Below, one piece after another: positions 1 through 47,254 of a stretch of DNA of 47,254 nt (position 1 is the first letter of the stretch; each line of letters opens with the position of its first letter). The position numbers and the translations under genes were made by a program. The notes beneath the pieces are model-generated. The model searched no databases and was not told the origin of the DNA. It was given only the letters and a program-made list of their open reading frames with translations. Source of the DNA: Colwellia sp. GTDB taxonomy: Bacteria; Pseudomonadota; Gammaproteobacteria; Enterobacterales; Alteromonadaceae. Location: positions 17,367-64,620 of the forward strand of contig JAPYOP010000012.1 in NCBI GenBank assembly GCA_029938115.1. The letters run 5' to 3'.

Positions 1-38
1 CAACAAAAGGCATTACAACAAAAGGCATTACAACAAAA
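1..38 (+). repeat. 15-bp tandem repeat at left window edge
   Basis: The unit caacaaaaggcatta occurs twice (1-15 and 16-30), followed by a partial third copy (31-38). It is in frame with the DJ-1/PfpI gene and would encode repeated Thr-Thr-Lys-Gly-Ile. Because 15 is a multiple of three, copy-number change alters length but not frame. More copies may lie outside the window. Confidence 0.9.
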
Positions 39-722
39 AAAGTATTGATCGTTATTTCCAGTGATCCCCACGGTTATTGTCTACCTGAAGTGCTAGAGCC
101 TTATCAGCTTTTACAACAAGCAGGCTTTGAAATTGATATTGCTAGCCCTTTAGGTGGTGAAGGTAAAGCAAGTGGTAGTTTTAGATTATCGTCACAGCAA
201 AAGAAATGGTTAAAGACGTCAAGCCTAGCTAGTCAATTGTTACACTCTCTAGCAATTGAGCAAGTTGATGCGAACGACTACCAAGCAATCTATTTTGCTG
301 GCGGCTCAGGCCCTATGTTTGATTTTATTAATAACCACACCATACAAGAGCTTACTGCTACTATATATGAAAGTGGCGGTATTGTTTCGGCAGATTGTCA
401 CGGCATTGCCGCATTGCTTAATGTATCGCTTTCAAACGGCACACGTTTAATAAGCGGAAAGCAGTTAACGGCAAAGTCCAACAATGAAGAAGGACGTTGG
501 GCAAGAAATAACTACCCGTTTTTATTAGAAGATAAAATAAAGCAGCTTGGTGGAGAATATCAATCACAGGCTAAAGGACAATCACAAGTTGTAGTTGATG
601 ACCGTTTGATCACCGGGCAGAACCCTGCTTCAGCAAAACCAATGACAGAACAATTAATTAAAGCACTATTGAGTATAAACTACTTCATCAGGAAAGATAA
701 TGTAGTTACACAAGACAGCTAA
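3..722 (+). CDS. DJ-1/PfpI family protein (type 1 glutamine amidotransferase-like), 5'-truncated
   Basis: This is an alpha/beta-fold protein of the DJ-1/PfpI superfamily, whose members act as chaperones, hydrolases or glyoxalases; the substrate here cannot be told. The fold signature starts at K-K-V-L-I-V-I-S-S and continues through LGGEGKASG to the nucleophile elbow S-A-D-C-H-G-I, with the Cys at about residue 118 counted from a TTG codon at 45. The frame stays open to the left window edge, through T-T-K-G-I repeats, and no ATG is seen, so the true start is probably outside the window. The TTG at 45 would cut into the first beta strand and is unlikely to be the start. The stop is one base from the convergent EAL-HDOD gene. 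The function is assigned only at superfamily level. Confidence 0.85.
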   Translation, partial: TKGITTKGITTKKVLIVISSDPHGYCLPEVLEPYQLLQQAGFEIDIASPLGGEGKASGSFRLSSQQKKWLKTSSLASQLLHSLAIEQVDANDYQAIYFAGGSGPMFDFINNHTIQELTATIYESGGIVSADCHGIAALLNVSLSNGTRLISGKQLTAKSNNEEGRWARNNYPFLLEDKIKQLGGEYQSQAKGQSQVVVDDRLITGQNPASAKPMTEQLIKALLSINYFIRKDNVVTQDS

Positions 723-723
723 A

Positions 724-1959
724 TTAAACATGTTCCAGATTCAATGTTTGACACCATTTACTCGCTTTTAAGAACTCTTCTTGAACAAGTTTTTTATCTA
801 ACGAATATTGACCTAAGCTATTTGTTAAACTTTCGTCGGTTTTGAGGTTTTCGCGGCCAACTATAAAACTCGTAGTTAAATCAAGTAACTGACCTAGCAA
901 ACCATCATGTTTAACTAAAGCTGTTTCTATAGGCTCAGCTAACGGCATTGTTTTAACTATTTCAGACATTGGCATAGATAGCATTACTTCAATTGCACTA
1001 AGTAAACCGGTTATAAAGGCAAAGTCATTCACTGACTTAAATGCATCCTTATCACTTAGAGCAAACATCATTTTACCTGTGATTAACGCTTGTTTGCATA
1101 CTTCATCAGTAGTATCTGAAGTTAGATTAGATAACGCCAAAATTGACACAAACTGTCTTAATTTATCTTCACCTAAATAGGCTGCAGCTTGTTTTAATGA
1201 CGTAATTTCAACTCGAGTACCTGTTGCTACATTATTAACCATTTTCAACAAACCTATGGTCAGATTGACATCATGGCTAATTATTTCAGCAATGGTTTCG
1301 TAGTTTAAAGGATAATTAAAAGTTTCACTTAATAAGTTAAGCATTTGAGTTTTTATTGGAGCAAGCGCTTGGCCTTCAATAATTTCAGGTTGGTGATAGA
1401 AATAGCCCTGAAAATAATCAAAACCAACTTCTGCTAACGTTTGTTGTTGATTTCTTGTTTCTACTTTTTCTGCGGCTATTGCCACTTTAAAAGGTTTCAT
1501 TCGACTAACAGCTGGTATTAGTCGTTTAGTATTAATTTTTTCAATATCTACTTTCACAATATCAATATATGGAAATAGCAAATCCCAATGTGGTGCTAAA
1601 TCATATTCAGTCAGAGCTATTTTATAACCTTTCTCATGATAAAACTTTATAATTTTCAATAGCTTCTTGGTAGGCTTTTCTTGCCCAACCAACTCTATAA
1701 CAATAGTATCTTTATCAAACATTAAAGGAAACTTATGTATTAAACAGTTTTCTGTAAAATTGATAAACGCCAATTTACCCATACTTATGGTTTGAATATC
1801 ACCATGTATATGGTTTTGAATAATAAGTTTTGAGCTGGCTATATCATGATCAACTTCGGGAAATTTATTATCAGGACTATCCCTAAATAATAATTCATAA
1901 CCGATCGTTTCAGATCTTTCATTCAAAATAGCTTGTCTGGCGATATAAGTGTTTTTCAT
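724..1959 (-). CDS. EAL-HDOD signalling protein (YuxH/CdgJ type)
   Basis: The N-terminal half (about residues 1-200) is an EAL-like domain starting ARQAILNERSETIGYELLFR. Here the ELL of the YuxH group replaces the catalytic EAL triplet. The C-terminal half (about 200-400) is an HDOD (modified HD-GYP) domain with ETFNYPLNYETIAEIISHDV and the helix-rich region after it. In this group, including Vibrio CdgJ, the EAL domain generally lacks the full metal-binding set, and the proteins influence motility or c-di-GMP signalling rather than degrade c-di-GMP; activity here is not shown. It is a single gene with its own 5' intergenic region, convergent with the DJ-1 gene. The family call is firm and the role is inferred. 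Confidence 0.88.
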   Translation of the reverse strand: MKNTYIARQAILNERSETIGYELLFRDSPDNKFPEVDHDIASSKLIIQNHIHGDIQTISMGKLAFINFTENCLIHKFPLMFDKDTIVIELVGQEKPTKKLLKIIKFYHEKGYKIALTEYDLAPHWDLLFPYIDIVKVDIEKINTKRLIPAVSRMKPFKVAIAAEKVETRNQQQTLAEVGFDYFQGYFYHQPEIIEGQALAPIKTQMLNLLSETFNYPLNYETIAEIISHDVNLTIGLLKMVNNVATGTRVEITSLKQAAAYLGEDKLRQFVSILALSNLTSDTTDEVCKQALITGKMMFALSDKDAFKSVNDFAFITGLLSAIEVMLSMPMSEIVKTMPLAEPIETALVKHDGLLGQLLDLTTSFIVGRENLKTDESLTNSLGQYSLDKKLVQEEFLKASKWCQTLNLEHV

Positions 1960-2136
1960 TTAGCTTTAATATTTTATAGTTAGCAAATAAAGTAGCCACT
2001 AAGATTACACTACTATTGGTTGAATTTACTAGTCAAAATTGAATTTTAACTTACTTGGACAGTAATTAATTTCTATTTATTCCGCTAGGCTTTATATAAA
2101 TAAAAAACAGGGAACTTTTCTCCGTCAACCTGTGGG

Positions 2137-2153
2137 GGACAGTTTTTGTGTCC
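2137..2153. repeat. REP-like small inverted repeat
   Basis: The sequence ggaca, a 7-base loop, then tgtcc lies in the 225-bp space between the EAL-HDOD gene and the phosphodiesterase gene, just after gggaacttttctccg. The T-rich loop and 5-bp GC-containing stem stand out in an AT-rich spacer. It could be a dispersed intergenic repeat or part of the phosphodiesterase terminator (the gene ends at 2185 on the minus strand). Only one copy was noticed in this window. Confidence 0.35.
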
Positions 2154-2184
2154 AACATTTAACACCTGAATATTTATATTATTT

Positions 2185-3426
2185 TTATTTAATAATGGGA
2201 GATAAAACTTCAAATTTACCATCTATATTATTTAATGGTTTTAAACCAAGCAAGTGAGTCATTAGCGGAAATATATGAATGTTTTCAAAAGGAGTAAGCT
2301 CCTTTCCCATAATAAAATCAGGTCCTGAGGCTAAAAAAAATGCATTTAATTCACTTTGATTTAGCGCATCATATCCATGTGTAGCTAAGCTTGAATGGCC
2401 ATATTTCTCATTAATAAAACTGGCCGTTGGTTCGGCTTCTATGACTAAGTCGGGTGTTATGACAAGGCTTGCATTAAATTTCCAGTGTTTAGGGTAATTC
2501 TGTTTATGATAAACACGATACAAATCTGAGTGTGATTTTTGTTTAGCTTTTATTTGCGCTAAAATGAACGCTTGCTGTTTTTTCAGCATGTCTTGAGCAA
2601 AGTATACATATAGTTGTGTGCTACTTTGAGCAATTGTAATCACTTTTTCAGTAATTAGTTTTTTCAGTTCATTATTAAACACCATTGATGTTTTGATACT
2701 TTTTTTTCTGTCTATTTGAATCATTCCATGATCAGATAATAAAATAACATTGACCGGCTGTGGTAGCTCTTGCTGCAAGCGTTCCATAAAGTAGCCTATC
2801 ATATTATCAATGTTTGTTACTGCTTGAGCTAGTTCTGCTGATTTTAAGCCATACTTATGCCCTGCATCATCAACACTTGAGAAATAACTAACAATAAATT
2901 TTGGAGCTTCCTCTTTAGGTAGTTTTAACCAGTCAATAATTTGATCGAAATGCTCTTTATCTGTAGCTGTTCTATTATAAGGGATATTGTAAGTTGGTTG
3001 GCTCCCCTGACCTATTGCTTCAGATTCTGGCCAAAAATAGACCGCTGAAGTGATTTTATTTTCCTCAGCAAAGGACCATAAAGGCATAGCCGTCAGCCAA
3101 GCACTATTATTCTTACCTGCACCTAGGCGATACTTTTCAGCTAAACTTGGATGATAAAATTTATTATGGATAATACCATGTTTTTCTGGGTACACACCGG
3201 TAATTATTGATAAGTGATTAGGGAAGGTTTTACTCGGATAAACAGGTAAAAGTTTTGCAACTACACCTGTTTTAGCCAGTTTAAGAATATTATTAGGCTG
3301 ATAAGTTGTTAAGTAATCATGCGCAAAACCATCAATAGACAGCAAAATCAACGGCGGCTTTACTTTTTCTCCATAGGTAGGGCTAGATAGTATAAAGACT
3401 AAAGAAAAGAGAACAAAACGACTCAT
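2185..3426 (-). CDS. Alkaline phosphatase superfamily phosphodiesterase (NPP-like), secreted
   Basis: This enzyme is related to ectonucleotide pyrophosphatase/phosphodiesterases, which hydrolyse phosphodiester or pyrophosphate bonds with two zinc ions. The metal and nucleophile motifs are visible in order: L-L-S-I-D-G-F (first Asp), P-S-K-T-F-P-N-H (nucleophilic Thr), S-V-D-D-A-G-H (Asp/His), L-S-D-H-G-M (Asp-His) and a late S-S-L-A-T-H-G-Y (His). The N-terminus is a cleavable-looking signal peptide ending near PTYGE, so it acts outside the inner membrane. The length of 413 is normal for bacterial members. The ATG at 3426 has an AGGAAG ribosome site about 7 bases upstream. It sits 21 bp after the phosphoribosyltransferase gene on the same strand, so the two may be co-transcribed: nucleotide breakdown outside and purine salvage inside. 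Confidence 0.88.
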   Translation of the reverse strand: MSRFVLFSLVFILSSPTYGEKVKPPLILLSIDGFAHDYLTTYQPNNILKLAKTGVVAKLLPVYPSKTFPNHLSIITGVYPEKHGIIHNKFYHPSLAEKYRLGAGKNNSAWLTAMPLWSFAEENKITSAVYFWPESEAIGQGSQPTYNIPYNRTATDKEHFDQIIDWLKLPKEEAPKFIVSYFSSVDDAGHKYGLKSAELAQAVTNIDNMIGYFMERLQQELPQPVNVILLSDHGMIQIDRKKSIKTSMVFNNELKKLITEKVITIAQSSTQLYVYFAQDMLKKQQAFILAQIKAKQKSHSDLYRVYHKQNYPKHWKFNASLVITPDLVIEAEPTASFINEKYGHSSLATHGYDALNQSELNAFFLASGPDFIMGKELTPFENIHIFPLMTHLLGLKPLNNIDGKFEVLSPIIK

Positions 3427-3447
3427 CTGACTTCCTAACTATAAAAG

Positions 3448-4005
3448 TTAAACTAATAAATCATGGATGTTGGCTAAGTCTTTTTTACCTTTAATAATCT
3501 CATCTGGTGTTAGGCCTGATAATTCATGTGGAAAAACAAGCCATTCTTTAGATTCATGTACAAAGTAGTCTGGTGTAATATCAACTTGTTTATTTTCAGG
3601 TTTATACCAAGGACAAGCCGTTCTGACATCTTTTGGCATATTATTTCTCATGGTTAATTCAAGCTGAGAAATAAGTGCTTTAATGCTACGTCCTGAGTCA
3701 AAAACATCATCAACAATTAATAAGCTATCATCAGAATTTGCATTCTCAATAATATAATGAAGACCATGTACTTTGATCTCTTTGCTTTGTTGATTAATGC
3801 CGTAATAAGAAGATGTTCGCACAGCGATATGATCTGTTTCTACTTTTTTATAGTCGAAATATTCTTGAACAGCTATACCTATTGGGGCACCGCCTCGCCA
3901 TATTCCAACAATAAATTGCGGTCTGAAACCGTCTTCATAAACTTGAGCAGCTAATCTGAATGAGTCTTCAAGTAACTCTTGTGCAGTAATAAATGTTTTA
4001 TCCAT
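3448..4005 (-). CDS. Hypoxanthine/xanthine-type phosphoribosyltransferase
   Basis: This type I phosphoribosyltransferase has the PRPP-binding loop L-L-I-V-D-D-V-F-D-S-G-R-S at about residues 95-107 and an early G-I-W-R-G-G segment for pyrophosphate. The C-terminal part reads W-Y-K-P ... P-D-Y-F and E-W-L-V-F-P-H-E-L, the pattern of small hypoxanthine/xanthine/guanine PRTases rather than E. coli Hpt. It would convert a free purine base and PRPP to the nucleoside monophosphate in the cytoplasm. It is followed 21 bp later by the secreted phosphodiesterase. The exact base preference cannot be read from sequence. Confidence 0.85.
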   Translation of the reverse strand: MDKTFITAQELLEDSFRLAAQVYEDGFRPQFIVGIWRGGAPIGIAVQEYFDYKKVETDHIAVRTSSYYGINQQSKEIKVHGLHYIIENANSDDSLLIVDDVFDSGRSIKALISQLELTMRNNMPKDVRTACPWYKPENKQVDITPDYFVHESKEWLVFPHELSGLTPDEIIKGKKDLANIHDLLV

Positions 4006-4081
4006 TAGTAATAACCTTAACGTTTAATTTTTTTTATTATAACGCGATTATTTTCCTTTTTTAAATTATTTGTCTAATTAG

Positions 4082-5032
4082 TCAGGTTTTAAATTCCAAT
4101 GGTATTATATTTTCATCAAAAAACATCAAATATTGAAAAATCAACTCGCAAGATTGAACATAAAATGAAATATTTATATTCTCAAAAGTATCATGCGTGG
4201 TGTGATAATTAGTGTGCATGCCAACACCAAAATAAATAAAAGGGATATGTTTCTTATTAAATGAACCGTGATCACTTGCATTTCGCCAACTAATTCGGTT
4301 TTTAGATTTATATAGCCCGTCTTTAAAACCTCGCTTTAATTTAATTGCTGAACCGCTTGGAAACTGTTTTATATGATTAACACTACTTTCTGTTAATATT
4401 TTTTCTAGCCTGTTTTCAATAAAATGTAGCTTGGATGTGTTTTTACTTCCACCAATCATATCAATATTTATATTGAGCCTTATTTGTGGCAACATCTGCT
4501 TTTGTTGACGAAGAAAAGCTTTAGAGCCTAGTAAATTTACTTCTTCACCATCAGTGAATAAAAAAATAACACTATATTTTAATGGTTTATTCGCAATAAT
4601 GTCTCCATAAGCAAGTAATGCGGCAGTGCCTGATGCATTATCATCAGCCCCATTGAATACTCTTGTTCCTTTTACGCCTAAATGGTCGTAATGAGCACTT
4701 AAAACAATAAACTGTTCAGGAAAGCGGCTGCCTCTAACTAAACCAATAACATTACTGCCATGTTTTACCGTAAATAAAGACTCTTGCTTGAATGTGTGAT
4801 GAAATTGTTCTTTAAATGGTTGGACATCACTTTTAATCAAAGATGAAATAATATAATTTTGAGCTGCTAGGCTTTCTGGTGAATTGAACTCTCTACCCGC
4901 CATATTATCTGCAGATAAAACCTTTAAATGACCTTTTAACGCTTTTATGTGCTGTGGCTCTATATATATTTCTTCCTTGATGTTTTCATGTTGAGATATC
5001 GGCAATGATACACATCCTTGCACGACAAACAT
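4082..5032 (-). CDS. M28 family zinc aminopeptidase, probable lipoprotein
   Basis: This is a co-catalytic di-zinc peptidase of family M28. The ligands appear as S-A-H-Y-D-H (His114), G-A-D-D-N-A-S-G (bridging Asp), T-D-G-E-E-V (catalytic Glu and zinc Glu), N-I-D-M-I-G (Asp) and a C-terminal H-T-T-H-D-T. It probably trims peptides in the periplasm or at the envelope. The ATG at 5032 gives an N-terminus M-F-V-V-Q-G-C with a lipobox-like VVQGC but no room for a signal peptide. The frame is open upstream to about 5074 and encodes a Lys followed by a hydrophobic stretch, but has no ATG, GTG or TTG. An ATT at 5071 overlapping the TAA of the upstream gene is a possible start (see findings). It is in an apparent operon with the TPR/transglutaminase lipoprotein. 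Confidence 0.87.
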   Translation of the reverse strand: MFVVQGCVSLPISQHENIKEEIYIEPQHIKALKGHLKVLSADNMAGREFNSPESLAAQNYIISSLIKSDVQPFKEQFHHTFKQESLFTVKHGSNVIGLVRGSRFPEQFIVLSAHYDHLGVKGTRVFNGADDNASGTAALLAYGDIIANKPLKYSVIFLFTDGEEVNLLGSKAFLRQQKQMLPQIRLNINIDMIGGSKNTSKLHFIENRLEKILTESSVNHIKQFPSGSAIKLKRGFKDGLYKSKNRISWRNASDHGSFNKKHIPFIYFGVGMHTNYHTTHDTFENINISFYVQSCELIFQYLMFFDENIIPLEFKT

Positions 5033-5066
5033 TTGAACTATAAATATAAGAAAAATTTGATAATTT

Positions 5067-6248
5067 TTAATTTGCTATCTCTGCTTTTAGAAAATTTAAC
5101 TTAGCTACATACTGATGTTCAGTAGATCTTACTTTATTTAAAGATAAGGCTTTGTTCATTGCTTTTTTTGCCTCTGACAATTTATTCATTTGATAGTAAA
5201 CTTTCGCAACACCAAAATAAAGTTCATGTATTTTATTATTCAATTTTATTGCTTTTCTATAGTGTTTTAATGCTTGTGAATAATTGTGTCTATAATAAGC
5301 TTCATCGGCTAAAACAGCATGGTAATAGGGATTCTTCCTTCTTTTAATTGATAGTTTACTTTCTATTGAATCAGCCTCTGCATAATTATTTTGATCACGA
5401 AGTAATATCGCTAAATTGGTTAGTGCTGTTAAATTATTTGAATCAATCTCAGTTGTGTATCTATACGTTTTTTCAGCAATACTTAAATTATCAGTTAAAC
5501 GATAAAGAACAGCCAAGTTCCCCCAAGCAGGACTAAAAGTAACATCCGCTAATGTTGCTGCTTTTAAATATTGATAAGCAATATCATATTCATTATCGAC
5601 TAGGGCTTGCCCTCCTTTGTTGTTATAAAACATAGCCAAAACAGTGCTTTTATCTATGATTTTTTTAGGAAACTGCTGCTTAAGTATGTATGGGTCAAAA
5701 TCTATTTGAATATCATTATTACCAAAAACTATATTTTTATCCAGATGTGCACTCTGTTTTACTAGCAAGTTTACGTGCCCAGTTAATAAGTTATATTGGC
5801 CATTTCTAACCCAATATTCTGGAACATTGACTTGTTGAAAGTTAACATGCAAATTTGCTTCTTCAGCTAACGCATAGGCCATTATTGTCAACGACAAACA
5901 ATTAGCTATATGACTATGGTATGCCTCTCTAGCAGTTAGGTTGGCGTTACTTAAATAATTCAATGCAATTTTCTCTTGTGAGAAAATATGATTTAGCAAC
6001 TTCATTGCCTTTTTTTTAGTATTACGGGTGTTATTAATACTGTTTTGCACCATTAACTGCATTTCTTCATCAAGCATAAATATCTCTTGCTCAGATTCAA
6101 TTGCAAATAACTTTGGCTTAGGGAATTTTTGATCTAAATAGAGTGAATCGACAGGTATGGAAGAACGAGCATTATAGCCACTATTACTCTGACATGAACA
6201 AAGTAAAGGTAAAAAAAGGAATAAAATGATAATGATAAAACGCTTCAT
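5067..6248 (-). CDS. Transglutaminase-like/TPR lipoprotein
   Basis: The signal peptide has a lipobox L-C-S-C, with Cys19 the likely lipidated residue. Residues about 80-205 look like a transglutaminase-like fold: I-A-N-C-L-S-L (Cys117), T-G-H-V-N-L (His158), then I-D-F-D-P as a possible Asp. Residues about 215-380 hold at least four tetratricopeptide repeats (for example A-W-G-N-L-A-V-L-Y and Y-H-A-V-L-A-D-E-A-Y), typical of protein-protein docking. Start: AAGGAG lies a few bases before the ATG at 6248. The M28 peptidase frame runs right up to, or over, its stop, so the two are probably translated as a pair. Bacterial transglutaminase-like proteins often act as peptidases; the substrate is unknown. 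Confidence 0.8.
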   Translation of the reverse strand: MKRFIIIILFLFLPLLCSCQSNSGYNARSSIPVDSLYLDQKFPKPKLFAIESEQEIFMLDEEMQLMVQNSINNTRNTKKKAMKLLNHIFSQEKIALNYLSNANLTAREAYHSHIANCLSLTIMAYALAEEANLHVNFQQVNVPEYWVRNGQYNLLTGHVNLLVKQSAHLDKNIVFGNNDIQIDFDPYILKQQFPKKIIDKSTVLAMFYNNKGGQALVDNEYDIAYQYLKAATLADVTFSPAWGNLAVLYRLTDNLSIAEKTYRYTTEIDSNNLTALTNLAILLRDQNNYAEADSIESKLSIKRRKNPYYHAVLADEAYYRHNYSQALKHYRKAIKLNNKIHELYFGVAKVYYQMNKLSEAKKAMNKALSLNKVRSTEHQYVAKLNFLKAEIAN

Positions 6249-6384
6249 AATTTTCTCCTTAAATCACTTAATAAATAAGCAGGATAATTAAAGCGTAAGT
6301 CAATTTAGGTAGAAATACTAATAAAGATAGCTGTTATTAATATTTGTTTACAAAGTAAATAGTTTGACTAAATGAACCGAAAGA

Positions 6385-7791
6385 TTAACGTTCACCGTTT
6401 CCAAAGAAATATACTATGCGGCCGGCAACGGTGTCTTCTGTTGTATGAACGTAAGGGCTATAGTAGCGACGCCAATCAAGCTGCAAAGATAAATTATTAG
6501 CCATTTTGTAATGAATTCCTATTCCCATATTTACTTGAAAGGTTTTTAACTCATTACTTTGTTCACGCAACATTTCACCAAACCCTGCGGTTATATAGGG
6601 ACGTAAATTATTTTGGCTGTTAAAGTAATATTGTCCGTCTAAGCTATAATTTTCATAAGCAATTTCATTGCCTGTTATAAGATGATCTAGTTTATTTTTA
6701 GCATATGAAACACGCGCTGAAAATTTTCTAGAAAAATATAAACCTAATGAGTATTCTGTAACCATACCATCGCCTAACTGCCAATAATCATCTAATGACA
6801 CTGAGCCTAAACCATAAGATATGCCAACAATACCCGTGTCAATTGGATCTTTGATTCGACTAGGCTGGTACTTTTTAGCTGGAGTATAACTACCGCCATC
6901 ACCAAGCTGTAAAGAGATATTAAACTGAATTTGATTTTCAGTTTCACCATTCGAGGCTATAGGTACCTCTTTAATACGAACGTAACCTGTACCCGCTTTA
7001 ATAATTTCTTTACCAAATAAATGATTAATCCCCACACTCAAACTATCGACAGGGTCAAGTATGATTAATGCGGTATTACCTAATATCGTTGAACCGAAAA
7101 TTTCATCGTTATTAGCACGGATATCCATTTCAGTGGTAAAAGCCCACTCGCCATAAACCCAACCTAATACGGGGGTGATAACCAAGTCTTGAATGGATGG
7201 AGCCTCCGCAAGTGCTTCTATACCATATTCCCAATAAAAGGTAGACATTAATGTTGAATAGATAAAAGCGTCCCATTGACGAAAACCTGATTTACGTGCT
7301 ACTTGATAATAAACGCCACCAAAATAAGGGTGACCAATAAGGTTTAAAGGCCCGTTATCCCTGTCCCACACAGGAGCACTGGTAACATTTTCTGCCCATT
7401 TTGTGAACATTCCCTGTTCTTTATCCCAATTTGAGATATCTTCGGGTAATAAAGCAATAATCCCGATAACACCAAAGCCATAGGCAAAAATAGATTTTGT
7501 TTGTGACCAAAAGCGGTCGCTATCTTCGCCATTCTCAGCTGAAAACAGTGATACTTGATAAGGTGATTGATAAAAATCATTGTCGGGTTGTAAATTTTCC
7601 CAACGTCGTGTGGGGTATTTTTCAGGATAATAACTAGCAATATCAGCTTCTGTAATTGCTGGCTCTAACTTAAGTTGTTGATCAGGTTTAACAGCAAGCT
7701 CTTCAGCCAATGAATTGCAAGAAATCAAAAGAAACGTACACAACACTAATTGTTTGTGCAAAGTTTTTAAATATGACGTCCTTGACTTCAA
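6385..7791 (-). CDS. DUF3943 domain envelope protein
   Basis: The N-terminal signal sequence (hydrophobic core L-V-L-C-T-F-L-L-I-S-C-N-S-L-A) marks export. The central block N-L-I-G-H-P-Y-F-G-G-V-Y-Y plus F-Y-W-E-Y-G-I-E-A matches the conserved core of DUF3943 proteins. The C-terminal 170 residues alternate polar and hydrophobic/aromatic residues, as in outer-membrane beta-barrel strands, including Y-F-N-S-Q-N-N-L-R-P-Y-I-T-A-G-F-G. The start is TTG at 7791: an AGGA ribosome site lies 6 bases upstream and the signal peptide begins directly after it, with no better ATG. The function of the family is unknown. Confidence 0.8.
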   Translation of the reverse strand: MKSRTSYLKTLHKQLVLCTFLLISCNSLAEELAVKPDQQLKLEPAITEADIASYYPEKYPTRRWENLQPDNDFYQSPYQVSLFSAENGEDSDRFWSQTKSIFAYGFGVIGIIALLPEDISNWDKEQGMFTKWAENVTSAPVWDRDNGPLNLIGHPYFGGVYYQVARKSGFRQWDAFIYSTLMSTFYWEYGIEALAEAPSIQDLVITPVLGWVYGEWAFTTEMDIRANNDEIFGSTILGNTALIILDPVDSLSVGINHLFGKEIIKAGTGYVRIKEVPIASNGETENQIQFNISLQLGDGGSYTPAKKYQPSRIKDPIDTGIVGISYGLGSVSLDDYWQLGDGMVTEYSLGLYFSRKFSARVSYAKNKLDHLITGNEIAYENYSLDGQYYFNSQNNLRPYITAGFGEMLREQSNELKTFQVNMGIGIHYKMANNLSLQLDWRRYYSPYVHTTEDTVAGRIVYFFGNGER

Positions 7792-7843
7792 ACTATATCC
7801 TGCGTGTATGGTTTTAACAAAATTATAACATTTCTTTTAAAGT

Positions 7844-7870
7844 AAAAAAAACCGCATTTAAGCGGCTTTT
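7844..7870 (-). terminator. Rho-independent terminator of tRNA-Ser
   Basis: On the minus strand GCCGC, loop TTAAAT, GCGGT is followed by a run of eight T. It lies about 90 bp downstream of tRNA-Ser and upstream of the DUF3943 gene, so it should end the tRNA transcript. The plus strand has a weaker T run. Confidence 0.8.
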
Positions 7871-7959
7871 CTATATGAAGACAAGAGTAATATTTTACAA
7901 ACCCTGCCGGTTATATCTCAATAACAAATACTGCATGACTAAACACAGTACTTTAAATG

Positions 7960-8050
7960 TGGCGGTGAGATAGAGATTTGAACTCTAGAAGGGCTACAAA
8001 CCCTTGCCGGTTTTCAAGACCGGTGCTTTCGACCACTCAGCCATCTCACC
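7960..8050 (-). tRNA. tRNA-Ser (anticodon UGA)
   Basis: This 91-nt class II tRNA carries an encoded 3' CCA. The acceptor stem pairs GGTGAGA with TCTCACC, the D-arm begins TGGCTGAGTGG, and the anticodon stem CCGGT/ACCGG encloses loop CTTGAAA, giving anticodon TGA (plus-strand tca at 8014-8016). A long variable arm and the T-arm GAGTTCAAATCTC complete it. It reads UCA and other UCN codons. Promoter and terminator are both visible, so it is a single-gene unit. Confidence 0.96.
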
Positions 8051-8093
8051 AAATATCTAGTGCAAAAAATGCGCTTGCTAAAAGACGGAGCGA

Positions 8094-8122
8094 ATATTAA
8101 ATACTGGTGAGTTATTTGTAAA
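8094..8122 (-). promoter_or_regulatory. Sigma-70 promoter of tRNA-Ser
   Basis: On the minus strand TTTACA (8117-8122) and TAATAT (8094-8099) are separated by 17 bp. The discriminator after the -10 is GC-rich (TCGCTCCGTC), as in stringently controlled stable-RNA promoters. Transcription would start near 8087, about 36 bases before the mature tRNA. Confidence 0.75.
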
Positions 8123-8178
8123 GGATTAATTAGCAAATGCGCTATATTCTTGAAATAATAAAGCGGCACTTACTAAAA

Positions 8179-10266
8179 TTAAGGCATGTTTTTTGTGACT
8201 ATCTTATATTGCGCTTCTAATTGAATAAGAAAAACATTTTGTTCTAAAGTTGTTAATTGTGTATACATCAAACCTTCAAAGATTTTTGTAAAGTGATAAA
8301 AGTCTTTTGATATTATAGGAAATTGCAGCGAGACTGTTTTAGCAAAATCAGAAGGACTCATATTAATCGGTTTATTTAGGCCTTTTTTTGCAATTTTGCC
8401 TAAAGCCTGTTGATATAATTTTAACCAAGGTGTTACCTTTTTACGTTTGAACCAATTGAAATTCAAATGATATATCAACGTAATAAACACCATAATAGCT
8501 ATAAGTGTTAAAGTTATGAAACCCGCAGTTTTCCATGATACATCCTTACCAAACCAGCGTTTTAAAAGATCATATTGTTGCTTACTTGAATAACCTAATA
8601 CCCAACGTGTCCATTGATAATCTAGCGCATCTAACTGCAACCTTATTGCATTGAGCCATTTAATACTTTTGAATTGATGCAGACCAAGAAAATCATTATT
8701 AAGCGAAGACTGTTGTGCTAATAACGCATTTGACCAACCACTCTCGACTCGTTGAGGATCAACTGCAGCGGTAGGATCGACTCTTTGCCAACCTTTACCT
8801 ACTAACCAAATTTCAGACCATGCATGTGCGTCATATTGATAAATACTTAAGTGACCACCCTGTTGCTTTGTTGATTGGAGCTCTTGAGTATTACCTGCAC
8901 TGTTGTATTCACCTCCTAAATAGCCAGTAACAACACGCGCTGGAATACCCGAAGCACGCATTAAGTAGGTATAAGAACTGGCATAATGAACACAAAAACC
9001 TGCTTTGGTGTCAAAAAAGAATTGATCTAAGCTGTTATTAATTAATAAAGGTGCCTTTAAAGTGTAAAAATATTGCTGCTTTCTGAAAAATTCTAAAACA
9101 GCATTAGACCTAGCAGCTAGATCAGGATATTCTTGCTTAAGCTTTAGTGCAAGTTCTTCTAATCTTGGATTACTGCCTTGAACAATGGCTAAATTACGTT
9201 GTTTATCAGTTTGACTAATCGTTAAATCCAATGGCGCTTGCAAGTAGCTTTTAATATTGTAATGAGTCATTTGACTCAACACCCGACGACTTTGAATTGT
9301 ATAGTCGCGCATTAATTTAACATTAACATCATTGCTGCGGGCAACAGTCAGTGCAAATAACCAAGTTTGAAAACTGGGCTCAACAATTACATCATAAGCA
9401 ATAGGTTTACCCATTGTTTTTGGCACAAGAAGCGGCTTTGACAAAGGTGATTTTAGCTTTGCTTTTACCCGAGACCATTTTCTACCATCATAGTTTTCTA
9501 ACGTCATTGCCCGCCAATAAAGGGTAGAATAACGAGGTACAGCACTATTGTTGAAATTGACTCTAAACGCCAGTTCACTTGATAATGCTAAGTTTGCTAT
9601 ATCTCCTGGACTTACTTCTTCAGAAAGCCCTGTTTGGGCTGACTTTGCATTAGGTACTTGCCAAAATGGCGATAAACGCGGAAAAACAACAAATAAAACA
9701 ATGGCAAGTAATGAACTTTGTAATAATAAAACAGTGATTAACTTAGTTGATGAAAATAATGATTTACTGGGTGAAAAAAGTTGCTGCAACATTATTAAAT
9801 TAACAATTATGGCGAGTATTATTACCAACGAAAAAGCTAAATTCTGTTTAAAAATAAGCGCTGATGCTAATAAGAACAAGCCAAGTAGCAATGATTGATA
9901 AAAATCCTTTCTTTGTTTTATTTCAAATGCTTTTAAGACATATGCAAACGTTAACAAATGAACCATGCTTAATAAAACGCCAAGACTACTAGCGGTTATA
10001 GCAATAGCGACACAACCACTAATTGCAAATAAAAAAAGTAAAACAGGCGATACTTTAATCGTTTGGTTAGCATTAAATTTAGTGTTAATTAACAGTGCTT
10101 GCCAACATAAACACAAAGCCAAAATAGCAAGCATCCATGAGCTGATTTCAAGAGATAAACAAGCAACATTGATTATCTGGCAGCCCCATAAAAGCCATGA
10201 ATTTTGAAGATTTAAAGAAAAGACATCTACATTTTTACCATGAGAGGTTACATGCTTAATTTTCAT
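8179..10266 (-). CDS. TgpA-like membrane transglutaminase (DUF3488/TGc)
   Basis: Residues about 25-200 form five or more membrane segments (DUF3488). A periplasmic transglutaminase core follows, with Cys425 in K-A-G-F-C-V-H-Y-A-S, His481 in D-A-H-A-W-S-E and Asp497 in R-V-D-P-T-A, so the catalytic triad is complete. A further membrane segment at about 578-600 leads to a cytoplasmic tail, the DUF4129-like position. The Pseudomonas relative TgpA is essential for growth. The gene starts 3 bp after the DUF58 gene stop and is third in a MoxR-DUF58-TgpA operon. The protein substrate is unknown. Confidence 0.93.
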   Translation of the reverse strand: MKIKHVTSHGKNVDVFSLNLQNSWLLWGCQIINVACLSLEISSWMLAILALCLCWQALLINTKFNANQTIKVSPVLLFLFAISGCVAIAITASSLGVLLSMVHLLTFAYVLKAFEIKQRKDFYQSLLLGLFLLASALIFKQNLAFSLVIILAIIVNLIMLQQLFSPSKSLFSSTKLITVLLLQSSLLAIVLFVVFPRLSPFWQVPNAKSAQTGLSEEVSPGDIANLALSSELAFRVNFNNSAVPRYSTLYWRAMTLENYDGRKWSRVKAKLKSPLSKPLLVPKTMGKPIAYDVIVEPSFQTWLFALTVARSNDVNVKLMRDYTIQSRRVLSQMTHYNIKSYLQAPLDLTISQTDKQRNLAIVQGSNPRLEELALKLKQEYPDLAARSNAVLEFFRKQQYFYTLKAPLLINNSLDQFFFDTKAGFCVHYASSYTYLMRASGIPARVVTGYLGGEYNSAGNTQELQSTKQQGGHLSIYQYDAHAWSEIWLVGKGWQRVDPTAAVDPQRVESGWSNALLAQQSSLNNDFLGLHQFKSIKWLNAIRLQLDALDYQWTRWVLGYSSKQQYDLLKRWFGKDVSWKTAGFITLTLIAIMVFITLIYHLNFNWFKRKKVTPWLKLYQQALGKIAKKGLNKPINMSPSDFAKTVSLQFPIISKDFYHFTKIFEGLMYTQLTTLEQNVFLIQLEAQYKIVTKNMP

Positions 10267-10269
10267 AAA

Positions 10270-11325
10270 TCACATGCCCCCTCTATGTCTTAATTGTGCC
10301 AAAGCAATTAAACAGTTTTGTCGGTGTTGATAACCAGAGCTTGGTTTTATCTTTACTATTTTTCGTCCTGCTTCGGTGCTTGTACCTTCTTTTAGACCAA
10401 TATCTAATAACAAGCCAAAGTCATGCTCATTTTTACTATGTTCAAGTACTAAAAAACATAAAAAACTCAGTTTTGTCTCAAAATCAGCACTAGGCATATC
10501 GCTTAACTTTAACCAATGTAAACTACCCTGCTGATTTTGATAATGCTTGCTCAGCTTACCTTGACCACGAGCTAACTGTTTCCAAGCTATTCTTGCTTGA
10601 GACTCACCTACAACATAGCTCTTCAATTCTGAGAAGTCATCAATGCCCGCGGAAAGATTACTGTGAGTAGTTGAGCTTTGCTTTGAATCATCTAATCCTG
10701 ATAAGTAATTTTGGTTACTTCTAAGCTTTTTCGGTTTAGGAAAGGCCACTAGTTGATGTGAAAAGTCTAACATCGCCCAAGTTATAAAAAGACCAAGTGG
10801 ATATTCACTAGAAACTTTAACTCTTCCTAAATTATGTACGCCCCGTGTCAAAACTAAAATAGGCAACAAAACTTGGCTTTCACCAATATCACCTTGTTCA
10901 AGTTTCACTTTCTTCGATAAGTCACCCTGCTGACTAAAGTGAAAATTAAGGTCGTAATGAATTTTTTTGGCGATGATTTTTATTGGAAAATGAACTGATT
11001 GTTTAGCAAAAGTGAATTGCTTCGCTGATGAGGTAAAGGTGATCCGTGAGAAATTATAAAAACTATGCAACATTAGGGTTATGAACAAACTAGCCAATAA
11101 ATAGCTTAATAATAGAATGATGTTATTTTGGTAATTTGTACCAAGTAAAAATAACAAAACATCAAGAAACAAATAAGCAAAACCAAATCGGGTCGGCATA
11201 ATAAATATATTACGACTTGAAAGCTTATGTTGGAAGTTGCTGGGAACTCGCTTACTTAACCAACGATTGATGCGCTTTCGAATAAAAGACTCTATTTTTT
11301 CCGTAAAAAGATTAAACATGCTCAT
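10270..11325 (-). CDS. DUF58 domain membrane protein
   Basis: Two adjacent hydrophobic segments at about residues 47-90 are followed by the DUF58 signature G-I-D-D-F-S-E-L-K-S-Y-V-V-G-E with A-W-K-Q-L-A-R (about residues 227-250). DUF58 proteins resemble VWA folds and pair with MoxR ATPases. It is the middle gene of the operon: 17 bp after moxR and 3 bp before tgpA. It probably scaffolds MoxR-dependent maturation of an envelope complex; the partner is not encoded here. Confidence 0.92.
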   Translation of the reverse strand: MSMFNLFTEKIESFIRKRINRWLSKRVPSNFQHKLSSRNIFIMPTRFGFAYLFLDVLLFLLGTNYQNNIILLLSYLLASLFITLMLHSFYNFSRITFTSSAKQFTFAKQSVHFPIKIIAKKIHYDLNFHFSQQGDLSKKVKLEQGDIGESQVLLPILVLTRGVHNLGRVKVSSEYPLGLFITWAMLDFSHQLVAFPKPKKLRSNQNYLSGLDDSKQSSTTHSNLSAGIDDFSELKSYVVGESQARIAWKQLARGQGKLSKHYQNQQGSLHWLKLSDMPSADFETKLSFLCFLVLEHSKNEHDFGLLLDIGLKEGTSTEAGRKIVKIKPSSGYQHRQNCLIALAQLRHRGGM

Positions 11326-11342
11326 AGTTTCAGCAACTTAAA

Positions 11343-12302
11343 TTAGCTAGCTAAAGGGTTTAACACATCAACACTTTGCAATATATGCTCGCTAATCGTT
11401 ACATTATTATGTTGCTCTTGGCCGTTTATCTCTAATCTATGCTCACAAACAGCATAAAAAACCGCTTTAATATCATCAGGTAAAAGATAATCACGATTAT
11501 CAATAAATGCCCATGCTTTGGCTGCAGCCAATAAAGCCTTACCCGCACGAGGAGATAAAGGGCTGCAAGCTAACTTATCTGTTGTTTCTTCTTTAAATAC
11601 ACTATGTTGTCCCCTGCTAACACGACAAAGGGCTATTATGTATTCAATTATAGATTCAGATGTATGTACTTGCTGAACAGATTTTTGCATGATCATCAAA
11701 CTTTCAACACTCAACTCTCTTATGGTTTGGCTTTCATGAACTACGCTACCAGAAGATAATAAAATTCTTTTTTCAGCATCAATATCAGGAAATCCTAACG
11801 ATACTCTCATCATAAAACGATCAAGTTGAGATTCCGGTAACGGATAAGTACCCGCATGATATAAAGGGTTTTGAGTAGCAATAACAAAAAACGGCTCAGG
11901 TAATTGGTGGGTTGTACCATCGATACTCACTTGTTTTTCTTCCATAGCTTCAAGTAATGCACTTTGAGTTTTTGGACTGGCGCGATTAATTTCGTCAGCG
12001 AGCACAACTTGATTGAAAATAGGCCCTTTATGAAGCTCAAACGTTTGATTATTCGTGTTGAAAATTGAAATTCCGATAACATCTGCAGGCAAGAGATCAC
12101 TGGTAAATTGTGTTCGCTGATAACTTAACTTTAAAGTTTCAGCTAAAGTATGAGCCAAAGTTGTTTTACCCATGCCGGGTAAGTCTTCAATCAGCAAATG
12201 TCCTTGAGCAAGTATACAAGCTAAGGCTAAACGACATTCATGAGGCTTACCTAATACAACAGACTCTATTTGCTCTAAAATGGCATTGATAGTTTTTTGC
12301 AT
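11343..12302 (-). CDS. MoxR family AAA+ ATPase
   Basis: Walker A is L-P-G-M-G-K-T-T at residues 41-48, Walker B is V-V-L-A-D-E-I-N-R-A, and a sensor region I-A-T-Q-N-P and arginine finger segment E-S-Q-L-D-R-F-M-M-R follow. MoxR ATPases act as chaperones for assembly or metal insertion of client complexes. It is the first gene of the three-gene set with DUF58 and TgpA. The ATG directly abuts the T-run of the upstream aroG terminator, and no good Shine-Dalgarno is visible. The start is still supported by normal family length and by the absence of other early ATGs. Confidence 0.94.
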   Translation of the reverse strand: MQKTINAILEQIESVVLGKPHECRLALACILAQGHLLIEDLPGMGKTTLAHTLAETLKLSYQRTQFTSDLLPADVIGISIFNTNNQTFELHKGPIFNQVVLADEINRASPKTQSALLEAMEEKQVSIDGTTHQLPEPFFVIATQNPLYHAGTYPLPESQLDRFMMRVSLGFPDIDAEKRILLSSGSVVHESQTIRELSVESLMIMQKSVQQVHTSESIIEYIIALCRVSRGQHSVFKEETTDKLACSPLSPRAGKALLAAAKAWAFIDNRDYLLPDDIKAVFYAVCEHRLEINGQEQHNNVTISEHILQSVDVLNPLAS

Positions 12303-12305
12303 AAA

Positions 12306-12345
12306 AAAACGTCTACTTAAATAATGTATTTATAGTAGACGTTTT
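12306..12345 (-). terminator. Terminator of aroG, abutting moxR
   Basis: A perfect 12-bp stem (aaaacgtctact 12306-12317 against agtagacgtttt 12334-12345) extends into an inner stem around loop atg. On the minus strand it ends in seven T followed at once by the moxR ATG. It should terminate aroG transcription. Confidence 0.88.
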
Positions 12346-12404
12346 ATCATGCTTTGCTCTTTTTTAATAGCAATGCGGCATAGTAGCTAAGCACTATTTA
12401 TGTA

Positions 12405-13457
12405 TTATGACTTTCTTCTGGTTAAAACAGCATCACTTAACTGTGCTAGTAAAGTTTCTGTATCGCTCCAGCCAATACAGGCATCAGTAATACTTTGGCC
12501 ATATACTTGCGCTTTTCCATCAATAAGCTTTTGATTGCCTTCAACTAAATGACTTTCCACCATAACACCAAAAATATCTTTATTACCTTGGCTTATTTGA
12601 CTACTTACATCAGTTGAAACTAACATTTGGTTTTCAAATTTTTTGCTTGAATTAGCGTGGCTAAAATCAATCATCATTTTGGTATTTAAACCGCTAGCAT
12701 CGAGTTGTGATGTTACTTCTTTAACGCTTTTTTCATCGAAGTTAGTTGTTTTACCGCCACGTAAAATAATATGGCAATCACTATTTCCCGTCGTTTCAAC
12801 AATGGCTGCATGACCAAATTTAGTAACAGATAAAAAGTGATGTGAAGCTGCAGCAGAGCCTATTGCATCAATAGCAATTTTAATCGTACCATCGGTACCA
12901 TTTTTAAAACCAACCGGACAAGAAAGTCCAGAGGCTAATTCACGATGAACTTGAGATTCAGTTGTACGTGCGCCAATAGCCCCCCAACACATAAAGTCAG
13001 CCATGTATTGAGGTGTAATCATATCTAAGAACTCTCCGGCTGTAGGTAAACCAAGCTCATTAATATCAAGTAATAATTGTCTACCTATGCGTAAACCGTC
13101 ATTAAGCTTAAAGCTATTATCCATGTACGGGTCATTAATTAAACCTTTCCAACCAACCGTTGTGCGTGGTTTTTCAAAATACACACGCATCACTATTTCT
13201 AAACTGTTTTTGTATTTTTCACGTAGTTTTACTAAGCGTTGACCATATTCAAGAGCCGCTTCAGGATCATGAATAGAACAAGGTCCGATAACCACAAGTA
13301 AGCGATCATCTTTATCATTAAATATATTGTGTATTGCAGCTCGACCAGAAACGACCGACTTAGTTGCTTGCTCTGACGCTGGAAATCGTTCTAGTAATGC
13401 GATAGGAGGTAATAAGTCTTTGATTTTATTGATGCGCACATCGTCAGTTTGATACAT
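12405..13457 (-). CDS. aroG: 3-deoxy-7-phosphoheptulonate (DAHP) synthase, AroG type
   Basis: This class I DAHP synthase condenses phosphoenolpyruvate and erythrose-4-phosphate, the first step of aromatic amino acid synthesis. Motifs include V-V-I-G-P-C-S-I-H-D (metal Cys), R-V-Y-F-E-K-P-R-T-T, G-A-R-T-T-E-S and D-F-S-H-A-N-S. From the ATG at 13457 the protein is 350 residues, the length of E. coli AroG, and its start MYQTDDVRINKIKDLLPP aligns with E. coli. A GAGAAAG ribosome site precedes it. The frame is open for 45 more codons upstream, but that part is Lys/Asn-rich and unrelated, so it was left out. Which aromatic amino acid inhibits it (Phe, Tyr or Trp) is not decided. A perfect 8-bp tandem agtgttaa at 13561-13576 and a 7-bp hairpin at 13479-13499 lie in the leader. 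Confidence 0.93.
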   Translation of the reverse strand: MYQTDDVRINKIKDLLPPIALLERFPASEQATKSVVSGRAAIHNIFNDKDDRLLVVIGPCSIHDPEAALEYGQRLVKLREKYKNSLEIVMRVYFEKPRTTVGWKGLINDPYMDNSFKLNDGLRIGRQLLLDINELGLPTAGEFLDMITPQYMADFMCWGAIGARTTESQVHRELASGLSCPVGFKNGTDGTIKIAIDAIGSAAASHHFLSVTKFGHAAIVETTGNSDCHIILRGGKTTNFDEKSVKEVTSQLDASGLNTKMMIDFSHANSSKKFENQMLVSTDVSSQISQGNKDIFGVMVESHLVEGNQKLIDGKAQVYGQSITDACIGWSDTETLLAQLSDAVLTRRKS

Positions 13458-13655
13458 AATTCTTTCTCTTTTCTTTTTACTACTATTTAAGTTAGTAGTG
13501 TTAATTTGTCCTTTCTTTACGTCTAGACATCCAAATAAATAATCCCGAAGCCAATTTACCAGTGTTAAAGTGTTAATACCAGTATATTCCAATGGAGAAA
13601 GCTGAAAAAGGTTATATAATTATAGAATAACTAAATACCTTAAGGACTTAGGAAA

Positions 13656-14642
13656 ATGATAGACAATACATTGCCATTACTGGATCTTCATCGCCATTTA
13701 GATGGAAACATTCGCCCAGCGACCATTTGGCAACTAGCAGAAAAAAATAACATAGCTTTACCTACAACTCAATTTGAAGATTTTATCCCTTATGTTCAAA
13801 TACAGCACAGCGAATCTGATTTACTGGCTTTTTTGAAAAAACTAGATTGGGGCGTTGCGGTTTTAAAGAGTCTAGATGATGTTAAGCGTGTCGCTTATGA
13901 AAATGTTGAAGATGCCTTCAATGCTGGCTTAACTTACGCTGAATTGCGTTTTTCCCCTTATTACATGTCGATGAATCATAACTTACCTATTAGCGATGTT
14001 GTTGCTGCTGTCATAGACGGTGTTCACATAGGAATGAAAGACTTTAATGTGAAAATTAATTTAATTGGTATTTTAAGCCGTACTTTTGGTGTTGAGCAGT
14101 GCCAATTTGAATTAGATGCCTTACTCACTCATAAACAGCACTTAATTGCTGTAGATTTAGCGGGTGATGAATACAACTTTCCTGGTGAGTTATTTGTTGA
14201 TCATTTTAAGCAAGCTCGTGACGCTGGTTTGCAAATAACCGTGCATGCAGGTGAAGCTGGTGGCGCTAAAAGTGTTTGGCAGGCTATCAATGAATTAGGC
14301 GCAACACGTATTGGTCATGGTGTAGCGACTATAGAAGACGAAAAATTATTGTCTTACATGGTCAATAACGATATTGCTATTGAATCGTGTTTAACGTCTA
14401 ATTTTCAAACTGGCACAGTTACAAATTTAAGCCAACATCCGTTAAAGGCATTTCTTGAACATGGTATAAAAGCTTGCTTGAATACTGATGACCCTGCAGT
14501 GCAAGGCATAGAGATAAAACATGAATACGAAGTTGCAAAACAAACTTTAAAACTTAACGACAAAGAAATTAGCCAATTACAAAAAAATGCTATCGAAGTT
14601 TGCTTTTTATCTGACAGTGACAAAAAAGAATTATTTAAATAG
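13656..14642 (+). CDS. add: Adenosine deaminase
   Basis: It hydrolyses adenosine and deoxyadenosine to inosine forms. Zinc ligands are in D-L-H-R-H-L-D-G (H-x-H), V-H-A-G-E-A-G-G (His and catalytic Glu), and L-N-T-D-D-P (Asp-Asp), with R-I-G-H-G-V between them. The 328-residue length is normal. An AGGA site precedes the ATG at 13656. The gene is divergent from aroG and heads the nucleoside block: its product inosine feeds DeoD, the next gene. Confidence 0.95.
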
Positions 14643-14796
14643 CTGGAATTTTATAAGGAAAGAGTTTAATTTTTATTACCTAGTTGATAATATTCATCCG
14701 CTAATTGCTACATCAGTAAAATACCCTTGATAGCTGTTCTTGATAGTTGAAAATGCATTCTCAAGATTTCAGGCTAAAAACTTGCTGGTTCATCTA

Positions 14797-14826
14797 TTTA
14801 AACTGAAGTTATTTACTTCGTTAAAC
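14797..14826 (+). other. Imperfect inverted repeat in deoD leader
   Basis: gaagt (14805-14809) and acttc (14815-14819) flank a 5-base loop, with outer AAA/TTT and GTT/AAC pairs and small bulges. It lies 25 bp upstream of deoD in the 209-bp add-deoD spacer. It may be an operator or an RNA hairpin; no U-run follows, so it is not a typical terminator. Nothing else was recognised in this spacer. Confidence 0.35.
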
Positions 14827-14851
14827 TAAAGATATAAACAAGGGACATTTC

Positions 14852-15556
14852 ATGAGCACACCACATATTTCCGCAAATTTAGGCGATTTCGCCGAAACTG
14901 TTTTAATGCCAGGCGATCCGCTAAGAGCAAAATTTATCGCAGAAAACTTCCTCGATGACATTAAATGTGTAACCAGTGTACGTAATATGTTTGGCTATAC
15001 GGGCACTTATAAAGGTAAACCTATCTCTGTTATGGGTTCAGGCATGGGCGTACCATCTATTTCAATTTATGCAACTGAACTATATAAAGATTTTGGTGTA
15101 GAAAACATCATTCGTATTGGTTCTTGTGGTGCGGTGCGTGATGACATAAAAATTCGTGACATCATCATTGGCATGGCGGCAAGTACTGATTCTAATGTTA
15201 ATCGTATTCGATTTAATCAATGTGACTTTGCGGCAACAGCTGACTTTAGTTTATTACATAAAGTTGTTAATACGGCTGATAAACTTGGCAAAAAAGTGCA
15301 TGTAGGTAACATTTTTACTGCCGACTTATTCTATACACCACAACCTGAAATGTTTGCTTTGATGGAAAAGTATGGCATTTTAGCTGTTGAAATGGAGGCT
15401 GCCGGCTTGTATGGCGTAGCTGCTGAATATGGCAAAAAAGCGCTAACCGTATTAACGGTGTCCGATCACATAAAAACAGGTGAGCAAACAACTGCAGACG
15501 AACGAGAGAGTACGTTCAAAGATATGATGGAATTAACACTAGAAAGTATTTTGTAG
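14852..15556 (+). CDS. deoD: Purine-nucleoside phosphorylase DeoD
   Basis: It phosphorolyses purine (deoxy)ribonucleosides to base and (deoxy)ribose-1-phosphate. The hallmarks of the hexameric bacterial type are present: M-P-G-D-P-L-R-A-K (phosphate), [24 protein letters not shown] and T-V-S-D-H-I (Asp204-type general acid). The length of 234 matches E. coli. It stands between add and the remnant gene at 15567. DeoB and DeoC, encoded further on, consume its sugar product. Confidence 0.96.
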
Positions 15557-15566
15557 GAGGCACCTA

Positions 15567-15895
15567 GTGTTAGAACGCTTATTTGTGTTCGAAACCTTAG
15601 GACCTGGTCGTCCCAACGGGCATATACTTGCCGACATTGGCGGTACTTGAGACGAAGCATCACTAAAAGGTAATTTGCATCAAAAAGGCTGGGGAGCCGA
15701 AATGGGCTTCCCTGGGCTGACACTTGATGAAAATGGTACGGTAGTTGAAGGTTTTGTCTTTACCTCTGAAAATTTAACAAATCACTGGCGTCAGCTTGAT
15801 GAATTTGAAGGTGAAGCCTATCAGCAAGTTCTGACCTAGGTAAAAATAGCGATGCTAATTTTATTGATGCTTATGTTTATGCTTTAAAACTGTAA
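15567..15895 (+). pseudogene. Gamma-glutamylcyclotransferase-like (AIG2/GGCT) pseudogene
   Basis: A GTG at 15567, 7 bases after a strong GGAGG, opens a frame L-E-R-L-F-V-F-E-T-L-G-P-G-R-P-N-G-H, a GGCT/AIG2-like start. The frame hits TGA at 15648 where relatives have Trp (G-G-T-W-D-E-A). It then resumes with K-G-W-G-A-E-M-G-F-P-G and L-D-E-F-E-G-E-A-Y-Q. A TAG occurs at 15837, but in another frame the expected C-terminus D-A-Y-V-Y-A-L-K continues to TAA at 15895, so an indel is also present. The substrate loop, usually Y-G-T-L, is F-E-T-L. It starts 11 bp after deoD and was probably co-transcribed. Decay by one nonsense and one frameshift mutation looks recent, because most of the sequence is intact. 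Confidence 0.85.
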
Positions 15896-15917
15896 TGGTT
15901 GATTTGTAGGTTAATGA

Positions 15918-16811
15918 TTAACTTAGTAACCTTCGCCCTGCACTTATAATTTCTTGAGATATATTTTTATTTATCCCTTTCACTAATACCCAACTATGCC
16001 AATACAATGTTTCTATTAGTTGCTTTTCTGGACATAATTTTATTAACTCTCCTGAGCGTAATTCATTTCTAATTTGTAATTCAGGTAATAAACAGTAAGC
16101 AACGCCCTGCTTTGCCAATTCGACAAAAGCCTCTGACGAACGCACACTATGACAATAATATTCGCTAGCTGCTAAATCAAAGTATTTAGCAATAAAGCGC
16201 ACATGGGTATCATCTTTATGGTCATAACTTATTGCAGGTGCCATTTTTAAAGATGCTTTAGTAACACCTTTGCTAAAGTATTTTTGCTGAAAGCTTTTAG
16301 ATGAAACCAAGCAATAGTTCATTTTCCCCAATTCAAAAGAGCGATAGCCTTTTAAAGGCTTTTCAATAACGCTTACTGCACCAATAGCTTCGCCTGAACG
16401 TAATTTATCTAACGTTCTTTCTTCGTGCTCTACCAATAGATTTAGCTCAACTAAATGCTCTTTTAAAACAGGCGTTACAGCTTTAATAAACCAAGTTGCA
16501 ACACTATCAGCATTAACAGCAAATGATAATTTCATCGGTTTTATTGGTTTGTCGGGTAGTAACTCAGGCAAGAGTTCATTTTCTAACTGCTGAACTTTTT
16601 TAAAATGACTCAGTAATTGTGCCCCAACATCTGTTAATTGAATCGGTTGACTACGAATTAAAATAGGCTGACCAATATTTTCTTCTAACAACTTAATTCG
16701 CTGAGAAATAGCTGATTGTGAAATAGATAATTTATTTGCTGCTAATTCAAAATTTTGCGTTTCAATAATAGCGCCAAGCGCAGTTAATAACTTGTAATCA
16801 AATCCAGACAT
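15918..16811 (-). CDS. argP: LysR-type regulator, ArgP (IciA) type
   Basis: The N-terminal winged helix-turn-helix (A-A-N-K-L-S-I-S-Q-S-A-I-S-Q-R-I-K-L-L-E) is followed by a LysR effector domain. Its start D-Y-K-L-L-T-A-L and overall length of 297 match ArgP, which in E. coli senses lysine/arginine and activates the arginine exporter argO. Here the divergent gene is a LysE/ArgO-family exporter, which strongly supports that pairing. It is convergent with the GGCT remnant. Confidence 0.88.
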   Translation of the reverse strand: MSGFDYKLLTALGAIIETQNFELAANKLSISQSAISQRIKLLEENIGQPILIRSQPIQLTDVGAQLLSHFKKVQQLENELLPELLPDKPIKPMKLSFAVNADSVATWFIKAVTPVLKEHLVELNLLVEHEERTLDKLRSGEAIGAVSVIEKPLKGYRSFELGKMNYCLVSSKSFQQKYFSKGVTKASLKMAPAISYDHKDDTHVRFIAKYFDLAASEYYCHSVRSSEAFVELAKQGVAYCLLPELQIRNELRSGELIKLCPEKQLIETLYWHSWVLVKGINKNISQEIISAGRRLLS

Positions 16812-16923
16812 AAGTTTTACTTATAATAATTAAGTTTTATTAATTATATTTATTTTATTGAAAAGTGCAAACTAGTTTCTTTGAAAATTTACCTTTCAAT
16901 TTACCCACACGAGGAGAGTAAAA
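16812..16923. promoter_or_regulatory. Divergent argP-argO control region
   Basis: This 112-bp, very AT-rich spacer separates the two divergent genes. LysR proteins commonly bind such sites at T-N11-A motifs within dyads, and several T/A-rich candidates exist, but no single site stands out. A GAGGAGA ribosome site precedes the exporter ATG at 16924. Confidence 0.5.
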
Positions 16924-17544
16924 ATGATCATGACAGCAGCAATTCAAGGTTTTATATTAACTTTAAGTATGATCATTCCCATTGGCAGTCAAAATTCAAT
17001 GTTATTGTCACAAGGAATTAATAAAAACCATCATTTAATGACCGCTGGATTGTTTATGTTGTATGACGCCATGCTTATTTCATTAGGCGTACTTGGTGGC
17101 AGCATCATTCTTTCAAGCAATGATACACTTTTCACATTGCTAACTTGGGGTGGTATCGCATTTTTATTAAGCTACGGTGCCATGTCTTTCAAAGCAGCGA
17201 TTATAGGAATGAATGCAGATCTAAGCAGTGTAATAAATCAAAAGTCTATTAAGGTTGTGATAATTACGAGTCTAATTGTTACTTTTTTAAATCCTCACGC
17301 ATACATTGATACCGTTATGGTTATTGGTAGTGTTGGTGGTCAATATAGTGGAGATGCAAAAATAGTCTTTTTATTAGGCGCCATATCCGGATCTATTGTG
17401 TGGTTTTCAACCTTAGCATTAGGCGCTGCGAAACTTTCCGTTCAATTGAGTAAACCTAAGGTTAAAGCTGTGATTGATTTTAGTATTGGCTTAGTTATGT
17501 GGTTTATTGCTTGGTCATTATTGATGACTTGGTTGTCAAAATAG
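16924..17544 (+). CDS. argO: LysE/ArgO family amino acid exporter
   Basis: A small membrane protein of 206 residues with about six hydrophobic segments. The N-terminal signature G-F-I-L-T-L-S-M-I-I-P-I-G-S-Q-N and the mid-protein F-L-N-P-H-A-Y-I-D-T are LysE/ArgO hallmarks. It would export arginine or lysine across the inner membrane, driven by the proton gradient. Divergent from an ArgP-like activator, its likely regulator. The substrate is inferred from family and context. Confidence 0.9.
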   Translation: MIMTAAIQGFILTLSMIIPIGSQNSMLLSQGINKNHHLMTAGLFMLYDAMLISLGVLGGSIILSSNDTLFTLLTWGGIAFLLSYGAMSFKAAIIGMNADLSSVINQKSIKVVIITSLIVTFLNPHAYIDTVMVIGSVGGQYSGDAKIVFLLGAISGSIVWFSTLALGAAKLSVQLSKPKVKAVIDFSIGLVMWFIAWSLLMTWLSK

Positions 17545-17570
17545 TAAATATTGTTCAGGTTACTTAAATA

Positions 17571-17600
17571 AAAAAGGCTAATCACATTGATTAGCCTTTC
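17571..17600. terminator. Bidirectional terminator
   Basis: A perfect 12-bp stem (aaaggctaatca 17573-17584 against tgattagccttt 17588-17599) with loop cat lies between the convergent argO and TonB receptor genes. T-rich runs follow on both strands, the stronger (six T) on the minus strand. Confidence 0.9.
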
Positions 17601-17624
17601 AATTTTTATACTTTATATTGAGGT

Positions 17625-19892
17625 TTAAAAGAAATTAGCTTTAAATTCAACACCAAAGAAGCGTGGCTCATTGATATAACCTGTTAAGTTATTAAAATCA
17701 ATTGCACCAGTAAGTTGCTCTTCATCCAGAATATTTCTAGCATAAGCTGCTACCTCATATTCAGCACCGTCAGTAAACCATTCGTAACCAACACGTAAAC
17801 CACCTTCCATTAATGCGTCACCAGTAAATTCTACTGACTCATATAAGAAAAAGCTGACTTCACTACGGTAAGACCAGTCGGTGTATACATATAACTCACC
17901 ATCACCGATCTCTTTTGTCCAACGTGCACTTAAATTACCAATCCACTCTGGAGACTGTGGCAAAGAATTACCATCAATAATTACGCGACCATCCGCATTT
18001 AAAGGATCGGTAATTGTACAGCCCGCACCACAGCCGGCAACAGAAATAGTGTCATCTTGCAGCTCTGTATGGTTGTAACTCAAACTAGCACCAAAGACTA
18101 AATTATCTGTCGCCCAAAACTCTGAATCAAGTTCAAAACCATAACCCACAGATTTATCCGCGTTAAGTAAACTTGCTACATTACCAGTACCACCAACAGC
18201 AGTTAATTGTTGGTCATCAACAACATAATAATATACCGAACCATCAACTCGAACAGTGTTTTCTGCTATTGTAGACTTAAAACCAGTTTCTACTGAAGTA
18301 ACCGTTTCTGAATCGGCGGTAGTATGAGGTGCAGAAAACAGTAAGCTACGACCTTGAATACTTGGCGAACGATAACCTGTTGCTACACGTGCATAAAGAT
18401 TAGTCTCATCAGTCCAACGATAATTAACACTGACATCACCACTAACCTTTGAATCATCAACAGTTGCATTCTCACTAAATCCTGGCGCGCCAAATGGTGA
18501 TTGAACTAAAGTTCCATCCCAAATACGTTCGTCATCTGAATAACGAATACCAGCGGTTAAATTCATTTTTTCGGATAGCTCAACATCTACAGAAGCAAAA
18601 ATAGCCCAAGCGGTAGTTTCCATATTTTGAACTGCAATACCGTTTTGCTCACCGCCACCTAACGTATTAAAACTTAAGTTGTGAATAGTTAAGTCTTCAT
18701 TGAAATAAAAGAAACCCACTTGATAATCAAACTTACCAAGATCATTACTAGCTAATCTCAGCTCTTGAGTAACTTGAGAATGATCGGGCATTGCTGCCCC
18801 CGTTTCCGAAGGAAATGGAATAAAACCTGGACCCATATAGTTAGGTAAAAATGCTGCGCCATAACCACCATCTATATCACCAACGGAGAAAATTTCGGCT
18901 GATTCATAACCGGTTACAGAAGTTAAAGTATGGCTACCAAAATCATATTCTAATTTTAAGCTAGAGCCTTTCATATCAACTGTTTGCTTATTTCGTACCG
19001 CTGCATCTTGATATATAGTTTCACGATCAAAATCATCAACTAGCTCATTAGTACCCGGCTTAATTATATTTGCTCTGAAAAGCCTAGCATCGGCATCTGC
19101 GTCTCTAAAGTGATAGTTGAATAAGGCTGAAAATTCATCACTTGGTTCCCATAAAAGTTGTATTCTACCTGCTGTTTCACCGTAACCACCAAGTTGATCA
19201 TCTTGTTCAAAACCAGGGGCTTTATTATCAATATAATCATCCCTGTCTTGCTTTAAAAGAGAAACTCGAGCAGATAATGTATCCGTTAAACCAGCGCCTA
19301 CAGCCAAACGTAAATCAGTTGAACCGAAACTACCGTATGAAGCTGAAACAACTGCATCAAAGTCCTGTGTTGGTTTTTTTGACTGAACTTTAATAATACC
19401 TGCCGTAGTGTTACGACCAAATAAAGTACCTTGAGGACCACGAAGTACTTCAACACGTTCGATGTCAAACATTGGCATACCTTTAGTTAAGGCATTTTCT
19501 AGAACAACATCATCGTAAATTAGTGATACTGGTTGTGAAGCAAGTAAATCAAAATCTGTATTACCTAGACCACGAATATAAAAGCGTGGGAAGGTACGAC
19601 CAAATGAAGACTCAATCAACAAACTAGGAACTTTGGCAGATAAAGCTCTAACATCCATACCAGATGAACCTAAAACTTCTAATTTTTTAGAGGTTAAAGC
19701 TGAAACAGAAATAGGTACATCTTTAACATTTTCAGTACGTTTTCTTGCTGTTACTTCTATTACTTCTATACCAACAACTTTTTCTTTTACCCCATCTTCA
19801 GCCGCCATTGCGCCGAATGAAACACTACTGATACTTGCAAACAATGAAGCTTGCACACACATTGTTAATGCACTCTTTTTAAACATTTTCAT
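17625..19892 (-). CDS. TonB-dependent receptor in the nucleoside locus
   Basis: An outer-membrane 22-strand barrel transporter of 755 residues. The signal peptide is followed by a TonB-box-like V-I-E-V-T-A-R-K-R. The plug domain (about residues 50-165) contains V-P-I-S-V-S-A-L, F-Y-I-R-G-L-G and E-V-L-R-G-P-Q-G-T-L-F-G-R-N-T-T-A-G, and the last residue is Phe. GGGAGAG precedes the start. It lies 104 bp downstream of deoB on the same strand and inside a full set of nucleoside genes, so nucleosides, oligonucleotides or DNA breakdown products are plausible substrates. That assignment rests on context only; the plug sequence is of the broad marine type. Confidence 0.92.
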   Translation of the reverse strand: MKMFKKSALTMCVQASLFASISSVSFGAMAAEDGVKEKVVGIEVIEVTARKRTENVKDVPISVSALTSKKLEVLGSSGMDVRALSAKVPSLLIESSFGRTFPRFYIRGLGNTDFDLLASQPVSLIYDDVVLENALTKGMPMFDIERVEVLRGPQGTLFGRNTTAGIIKVQSKKPTQDFDAVVSASYGSFGSTDLRLAVGAGLTDTLSARVSLLKQDRDDYIDNKAPGFEQDDQLGGYGETAGRIQLLWEPSDEFSALFNYHFRDADADARLFRANIIKPGTNELVDDFDRETIYQDAAVRNKQTVDMKGSSLKLEYDFGSHTLTSVTGYESAEIFSVGDIDGGYGAAFLPNYMGPGFIPFPSETGAAMPDHSQVTQELRLASNDLGKFDYQVGFFYFNEDLTIHNLSFNTLGGGEQNGIAVQNMETTAWAIFASVDVELSEKMNLTAGIRYSDDERIWDGTLVQSPFGAPGFSENATVDDSKVSGDVSVNYRWTDETNLYARVATGYRSPSIQGRSLLFSAPHTTADSETVTSVETGFKSTIAENTVRVDGSVYYYVVDDQQLTAVGGTGNVASLLNADKSVGYGFELDSEFWATDNLVFGASLSYNHTELQDDTISVAGCGAGCTITDPLNADGRVIIDGNSLPQSPEWIGNLSARWTKEIGDGELYVYTDWSYRSEVSFFLYESVEFTGDALMEGGLRVGYEWFTDGAEYEVAAYARNILDEEQLTGAIDFNNLTGYINEPRFFGVEFKANFF

Positions 19893-19996
19893 CGTTCTCT
19901 CCCAAGGACTGATTATGTTGTTTTAATTATTCATTTTATCTTATATTAATAGAACTAGCATTTATTACACGCTTTTAGCTCTTTTCATTTTAATTA

Positions 19997-21265
19997 TTAT
20001 ACTTTTACATTTAAATCTGACAAAAAGCTTAGTCCATATGACATGCTTTCAACGTCAAAAATCTCTGCTAATGTTTGCCCTAAATCTGCAAAGCTTGTTC
20101 TTTGCCTGAGATCTACAGATTGTACCAGATGATGATAACCTAACAAAGGTACAAATTCACGCGTATGATCATTCCCTGGCCATGTTGGATCACAGCCATG
20201 ATCAGCGGTTAAAAATAAAAAATCACCATCTTGCATCTGTGCATAAATACTTGGAAGTTGCTTATCAAAGCTTTCAAGTGCTTGTGCATAACCAGTTGCA
20301 TCGCGACGATGTCCAAAATCCTGATCAAAATTTACCAAATTGGTAAAGATGAGGCTATTATCTGGCGCAGTTTTAATATGTGCTAGCGTTGCATCAACCA
20401 AGGCATCTATACCCGTTGCTTTGGTTTTTTGGGTAATTCCTTGATGCGCGAAAATATCAGCTATTTTTCCGACGCTGATAACTTGACCGCCATTTTCGGC
20501 AATTTTATCTAAAACGGTTTTAGATGGAGGTAAAACTGAATAATCCCGCCTATTGCCGGTACGTGAAAAGTCACTCGCATCATTACCTATAAAGGGCCTA
20601 GCAATGACACGGCCTATATTTAAGTCACTATCTGAGAGTAACTCACGCACTTGCTCGCAATAGTGGTATAGATTGTCTAAGCCAAAGTGCTCTTCATGGG
20701 CTGCAATTTGAAAAACACTGTCTGCAGAGGTGTAACAAATAGGCAAACCACTGCTAATGTGTTCACTACCTAGGGCGTTAATAATATCTGTTCCCGATGC
20801 GTGACAGTTACCGAGCATGCCACTAAAGCCTGTTTTATTATTTATTTCTAAGATCAAGTTTTCTGAGAAAGAATATTTTTTGTTAGTGAAATAATCCCAA
20901 TCAAAAAGTACTGGTACGCCAGCCATTTCCCAATGACCACTTGGGGTATCTTTACCTGTACTAATTTCATCCATGTAACCAAAAGCACCCTTTTGGGGTT
21001 TGACATAAAAATCGTTAAAATCAACTGCAGCACTCGCTAAATCTTGCTCAAGCGATTGCCAAATATCGTTGCTACTGGCTTGTTTGCTCAATTCATGTAA
21101 GCCTAATGCACCTAAATTAGGCAGTTGAATGACTTTATTTTTTTCTTTAAAATAGTGCTTCGCTATACTTATGAAAGTATTAGCACCAATATCACCAAAT
21201 TTTTCTGCATCATTAGAAAAACCTACACCGAAACTATCAAGCACTAATATTATTGCTCTTGCCAT
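19997..21265 (-). CDS. deoB: Phosphopentomutase
   Basis: It converts (deoxy)ribose-1-phosphate to the 5-phosphate with two Mn ions. Alkaline-phosphatase-type motifs: I-L-V-L-D-S-F-G-V-G (metal Asp), G-K-D-T-P-S-G-H-W-E (the phospho-accepting Thr) and T-A-D-H-G-C-D-P-T with D-H-T-R-E near the C-terminus. The length of 422 is normal. It is divergent from udk across a 170-bp region that holds a palindrome, and lies upstream of the TonB receptor. It links DeoD to DeoC. Confidence 0.95.
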   Translation of the reverse strand: MARAIILVLDSFGVGFSNDAEKFGDIGANTFISIAKHYFKEKNKVIQLPNLGALGLHELSKQASSNDIWQSLEQDLASAAVDFNDFYVKPQKGAFGYMDEISTGKDTPSGHWEMAGVPVLFDWDYFTNKKYSFSENLILEINNKTGFSGMLGNCHASGTDIINALGSEHISSGLPICYTSADSVFQIAAHEEHFGLDNLYHYCEQVRELLSDSDLNIGRVIARPFIGNDASDFSRTGNRRDYSVLPPSKTVLDKIAENGGQVISVGKIADIFAHQGITQKTKATGIDALVDATLAHIKTAPDNSLIFTNLVNFDQDFGHRRDATGYAQALESFDKQLPSIYAQMQDGDFLFLTADHGCDPTWPGNDHTREFVPLLGYHHLVQSVDLRQRTSFADLGQTLAEIFDVESMSYGLSFLSDLNVKV

Positions 21266-21374
21266 TGAAATAAGACCTTAAATAGAAAATAAACATGACC
21301 AACTAGTCAACTTGTGCTAATTTAATGCTTTTATAATGATAAGCCAAGTTATATTTAGGCTTACTTAATCTTGG

Positions 21375-21390
21375 TTTAGTATAGACTAAA
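21375..21390. promoter_or_regulatory. Palindromic candidate operator between deoB and udk
   Basis: tttagt, spacer atag, actaaa is a perfect 6-4-6 inverted repeat in the 170-bp divergent deoB-udk region, 45 bp before the udk ATG. Its placement suits a repressor of nucleoside genes such as a DeoR, CytR or NupR-type protein. No matching site was found by eye before the other genes of the locus, and no regulator gene is in the window. Confidence 0.4.
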
Positions 21391-21435
21391 TCAAATAACT
21401 CATGACCATAACCCGACTTTTCTACGGATAAATCA

Positions 21436-22074
21436 ATGACACAAGCAAGTAAAACGACTGTAATCGCAATTGCAGGCGCTTCAGCATCAGGAAAGTCACT
21501 TTTCGCTGAAACTATTTACCAAGAGTTACTACCGGAACTTGGGCCTAACGGTATATCGATTATTAAAGAAGATTCTTATTATCGTGATCAATCTGATTTA
21601 AGTATGGATGAACGAGTTAAGACAAACTATGATCACCCAAAAGCTTTTGAACATGAGTTGTTGAGCACTCAAATAACTAAATTAATTGCTCAGCAAGATA
21701 TCGAATGTCCTGTTTATTGCTATAAAACCCACACTCGTACAAAAGAAACAATTTTAGTTAAACCGACAAAAATAATTCTTGTGGAAGGAATTTTACTGTT
21801 ATCTAACCCCCAACTTCGTAATTGCTTTGATATAAAAGTTTACATGGACACACCGCTCGATATTTGTTTAATTAGACGTATAGAGCGAGATACACAAGAA
21901 CGTGAACGCAGTTTGGAATCTATCACTAATCAATACCTAACCACAGTTAGACCTATGTATTATCAATTTATCGAGCCTTCGAAAGCATGGGCTGATATTG
22001 TTATTACTCGTGGTGGAAAAAACCGCATGGCAATAGAAGTATTAAAAGCTAAAATAAGGCAATTATCAAAATAG
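21436..22074 (+). CDS. udk: Uridine/cytidine kinase
   Basis: It phosphorylates uridine and cytidine for salvage. The P-loop is G-A-S-A-S-G-K-S (residues 14-21), followed by K-E-D-S-Y-Y-R-D, N-Y-D-H-P-K-A-F, Y-C-Y-K-T-H-T-R-T and V-E-G-I-L-L-L, and a lid segment R-R-I-E-R-D-T-Q-E-R. The length of 212 matches the bacterial family. First gene of the plus-strand series; nupC follows after 57 bp. Confidence 0.95.
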   Translation: MTQASKTTVIAIAGASASGKSLFAETIYQELLPELGPNGISIIKEDSYYRDQSDLSMDERVKTNYDHPKAFEHELLSTQITKLIAQQDIECPVYCYKTHTRTKETILVKPTKIILVEGILLLSNPQLRNCFDIKVYMDTPLDICLIRRIERDTQERERSLESITNQYLTTVRPMYYQFIEPSKAWADIVITRGGKNRMAIEVLKAKIRQLSK

Positions 22075-22131
22075 TAATCCACCTATTTCAAACAATGACA
22101 AAACAAAAACAATAAATCACATGAGGTTACA

Positions 22132-23376
22132 ATGGATCTAACAGCATTCCGCGGCTTATTCGGTGTTATCGCTCTACTCGCCATCGCAATATTTCTTTCT
22201 AAAAACCGTAAGGCTATCAACCTTCGTACTGTCGGATGGGCATTTGCACTTCAAATTGGCTTAGGTGCCTTTGTACTTTATATTCCTTTTGGAAAAGACA
22301 CTTTAGCGTCTATATCTGGTGGCGTTCAACAAGTCATTGATAGTGCTAATGTCGGGATTGCTTTTTTATTTGGTGGACTAGGCACTGATGCAATGCATTC
22401 AAATGGCGTTGGTTTCGTTTTTGCTATTAGAGTTCTTCCCGTAATAATATTTTTCTCATCACTAATCGCTGTTTTATATTATCTAGGCATTATGCAATGG
22501 GTGGTTAAAATAATTGGTGGTGGATTACAAAAATTGCTTCAAACCAGTAAACCCGAATCATTATCAGCAACAGCCAATATTTTTGTTGGTCAAACGGAAG
22601 CACCGTTAGTGATACGTCCGTATATTGCTAATATGACTAAATCTGAGCTGTTTGCCATTATGGTAGGTGGCTTAGCTTCAGTCGCAGGTTCTATTTTAGC
22701 GGGATACGCAGGTTTAGGAATTGATCTTAAATATTTAATCGCTGCTTCTTTTATGGCAGCACCTGGTGGCTTATTGATGGCTAAAATCATTATGCCAGAA
22801 ACTGAACACGATAAAATTGCACAAGAAGATTTGGTTACTGAAGATAGTGGTGAAAAACCTATAAACGTAATAGATGCAGCTGCATCAGGTGCGGCATCTG
22901 GTTTAAAACTAGCTGTTAATGTTGGCGCAATGTTATTAGCTTTTATCGCACTCATTGCTTTATTAAATACATTAGTGGGCGGCACTGCGAGTTTATTCGG
23001 TTTTGAAAACATCACTATTGAATGGTTATTGGGGTACATATTTGCGCCTATTGCTTATGTTATTGGAGTTCCTAGTTCAGAAATGTTGCAAGCAGGTAGC
23101 TTTATAGGGCAAAAAATAGTCGTGAACGAATTTTTCGCCTATGTTAATTTTGTAGAAATAAAAGACAGCTTAAGTGCGCCTACACAGGCAATTGTTACTT
23201 TTGCACTTTGTGGATTTGCTAATTTATCTTCAATTGCTATTTTACTTGGTGGTATTGGTTCAATGGCGCCAAGTAGACGACACGACATAGCAAAACTAGG
23301 TATGAAAGCAATGCTTGCAGCAACACTCGCTAACTTAATGAGTGCGGCAATTGCTGGCGTGTTTTTATCTCTTTAA
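22132..23376 (+). CDS. nupC: Concentrative nucleoside transporter NupC
   Basis: An inner-membrane cation-coupled nucleoside symporter of the CNT family with about eight or more membrane segments. Signature blocks: [12 protein letters not shown] (substrate site), [12 protein letters not shown] and [12 protein letters not shown] with N-E-F-F-A-Y. The length of 414 is close to E. coli NupC. A GAGGT site precedes the ATG. With the TonB receptor it could complete uptake across both membranes. Confidence 0.95.
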
Positions 23377-23489
23377 GACTTAACTAACATTAAATATTTC
23401 ATGACGCACTGTTCCCTACTTCAAGATGCTTTAGGAGAATAAAATTGGTTTTTTATATGTAAATAGAAAATAAATTATATAAAAATTAT

Positions 23490-23585
23490 AGAGGCTATGA
23501 GCATTACTCTGTTCAAAATAGTGAGCTGCCTCTCCATTTCCTACTTTGATTACTTTGTATTAATCGTAAGTTTGAAAGTAGAAAT
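23490..23585 (+). promoter_or_regulatory. Structured leader before deoC
   Basis: Two stem-loops can be drawn in the 253-bp nupC-deoC space. The first is agaggc (23490-23495) with gcctct (23528-23533). The second is atttc-c-tacttt (23536-23547) with gaaagtagaaat (23574-23585), one bulge, followed by atttttg. The second could be the nupC terminator or an attenuator for deoC, whose ATG is 45 bp further on. Confidence 0.45.
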
Positions 23586-23629
23586 ATTTTTGATAACTTT
23601 TTATCTAAACAAATAAAATTAGGTGCTAT

Positions 23630-24628
23630 ATGTCAACTAATGAAAACACAACCAACAAAACGGCCCAAACAAGTGGTCATGAATTACGAAACCCAGGTAT
23701 ACCATTTGATCTAGGTTTTATAAATTCTATAAACATTAATCGAAGTGCCGTAGAGCGTAGAGCTGCAACAATTGCTACAAGAAGAACGGTTAAAAAGCAG
23801 CACCAAGCTGCATGGTTATTAAAAGCAATTACATTCATCGATTTAACTACTTTAGCTGGTGATGATACCCCCGGAAAAGTTAAACGTTTATGTCAAAAAG
23901 CAAAACAACCAGTTAGCAAAGAATTGCTTGAAGCATTAGATGTAACAGATCTTAACATCACCACAGGTGCTGTTTGTGTTTACCACAATATGATCAATAC
24001 CGCCGTTACCGCGTTAGCAGGAACAAATATTCCTGTTGCTGCCGTATCAACTGGATTTCCTGCAGGTCAATCCCCTTTACCTATCAAATTAAGTGAAATT
24101 ACCGCATCGGTAAATGAAGGTGCAAAAGAGATAGATATTGTTATTAGTCGTGAAAAAATATTTACCGGCGATTGGCAAGGTATTTATGATGAAGTTAAAG
24201 CTTTTCGTACTGCCTGTGGTAATGCCCATATTAAAACGATTCTAGCAACTGGCGAGCTAGCAACATTTACTAACGTTGCTAAAGCAAGTTGGGTTTGCAT
24301 GATGGCAGGTGCTGACTTTATAAAAACAAGTACAGGTAAAGAGCCGGTGAATGCCACCCTACCCGTTAGTTTGGTTATGGTTAGAGCTATTCGTGAGTAT
24401 TACCAACTGACAGGAATTAAGATAGGTTATAAGCCTGCTGGAGGCATTCAAAAGGCTAAGCAAGCAATTGAGTTTATGATTTTAATGAAAGAAGAATTAG
24501 GGAATGAGTGGTTAGAGCCTCATTTATTTAGATTTGGTGCAAGTAGTTTACTTGGCGATATAGAACGCCAGTTAGAACACCATGTTACTGGCTGTTATTC
24601 AGCAAGTCACAGACATGCAATCAGTTAA
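23630..24628 (+). CDS. deoC: Deoxyribose-phosphate aldolase, animal-type subgroup
   Basis: It cleaves 2-deoxyribose-5-phosphate to glyceraldehyde-3-phosphate and acetaldehyde. The Schiff-base Lys is K232 in F-I-K-T-S-T-G-K, the second Lys is K268 in G-Y-K-P-A-G-G-I, and the proton-relay Asp is D169 in E-I-D-I-V-I-S. At 332 residues it is about 70 longer than E. coli DeoC. The N-terminal region R-R-T-V-K-K then Q-A-A-W-L-L-K-A and F-I-D-L-T-T-L-A-G-D-D-T closely resembles human DERA as I remember it, as does the C-terminus D-I-E-R-Q-L-E-H-H-V-T-G. It lies 55 bp before the ALDH gene that probably handles its acetaldehyde. Confidence 0.95.
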   Translation: MSTNENTTNKTAQTSGHELRNPGIPFDLGFINSININRSAVERRAATIATRRTVKKQHQAAWLLKAITFIDLTTLAGDDTPGKVKRLCQKAKQPVSKELLEALDVTDLNITTGAVCVYHNMINTAVTALAGTNIPVAAVSTGFPAGQSPLPIKLSEITASVNEGAKEIDIVISREKIFTGDWQGIYDEVKAFRTACGNAHIKTILATGELATFTNVAKASWVCMMAGADFIKTSTGKEPVNATLPVSLVMVRAIREYYQLTGIKIGYKPAGGIQKAKQAIEFMILMKEELGNEWLEPHLFRFGASSLLGDIERQLEHHVTGCYSASHRHAIS

Positions 24629-24683
24629 TCACCCTATTTTATAATTAATCATGCTCAATTAGAGAGCATAAAGAGAACTCATT

Positions 24684-27068
24684 ATGTCAATCAAAGAGAT
24701 ATTTACTACTATGGAATACGGTACCGCATCAGAAAACAGTGACGTAGCACAGCAGTGGTTAGCAAACTTAGACAATACCTTTAATCATTATGTCAATGGT
24801 AAATGGCAAAAACCTGCATCTAAGAAATACTTCGATTCAAACAATCCAGCTAATAATGTACACATTGCCAATGTCGCTGATGGAAGTACTGAAGATGTTG
24901 AACAAGCAGTAATTGCCGCAAGAAAAGCTCAAAAAGAATGGTTCAACATTGGCGGACACGCAAGAGCAAAATTTTTATATGCTATTGCGAGGCAAATTCA
25001 AAAGCATAGTCGCTTATTTGCGGTCTTAGAAACGCTAGATAATGGCAAACCTATACGTGAATCAAGGGATATAGATATTCCCTTGGTTGCCCGTCACTTT
25101 TATCATCATGCCGGCTGGGCGCAAATCATGTCTACTGAATTTAAAGACTTTGAGCCCTTAGGTGTTGTCGGACAAATTATCCCATGGAACTTCCCACTTT
25201 TAATGCTTGCATGGAAAGTCGCACCTGCTTTAGCCATGGGAAATACAGTGGTATTAAAACCGGCAGAATTCACCTCGGCAACAGCAGTATTATTTGCACA
25301 AGTATGTGATGAAATAGGACTGCCTAAAGGCGTTTTTAATTTAATTTTAGGCGATGGTAAAGCAGGACAAGCCATTGTTGAACATGACGACATTGATAAA
25401 ATTGCATTTACTGGCTCTACTCAGGTAGGCCGCATGATCCGTAAAGCAACAGCAGGAACAGGAAAAAAACTTTCGTTAGAACTCGGTGGTAAATCTGCCT
25501 TTATCGTTTTTGAAGATGCCGACTTAGATAGTGTTGTTGAAGGTATTGTTGACGCTATTTGGTTTAATCAAGGTCAAGTATGTTGTGCTGGTTCACGTTT
25601 ATTAATGCAAGAATCTATCGCTGATAAATTAACAGATAAGCTTGTGACACGCATGAAGAAGTTAGTCGTTGGTGATTCTTTATCAAAGAATATCGATGTT
25701 GGCGCCATTATAGATGCGAGTCAGTTAGCAAAAATTAAAGAGATGGTTGCCTTAGGCGTATCTGAAGGTGCAACAGTACATCAAGCAAGCTGTATTGACT
25801 ATAAAGACGGTTGTTTTTACCCTCCTACCCTTTTAACTGATGTTGAACCTGCATCAACTATTGCGCAACAAGAAATTTTCGGGCCTGTTTTAGCCGCAAT
25901 GACATTTAGATCTCCTGCGGAAGCGGTACAAATAGCGAATAACAGTCGCTATGGCTTAGCCGCTAGTGTGTGGTCTGAGAACATCAATGTCGCCTTAGAT
26001 GTTGCCCCAAAAATAAAGGCCGGTGTGGTTTGGATAAACTGTACCAACATTTTTGATGCTAGCGCTGGTTTTGGTGGCTATCGTGAATCAGGCTTTGGTC
26101 GTGAAGGTGGTAAAGAAGGACTTTATGAATATATTCAAGAATCATGGTTAACTAAACTATCAACAAATAGCTCGAAATCCAAAGAAAATAAAAAAACTAC
26201 TAAAAAGGCTAGTACGCCTTTAAGTATTGATCAAACAGCTAAATTGTTTATTGGTGGTAAGCAAGTTCGTCCAGACAGTGGTTACAGCTTACCTGTATAT
26301 GATGCTTCAGGCACTCATATCGCTGAGATCCCCGAAGGAAGCAGAAAAGATATACGTAATGCTGTAGAAGCTGCAAATAAGGCCGCTACGTGGTCTGGAG
26401 CAACGTCTCATAATAGAGCTCAAGTTTTGTACTTTATTGCAGAAAATTTACAGACAAGAGCGACAGAATTCGCCCAACGAATTTGCCAATTAACCGGTAA
26501 GCCCGTCAAAGACGCAGAAAGTGAAGTTGATTTAGCTATTAACCGAATTTTTTCAGCTGCAGCTTGGGCTGACAAATACGAGGGACAAATACATATCCCA
26601 CCACATCGTATTGTTACCTTAGCAATGAAAGAGTCCGTTGGTAATATTGCGATTGTTGCGCCTGAAGAAGGTGGCTTTTTAGGACTGATATCAACGATTA
26701 TGCCTGCAATAGCGATGGGTAACAGAGTTATTGTTGTACCATCAAGAGAAACTGCTTTATTGGCGACTGACTTTTATCAAATACTCAATACATCTGATGT
26801 GCCTGCTGGTGTTATCAATATCATTACAGGCGACAGAGAAGCATTAACGGATACTTTAGCAAAACATTACGACATAGATGGTTTTTGGTATTGGGGAACA
26901 GCAGAAGGCAGTAAGTTAGTTGAATTAGAATCTGCTGCAACCATGAAACGAACTTGGGTTAATCATGGTAAGTTGTATGACTGGACATCTGACGAACAAA
27001 TGAACAGTGAAATATTTTTACGACATTCAGTAGAGATAAAAAATGTTTGGGTACCTTATGGTGCATAA
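24684..27068 (+). CDS. ALDH16-type double-domain aldehyde dehydrogenase
   Basis: Two aldehyde dehydrogenase modules lie in one 794-residue chain. Module 1 (about 30-490) is complete: Q-I-I-P-W-N-F-P-L-L, F-T-G-S-T-Q-V-G, Glu266 in L-E-L-G-G-K and Cys300 in N-Q-G-Q-V-C-C-A-G-S-R. A Lys/Ser/Thr-rich linker (about 490-512) leads to module 2 (about 515-790), which is short and has no G-Q-x-C nucleophile, no E-L-G-G-K, and a divergent end G-F-W-Y-W-G-T-A-E-G-S. This layout is that of ALDH16, known from animals and some bacteria, where the second module is a pseudo-domain for dimer architecture. Sitting directly after deoC, it likely oxidises acetaldehyde to acetate with NAD(P). Confidence 0.9.
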   Translation: MSIKEIFTTMEYGTASENSDVAQQWLANLDNTFNHYVNGKWQKPASKKYFDSNNPANNVHIANVADGSTEDVEQAVIAARKAQKEWFNIGGHARAKFLYAIARQIQKHSRLFAVLETLDNGKPIRESRDIDIPLVARHFYHHAGWAQIMSTEFKDFEPLGVVGQIIPWNFPLLMLAWKVAPALAMGNTVVLKPAEFTSATAVLFAQVCDEIGLPKGVFNLILGDGKAGQAIVEHDDIDKIAFTGSTQVGRMIRKATAGTGKKLSLELGGKSAFIVFEDADLDSVVEGIVDAIWFNQGQVCCAGSRLLMQESIADKLTDKLVTRMKKLVVGDSLSKNIDVGAIIDASQLAKIKEMVALGVSEGATVHQASCIDYKDGCFYPPTLLTDVEPASTIAQQEIFGPVLAAMTFRSPAEAVQIANNSRYGLAASVWSENINVALDVAPKIKAGVVWINCTNIFDASAGFGGYRESGFGREGGKEGLYEYIQESWLTKLSTNSSKSKENKKTTKKASTPLSIDQTAKLFIGGKQVRPDSGYSLPVYDASGTHIAEIPEGSRKDIRNAVEAANKAATWSGATSHNRAQVLYFIAENLQTRATEFAQRICQLTGKPVKDAESEVDLAINRIFSAAAWADKYEGQIHIPPHRIVTLAMKESVGNIAIVAPEEGGFLGLISTIMPAIAMGNRVIVVPSRETALLATDFYQILNTSDVPAGVINIITGDREALTDTLAKHYDIDGFWYWGTAEGSKLVELESAATMKRTWVNHGKLYDWTSDEQMNSEIFLRHSVEIKNVWVPYGA

Positions 27069-27113
27069 ATAGTAGAATCTAAATAATTTTAAAATCAATA
27101 ACTTTAAAAAAGC

Positions 27114-27147
27114 AACTCATCACAAATGATTTTGTGGTGAGTTTATT
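27114..27147 (+). terminator. Terminator-like hairpin after the ALDH gene
   Basis: actcatcacaaa (27115-27126) pairs with tttgtggtgagt (27131-27142), with one T-G wobble, loop tgat. The following ttattata is only moderately T-rich, so part of the transcription may continue into tdk, whose ATG is 24 bp downstream. Confidence 0.65.
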
Positions 27148-27166
27148 ATATAAATAAGAAGCATTT

Positions 27167-27748
27167 ATGGCACAACTATACTTTTACTACTCTTCAATGA
27201 ATGCTGGAAAATCTACACATTTATTGCAATCGTCATACAATTATAATGAATGTGGTTTACGAACTGTACTCTATACTGCGAAAATTGATGATCGGTATGA
27301 AAAGGGTAAAGTTTCTTCCCGTTTAGGCATAAATGCTGACGCAGAACTATTCACTGAAAAAACAGATTTATTTACTGAAATTAGCTCAATGCAAAATGAT
27401 AGCAAAATTGCTTGTGTCTTAATTGATGAAGCCCAGTTTCTATCTAAAGCACAGGTAAATCAGTTAACAGATATTGTTGATGATTTACATATTCCCGTAC
27501 TCGCATATGGCATTCGTACTGACTTTTTAGGACAAACATTTACCGGCAGTGCTGCTTTACTCGCATGGGCTGATAAACTGGTTGAACTCAAAACAATTTG
27601 CCATTGTGGTCGAAAAGCTAACTTTGTTATTCGCCTAAACAACGATGGTAAAGCAGCAATTGGTGGTGAGCAAGTTGAAGTCGGTGGCAATGAACGGTAT
27701 CAAGCACTTTGTCGAAGTCACTTTAAATCCTATGTACCATTAAAATAA
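27167..27748 (+). CDS. tdk: Thymidine kinase (type II)
   Basis: It phosphorylates thymidine for salvage. The P-loop is S-S-M-N-A-G-K-S-T (residues 9-17), then L-I-D-E-A-Q-F-L with the Glu base, the lasso R-T-D-F-L-G-Q-T-F, and a zinc site from I-C-H-C-G-R-K and L-C-R-S-H-F. The length of 193 is normal for type II TK. Last gene of the nucleoside block; convergent with the sortase gene 24 bp away. Confidence 0.95.
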
Positions 27749-27772
27749 TTATCAATTTAATCAATAAGATAC

Positions 27773-28417
27773 CTAGCTCAAATAAACCAAGTACCTTAGA
27801 CTTGTACTATTGCTGACTGAGTTAAATGGGTAACACGTTACCAAAACAAGTTCGTTAATAGATGTTTTCGCTCCTTGATTGTAATCATATGTAGCATCGT
27901 CATAAGGTAAAATCAGTTGTTCTATTTGTGTGTCTATCACGGCTATTTTATTGACATTAAGTGTTTTATATTCGCCTGAATTTAAGGTTAACTTTACGCG
28001 ATCATTTAATTTCAACTCACTCAAATGTTTAAAATGGCTATCGTTGTGTGCAGAGATAACATAAATACCTGAACTTAAACTACCACCATTCATTACATTA
28101 ATTCTATTAAGCCCGGGGCCAAAAGCTAACGCTTGGCCTGAGTCATTGTTTAGGACAATTTGAGATATATTAAGACGTTCAAAACGTAGTTTAGCTACCG
28201 GGTAAATATCAGCCCATGGCCAAGGTTTAAAGGTACGGTTCTCTTTAACTTCATCCGCTGCTATTTGTTGCTGCCATGCTAGTTCAAGTAAATATTGCGC
28301 AAGCTGAGCTTTGATAAATAAGTAACTACCATGAGTGAAACTAATAAGTGCTATTAAAAAGCACAGTTGAGCAAAATGAAATGTTAGTGTTTTGTTTTTC
28401 ATTCTGATATTTAACAT
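27773..28417 (-). CDS. Class GN sortase (marine proteobacterial sortase)
   Basis: A membrane-anchored transpeptidase of the Gram-negative sortase group. One membrane segment lies near the N-terminus (about residues 12-34), followed by the sortase fold. The catalytic set is present: His in V-I-S-A-H-N-D-S-H-F, Cys in L-V-L-V-T-C-Y-P-F, and Arg in S-T-S-L-R-Y-L. Sortases cut LPxTG-like signals and join the product to an acceptor; the acceptor in Gram-negatives is not established. The start codon overlaps the end of the target gene by 7 bases, so translation is coupled. A second ATG five codons downstream is also possible. Confidence 0.93.
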   Translation of the reverse strand: MLNIRMKNKTLTFHFAQLCFLIALISFTHGSYLFIKAQLAQYLLELAWQQQIAADEVKENRTFKPWPWADIYPVAKLRFERLNISQIVLNNDSGQALAFGPGLNRINVMNGGSLSSGIYVISAHNDSHFKHLSELKLNDRVKLTLNSGEYKTLNVNKIAVIDTQIEQLILPYDDATYDYNQGAKTSINELVLVTCYPFNSVSNSTSLRYLVYLS

Positions 28418-30624
28418 GCTTTATATGAATCAACGCGGCAACTAAGGCGAATAAACAATGCTACCGCAGTAAACAATAAACTAAAGTAGAAATAACCCAG
28501 TAGCCCCAATGCGGTATTTGCCAGTGGAACAATTTGAGTAGAACCTTTAGGCATCAAGTTTTTAATACCAATACTTTTTAATGCCGTTGTCGATTTACGG
28601 CTAACTTGTTCTTCAATTGCAATAAAGCTAGTGTACTTAGAGACTAAATGATGATGCAAAGCTAGTGCAGTTATTTGAGCTGCTAGTTCTTTTCTATTTT
28701 CCATGTTGCTACGACGATGTAATGCTGATAAATGGTTTATTTTTTGTCTAGCCCACCATTGAGCGACACCACTATCGGCAGTATCGATAGTTGAACTTTG
28801 GCTAACATCTTTTTTCATAATTTGAGGCACTACAACTTGTTCTTGCCAAAGACTAGAGGCTAACTGTCCTGAGACCTTAATAACGGGGCTTTTCTGTTTA
28901 TTATCGTTTATAGGCCAACGAGCACTTATTAATAAAGGTTGCCCGGCGTAGAGATCTGGAATGTTTTCAGGAAAAACCTCTACGTGTTCTATTGGCCAAA
29001 TTAAGTTAATGTTTTGCATCAAGGGGTTACTAATTTGACTGAACAATTTTGTCATCTGCTCGTTCACTTCATTAAGACTACCAATATAGCGATAGGTACC
29101 TCGCCCTACTTTTGCAGCTTGAGACATAAAGTAGCCATTAGGTGCAGAGCCTATACCTATCGTATGTAAGCGTGTATTGCCCAGTTTTTTTTCAATTAAA
29201 GTGAATAACTCATCTTCATTGCCGACACTACCATCGGTGATAAAAATAACTTGTCGATAGCAACTTTCACTTATTGATTGCTGCAAAGACTGTGCTATTG
29301 CTGGGTACATATTAGTGCCGCCACCCGCCTCTAAATGTGAAAGCCATTGCTTGGCTTGAATAATATTATCTGCACTAGCTGGTCGGCTTAAGGTAAATAA
29401 ACTTTCGGTGTCGTCATCAAAAGCAATGATATTAAAGCTGTCATAGTTACTTAACAAATCAAGCGCTGTCACGAGCGACTGTTTCGCTTGCCTTATAGCA
29501 ACCCCTCCCATCGAGCCAGAAGTATCAATAATATAAATAACTTCCTTATTGATTGCTTCAGCATTAGCTTGCTTAGGAGGCATCAGCATTAACAGACCAT
29601 AGTGATAGCCAACTTTGGTTTGAGCAGTATCAGTTTGTTTAAAAAAAGCAGCTTTAGGAACATTTCCTTGTGCTAATTGCCACTGCAAAACAAAATCTTG
29701 ATTGAGTAATACTTTTTTATCGGTCAAATCGATGAGTAACTTTTTATTTTGCTGAGTTTTACTTATTCTATGATGAAGGCTTTGTACATGAAGAAGCGGT
29801 AAAGCCGCATCTAAAGTAATGGATAAGGTAACGCTTTGTTGCTGGCTTTTGCTTTCTTGGTTATCAAGTGTTTTAACTCTCGTTTGAAAAGGTGTTATTT
29901 CACTCGCATCAATCACCCTTGCATTATCTAGAGCCCAACCATGCTCATTGATTTTAGTGGTTTTAGTGTAACTATCAACAGCTTGCCGTTCTTTTTTTTG
30001 GATGTTAGTAATAAGTGGTTGGGAAGAAACAAACCTAGGTGTGAGTGTTAAAGGTATTCTCAGAGCAAAGGTTTCATCATTAAGGCTGACGGATTGTATG
30101 TAACTTAATGATATTTTGATGCTTTCACCTGGCGCAATATTAGCAAGTTTAGTGGTAAACAAATTTGGACGTTGCTGCGAGACTAAACTGGTTTTTTTTC
30201 CTTGAGCTTTAGCCTTTTGGTAAAGTTTTTTAGCTTGCGTTTTTTCTTTAATTTTACCAATGATACGCCGATCCCCTACTTCCATTACCATTGAATCTAC
30301 AGCAGCATCATCAACAAGAGGAAAAACATAAACAGCTTCTAAGAATTCATTACTTGAATTTTTAAATGTTTGAGTAAAACTTACTCGAGCCAATAAGCCA
30401 TTAACATTTACTTGATAATCACTATGCTGGGTTAACGCCAAAGAATAACCGTCAGCGTTTTTAAAATACAAACTGCCTGAGCTAACATCATCATACGGAA
30501 TGTTTTTAATATTATGCTCTTGAGCTGACACCTTGTTCGTGGTTATTAAATGAATCAAAATAATCCATACGACAAGGCAGATAAGCAAAGGTTGCATTGC
30601 TGTTACATTAAAACGCTTTTTCAT
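28411..30624 (-). CDS. Marine proteobacterial sortase target protein (VIT and VWA domains)
   Basis: The dedicated sortase substrate. Order: N-terminal signal/membrane segment (about 11-33), VIT domain (about 48-190) with E-A-V-Y-V-F-P-L, then a VWA domain with MIDAS motif D-T-S-G-S-M-G-G at 367-374 and I-T-D-G-S-V-G near 465, which can bind a divalent metal and ligands. The tail has a hydrophobic span (about 706-726) and a basic end with R-L-S-C-R. The sorting signal before it is degenerate: L-A-N-T-A (701-705) is the best match to an LPxTA-like signal, with L-M-P-K-G-S-T (690-696) just ahead. This matches the family of VIT/VWA targets encoded beside class GN sortases. Confidence 0.93.
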   Translation of the reverse strand: MKKRFNVTAMQPLLICLVVWIILIHLITTNKVSAQEHNIKNIPYDDVSSGSLYFKNADGYSLALTQHSDYQVNVNGLLARVSFTQTFKNSSNEFLEAVYVFPLVDDAAVDSMVMEVGDRRIIGKIKEKTQAKKLYQKAKAQGKKTSLVSQQRPNLFTTKLANIAPGESIKISLSYIQSVSLNDETFALRIPLTLTPRFVSSQPLITNIQKKERQAVDSYTKTTKINEHGWALDNARVIDASEITPFQTRVKTLDNQESKSQQQSVTLSITLDAALPLLHVQSLHHRISKTQQNKKLLIDLTDKKVLLNQDFVLQWQLAQGNVPKAAFFKQTDTAQTKVGYHYGLLMLMPPKQANAEAINKEVIYIIDTSGSMGGVAIRQAKQSLVTALDLLSNYDSFNIIAFDDDTESLFTLSRPASADNIIQAKQWLSHLEAGGGTNMYPAIAQSLQQSISESCYRQVIFITDGSVGNEDELFTLIEKKLGNTRLHTIGIGSAPNGYFMSQAAKVGRGTYRYIGSLNEVNEQMTKLFSQISNPLMQNINLIWPIEHVEVFPENIPDLYAGQPLLISARWPINDNKQKSPVIKVSGQLASSLWQEQVVVPQIMKKDVSQSSTIDTADSGVAQWWARQKINHLSALHRRSNMENRKELAAQITALALHHHLVSKYTSFIAIEEQVSRKSTTALKSIGIKNLMPKGSTQIVPLANTALGLLGYFYFSLLFTAVALFIRLSCRVDSYKAC

Positions 30625-30760
30625 GATAAAACTCTAAAGGGGTTAAAGTTTTATCTTGAAGGTGAATTATGTTTTTTAGGAGTAAAGAACATGGCTATTT
30701 AAAGGCCAATTATGACCAAATATGACATTTAATAAGCGCCTTTACTGAAAAGGTTAAGGG

Positions 30761-31021
30761 TTAACTAAGTAAAGCATGACCCGCTGGTAATTGTTTGGCG
30801 ATCCATAACGCCAATTTGTGTTTCATATGAGGCTGATCTTCACTATCCACTGGTAATGGCTGTATCAATTTATCACTCACTAATAAACGATAGAGGCTTT
30901 CAACTTTGTCTTTGGCCGAGTTAGTTGCTGAAAAACTGTTGTAACCACGGTTCACTGCATATTTTTCGCCAATAAGTAACGCTTTCTTTAATAATTCGGC
31001 TTCATTTTTTAATTTTTTCAT
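30761..31021 (-). CDS. DUF5062 family small protein
   Basis: An 86-residue soluble protein starting M-K-K-L-K-N-E-A-E-L-L-K-K-A-L and containing G-Y-N-S-F-S-A-T-N-S-A-K-D-K-V-E. It matches my memory of the short DUF5062 family found in marine gammaproteobacteria. It is mostly helical with no signal peptide or membrane segment. It stands alone between the sortase target and the DUF3083 gene, divergent from the latter. The function is unknown. Confidence 0.75.
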   Translation of the reverse strand: MKKLKNEAELLKKALLIGEKYAVNRGYNSFSATNSAKDKVESLYRLLVSDKLIQPLPVDSEDQPHMKHKLALWIAKQLPAGHALLS

Positions 31022-31190
31022 TCAGTTTAATTCTTAAAATTCGATTTAAGTTAAAGATGCTTTAAAAGATGATGCAAGTCAATTATCTATTGGCATTATT
31101 AATGATTAATCTTGATTTACATCATCTTTCGTAGGTGTGTGCTTGATTATACTAGCGGCAATTATTTAATACTTATTAGCAGGCGCTATT

Positions 31191-32306
31191 ATGTCTATAT
31201 CTCGCACCAGAAATGCTCAACACAAGGTCTACATTCCAACATCAGCACGTGAAAACCAGTACCTGATGGCTAAGTTTGTTTTAAACGATGAACTTATTGA
31301 AAAGTACGCTAGCTTAATTGACACTAACGCTAACGAGCCTTATGCAAAGTTTTACCAAATATTAGCTCAAATGTTTTTTAAAATAAATGATGAGCTAGCA
31401 ATTGAAAGTTCACAATTTATTGCGAATGATAAATTTGCACGTGTACGCTTTAGCCCTGAAAAAATAACGTCTCAAACCGATCAACAGCTATTATTCCTAT
31501 ACAATCCTGAATATCACACTAGCCAAAATGCATTTTTCGATGGTGATAAAAAAGCTAAAAAAATAACACTCTTATTTTTAGCTAATGGGGATGAAATTAG
31601 AATACAAGCTGCAAAATTTCATCAACGGGTAAAACAAGCTATTGCTAAATTTAGTGAAGAAGTTGGCTTAAATAAAGAAGCAGTACGTGTTAATGATCAT
31701 CAGCACTTAACTTATGATTTATTTGCTAAATACAAGGGTGTTGAAGGCTCACAAGTTCATAAGTTCCGTTCCATGACTAATCGTTATTTAGCCGACCAAC
31801 AAAACTTACCTACAAATACTGACGCGTTAACCTATGCTGTGGTTGATTTTCCAATCAATCGTCGCATTCGGTCCCTAGTAGAAACTAGTGATAATGAATT
31901 AGGTTGTTACAATGAACTTTATAACTTAATTGCAGATGCCTTTATTACTTCGGCAAAAAATCAAAACTTGTTTAATGGTGCCGTTATTGCAAATGGTTTA
32001 GTGCCAATAATACGTAAAGGTGATGATGAAAATGTCATTACTAACGGAGAGTTACTCATGTTGGGCTACAATCCTGCTCATTCAAGCTGCGGTTATACTT
32101 GTAAGTGGGATTCAAACAAGTTAGTTGATGCCATCCAATTAGTCTTTGTTGCCTGTGATCAGAACAAAAGCTCTCATGGTTACGGAAAATTCGTTAATCA
32201 AATAGAACAAGCATTACGAGCTTTAGCACAACGCTTAGATTTTATTAACGACAAGGAAGAAATGTTAGTTAGGTTACATCAACACGTTGGTTTTTATTTA
32301 GATTAA
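31191..32306 (+). CDS. DUF3083 family protein
   Basis: A 371-residue cytoplasmic-looking protein with no signal peptide or membrane span. Features include Y-I-P-T-S-A-R-E-N-Q-Y, Y-P/F-Q-I-L-A-Q-M-F-F, and a late segment N-P-A-H-S-S-C-G-Y-T-C-K-W-D with two Cys. I recognise it as DUF3083, restricted to Alteromonadales and relatives. The stop overlaps the stop of the convergent solute-binding protein gene. The function is unknown and there are no enzymatic motifs I can name. Confidence 0.7.
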   Translation: MSISRTRNAQHKVYIPTSARENQYLMAKFVLNDELIEKYASLIDTNANEPYAKFYQILAQMFFKINDELAIESSQFIANDKFARVRFSPEKITSQTDQQLLFLYNPEYHTSQNAFFDGDKKAKKITLLFLANGDEIRIQAAKFHQRVKQAIAKFSEEVGLNKEAVRVNDHQHLTYDLFAKYKGVEGSQVHKFRSMTNRYLADQQNLPTNTDALTYAVVDFPINRRIRSLVETSDNELGCYNELYNLIADAFITSAKNQNLFNGAVIANGLVPIIRKGDDENVITNGELLMLGYNPAHSSCGYTCKWDSNKLVDAIQLVFVACDQNKSSHGYGKFVNQIEQALRALAQRLDFINDKEEMLVRLHQHVGFYLD

Positions 32307-33061
32307 AGCTGCATACTTGATGTTGACAGGTACTTATCAAGTGTTTTTTGGTAAGTTCCATCTTGCTTCATCATTAATAAAGCATGATCGAATTTTTCTA
32401 TTAAACCACTCTCCTCAAGCTCTTTAGAAAAAACTATAAAAACTGGGGTGGAAGCTAACGATGTAGAAAGCGGAGTAATATTTTTTATGCGCATTTGCTG
32501 CAAATTAAATAAGCCTACATGTTTGTCAGTAAGTACGCCTTCAACTCTAGAGACAGATAACATTTGTAGACTCTGCTTATCAGTACCTACATCATATTTT
32601 TTAATTTTGTTATTCGTTAACGCTTGATTAAAAGCTGTGGGTGTTTTGAAACCACGATTTACAGCAACTGTAAATCCATTAAAATCGTCTAAATGCTTAA
32701 ACTTCCCCTTGTTACGCTCTTCAATAAAGAGAACGTGCTTGCCAGTAGTAACGGGGGATTTCATAAAAGCCATACTTTTAGTGTATTTTGAGTTTTTCAA
32801 AAAGGCCATTGCGCAATCTACGCCGCCAGAAAGTACCTCTTGACGTAATCGAGACCAAGGAATTATTTGAAAAGACACTGTAATATCAATTCTCTTAGCA
32901 ATAACTTGAATAATATCGATATCAATACCCGTAGGCTGGTTTTCTTTTACAAATGAGTATGGTGCGTAAACTGAGCTATAGCAGATTAGCTCCGTAGTTT
33001 TGTTACTTAAAGCTGAAAAGGAAATAAAAACCAAAAATATAATGTGAAAACTTAATTTCAT
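32303..33061 (-). CDS. Periplasmic solute-binding protein (SBP family 3)
   Basis: A signal peptide (residues 1-19, ending F-S-A-L-S-N) is followed by a family 3 binding fold: Y-S-S-V-Y-A-P-Y-S-F, P-T-G-I-D-I-D-I-I-Q-V-I-A-K-R, S-R-L-R-Q-E-V-L-S-G-G-V-D-C-A, and the C-terminal Q-D-G-T-Y-Q-K-T-L-D-K-Y. Family members bind polar amino acids or act as stand-alone sensors. No ABC permease or ATPase gene lies nearby, so it is an orphan that may serve a remote transporter. It overlaps the DUF3083 stop codon on the opposite strand. Confidence 0.85.
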   Translation of the reverse strand: MKLSFHIIFLVFISFSALSNKTTELICYSSVYAPYSFVKENQPTGIDIDIIQVIAKRIDITVSFQIIPWSRLRQEVLSGGVDCAMAFLKNSKYTKSMAFMKSPVTTGKHVLFIEERNKGKFKHLDDFNGFTVAVNRGFKTPTAFNQALTNNKIKKYDVGTDKQSLQMLSVSRVEGVLTDKHVGLFNLQQMRIKNITPLSTSLASTPVFIVFSKELEESGLIEKFDHALLMMKQDGTYQKTLDKYLSTSSMQL

Positions 33062-33291
33062 TAATTATGCCTAGAATATAAGTTAACTCAATTACTTGAG
33101 GATTAATCACTAAATAACATTTAAGTTAAATTTAACAAATATAATGACTTTTTTCCACAGTTAAAACTCAAATTCAACCGCAATTCGAAGCACGTGCCCA
33201 TGCTTTTACTATCTATCTCTGTAATGAAATCAACTTCTCAGTTTTTATCTTTGTGTTCCTTATCAATTTCAAATAATAGCCCCCAGTATAC

Positions 33292-33562
33292 GCCATAATC
33301 TAGGCCTTTCACTTTACTTTCAATTGAGTCTCACGCGGTTAGGATAATAACAGGCAATTTAGAGTTCCTATCGCGTAATTGTTTCAATAATTCAAGACCA
33401 TCTATATCCGTTAATCCTAAATTAAAAATAACCATATCTTGATCAGGCATTCAATGTGATTTTTCCTTCATTAACATGATTAACTACAAAACCTCCTGTA
33501 CGCAACGTTTGCTGTGAAGCTGTGGCGAGTGGTATGTCATTTTCAACTAAAAGTATGCGCAT
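33292..33562 (-). pseudogene. Response regulator (OmpR/QseB type) remnant
   Basis: An ATG at 33562, two bases after the apbE stop, starts M-R-I-L-L-V-E-N-D-I-P-L, a receiver-domain beginning. After about 38 codons the frame ends in TGA. One base shift restores D-Q-D-M-V-I-F-N-L-G-L, then D-I-D-G-L-E-L-L-K-Q-L-R and L-P-V-I-I-L-T-A, followed by another stop and K-V-K-G-L-D-Y-G. The phospho-accepting Asp is replaced by Asn (N-L-G-L for D-L-G-L). No DNA-binding domain remains. Downstream (about 33160-33290) E-I-D-S then G-T-C-F-E-L-R-L may be the last residues of a sensor kinase. The rest of the 503-bp gap (33062-33564) shows nothing recognisable. Confidence 0.8.
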
Positions 33563-33564
33563 TT

Positions 33565-34539
33565 TTATCTCCGTACCCAAAACTTAATCTCTTGCTCTGT
33601 TAAAAATTGCTCGGCATCAAGACCTTGTAATAAAGCCAATGTTGCTAGAATTCCTGCTTGAATACATTGTGGAGCCACAACGGTAATAGACCGAGGAGCA
33701 TTATCAATTGGCCAGCCCGATTTAGCATTTAAAATATGTCCATATCGTTTGCCGTTTTTCATTAAAAATCGTCTAGCATCACCACTGGTAGCCAATGCTC
33801 CTTGTTTTAACGAAATGATCATGTCAGCAGGTTTACTATGATTAACTGTGCTGTCAACATCTGGGTGCTCAATAGCGACTTGCCAATTTTTGTTATTCAA
33901 ACGCGAACAAGTGACGGCAAGATCTCCGCCCAAATTAACTAATACTGGCTTATTAGTTAATTGTTTAGCTAAAATAATAGCGCGGTCAACCGCGTACTCT
34001 TTACCTATACCACCAAAATCAATTTCCATATTCTTAGCTAAGGTTATTTGTTGTTGATCAAAGTTAATTTTACGCCACCCTACAAACTTAAGCGCTGCTG
34101 ATACTTTGACTTTAGAGGGTAAATTATCACTACCATCAAAAAGCCAAGCCTTTCTTAATACGCCGGAGCTAATATCAAATGAACCATCACTTAATTGGTA
34201 ACACTGCTCAGCAAAATTTAAGAGCAAGTAGGTTTCTTGATCTATCGGAACAGACTGCCCTGCTCTTGTGTTAATAAGGCTACAGATACTATCTTTATCG
34301 TAACGGCTGTATTTGTCTTCAATACGCCAAACCTCATCCGCAATTATATTGCCTAACTTTATCGCTAGCTGCTTATCCGATGATTGGATGATTACTTCAC
34401 AAGGACTAGCCATAGCATTAAAACTAATGCCATAACCATCATCATTTTTGTTTAGCGTTATAGTTCTACTATTTTTTTTCAAATAGATCTCATCAAAAAT
34501 GTAAAATGTAAAATGTAAGGGTTGAACAATAAAACGCAT
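33565..34539 (-). CDS. ApbE-like FAD:protein FMN transferase
   Basis: ApbE moves FMN from FAD onto a Thr or Ser of a target protein, using Mg. Family blocks are visible: A-M-A-S-P-C-E-V, E-D-K-Y-S-R-Y-D, F-D-I-S-S-G-V, I-D-F-G-G-I-G-K-E-Y-A-V-D, V-N-L-G-G-D-L, then A-T-S-G-D-A-R-R-F and Y-G-H-I-L-N-A-K-S-G-W. The metal and FAD region thus looks intact. It is unusual in that the N-terminus (MRFIVQPLHFTFYIFDEI) is not a convincing signal peptide or lipobox, while most bacterial ApbE proteins are exported; a TTG at about residue 20 is another possible start. It lies 40 bp after the DUF3570 gene and is followed by the regulator remnant. Confidence 0.88.
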   Translation of the reverse strand: MRFIVQPLHFTFYIFDEIYLKKNSRTITLNKNDDGYGISFNAMASPCEVIIQSSDKQLAIKLGNIIADEVWRIEDKYSRYDKDSICSLINTRAGQSVPIDQETYLLLNFAEQCYQLSDGSFDISSGVLRKAWLFDGSDNLPSKVKVSAALKFVGWRKINFDQQQITLAKNMEIDFGGIGKEYAVDRAIILAKQLTNKPVLVNLGGDLAVTCSRLNNKNWQVAIEHPDVDSTVNHSKPADMIISLKQGALATSGDARRFLMKNGKRYGHILNAKSGWPIDNAPRSITVVAPQCIQAGILATLALLQGLDAEQFLTEQEIKFWVRR

Positions 34540-34579
34540 ACTTTATTAAAAACAACAAGCTGTTCAAAGTAAATAACTA

Positions 34580-35881
34580 TTAGAATGAATAGGTTACCTG
34601 AACAATAACAGCATCAATCGTAGGATAAAGCTCCACATCATTTAACACACCTGGCTCTTCAAACCCTGCATCCGTTGGCGTTTGGTGATAATACTCCAAT
34701 CTAAATGCTAACTCATTGCCATCATTAACTAACATGCCATATTTTAAACCAACGGTAAAAGCCGCCATTTCACCTATACGATAATCAGCACTTACAAAAG
34801 TAGGTAAAGCATTTTCTTCAAGTAAAAATGGGCGATAAAAGTCAGCGGCACTTTGTTGATAAAATCTAAAATGAGGCTGTAAGTAACTTTCTTTACCTAA
34901 TGAATCTCCCATTGGTATTCTAAAACGCGAGTCAATGGTATGCGACTCTATTTCCCAATCATCCCACATGTAACGATAAGAGACGTCAAGCACTACGTTG
35001 TCAAAATGATACATGCTCTGTGCGTATAGACTTTGTTTAACTCTTGAATCAGGACGACTTTCATAAATATTATCCTGTGTAACGCCATTAATATCAACAA
35101 TACTCACAATTTTAAATGGGTCATTTAAATAACCATCTACGGTTGAATAAGAATAATTAAACTGCATTAACATTCGTCTATTAATAACTTGCGTGAATCC
35201 TAATAAAATATCAGCCGTAGTTTTATCGTCTTCACTTCCTAGTCGAGTTTTAGCAAAATCATCATCCCAAGTAGGTGCATTTCTATCGCCAATAAGCATA
35301 GATATTAACGGGTTTGGAATACCGCCTTCAGGTGTAAACGTATCTTGAAAATAGCTAAAGCCAAGTAAAAATGTTGAATTTTTTCTATCAAAATCTACTG
35401 CAAGGTTGCCATTTAATCCCAATGATAAGTAATCATATTCTTTAGATATATGAACACCACTACTAGCCGTTAAGTTTGAGGACACTGGCTGAGTCCACTG
35501 TCCATTTAACTGCACTCTAGTATCATGAAAGGTATCATCAAGTGGCGTTTCACCTGGCTCGACTTGATATTGTCCATTACCTGAAGGACGTGTAAAAGTT
35601 TGTACTGTAGGCTGTGCTACAGCGCCATTAGCTGAAGCGCCTGTTAACGCATCAATGGTTAGTTTTAAGTTGAGAACGTCTTCATCTTCAAAGGTTTTTT
35701 TAGCATTAAAAATAGCCTCGCCTGCGCTTACTCTATCTACTTCACTGTAAAACAAAAAAGCGGCATCAAATTCCCAACTATCTTTCTCTGTTGGTTCTGC
35801 CTGAGCTAAGTTATGACAACCTAACAAAGCAGTTGTCGCTAACGTTAGTGCTGCTTTGATGTTTAATTTTTCTTTTTTCAT
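34580..35881 (-). CDS. DUF3570 outer-membrane beta-barrel protein
   Basis: A 433-residue protein with a signal peptide (cleavage near A-Q-A-E, about residue 28). It is rich in alternating strand patterns and ends V-I-V-Q-V-T-Y-S-F with a terminal Phe, as outer-membrane barrels do. It matches DUF3570 as I know it: the N-terminal region has W-E-F-D-A-A-F-L-F-Y-S-E, D-R-V and L-K-L-T-I-D-A-L-T-G-A-S-A-N-G. The D77-A-L-T-G-A-S83 stretch resembles the D-x-x-S/T-G-A-T/S site modified by ApbE, and apbE is the next gene. The function is undescribed as far as I know; see findings. Confidence 0.88.
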   Translation of the reverse strand: MKKEKLNIKAALTLATTALLGCHNLAQAEPTEKDSWEFDAAFLFYSEVDRVSAGEAIFNAKKTFEDEDVLNLKLTIDALTGASANGAVAQPTVQTFTRPSGNGQYQVEPGETPLDDTFHDTRVQLNGQWTQPVSSNLTASSGVHISKEYDYLSLGLNGNLAVDFDRKNSTFLLGFSYFQDTFTPEGGIPNPLISMLIGDRNAPTWDDDFAKTRLGSEDDKTTADILLGFTQVINRRMLMQFNYSYSTVDGYLNDPFKIVSIVDINGVTQDNIYESRPDSRVKQSLYAQSMYHFDNVVLDVSYRYMWDDWEIESHTIDSRFRIPMGDSLGKESYLQPHFRFYQQSAADFYRPFLLEENALPTFVSADYRIGEMAAFTVGLKYGMLVNDGNELAFRLEYYHQTPTDAGFEEPGVLNDVELYPTIDAVIVQVTYSF

Positions 35882-35924
35882 TCTATTGTTACCAAATGTA
35901 TTATCAATATTAGGATTCAGCTTA

Positions 35925-36020
35925 AAATCGTATGGTTCAATTACAAGGAAAACGCACGGAGTTGACGATAGTCAATGAGTACTTTTGAAGCAGGAATTGG
36001 GCTATACAGTAACAAGATGA
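35925..36020. repeat. Possible dispersed intergenic element
   Basis: The spacer between the DUF4266 and DUF3570 genes holds an unusually GC-rich, non-coding stretch around aaaacgcacggag, with a perfect inverted repeat ttgac-gata-gtcaa at 35962-35975 and a downstream cttttgaagcagg. It looks like intergenic repeat families of marine gammaproteobacteria from memory. Only one copy is present in this window, so repetition is not shown. Confidence 0.35.
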
Positions 36021-36029
36021 ATTATAATG

Positions 36030-36254
36030 CTAGTTACAGCCACACCCTCCACCGCCAAAACTCTTCCCGCCACTTGATGCTTCTTTACTAAAGTAAATAT
36101 GATCATCAAGGGCAGAATCTACCGGGGAAGCATTCAATGACATTTCATCTTTAGCGAGTAAGTCCCGCTCCCAAGGCTCTACACCAAGGCTAGCGCAGCC
36201 TGTTGCACTGACGATTAAAGGAACTAATAATGTGAGTTTAAATTTTGTTTTCAT
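36030..36254 (-). CDS. DUF4266 small lipoprotein with Gly/Cys tail
   Basis: A 74-residue protein. The start is set at ATG 36254 because GAGG lies 6 bases before it and the signal peptide begins there; a TTG eight codons upstream was rejected. The signal peptide ends V-S-A-T-G-C, a lipobox, then A-S-L-G-V-E-P-W-E-R-D-L-L-A, the DUF4266 core. The tail G-G-G-G-C-G-C-N is Gly-rich with two Cys. The gene lies between the thioredoxin-like and DUF3570 genes on the same strand. The vicinal Cys may be a substrate of that thioredoxin or bind metal (inference). Confidence 0.87.
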   Translation of the reverse strand: MKTKFKLTLLVPLIVSATGCASLGVEPWERDLLAKDEMSLNASPVDSALDDHIYFSKEASSGGKSFGGGGCGCN

Positions 36255-36324
36255 AAAAACCTCAGTAACTTTTAACAAGTTAGATTTGTTTATAAAGTGA
36301 TTTTATTTCTGAATTGTTTCTTAA

Positions 36325-36798
36325 CTATTTATTAACTAACAGCGCTTCAATTTCTTGATTGTATTGTGGAATTTTTTTGGTAAAAAAACCGGTATGGCGA
36401 GATTTTATTTTACCATCACGGCCAATAAGCATACTGCTTGGCATCCCTTGAATTTTAAAGTGCTTCGCTATTTTTCCTTTCGGATCGTAAATGACTTCAA
36501 ATGATGCTGGATTAGCAAGTAAAAATTTTGCTGCTAATTGCTTGTCAGCATCTAAATTGACACTAATAACAGTAAAGCCTTTATCTTTATATTTACTTTG
36601 AATGTCATTCATCCAAGGGAAAGAGCGTTTACATGGCACACACCAAGAAGCCCAAAAATCAAGATAAACAACTTTACCTTTATGCTTCGCTAAAGATTGC
36701 TCTAAAGCTTGCCTGCTAGATACTGAGTCAAAAGCCTGAGAATAAGCGCTAATAAACAAGGTAATAATTAAGGTGAATAATAATGTAAATTTAGACAT
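36325..36798 (-). CDS. TlpA/thioredoxin-like disulfide oxidoreductase, exported
   Basis: A signal peptide (M-S-K-F-T-L-L-F-T-L-I-I-T-L ... S-Q-A-F) is followed by a thioredoxin fold of the TlpA/ResA class. The redox motif is F-W-A-S-W-C-V-P-C-K, and the cis-Pro is in I-Q-G-M-P-S-S. The start is ATG at 36798 rather than a TTG three codons upstream. It acts in the periplasm, probably as a reductase given its kinship with TlpA. First gene of the set with DUF4266, DUF3570 and ApbE, 70 bp upstream of DUF4266. Confidence 0.9.
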   Translation of the reverse strand: MSKFTLLFTLIITLFISAYSQAFDSVSSRQALEQSLAKHKGKVVYLDFWASWCVPCKRSFPWMNDIQSKYKDKGFTVISVNLDADKQLAAKFLLANPASFEVIYDPKGKIAKHFKIQGMPSSMLIGRDGKIKSRHTGFFTKKIPQYNQEIEALLVNK

Positions 36799-36937
36799 AT
36801 GCTGCAAAGTAACCTACCGATAATTAAAAAATAAATTTAAATAGTAATTGATTAGAGCATATTTTAAATTTGATTTCTTAAAGAACCCTTAAGAAAGCTA
36901 AAATTTCATAACATTCCCACTAATAAGTATTATTGAG

Positions 36938-36967
36938 TTGCTTATAACATTTTAGTTTAACTATAAT
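36938..36967 (+). promoter_or_regulatory. Probable asnB promoter
   Basis: ttgctt (36938-36943) and a perfect tataat (36962-36967) with 18-bp spacing lie 141 bp before the asnB ATG. The 301-bp space 36808-37108 contains nothing else I recognise. Confidence 0.6.
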
Positions 36968-37108
36968 TAACATTATGATTGCTTTATTTTCTAAAACTGG
37001 CACAGTGTATTTAAGTAGATTAGTGCTGTTGCACTAATTCACTTAATAAAAGTAAATACAGAAAACTCACAATTTGACTCAACAATAACTTAAAGGAGTA
37101 GCGCTTCA

Positions 37109-38773
37109 ATGTGTTCGATCTTTGGTATATTAGATATAAAAACAGGTGCAGATGCACTTCGTCCTAAAGCTTTAGAATATTCACGCTTATTACGTCACCG
37201 CGGCCCAGACTGGTCAGGCATTTACAAAAATGATAATGCTATTCTTGTTCATGAACGCTTATCCATTGTAGATACAGAACATGGTGCACAACCTTTATAC
37301 AATGAAGATAGAAGTAATGTTCTCGCTGTAAATGGTGAAATATATAACCATAAATCTTTAGAAAGCACTCTCTCTGTAGATTATGAATTTCAAACTGCCT
37401 CTGACTGTGAAATTATTCTTCCTTTATATAAAGAACATGGTGTTGATTTTGTAGATAAATTACAGGGAATGTTTGCTTTCATTTTATATGATGCAACAAC
37501 CAATTCTTACTTAATTGCCCGCGATCATATCGGCATTATTCCTTTATATACTGGCTATGACAGTGATGGTAACTTTTATGTCGCCTCAGAAATGAAAGCC
37601 TTAATGCCTATTTGTAAAACTGTTAGTGAATTTCCTCCAGGACATATTTTAGATAGTCGCGTTGGTGAATTACAACGTTATTACAAACGTAATTGGCAAC
37701 AGTATTCAGCGATTAAAGATAATACCACCAGCAAAACAAAAATACGTGAAGCGTTAGAAGAGTCGGTTAAAAGTCATTTAATGACTGATGTTCCATACGG
37801 CGTACTACTTTCTGGCGGTCTCGATTCATCACTGATTTCAGCTATCACTCAGAAATTTGCTTCTCGCCGTATTGAAGAAAACGATCTTAGCGAGGCTTGG
37901 TGGCCAAAAGTACACTCTTTTGCTTGTGGTTTAGCAGGCTCACCCGATTTAATTGCCGCACAAACCGTTGCTGACAGTATTGGTACCATTCATCATAGTA
38001 TTGTTTTTACCGCGCAAGAAGGTATTGATGCTTTAAAAGAAGTTATCTACCACTTAGAAACTTACGACGTAACAACGATACGTGCTTCTACCCCGATGTA
38101 TTTAATGGCGCGTAAAATCAAAGCTATGGGCATTAAAATGGTTTTATCTGGTGAAGGTGCAGATGAAATCTTTGGTGGTTACTTATACTTCCATAAAGCA
38201 CCCAATGCCCAAGAGTTTCATGAAGAATTAAACCGTAAACTTGACAGGTTACATAAGTTTGATTGCTTACGAGCTAACAAGTCTATGTCAGCTTGGGGCA
38301 TTGAAGCCCGAGTGCCATTTTTAGATAAGAACTTTATGGATGTTGCCATGCGCATTAATCCGATGGATAAAATGTGCGGCAATGGCAAAATGGAAAAAGC
38401 TATTTTACGTTCATCTTTTGAAGGTTATTTACCTAAAGAAATATTATGGCGTCAAAAAGAGCAATTTTCAGATGGTGTTGGTTACTCGTGGATAGATGGT
38501 TTAAAAGCACACGTAGAATCTCAAGTAACGGATCTTCAACTTGAAAGTGCAAGTCATCGATTCCCAGTAAATACTCCTGACAGCAAAGAGGCTTATTTTT
38601 ATCGTTGTGTTTTCGAAGAGAAATATCCATTAGCTTCAGCAGCTGATTGTGTTATTGGCGGAAAATCAGTCGCTTGTAGCACCGAAGAAGCCTTAGCATG
38701 GGATGAAAGCTTTCAAAACAACGCCGATCCTTCAGGTCGTGCGGTATTGAGTGTTCATAACGAAAGTTATTAA
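37109..38773 (+). CDS. asnB: Asparagine synthase B (glutamine-hydrolysing)
   Basis: It makes asparagine from aspartate, ATP and glutamine. The N-terminal class II amidotransferase starts M-C-S-I-F-G-I, with Cys2 as nucleophile after Met removal, then R-H-R-G-P-D-W-S-G and N-G-E-I-Y-N-H. The C-terminal synthetase carries the pyrophosphate loop L-S-G-G-L-D-S-S and S-G-E-G-A-D-E-I-F-G-G-Y. The length of 554 equals E. coli AsnB. An AAGGAG site precedes the ATG. A single-gene unit with a clear promoter and a downstream hairpin. Confidence 0.97.
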   Translation: MCSIFGILDIKTGADALRPKALEYSRLLRHRGPDWSGIYKNDNAILVHERLSIVDTEHGAQPLYNEDRSNVLAVNGEIYNHKSLESTLSVDYEFQTASDCEIILPLYKEHGVDFVDKLQGMFAFILYDATTNSYLIARDHIGIIPLYTGYDSDGNFYVASEMKALMPICKTVSEFPPGHILDSRVGELQRYYKRNWQQYSAIKDNTTSKTKIREALEESVKSHLMTDVPYGVLLSGGLDSSLISAITQKFASRRIEENDLSEAWWPKVHSFACGLAGSPDLIAAQTVADSIGTIHHSIVFTAQEGIDALKEVIYHLETYDVTTIRASTPMYLMARKIKAMGIKMVLSGEGADEIFGGYLYFHKAPNAQEFHEELNRKLDRLHKFDCLRANKSMSAWGIEARVPFLDKNFMDVAMRINPMDKMCGNGKMEKAILRSSFEGYLPKEILWRQKEQFSDGVGYSWIDGLKAHVESQVTDLQLESASHRFPVNTPDSKEAYFYRCVFEEKYPLASAADCVIGGKSVACSTEEALAWDESFQNNADPSGRAVLSVHNESY

Positions 38774-38789
38774 TAATCAATTTTTAGTC

Positions 38790-38823
38790 GGTGGTTAGTG
38801 AGCATTACAGCTCACTAACCACC
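38790..38823 (+). terminator. Hairpin terminator after asnB
   Basis: A perfect 14-bp stem ggtggttagtgagc (38790-38803) with gctcactaaccacc (38810-38823), loop attaca, starts 17 bp after the asnB stop. The following tctttatctc is only weakly T-rich, so termination may be partial. Confidence 0.75.
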
Positions 38824-38907
38824 TCTTTATCTCAAAACCTCGATATAACTTGTACTTAACCGATTTTTAACTATTCTTTAATTATCACTCACCAAAAAAT
38901 TTGATTG

Positions 38908-41064
38908 ATGAAAAACCCACAACTATTGATAGCAATCTTGCTTATTCATTTATCATGTGATGTTCAATCAACACCTGAGTCATTCGAAGAGTCTAATGAT
39001 TCCTCAGATTTATCGCTTGAAGACTTACTGCACATTAAAGTTATTACCTCATCAAAGTACCTTGAAAAGAGTATCGATTCTCCGGCAAACATCCATGTTA
39101 TTACCGCGAAACAAATTAATGAACGGGGCTATAAAAGCCTTGATGATTTATTAAAAAATTTACCTAGTATTGATATACAAGAACATGCGGTAATTGGTAA
39201 TTACAATGTCGTGACCATGCGAGGGGCTAAAAATAATAATAAATTTATTATTTTAAAAGATGGTATTCGTATTTCGACTCCCGCTGGTGAAACAAATGCA
39301 ATATCACATAATTATCCACTTTATTTAGCTAAACGGGTTGAAGTGTTATTAGGCCCTGCATCGGTTAATTACGGTGCAGATGCTTACTCTGGTGTTATTA
39401 ATATCATTAGCTTTGATCAAAAAGATGAAGACAAAACTAATGCTACAATCTCTGTAGGTGATGATAAATATTTAAATGGTCATTTGCTCTATAGCAAGTT
39501 ACTCAAAAACGGGATTTTTATTAATGCTGGAATTCAAGGGCATTATAGCCAAGATTATAGTTTTGCTGATGATTACCCCGAGTTATATGAAAGTAAGAGT
39601 ATAAATTTTAAAAACACTGATGGTTTTCAATTTTTTGCCGATGCAAAGATAAACGAGCACTTTGGTACTGGTGTTTTTCATTCTAAAATCACCTATTCAT
39701 CAGATTTTACCGCAAAACCTAACTTTTCTTCCTTTGAAAACAGCAGCCTTGAAGAGAGTTTAACCACTATTTATGCAAATTTTGATTATGCTTTGAGTGA
39801 AAAAATTCATTCAAAAACACTATTTACTTACCAACTTTTTACTTTAGGCAATGCCAGTAGTTTTAATAATTTATTTACCGGATTTACTAAACAATATAAA
39901 TATGGCCGAACTGCTCGGTATAGCTTAAATCAAGACGTAACATACCAAGTTAATGCCTCGCACCTTATTTCTGGTGGTTTGGTTTATGATTATTTTGATA
40001 TTATTCCTAGAAGTTCTGATTTACCTGCCCCTTATGAAGTTGAGAAAAAGCCTAATGGGCAAAGTTTTTTCTATCCGAAAACTGATTTAGCCATTTCATT
40101 TTTTCAACACAGGGATGAAAATGTTGGTATTTATATTCAAGATAATTGGCAAATAAATGATCAATGGCGACAAGTAAGTGGCCTTCGTTATGATCACCAC
40201 ACTCTTTATGGTGATACAGTAAATCCAAGGTTAACAACCATATACCAAGCAAATCAATTTAATGTATTTAAACTATTATATGCACACTCATTTTTAGCCC
40301 CTCCTTCTAGTCAGGCATTTAATAGTTTTGGTTCTTTTACTGGAGAGCAAAATGATCAACAGGAATGGTTAAGTAGCCCTTTTGCTCCCTTTCGAGTTCC
40401 TAACGAAAATCTAGAGCCGGAAACACTTAGAAGCATAGAGCTTAATTATGAGCATTGGTTTAGCTCTAATAGTAAAATTAAATTTGCGCCATTTTATAAT
40501 CGAATAGATGATGCAATATTAGTGACTAATGATGAAACCGCACTACAGGCTATTGAAGGCGCACATTTAATTAAGACCAACTCATTTAAAAACACTGGTA
40601 AATCAACAGCGTACGGAATTGACATTACTGGTGATTTTAATTTTACATTCGAAAGTTCAGCATTAGAATACTGGCTAGCATTTTCTTATATCGATGGTAA
40701 ATTAGTCGAACAGGGTATTGTTACTGACTTACCGTTAATCGCGCATTATAAAATAAAATCAGGTTTAACTTATAGTTATCAAAATAAATACCTGATAAGT
40801 CCAACTATGCGTTGGATAAGTGCTACTACAGGTAATAATTTACAGTCTGGTAGCTCAACTAAACGCACTGAGATTAACAGTTACCTGATTATGGATTTAC
40901 ATAGCGAAGCAAAAATCACAGAGCAATTGTCTTTCAAAATAACAATTACCAACCTGTTAGATGAAAAACACTTCAATGCACCTTTTGCAACTGCGTTTAT
41001 ATCTTTAAACAAAGCGCCACAAGTTGGACGCCTTGTTTATGCAACAGTACAATATAACTTCTAG
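38908..41064 (+). CDS. TonB-dependent receptor
   Basis: An outer-membrane active transporter of about 718 residues. Signal peptide, then a plug domain (about residues 35-170) with V-I-T-S-S-K-Y, S-P-A-N-I-H-V-I-T-A, M-R-G-A, E-V-L-L-G-P-A-S-V-N-Y-G and G-V-I-N-I-I-S, then a barrel ending V-Q-Y-N-F. The ATG at 38908 was chosen over a TTG immediately before it. The plug style (S-L-E-D-L-L, S-S-K-Y) is that of the Vibrio/Shewanella receptors for siderophores, cobalamin or similar, but no biosynthetic or ABC genes adjoin it, so the substrate is unknown. Convergent with pyrD 19 bp away. Confidence 0.92.
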   Translation: MKNPQLLIAILLIHLSCDVQSTPESFEESNDSSDLSLEDLLHIKVITSSKYLEKSIDSPANIHVITAKQINERGYKSLDDLLKNLPSIDIQEHAVIGNYNVVTMRGAKNNNKFIILKDGIRISTPAGETNAISHNYPLYLAKRVEVLLGPASVNYGADAYSGVINIISFDQKDEDKTNATISVGDDKYLNGHLLYSKLLKNGIFINAGIQGHYSQDYSFADDYPELYESKSINFKNTDGFQFFADAKINEHFGTGVFHSKITYSSDFTAKPNFSSFENSSLEESLTTIYANFDYALSEKIHSKTLFTYQLFTLGNASSFNNLFTGFTKQYKYGRTARYSLNQDVTYQVNASHLISGGLVYDYFDIIPRSSDLPAPYEVEKKPNGQSFFYPKTDLAISFFQHRDENVGIYIQDNWQINDQWRQVSGLRYDHHTLYGDTVNPRLTTIYQANQFNVFKLLYAHSFLAPPSSQAFNSFGSFTGEQNDQQEWLSSPFAPFRVPNENLEPETLRSIELNYEHWFSSNSKIKFAPFYNRIDDAILVTNDETALQAIEGAHLIKTNSFKNTGKSTAYGIDITGDFNFTFESSALEYWLAFSYIDGKLVEQGIVTDLPLIAHYKIKSGLTYSYQNKYLISPTMRWISATTGNNLQSGSSTKRTEINSYLIMDLHSEAKITEQLSFKITITNLLDEKHFNAPFATAFISLNKAPQVGRLVYATVQYNF

Positions 41065-41083
41065 AGGGATGTTAATTGGTTAG

Positions 41084-42094
41084 TTATAAACCGTTAACAA
41101 TCTCTTTTATCAAAGAAGGACCTTGATATATAAAACCCGTATAAATTTGCACTAAGCTAGCACCAGCGGCAAGTTTTTCATTGGCATCACTGCTTGAAGC
41201 GATACCACCGACACCAATAATAGGCAGTTTATTATCTAATGCCTTAGCCAAAATACGGATCACCTTAGTACTTTTATCTTTAACTGGAGCGCCACTTAAC
41301 CCTCCTTGCTCATTGCCATGTTCAAGTCCTTCGACACCTTCACGAGATAAAGTAGTATTAGTGGCAATGACACCATCAATATTATTATCAATTAATGACT
41401 TAGCAATTGATTGTACTTCTTCTTCATTAAGATCCGGTGCTATTTTTACCGCTATAGGCACATACTTATCATATTGTTTAGCTAATTGAGCTTGCTCTAT
41501 TTTTAAAGCTGACAATAACTCGTTTAAGGCATCACCATATTGCAAGGCACGTAAACCTGGGGTATTAGGAGATGAAATATTAACAGTAATGTAAGTGGCA
41601 AAATCATACACTTTTTTCATACAGTGGATGTAATCGTCTTTAGCATTTTCATCTGGGGTATCTTTATTTTTACCAATATTAATCCCTAATACACCTTTAA
41701 ATTTTGACGAGCGTACTTGTGAGACTAAATAATCAACGCCTTTATTATTAAAGCCCATTCGATTAATAACAGCGTTGGCTTCAGGTAACCTAAAGATACG
41801 CGGTTTATCATTTCCTGGCTGTGGTCTAGGTGTTATGGTACCTATTTCAACAAAGCCAAATCCCATAGCAGCAAAAGCATCAACACATTCACCATTTTTA
41901 TCTAAACCTGCCGCCAAGCCCAGTGGATTAGGGAATTCAATACCCATAACATTAACAGGTTTGTCGGTAACGCGTTGCTTATAAAAGGCATTCAATGGTG
42001 TAGAGCCAGTACTCTTGAGGCTCTTAATCGTTAATTCATGGATTGTTTCCGCATCAAATTGAAACAGAACTTTTCGTATGGCAGGATAAAACAT
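41084..42094 (-). CDS. pyrD: Dihydroorotate dehydrogenase (quinone), class 2
   Basis: It oxidises dihydroorotate to orotate in pyrimidine synthesis, passing electrons to quinone at the inner membrane. The N-terminal membrane-associating helices, [26 protein letters not shown], the catalytic Ser175-type residue in that N-I-S-S block, and I-I-G-V-G-G-I-A-S (FMN phosphate) are present. The length of 336 equals E. coli PyrD. Downstream of the gdhB terminator. Confidence 0.97.
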
Positions 42095-42132
42095 AATACC
42101 TCTAATAAATAATGCATTGGGGAGCCGGAATT

Positions 42133-42186
42133 AAAAAATCCCTGCTTAACTTAAATATTAATTGAAATAAGTCAGGCAGGGATTTT
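42133..42186 (-). terminator. Terminator of the glutamate dehydrogenase gene
   Basis: aaaatccctgc (42135-42145) pairs with gcagggatttt (42176-42186), with weaker inner pairing. On the minus strand the stem ends in six T. It lies 45-98 bp after the dehydrogenase stop and before pyrD, so it separates the two genes. Confidence 0.8.
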
Positions 42187-42230
42187 ATCAGTTAATGCAG
42201 TTTTTATAAATTGCTTTTATCGTTTTAAGT

Positions 42231-45200
42231 TTAACTTTCTTTTGTGAGGCGTTGGCAGTTTAAACTAAGCAACATTAACTCACGTAAAGCAACTGAAAAT
42301 TTAGCGAACTCATGGGTCTGCCCTACTTTAAAGTCAGCTAAAATATGCGTCCATCTAGCTAATGGTTGAGCATTGGTTTCTACCCATGTATCAAGCATTT
42401 TATCTAAATATTTGCCATTAGCTGTACAATCACAACGCAAAACAACAGAAGTTAATGAACGCTGTTGCCAATCAAGCTCTTCTCTAAATGATGCTCTTGC
42501 AAGTGCTTGCCAGTGGTTTCCAACTGCTTGACGTGTAATTTGATCTAAGAACCAATGCAATTCTAATTTAACACCAAGTTTAAAGTATAAGCTTGCAACC
42601 AGTTCAACGCTTCGACCATCCTCTTCAGCAATTTCTGCAATATCTAATGCTGAGAAAATAGTGCTCAACTGTGAAACACGAATAGCAACCTCTTTTGGAA
42701 CACCTGCTGAAACCAAGTCTCCTTCAACACGTTTTAACTGATCAATTTCGCCTTCAATAATAAAGCTATTCAACTTCTTCGACATAATTTCAAAAGTTGG
42801 TTTGAACATAGCAATTGATTGCTCAATCGTTAGTGATTTATTGCGATGGCGCAAGAACCAGCGAGTTGCGCGTCTAACAGTACGGCGGTATTGGAATAAC
42901 ATTTCAGTTTGAATAGCCGTTGAAATTTTATTATTCAATACTTCAATTTTCTGCCAAAACTCCTCTAATTCAAAGACAGCACAAGACATAGTGTAACTAT
43001 TGGCAATTTCAACAACCGTAGCACCTGTTTCCTCTTGCATGCGATTAACAAAGTTAAAGCCCATGTCATTACCAATTTTATTAGCCAACTTAGTCGCTAT
43101 AATTTCAGCTCGAAGCGGGTGTAACTGCATTTGTTCTTGATACTTATCTTGCAACTGTTGTGGAAAAGCATTGATTAACAGCTTGTCATGATAAGGATTA
43201 TCAGTAATATCTTTATGAACAAGATCTTCTTTCAAAACCATTTTGTTGTAGGCAAGTAATACTGCAAGTTCAGGACGAGTTAATCCTCTATCGTTAGCTA
43301 ATCTATCTGCAATTTCTTCATCATCTGGAATAAATTCTAAAGCTCTATCAAGTTTACCTGCTCTTTCTAGTTCATGAATAAAACGAACTTGTTCTTTCAA
43401 TTGGTTAACACCGCGCATTGCCGTTACAGAAAGCGAGTGTGTTTGACGGTAACAATCTTCAATCACCATGTCGCCTACTTCGTCTGTCATATCATAAAGC
43501 AGCTGATTACGTTGCTTAACGGTTAAATCTCCAGCTTGAACAAGACTGTTTAATAGAATTTTAATGTTTACTTCATTATCACTACAATCAACCCCGCCAG
43601 CATTATCAATAGCATCGGTATTTATTCGGCCACCACAAGCAGCAAACTCAATACGACCAAGCTGAGTTAAACCTAAATTCCCCCCCTCACCAACAACTTT
43701 AGCTTTTAATTCGCAGCCGTTAATACGTAGGGCATCATTTGCTCTATCACCAACTTCTAAATGTGTTTCTTTAGTGCTTTTAACATAAGTTCCAATACCG
43801 CCATTCCATAACAAATCAACTTCCATCGTTATGATTGCTTGGATTAAATCAATAGGTGACAGACTTTGCTTTTGTGTACCTAACATTTTTTTAATTTGCG
43901 GCGTTAGTTTAATAGACTTAACATGACGACTGAATATACCACCACCGGCTGAAATTAATTTTTCATTATAATCTTCCCAACTACAACCAGGTAAATTAAA
44001 CAAACGTTTCCTTTCTGGATAAGATTTTGCCGCGTTTGGTGTAGGGTCAATAAAGATATGCATATGGTTAAATGCAGCTTGTAAACGGATATGCTTAGAT
44101 AACAACATACCGTTACCAAAAACATCACCCGCCATATCGCCAATAGCAATACAAGTAAAATCAGTGCTTTGACAATCTATATCCATCTCTCTAAAGTGAC
44201 GTTTAACGGATTCCCAAGCCCCTTTTGCGGTAATTCCCATTGCTTTATGATCATAACCAACACTACCACCAGAAGCGAAAGCATCACCTAACCAAAAATC
44301 ATATTCATCAGAAATACCGTTAGCGATATCTGAAAAGGTTGCGGTGCCTTTATCTGCTGCAACAACTAAATAGGCATCGTCTTCATCCAGACGAACTACA
44401 TCAACTGGCGGCACAATTTTACCATCAACGATATTGTCGGTGATATCTAACAAGGCTCGAATAAAGGTGCGGTAGCACTCTTTGCCTGCCTCAAAAATTT
44501 CTTGGCGTGAGCCTTCAGGGAGTTGCTTACAAACAAAACCGCCCTTCGCACCTACAGGTACAATAACCGAGTTCTTAACTTGTTGTGCTTTAACTAAGCC
44601 TAAAACTTCTGTTCGGAAATCTTCACGTCTATCAGACCAACGTAGTCCGCCACGAGCAACTTTACCACCGCGTAAATGTACACCTTCAATTTGAGGAGAA
44701 TAAACAAATATCTCAAATTTAGGTACAGGCTGTGGCATTTCACTAATTTTTTCAGGGGTGATCTTAAATGAGATATACGATTTCTCACCCATTAATTTAT
44801 CAACTTGGAAATAGTTAGTACGAATAGTTGCCGTGATCATTTCAACAAAACGACGAATAATACGATCATCATCTAAGTTAGCTACATTGTCTAACGAACT
44901 CTCAATGGCATCTAAAATTTTTGTATGTGCTTTTTCTTTGGCACTATCATTTGATTTATTATTTGGATCAAAGCGTTGAACAAAGAGGTTAATTAATAAC
45001 TGTGCAATATCAGGATAGCGTGCAAAAGTATTTTCAATATAACTTTGGCTAAAGCGACCACCTATTTGGCGTTCATATTTGGCAAAAGCACGCAGAATAG
45101 AAACACTACGTCCTTCTAACCCTGCACCTAGAATGAGTCGGTTAAAACCATCATCTTCTAGATCACCCTGCCAGACTTTAGCAAACGCATCTTGGAATAA

Positions 45201-47102
45201 TGTTTGAACGGTATAAACATTAAATTCACCGTCTCCTGTAATTAGCATAGAGAAATCTAAAATCCAGAATGTTTCGCCATCCGATGTTTTAATTGCATAC
45301 GGACTTTCACCAATAACACGTAAGCCAAAATTCTCTAACATAGGCAGCACGTCAGAAAGATGAATAGGATCTCCCTTATGGAAAAGCTTTAGTTTTACAA
45401 AACGGCTACCCGCTTTTTCTTCTAACGGTTGATAAAACAACATTTCTAAATTATCAGAAAAATTAACCCTTTCTAACTTTTCGATATCAACAATCGCTGA
45501 GCCGGGTAATACTTCATCTTTATAAGCTTGCGGAAATTTAACGTATTTACGACTTAATGCTTTCGCTGCTACTTCACCTTTATTAGCGGCAAGTGCACTA
45601 ACTAATTTGTCATCCCAACTTCTAGCGGCTTCATTTAAATTCTTTTCAATTTCTTTCACGTTAATATCTGCTTTTGTTGACTTAACTTTAACAATATAAT
45701 GTGTTCTTGCTTGCACAGACTCAGAGAAGTAAGTAGTGAACTCTACTTCTTCATCACTGCCAAATGCTTCTTGTAATAAATGCTGAGTTTCTATACGTAA
45801 TTTAGTGTTGTAACGCTCCCGAGGAACATAAACCATGCAAGAATAGAAACGATCAAAAGCATCTGGTCTAACAAATAAACCACAATAATCACGTTCTTGC
45901 ATTTGCAAGATACCCATAACATTTTTCAGTAGTTCATCAATACGACCTTGTAATATTTCATCACGTGGATAAGTCTCTAAAATGTTTATTAAGGATTTAT
46001 AAGCATGAGTTCCTTTCGCAAACCCCGATGACTCACACACTGCTTTAACTTTAGATTTGATTAACGGTAAATCTAAAGCACTATTGGTGTAATACGCTGA
46101 GCCAAATAAACCAATAAAGCGGTCTTCACCAATAACATTGCCCTTGGCATCAAAACGTTTCACGCCAATATAATCAAGCTGTGCTGGCCTGTGTACTCTT
46201 GAAAATGAATTAGTCTTAGTTAAAATCAAGTGATTTTTACCTAATGCTTCTTCACGACCTGACTCACTCAAGCTCGAAATAAAACGGGTTTTACTACGAC
46301 TACTTGACCCCTTCATTAAACCTAAGCTAGATTCAGTATCTGCCTCAAGTTTAATATCTCCTTTTACTGCATTTACATGGTATGAGCGATAGCCCATTAA
46401 AGTGAAGTTGTTGCTCGCTAACCAGGTCAAAAACTCTACCGTATCGACTTTATCTTCTTTACTACCGGGCAATTTACCTTTTTTAACATCCGCTATAACA
46501 CTATTAAACTGCTTTAACATGGGTTGCCAGTCATTAACAGTTAACGTGATATCTTCAACAACACTAAGCAATTCATTTTTAATATTATTCAGATCTTTCT
46601 GATTTGATTGACGATCAATTTCAATAAAGAATATAGTTTCTTCCGATGTTGCTTTAATTTTTGTATCAACACTAGAGGCTATTTTAGTAATATTGCCATT
46701 TTTATCTCGTACCATTTTTAAAGGTGAATTTAGCATTAAGTGTGGTGATAAGCCTAAGCGATTAAGTGCAATTCGGATAGAGTCAACTAAGAATGGCATA
46801 TCCTTTACTATAATTTCAATAATGGTATGGCTTGATTTCCAACCATTTCTACTTACCGAAGGATTAAATACATGAATAACCGGCTCGTTATCGGTATGTT
46901 CATTTAGCGAACTCCACAAACTCAAGGTGGCACCGTACATGTCACTGTCATTTCTGTCCGATAAGTCAAATGAAGAAATATTGCTATATAACAAAGTAGC
47001 AAATTGTGCGACTAAATCTGCTGTGTCTTGAGGTACTTTTTTCTTTATTAATTGTGCTACGTTTTTTAGTATCACTGAGGGTGAACCGTTCACTAACGCC
47101 AT
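42231..47102 (-). CDS. gdhB: NAD-dependent glutamate dehydrogenase, large (180 kDa) type
   Basis: It converts glutamate to 2-oxoglutarate and ammonia with NAD, mainly for glutamate breakdown. At 1623 residues it belongs to the large bacterial class (Pseudomonas/Streptomyces type), with ACT-like regulatory modules N-terminal and the catalytic core at about residues 730-1230. The core shows V-A-R-G-G-L-R-W-S-D-R-R-E-D-F-R-T-E-V, V-P-V-G-A-K-G-G-F-V, I-G-D-M-A-G-D-V-F-G-N-G-M-L and W-N-G-G-I-G-T-Y-V-K. AAAGGA precedes the ATG at 47102. Its 5' region reaches the tandem repeat at the window edge. The symbol follows Pseudomonas usage. Confidence 0.96.
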   Translation of the reverse strand: MALVNGSPSVILKNVAQLIKKKVPQDTADLVAQFATLLYSNISSFDLSDRNDSDMYGATLSLWSSLNEHTDNEPVIHVFNPSVSRNGWKSSHTIIEIIVKDMPFLVDSIRIALNRLGLSPHLMLNSPLKMVRDKNGNITKIASSVDTKIKATSEETIFFIEIDRQSNQKDLNNIKNELLSVVEDITLTVNDWQPMLKQFNSVIADVKKGKLPGSKEDKVDTVEFLTWLASNNFTLMGYRSYHVNAVKGDIKLEADTESSLGLMKGSSSRSKTRFISSLSESGREEALGKNHLILTKTNSFSRVHRPAQLDYIGVKRFDAKGNVIGEDRFIGLFGSAYYTNSALDLPLIKSKVKAVCESSGFAKGTHAYKSLINILETYPRDEILQGRIDELLKNVMGILQMQERDYCGLFVRPDAFDRFYSCMVYVPRERYNTKLRIETQHLLQEAFGSDEEVEFTTYFSESVQARTHYIVKVKSTKADINVKEIEKNLNEAARSWDDKLVSALAANKGEVAAKALSRKYVKFPQAYKDEVLPGSAIVDIEKLERVNFSDNLEMLFYQPLEEKAGSRFVKLKLFHKGDPIHLSDVLPMLENFGLRVIGESPYAIKTSDGETFWILDFSMLITGDGEFNVYTVQTLFQDAFAKVWQGDLEDDGFNRLILGAGLEGRSVSILRAFAKYERQIGGRFSQSYIENTFARYPDIAQLLINLFVQRFDPNNKSNDSAKEKAHTKILDAIESSLDNVANLDDDRIIRRFVEMITATIRTNYFQVDKLMGEKSYISFKITPEKISEMPQPVPKFEIFVYSPQIEGVHLRGGKVARGGLRWSDRREDFRTEVLGLVKAQQVKNSVIVPVGAKGGFVCKQLPEGSRQEIFEAGKECYRTFIRALLDITDNIVDGKIVPPVDVVRLDEDDAYLVVAADKGTATFSDIANGISDEYDFWLGDAFASGGSVGYDHKAMGITAKGAWESVKRHFREMDIDCQSTDFTCIAIGDMAGDVFGNGMLLSKHIRLQAAFNHMHIFIDPTPNAAKSYPERKRLFNLPGCSWEDYNEKLISAGGGIFSRHVKSIKLTPQIKKMLGTQKQSLSPIDLIQAIITMEVDLLWNGGIGTYVKSTKETHLEVGDRANDALRINGCELKAKVVGEGGNLGLTQLGRIEFAACGGRINTDAIDNAGGVDCSDNEVNIKILLNSLVQAGDLTVKQRNQLLYDMTDEVGDMVIEDCYRQTHSLSVTAMRGVNQLKEQVRFIHELERAGKLDRALEFIPDDEEIADRLANDRGLTRPELAVLLAYNKMVLKEDLVHKDITDNPYHDKLLINAFPQQLQDKYQEQMQLHPLRAEIIATKLANKIGNDMGFNFVNRMQEETGATVVEIANSYTMSCAVFELEEFWQKIEVLNNKISTAIQTEMLFQYRRTVRRATRWFLRHRNKSLTIEQSIAMFKPTFEIMSKKLNSFIIEGEIDQLKRVEGDLVSAGVPKEVAIRVSQLSTIFSALDIAEIAEEDGRSVELVASLYFKLGVKLELHWFLDQITRQAVGNHWQALARASFREELDWQQRSLTSVVLRCDCTANGKYLDKMLDTWVETNAQPLARWTHILADFKVGQTHEFAKFSVALRELMLLSLNCQRLTKES

Positions 47103-47220
47103 GCCATTTTCCTTTTGCTATTTTTTATACAGAAGTTAAAAAGAAAGCTTGTAATAATTTAAGTTAAATTTAATTTTTATTTTGTTTATGATGTAAATAA
47201 TGAGCGTCATCTCACTATCT

Positions 47221-47254
47221 TTATATCTATTTTTATATCTATTTTTATATCTAT
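47221..47254. repeat. 12-bp tandem repeat at right window edge
   Basis: The unit ttatatctattt occurs at 47221-47232 and 47233-47244, followed by ten bases of a third copy up to the window end. It lies 119-152 bp upstream of the gdhB start codon and is non-coding. Confidence 0.9.

Follow-up and report, generated by a model that had tools for sequence, protein, structure and literature searches.

A DUF3570/DUF4266/thioredoxin/ApbE flavinylation locus in Colwellia sp. with an apparently signal-less ApbE and a porin-like predicted barrel

The four-gene locus of a marine Colwellia sp. analysed here belongs to the published DUF3570/DUF4266/thioredoxin/ApbE flavinylation system, and its ApbE probably acts in the cytosol, before DUF3570 is exported. 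The locus lies in a stretch of 47,254 nucleotides (GCA_029938115.1, contig JAPYOP010000012.1, positions 17,367 to 64,620 of the forward strand), henceforth referred to as the window. In our best explanation, which we consider reasonably probable as a whole, the signal-less ApbE would use cytosolic FAD to place an FMN on Ser83 of the new, still unfolded DUF3570; after export through Sec, the FMN-bearing protein would enter the outer membrane as a barrel of 16 strands, with the FMN on the extracellular side, at the end of strand 3 from which the conserved loop of residues 85-113 starts; and electrons would pass outward from DsbD through the TlpA-like protein, the C-x-C tail of DUF4266 and the FMN to an external acceptor. 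The compartment of the reaction, the position of the FMN, the electron route and the acceptor are what we infer, and it is plausible that the cysteine pair of DUF4266 is what the thioredoxin serves and that the route of the electrons leads across the outer membrane.

Features of the locus (positions in the window)
Feature	Position	Strand	Detail
TlpA/ResA-like periplasmic thioredoxin	36325-36798	minus	W-C-V-P-C; hydrophobic N-terminal signal by eye
DUF4266 lipoprotein, 74 aa	36030-36254	minus	PF14086 E 3.2e-22; lipobox Cys20
DUF3570, predicted outer-membrane barrel, N-terminal signal peptide	34580-35881	minus	PF12094 E 1.9e-154
Flavinylation motif D77-A-L-T-G-A-S83 in DUF3570	35633-35653	minus	residues 77-83
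ApbE FAD:protein FMN transferase	33565-34539	minus	PF02424 E 5.4e-65; no recognisable signal peptide
Decayed remnant	33150-33562	minus	fragments of a response-regulator gene (residues 1-105), interrupted by stops

The open reading frames and Pfam matches bear out the four co-directional genes that an earlier note on this DNA had described at 33565-36798. The best match of the TlpA-like protein is Redoxin (PF08534, E 4.9e-22, frame 36325-36786), its E-value against PF13899 is 0.11, and DUF4266 ends in G-G-G-G-C-G-C-N. As that note had also stated, there is no FMN_bind domain nearby, and the four FMN_bind places of the own genome all lie off the window's contig; DsbD is encoded in the same genome, on a different contig from the operon. 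The further proposal, that DUF3570 is the target of ApbE, is correct, yet it had previously been published: the text of Meheust et al. 2021 (PMC8238504) describes this cluster together with a thiol/flavin model and gives experimental proof that a DUF3570 protein of Chlorobium luteolum is flavinylated by its ApbE, using constructs built by a strategy resembling that for signal-peptide-truncated proteins. Given those experiments, the note's statement that no experimental function is known for either DUF was wrong for DUF3570. The idea that links thioredoxin, DUF4266 and flavin is likewise already present in that text.

The AlphaFold model of DUF3570 (pLDDT 88.7) is porin-like, with 16 strands of at least 10 residues, and predicts an antiparallel barrel whose N and C ends are periplasmic. 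It aligned to OmpF nearly end to end (model residues 31 to 433), and these fold matches, together with the model, support the outer-membrane place assigned to DUF3570 beforehand. The barrel fold is shared, with alignment over nearly the full length, with the general porins OmpF/OmpC and with OccK/OpdK, from which DUF3570 differs in having no sequence relation to them (a PDB sequence search gave no matches up to E 1), in its predicted covalent flavin site and in its lipoprotein partner. At rank 6 of the Foldseek matches (E 6.1e-6) stood chain 6r2q_B, which we take to be the barrel MtrB of the Mtr outer-membrane electron conduit. MtrB is a larger barrel that sheathes multihaem cytochromes; both systems have an outer-membrane barrel, and that of DUF3570 would use a flavin and a thiol lipoprotein where the Mtr conduit uses multihaem cytochromes. 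By strand parity, Ser83 would lie where strand 3 emerges on the extracellular side, a placement obtained by counting strands on the predicted model with shorter strands omitted. Modelled alone, DUF4266 gave no confident fold (pLDDT 59.2, with residues 57-74 below 50).

Conservation of the motif in ApbE-linked DUF3570 families had been set in advance as the test of the flavinylation proposal, and the proposal withstands it. D-x-L-[ST]-G-[AST]-S is present in DUF3570 of all 80 fetched relatives, 73 of which have an ApbE within 2.5 kb; five others keep the motif with no ApbE found within that distance (L192, L198, L199, L202 and L211), and in the remaining two (L169 and L171) the contig ends. The earlier note had named both Thr80 and Ser83 as the FMN site. 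Ser83, the last residue of the motif, is invariant in an alignment of 72 rows (the window and 71 of the 80 loci) and is, rather than Thr80, the probable acceptor. A second [ST]GA[ST] within 60 residues occurs in none of the 72 rows, the window among them; the window DUF3570 has one site (residues 80-83), and many relatives have two or three. In this it differs from the proteins of Meheust et al., whose text reports two [S/T]GA[S/T] motifs per protein for 228 DUF3570 proteins without making two a requirement. DUF4266 stands directly upstream of DUF3570 in 80 of 80 relatives and ends in GCGCN in every one of them (the window copy ends in CGCN), and a short TlpA was detected by the method used in 62 of the 80 loci. 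Of 398 genomes sampled from the phylum, 29 encode DUF3570; DUF4266 exceeded the cut-off in the same 29 and one further DUF4266 match was sub-threshold, an association beyond chance. At one locus, L136, a fused C-terminal part matched no family over cut-off.

The evidence for the compartment comes from ApbE. Signal peptides were scored by a simple, anchored hydrophobicity rule rather than by SignalP, and by this rule a signal-like N-terminus was absent from 105 of the 107 anchored ApbEs near DUF3570 (the two exceptions are both start-ambiguous); unanchored proteins (4 of 111 operon ApbEs and 2 of 17 controls) were left out of the scoring and judged by eye. A first rule, hydrophobicity over residues 1-40, by which 9 of 105 reached 1.8, was dropped because its score took in the opening strand of the domain. 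Of 33 ApbE matches, 31 were taken in and two divergent ones (G100:C5 and G394:C20) left out. In the tree, all 31 operon ApbEs sampled from the 111 form one clade. Because the operon ApbEs lack signals and form a single clade, flavinylation probably takes place in the cytosol. The text of PMC12052999 reports that a 7-residue tag can suffice as an ApbE substrate, and therefore an unfolded chain would be fit for the enzyme. The same text describes a cytosolic ApbE of Klebsiella that flavinylates cytosolic fumarate reductase; it too lacks a signal peptide, and its target remains cytosolic, whereas that of the Colwellia enzyme is an exported outer-membrane protein.

We also considered whether DUF3570 is flavinylated in the periplasm, either by a signal-bearing ApbE encoded in the own genome or by the operon ApbE exported by some other route; the operon ApbE would then serve a different, cytosolic target. 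Signals are indeed carried by 13 of 15 ApbEs of the type D sister group and, by eye, by those near DUF4266 and DUF3570 on two Hymenobacter plasmids, which alone represent the Bacteroidota here, and exported ApbEs appear to be used in some lineages. We nevertheless regard periplasmic flavinylation in Colwellia as unlikely, since the proximity of the operon ApbE to DUF3570, its own clade in the sample, the rarity of signal-like N-termini and the sufficiency of a short tag all argue against it. The type D relatives have a two-haem protein nearby and no adjacent ApbE, and missing [ST]GA[ST] had made them candidates for flavin-free natural controls. This use was rejected, as 24 of the 25 type D proteins in the alignment keep the site as D-[ST]-x-A-S, mostly in the form D-x-x-S-S-A-S (L044, outside that alignment, has D-T-I-S-S-A-S), and the contig also carries an ApbE, at a distance of 6-23 kb in 11 of 16 type D genomes and of 11-18 kb in another three. 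The ApbE of L288 falls among these type D ApbEs in the tree and not with nqr. Because the site is kept and an ApbE is on the contig, haem does not seem simply to replace flavin in type D.

TlpA/DsbD pathways commonly serve protein thiols, and DUF4266 accompanies DUF3570 in every DUF3570 genome of the sample, both of which would suit a role of the TlpA-like protein and DUF4266 in maturing or protecting envelope proteins, with the flavin as electron sink or sensor. Against this stand the alignment, on which no conserved cysteine was found in DUF3570, and the retention of the flavin site in type D proteins too, and we hold such a thiol-repair role to be quite improbable.

Turning to the external acceptor, we considered whether the system helps metal uptake, in which case the flavin-bearing protein would act as a reductase at the surface, supplying reduced iron or dealing with copper, together with the cupredoxin/EfeU-like genes nearby. 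This reading is compatible with the cytosolic, surface-flavin explanation and would name its acceptor. Genes for a Cupredoxin_1 protein, an EfeU-like protein and a 240-aa protein always occur together, in 35 of 80 loci and at most about 9 kb from DUF3570. They take four arrangements: downstream on the DUF3570 strand in 20 loci, downstream on the other strand in 10, upstream on the DUF3570 strand in 4 and upstream on the other strand in 1. This goes beyond what inherited gene order would give. A narrower count, downstream on the same strand only, gave the block in 18 of 71 loci; since the wider one, taking in either strand and either side, found it in 35 of 80, we raised our estimate slightly. 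Response regulator and kinase models match in 36 loci each, the EfeU model scored well short of its cut-off in the three members that were scanned (E 1e-6, 0.0016 and 0.0047), and the text of PMC8238504 reports VIT1 in 25 DUF3570 clusters. On the other hand, the trio is missing from the fetched stretch of 45 of the 80 loci, and it is decayed in the window, where the remnant downstream of ApbE, a feature absent from the earlier note, is a deletion scar: its response-regulator pieces run into fragments of the 240-aa protein with which the gene block ends in relatives, namely part of residues 111-160 and the final 12 residues. R-E-x-x-E, the FTR1 signature, is absent from all 35 EfeU-like proteins, and a Pfam scan of six of them, with matches allowed to E 10, turned up neither FTR1 nor any clear family. 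Overall, the metal-uptake role is a tentative possibility. We hold it moderately probable that the signal-less ApbE clade flavinylates the DUF3570 precursor and that the FMN-bearing chain passes SecYEG and Bam to present the flavin at the surface side, possibly as a haem-free metal-uptake reductase, with a sister branch that mostly uses exported ApbE and D-x-x-S-S-A-S.

The Colwellia locus shares with the system in the text of Meheust et al. the clustering of the same four families, the DUF4266 C-x-C tail and the DUF3570 [S/T]GA[S/T]. It differs from the clusters described there with a PF13899 thioredoxin-like protein (183 of 285 DsbD clusters) in the Redoxin/TlpA type of its thioredoxin, and from those with DsbD in that its DsbD lies elsewhere in the genome; 316 such clusters without DsbD are also reported. 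The words 'barrel', 'porin', 'cytoplasm' and 'cytosolic ApbE' are absent from the main text of PMC8238504, a literature search for a cytosolic ApbE with a flavinylated outer membrane protein found none, and in the literature on DUF3570/DUF4266 nothing besides that paper was recognised for this cluster. What is new beyond it is the barrel model with the place of Ser83, the signal-less ApbE clade, the number of sites, the sister group and the cupredoxin/EfeU-like trio.

The system is published, and its workings are still little studied. If ApbE is cytosolic, a bulky covalent flavin must cross the Sec channel, extending the limits of pre-export cofactor insertion, and this would explain why the barrel has a dedicated transferase despite the signal-bearing ApbE of the genome. 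If true, a porin-like barrel made of a single chain and carrying its flavin on the outside would constitute a haem-free electron path to the cell surface.

The four genes that the earlier note had described are all present on the minus strand of the window (table below) and are transcribed in the order TlpA-like thioredoxin, DUF4266 lipoprotein, DUF3570 and ApbE, with a solute-binding protein gene and a DUF3083 gene on one flank and a divergent asparagine synthase B gene on the other. One scan gave 487 confirmed relatives. Among the best 80 of these (mostly Colwellia, Paraglaciecola and Thalassotalea, where named), DUF4266 lies upstream of DUF3570 in all 80, ApbE lies downstream within 2.5 kb in 73, and a short TlpA-like gene was detected upstream by the ORF method in 62. 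The candidate flavinylation motif D-x-L-[ST]-G-[AST]-S was found in 80/80 of the same relatives, and the DUF4266 C-terminus reads GGGCGCN in 79 and AGGCGCN in one. Of 398 genomes sampled from the phylum, 29 had DUF3570, and a DUF4266 match over the cut-off was found in the same 29. The DUF4266 and DUF3570 frames are separated by 148 bases in the window. In 62 of the 80 relatives they overlap, by 10 bases in 45, which suggests translational coupling at these loci.

Coordinates of the features discussed
Feature	Sequence	Position	Strand	Remark
Four-gene operon	window	33565-36798	minus
Flavinylation motif	window DUF3570	residues 77-83		D-A-L-T-G-A-S; Ser83 probable FMN acceptor
Deletion scar	window	33150-33562		response regulator pieces joined to pieces of the 240-aa-protein gene
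Frame overlap	L196, a relative	8989-9004		end of DUF4266 frame, start of DUF3570 frame
Fused DUF3570	L136, a further locus	7266-10004		joined to a Met- and His-rich second part, which matched no family over its cut-off

The central idea of the earlier note, that DUF3570 is the ApbE target, is correct but already in print: the DUF3570 protein of Chlorobium luteolum is flavinylated by its own ApbE at two [S/T]GA[S/T] serines (Meheust et al. 2021, PMC8238504). The same paper counts 285 DsbD clusters, of which 227 have DUF3570, 183 a PF13899 thioredoxin and 221 DUF4266. It lists 316 more clusters that lack DsbD and combine ApbE, DUF3570 and DUF4266 with a thioredoxin-like protein, and the electron path put forward by its authors is a thiol/flavin hybrid. 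The window operon is, with high confidence, this published system; the experiment covers the flavinylation of one family member only.

In contrast to the two sites of the C. luteolum protein (PMC8238504), the window protein has one. No second [ST]GA[ST] was found within 60 residues in any of 72 aligned DUF3570 proteins (71 of the 80 relatives and the window protein), each having a single site. In a mixed alignment with 12 operon-type proteins, a second [ST][GST]AS precedes the position of residue 123 of the window protein in eight and is absent from four, the window protein among them. The window protein reads Q-T-F-T-R-P-S-G at the aligned position. Its branch thus appears either to have lost the second site or never to have had it. 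Three sites, spaced 10 to 12 residues within a stretch of about 30, are present in the DUF3570 proteins of L038 to L041 and L048, which are paralogous operons that carry DsbD and a protein weakly matching a beta-propeller.

We collected 111 unique operon ApbEs, encoded within 5.5 kb of DUF3570 at 137 loci, none of type D (a sister group with a multi-CXXCH protein nearby and no adjacent ApbE). A median of 19 residues precedes the first domain motif, and a simple hydrophobicity rule anchored at that motif found a signal-like N-terminus in only 2 of the 107 that could be anchored (L082 and L083, whose starts are placed upstream of where near relatives begin); four more have their start within the domain. 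The comparison set, which leaves out two further divergent matches, comprised 17 other ApbEs from 14 genomes: all 15 that could be anchored were signal-like, as were the remaining two by eye. In a midpoint-rooted FastTree phylogeny of 52 ApbEs, the 31 sampled operon ApbEs formed one clade (support 0.944) with no other ApbE inside. The window's own genome encodes two ApbEs, that of the operon and a lipoprotein-type ApbE on a contig (C58) that also bears one FMN_bind gene. The C-terminal pattern H-I-[LI]-[DN] ends in Asn in 84 of the 111 operon ApbEs (13 unmatched), and 30 other ApbEs have 14 Asp and 14 Asn there; this may be a change at a metal ligand.

Co-expressed DUF3570 was found mainly in the pellet and was flavinylated all the same (PMC8238504), and a seven-residue tag can suffice for ApbE (2025 review, PMC12052999). 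Given these reports and the signal-less clade, the simplest reading is that the unfolded DUF3570 chain would be flavinylated in the cytosol, and the operon ApbE probably acts there. An FMN side chain could pass the Sec channel, whose opening may reach 2.4 nm (PMC6028853). A term search of the PMC8238504 main text found no comment on cytosolic flavinylation, and a search of the review found no term starting with DUF.

Type D loci (26 seen) encode TlpA, DUF4266 (ORF found in 25/26) and DUF3570. At 24 of them a protein carrying two or more CXXCH motifs is encoded no more than 4 kb away; the one scanned, from L045, has an HZS_alpha domain. Their DUF3570 site escaped the simple motif pattern and was revealed by alignment: of 25 proteins aligned, 24 have D-[ST]-x-A-S, with S-S-A-S in 18. 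Of 16 genomes searched for an ApbE, 11 have one on the contig of the locus at a distance of 6 to 23 kb, three have it on another contig and two far away. We assigned 15 ApbEs to type D, four of them from outside the stretch with DUF3570. The signal rule accepts 13; the L300 ApbE has a signal by eye and the L290 ApbE has none. A clear signal is absent from the L149 ApbE. ApbEs on two Hymenobacter plasmids have signals by eye, and the intact DUF3570 on one reads D-Y-Y-S-S-A-S. Predicted ApbE compartment and DUF3570 motif thus co-vary in most but not all cases, the exceptions being L150, L152 and L153, which combine an [ST]GAS motif with signal-bearing ApbEs.

The AlphaFold2 model of DUF3570 (72 sequences; pLDDT 88.7, pTM 0.83) has 16 strands of at least 10 residues and a few shorter ones. 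The matches listed by Foldseek and VIA-align (50 each) were outer-membrane barrels or their mitochondrial kin, including BamA, FhaC, OccK porins and OmpF/OmpC, and several align near end-to-end. The C-terminal strand of such barrels ends in the periplasm. Counting strands backwards from it predicts five extracellular loops of at least 19 residues and seven periplasmic turns of at most six, and would place Ser83, which closes strand 3, on the outside, followed by loop 85-113 with its conserved Q-T-F-T-R-P-S-G. We therefore lean towards FMN lying at the outer face of the barrel. No cysteine occurs beyond residue 35 of DUF3570 in 69 of the 72. DUF4266 modelled alone gave no confident fold (pLDDT 59.2; below 50 for tail 57-74), has 27 invariant columns among 38 sequences, and may fold on its barrel partner. 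At L035-L037, DUF4266 has a long N-terminal extension (202-206 aa) and follows genes resembling Tad pilus parts by eye.

Three proteins, one of the Cupredoxin_1 family, one an EfeU-like membrane protein and one of 240 aa, are encoded at an identical 35 of the 80 loci (best 80 of 487; L155, L194, L204 and L219 are examples), downstream of the operon on the same strand in 20 and the opposite strand in 10, and upstream in four and one, respectively. R-E-x-x-E was sought in the EfeU-like proteins and found in 0/35; three of these permease-like proteins gave weak EfeU matches. For the adjacent response regulator and kinase, models matched in 36 loci each (nearest NCBIfam models for the L218 set, PmrA/QseB and QseC), and both also lie downstream in 18 loci that have the trio on the same strand and 7.5 kb or more of downstream sequence. 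This constant yet shuffled company hints at a common task involving metal. In relatives such as L072 the 240-aa-protein gene lies four genes further along than the response regulator; in the window the block is reduced to a deletion scar, and the trio copy at this place is lost.

DsbD is encoded in the window's own genome. We give about an even chance to a route in which DsbD would reduce the TlpA-like protein, from which electrons would reach first the C-terminal C-x-C of DUF4266, then the barrel-bound FMN and finally an acceptor outside the cell, possibly a metal. Overall, the system is real, well conserved and already published; what is new and testable is detail on where the flavin would be attached and where it would end up.
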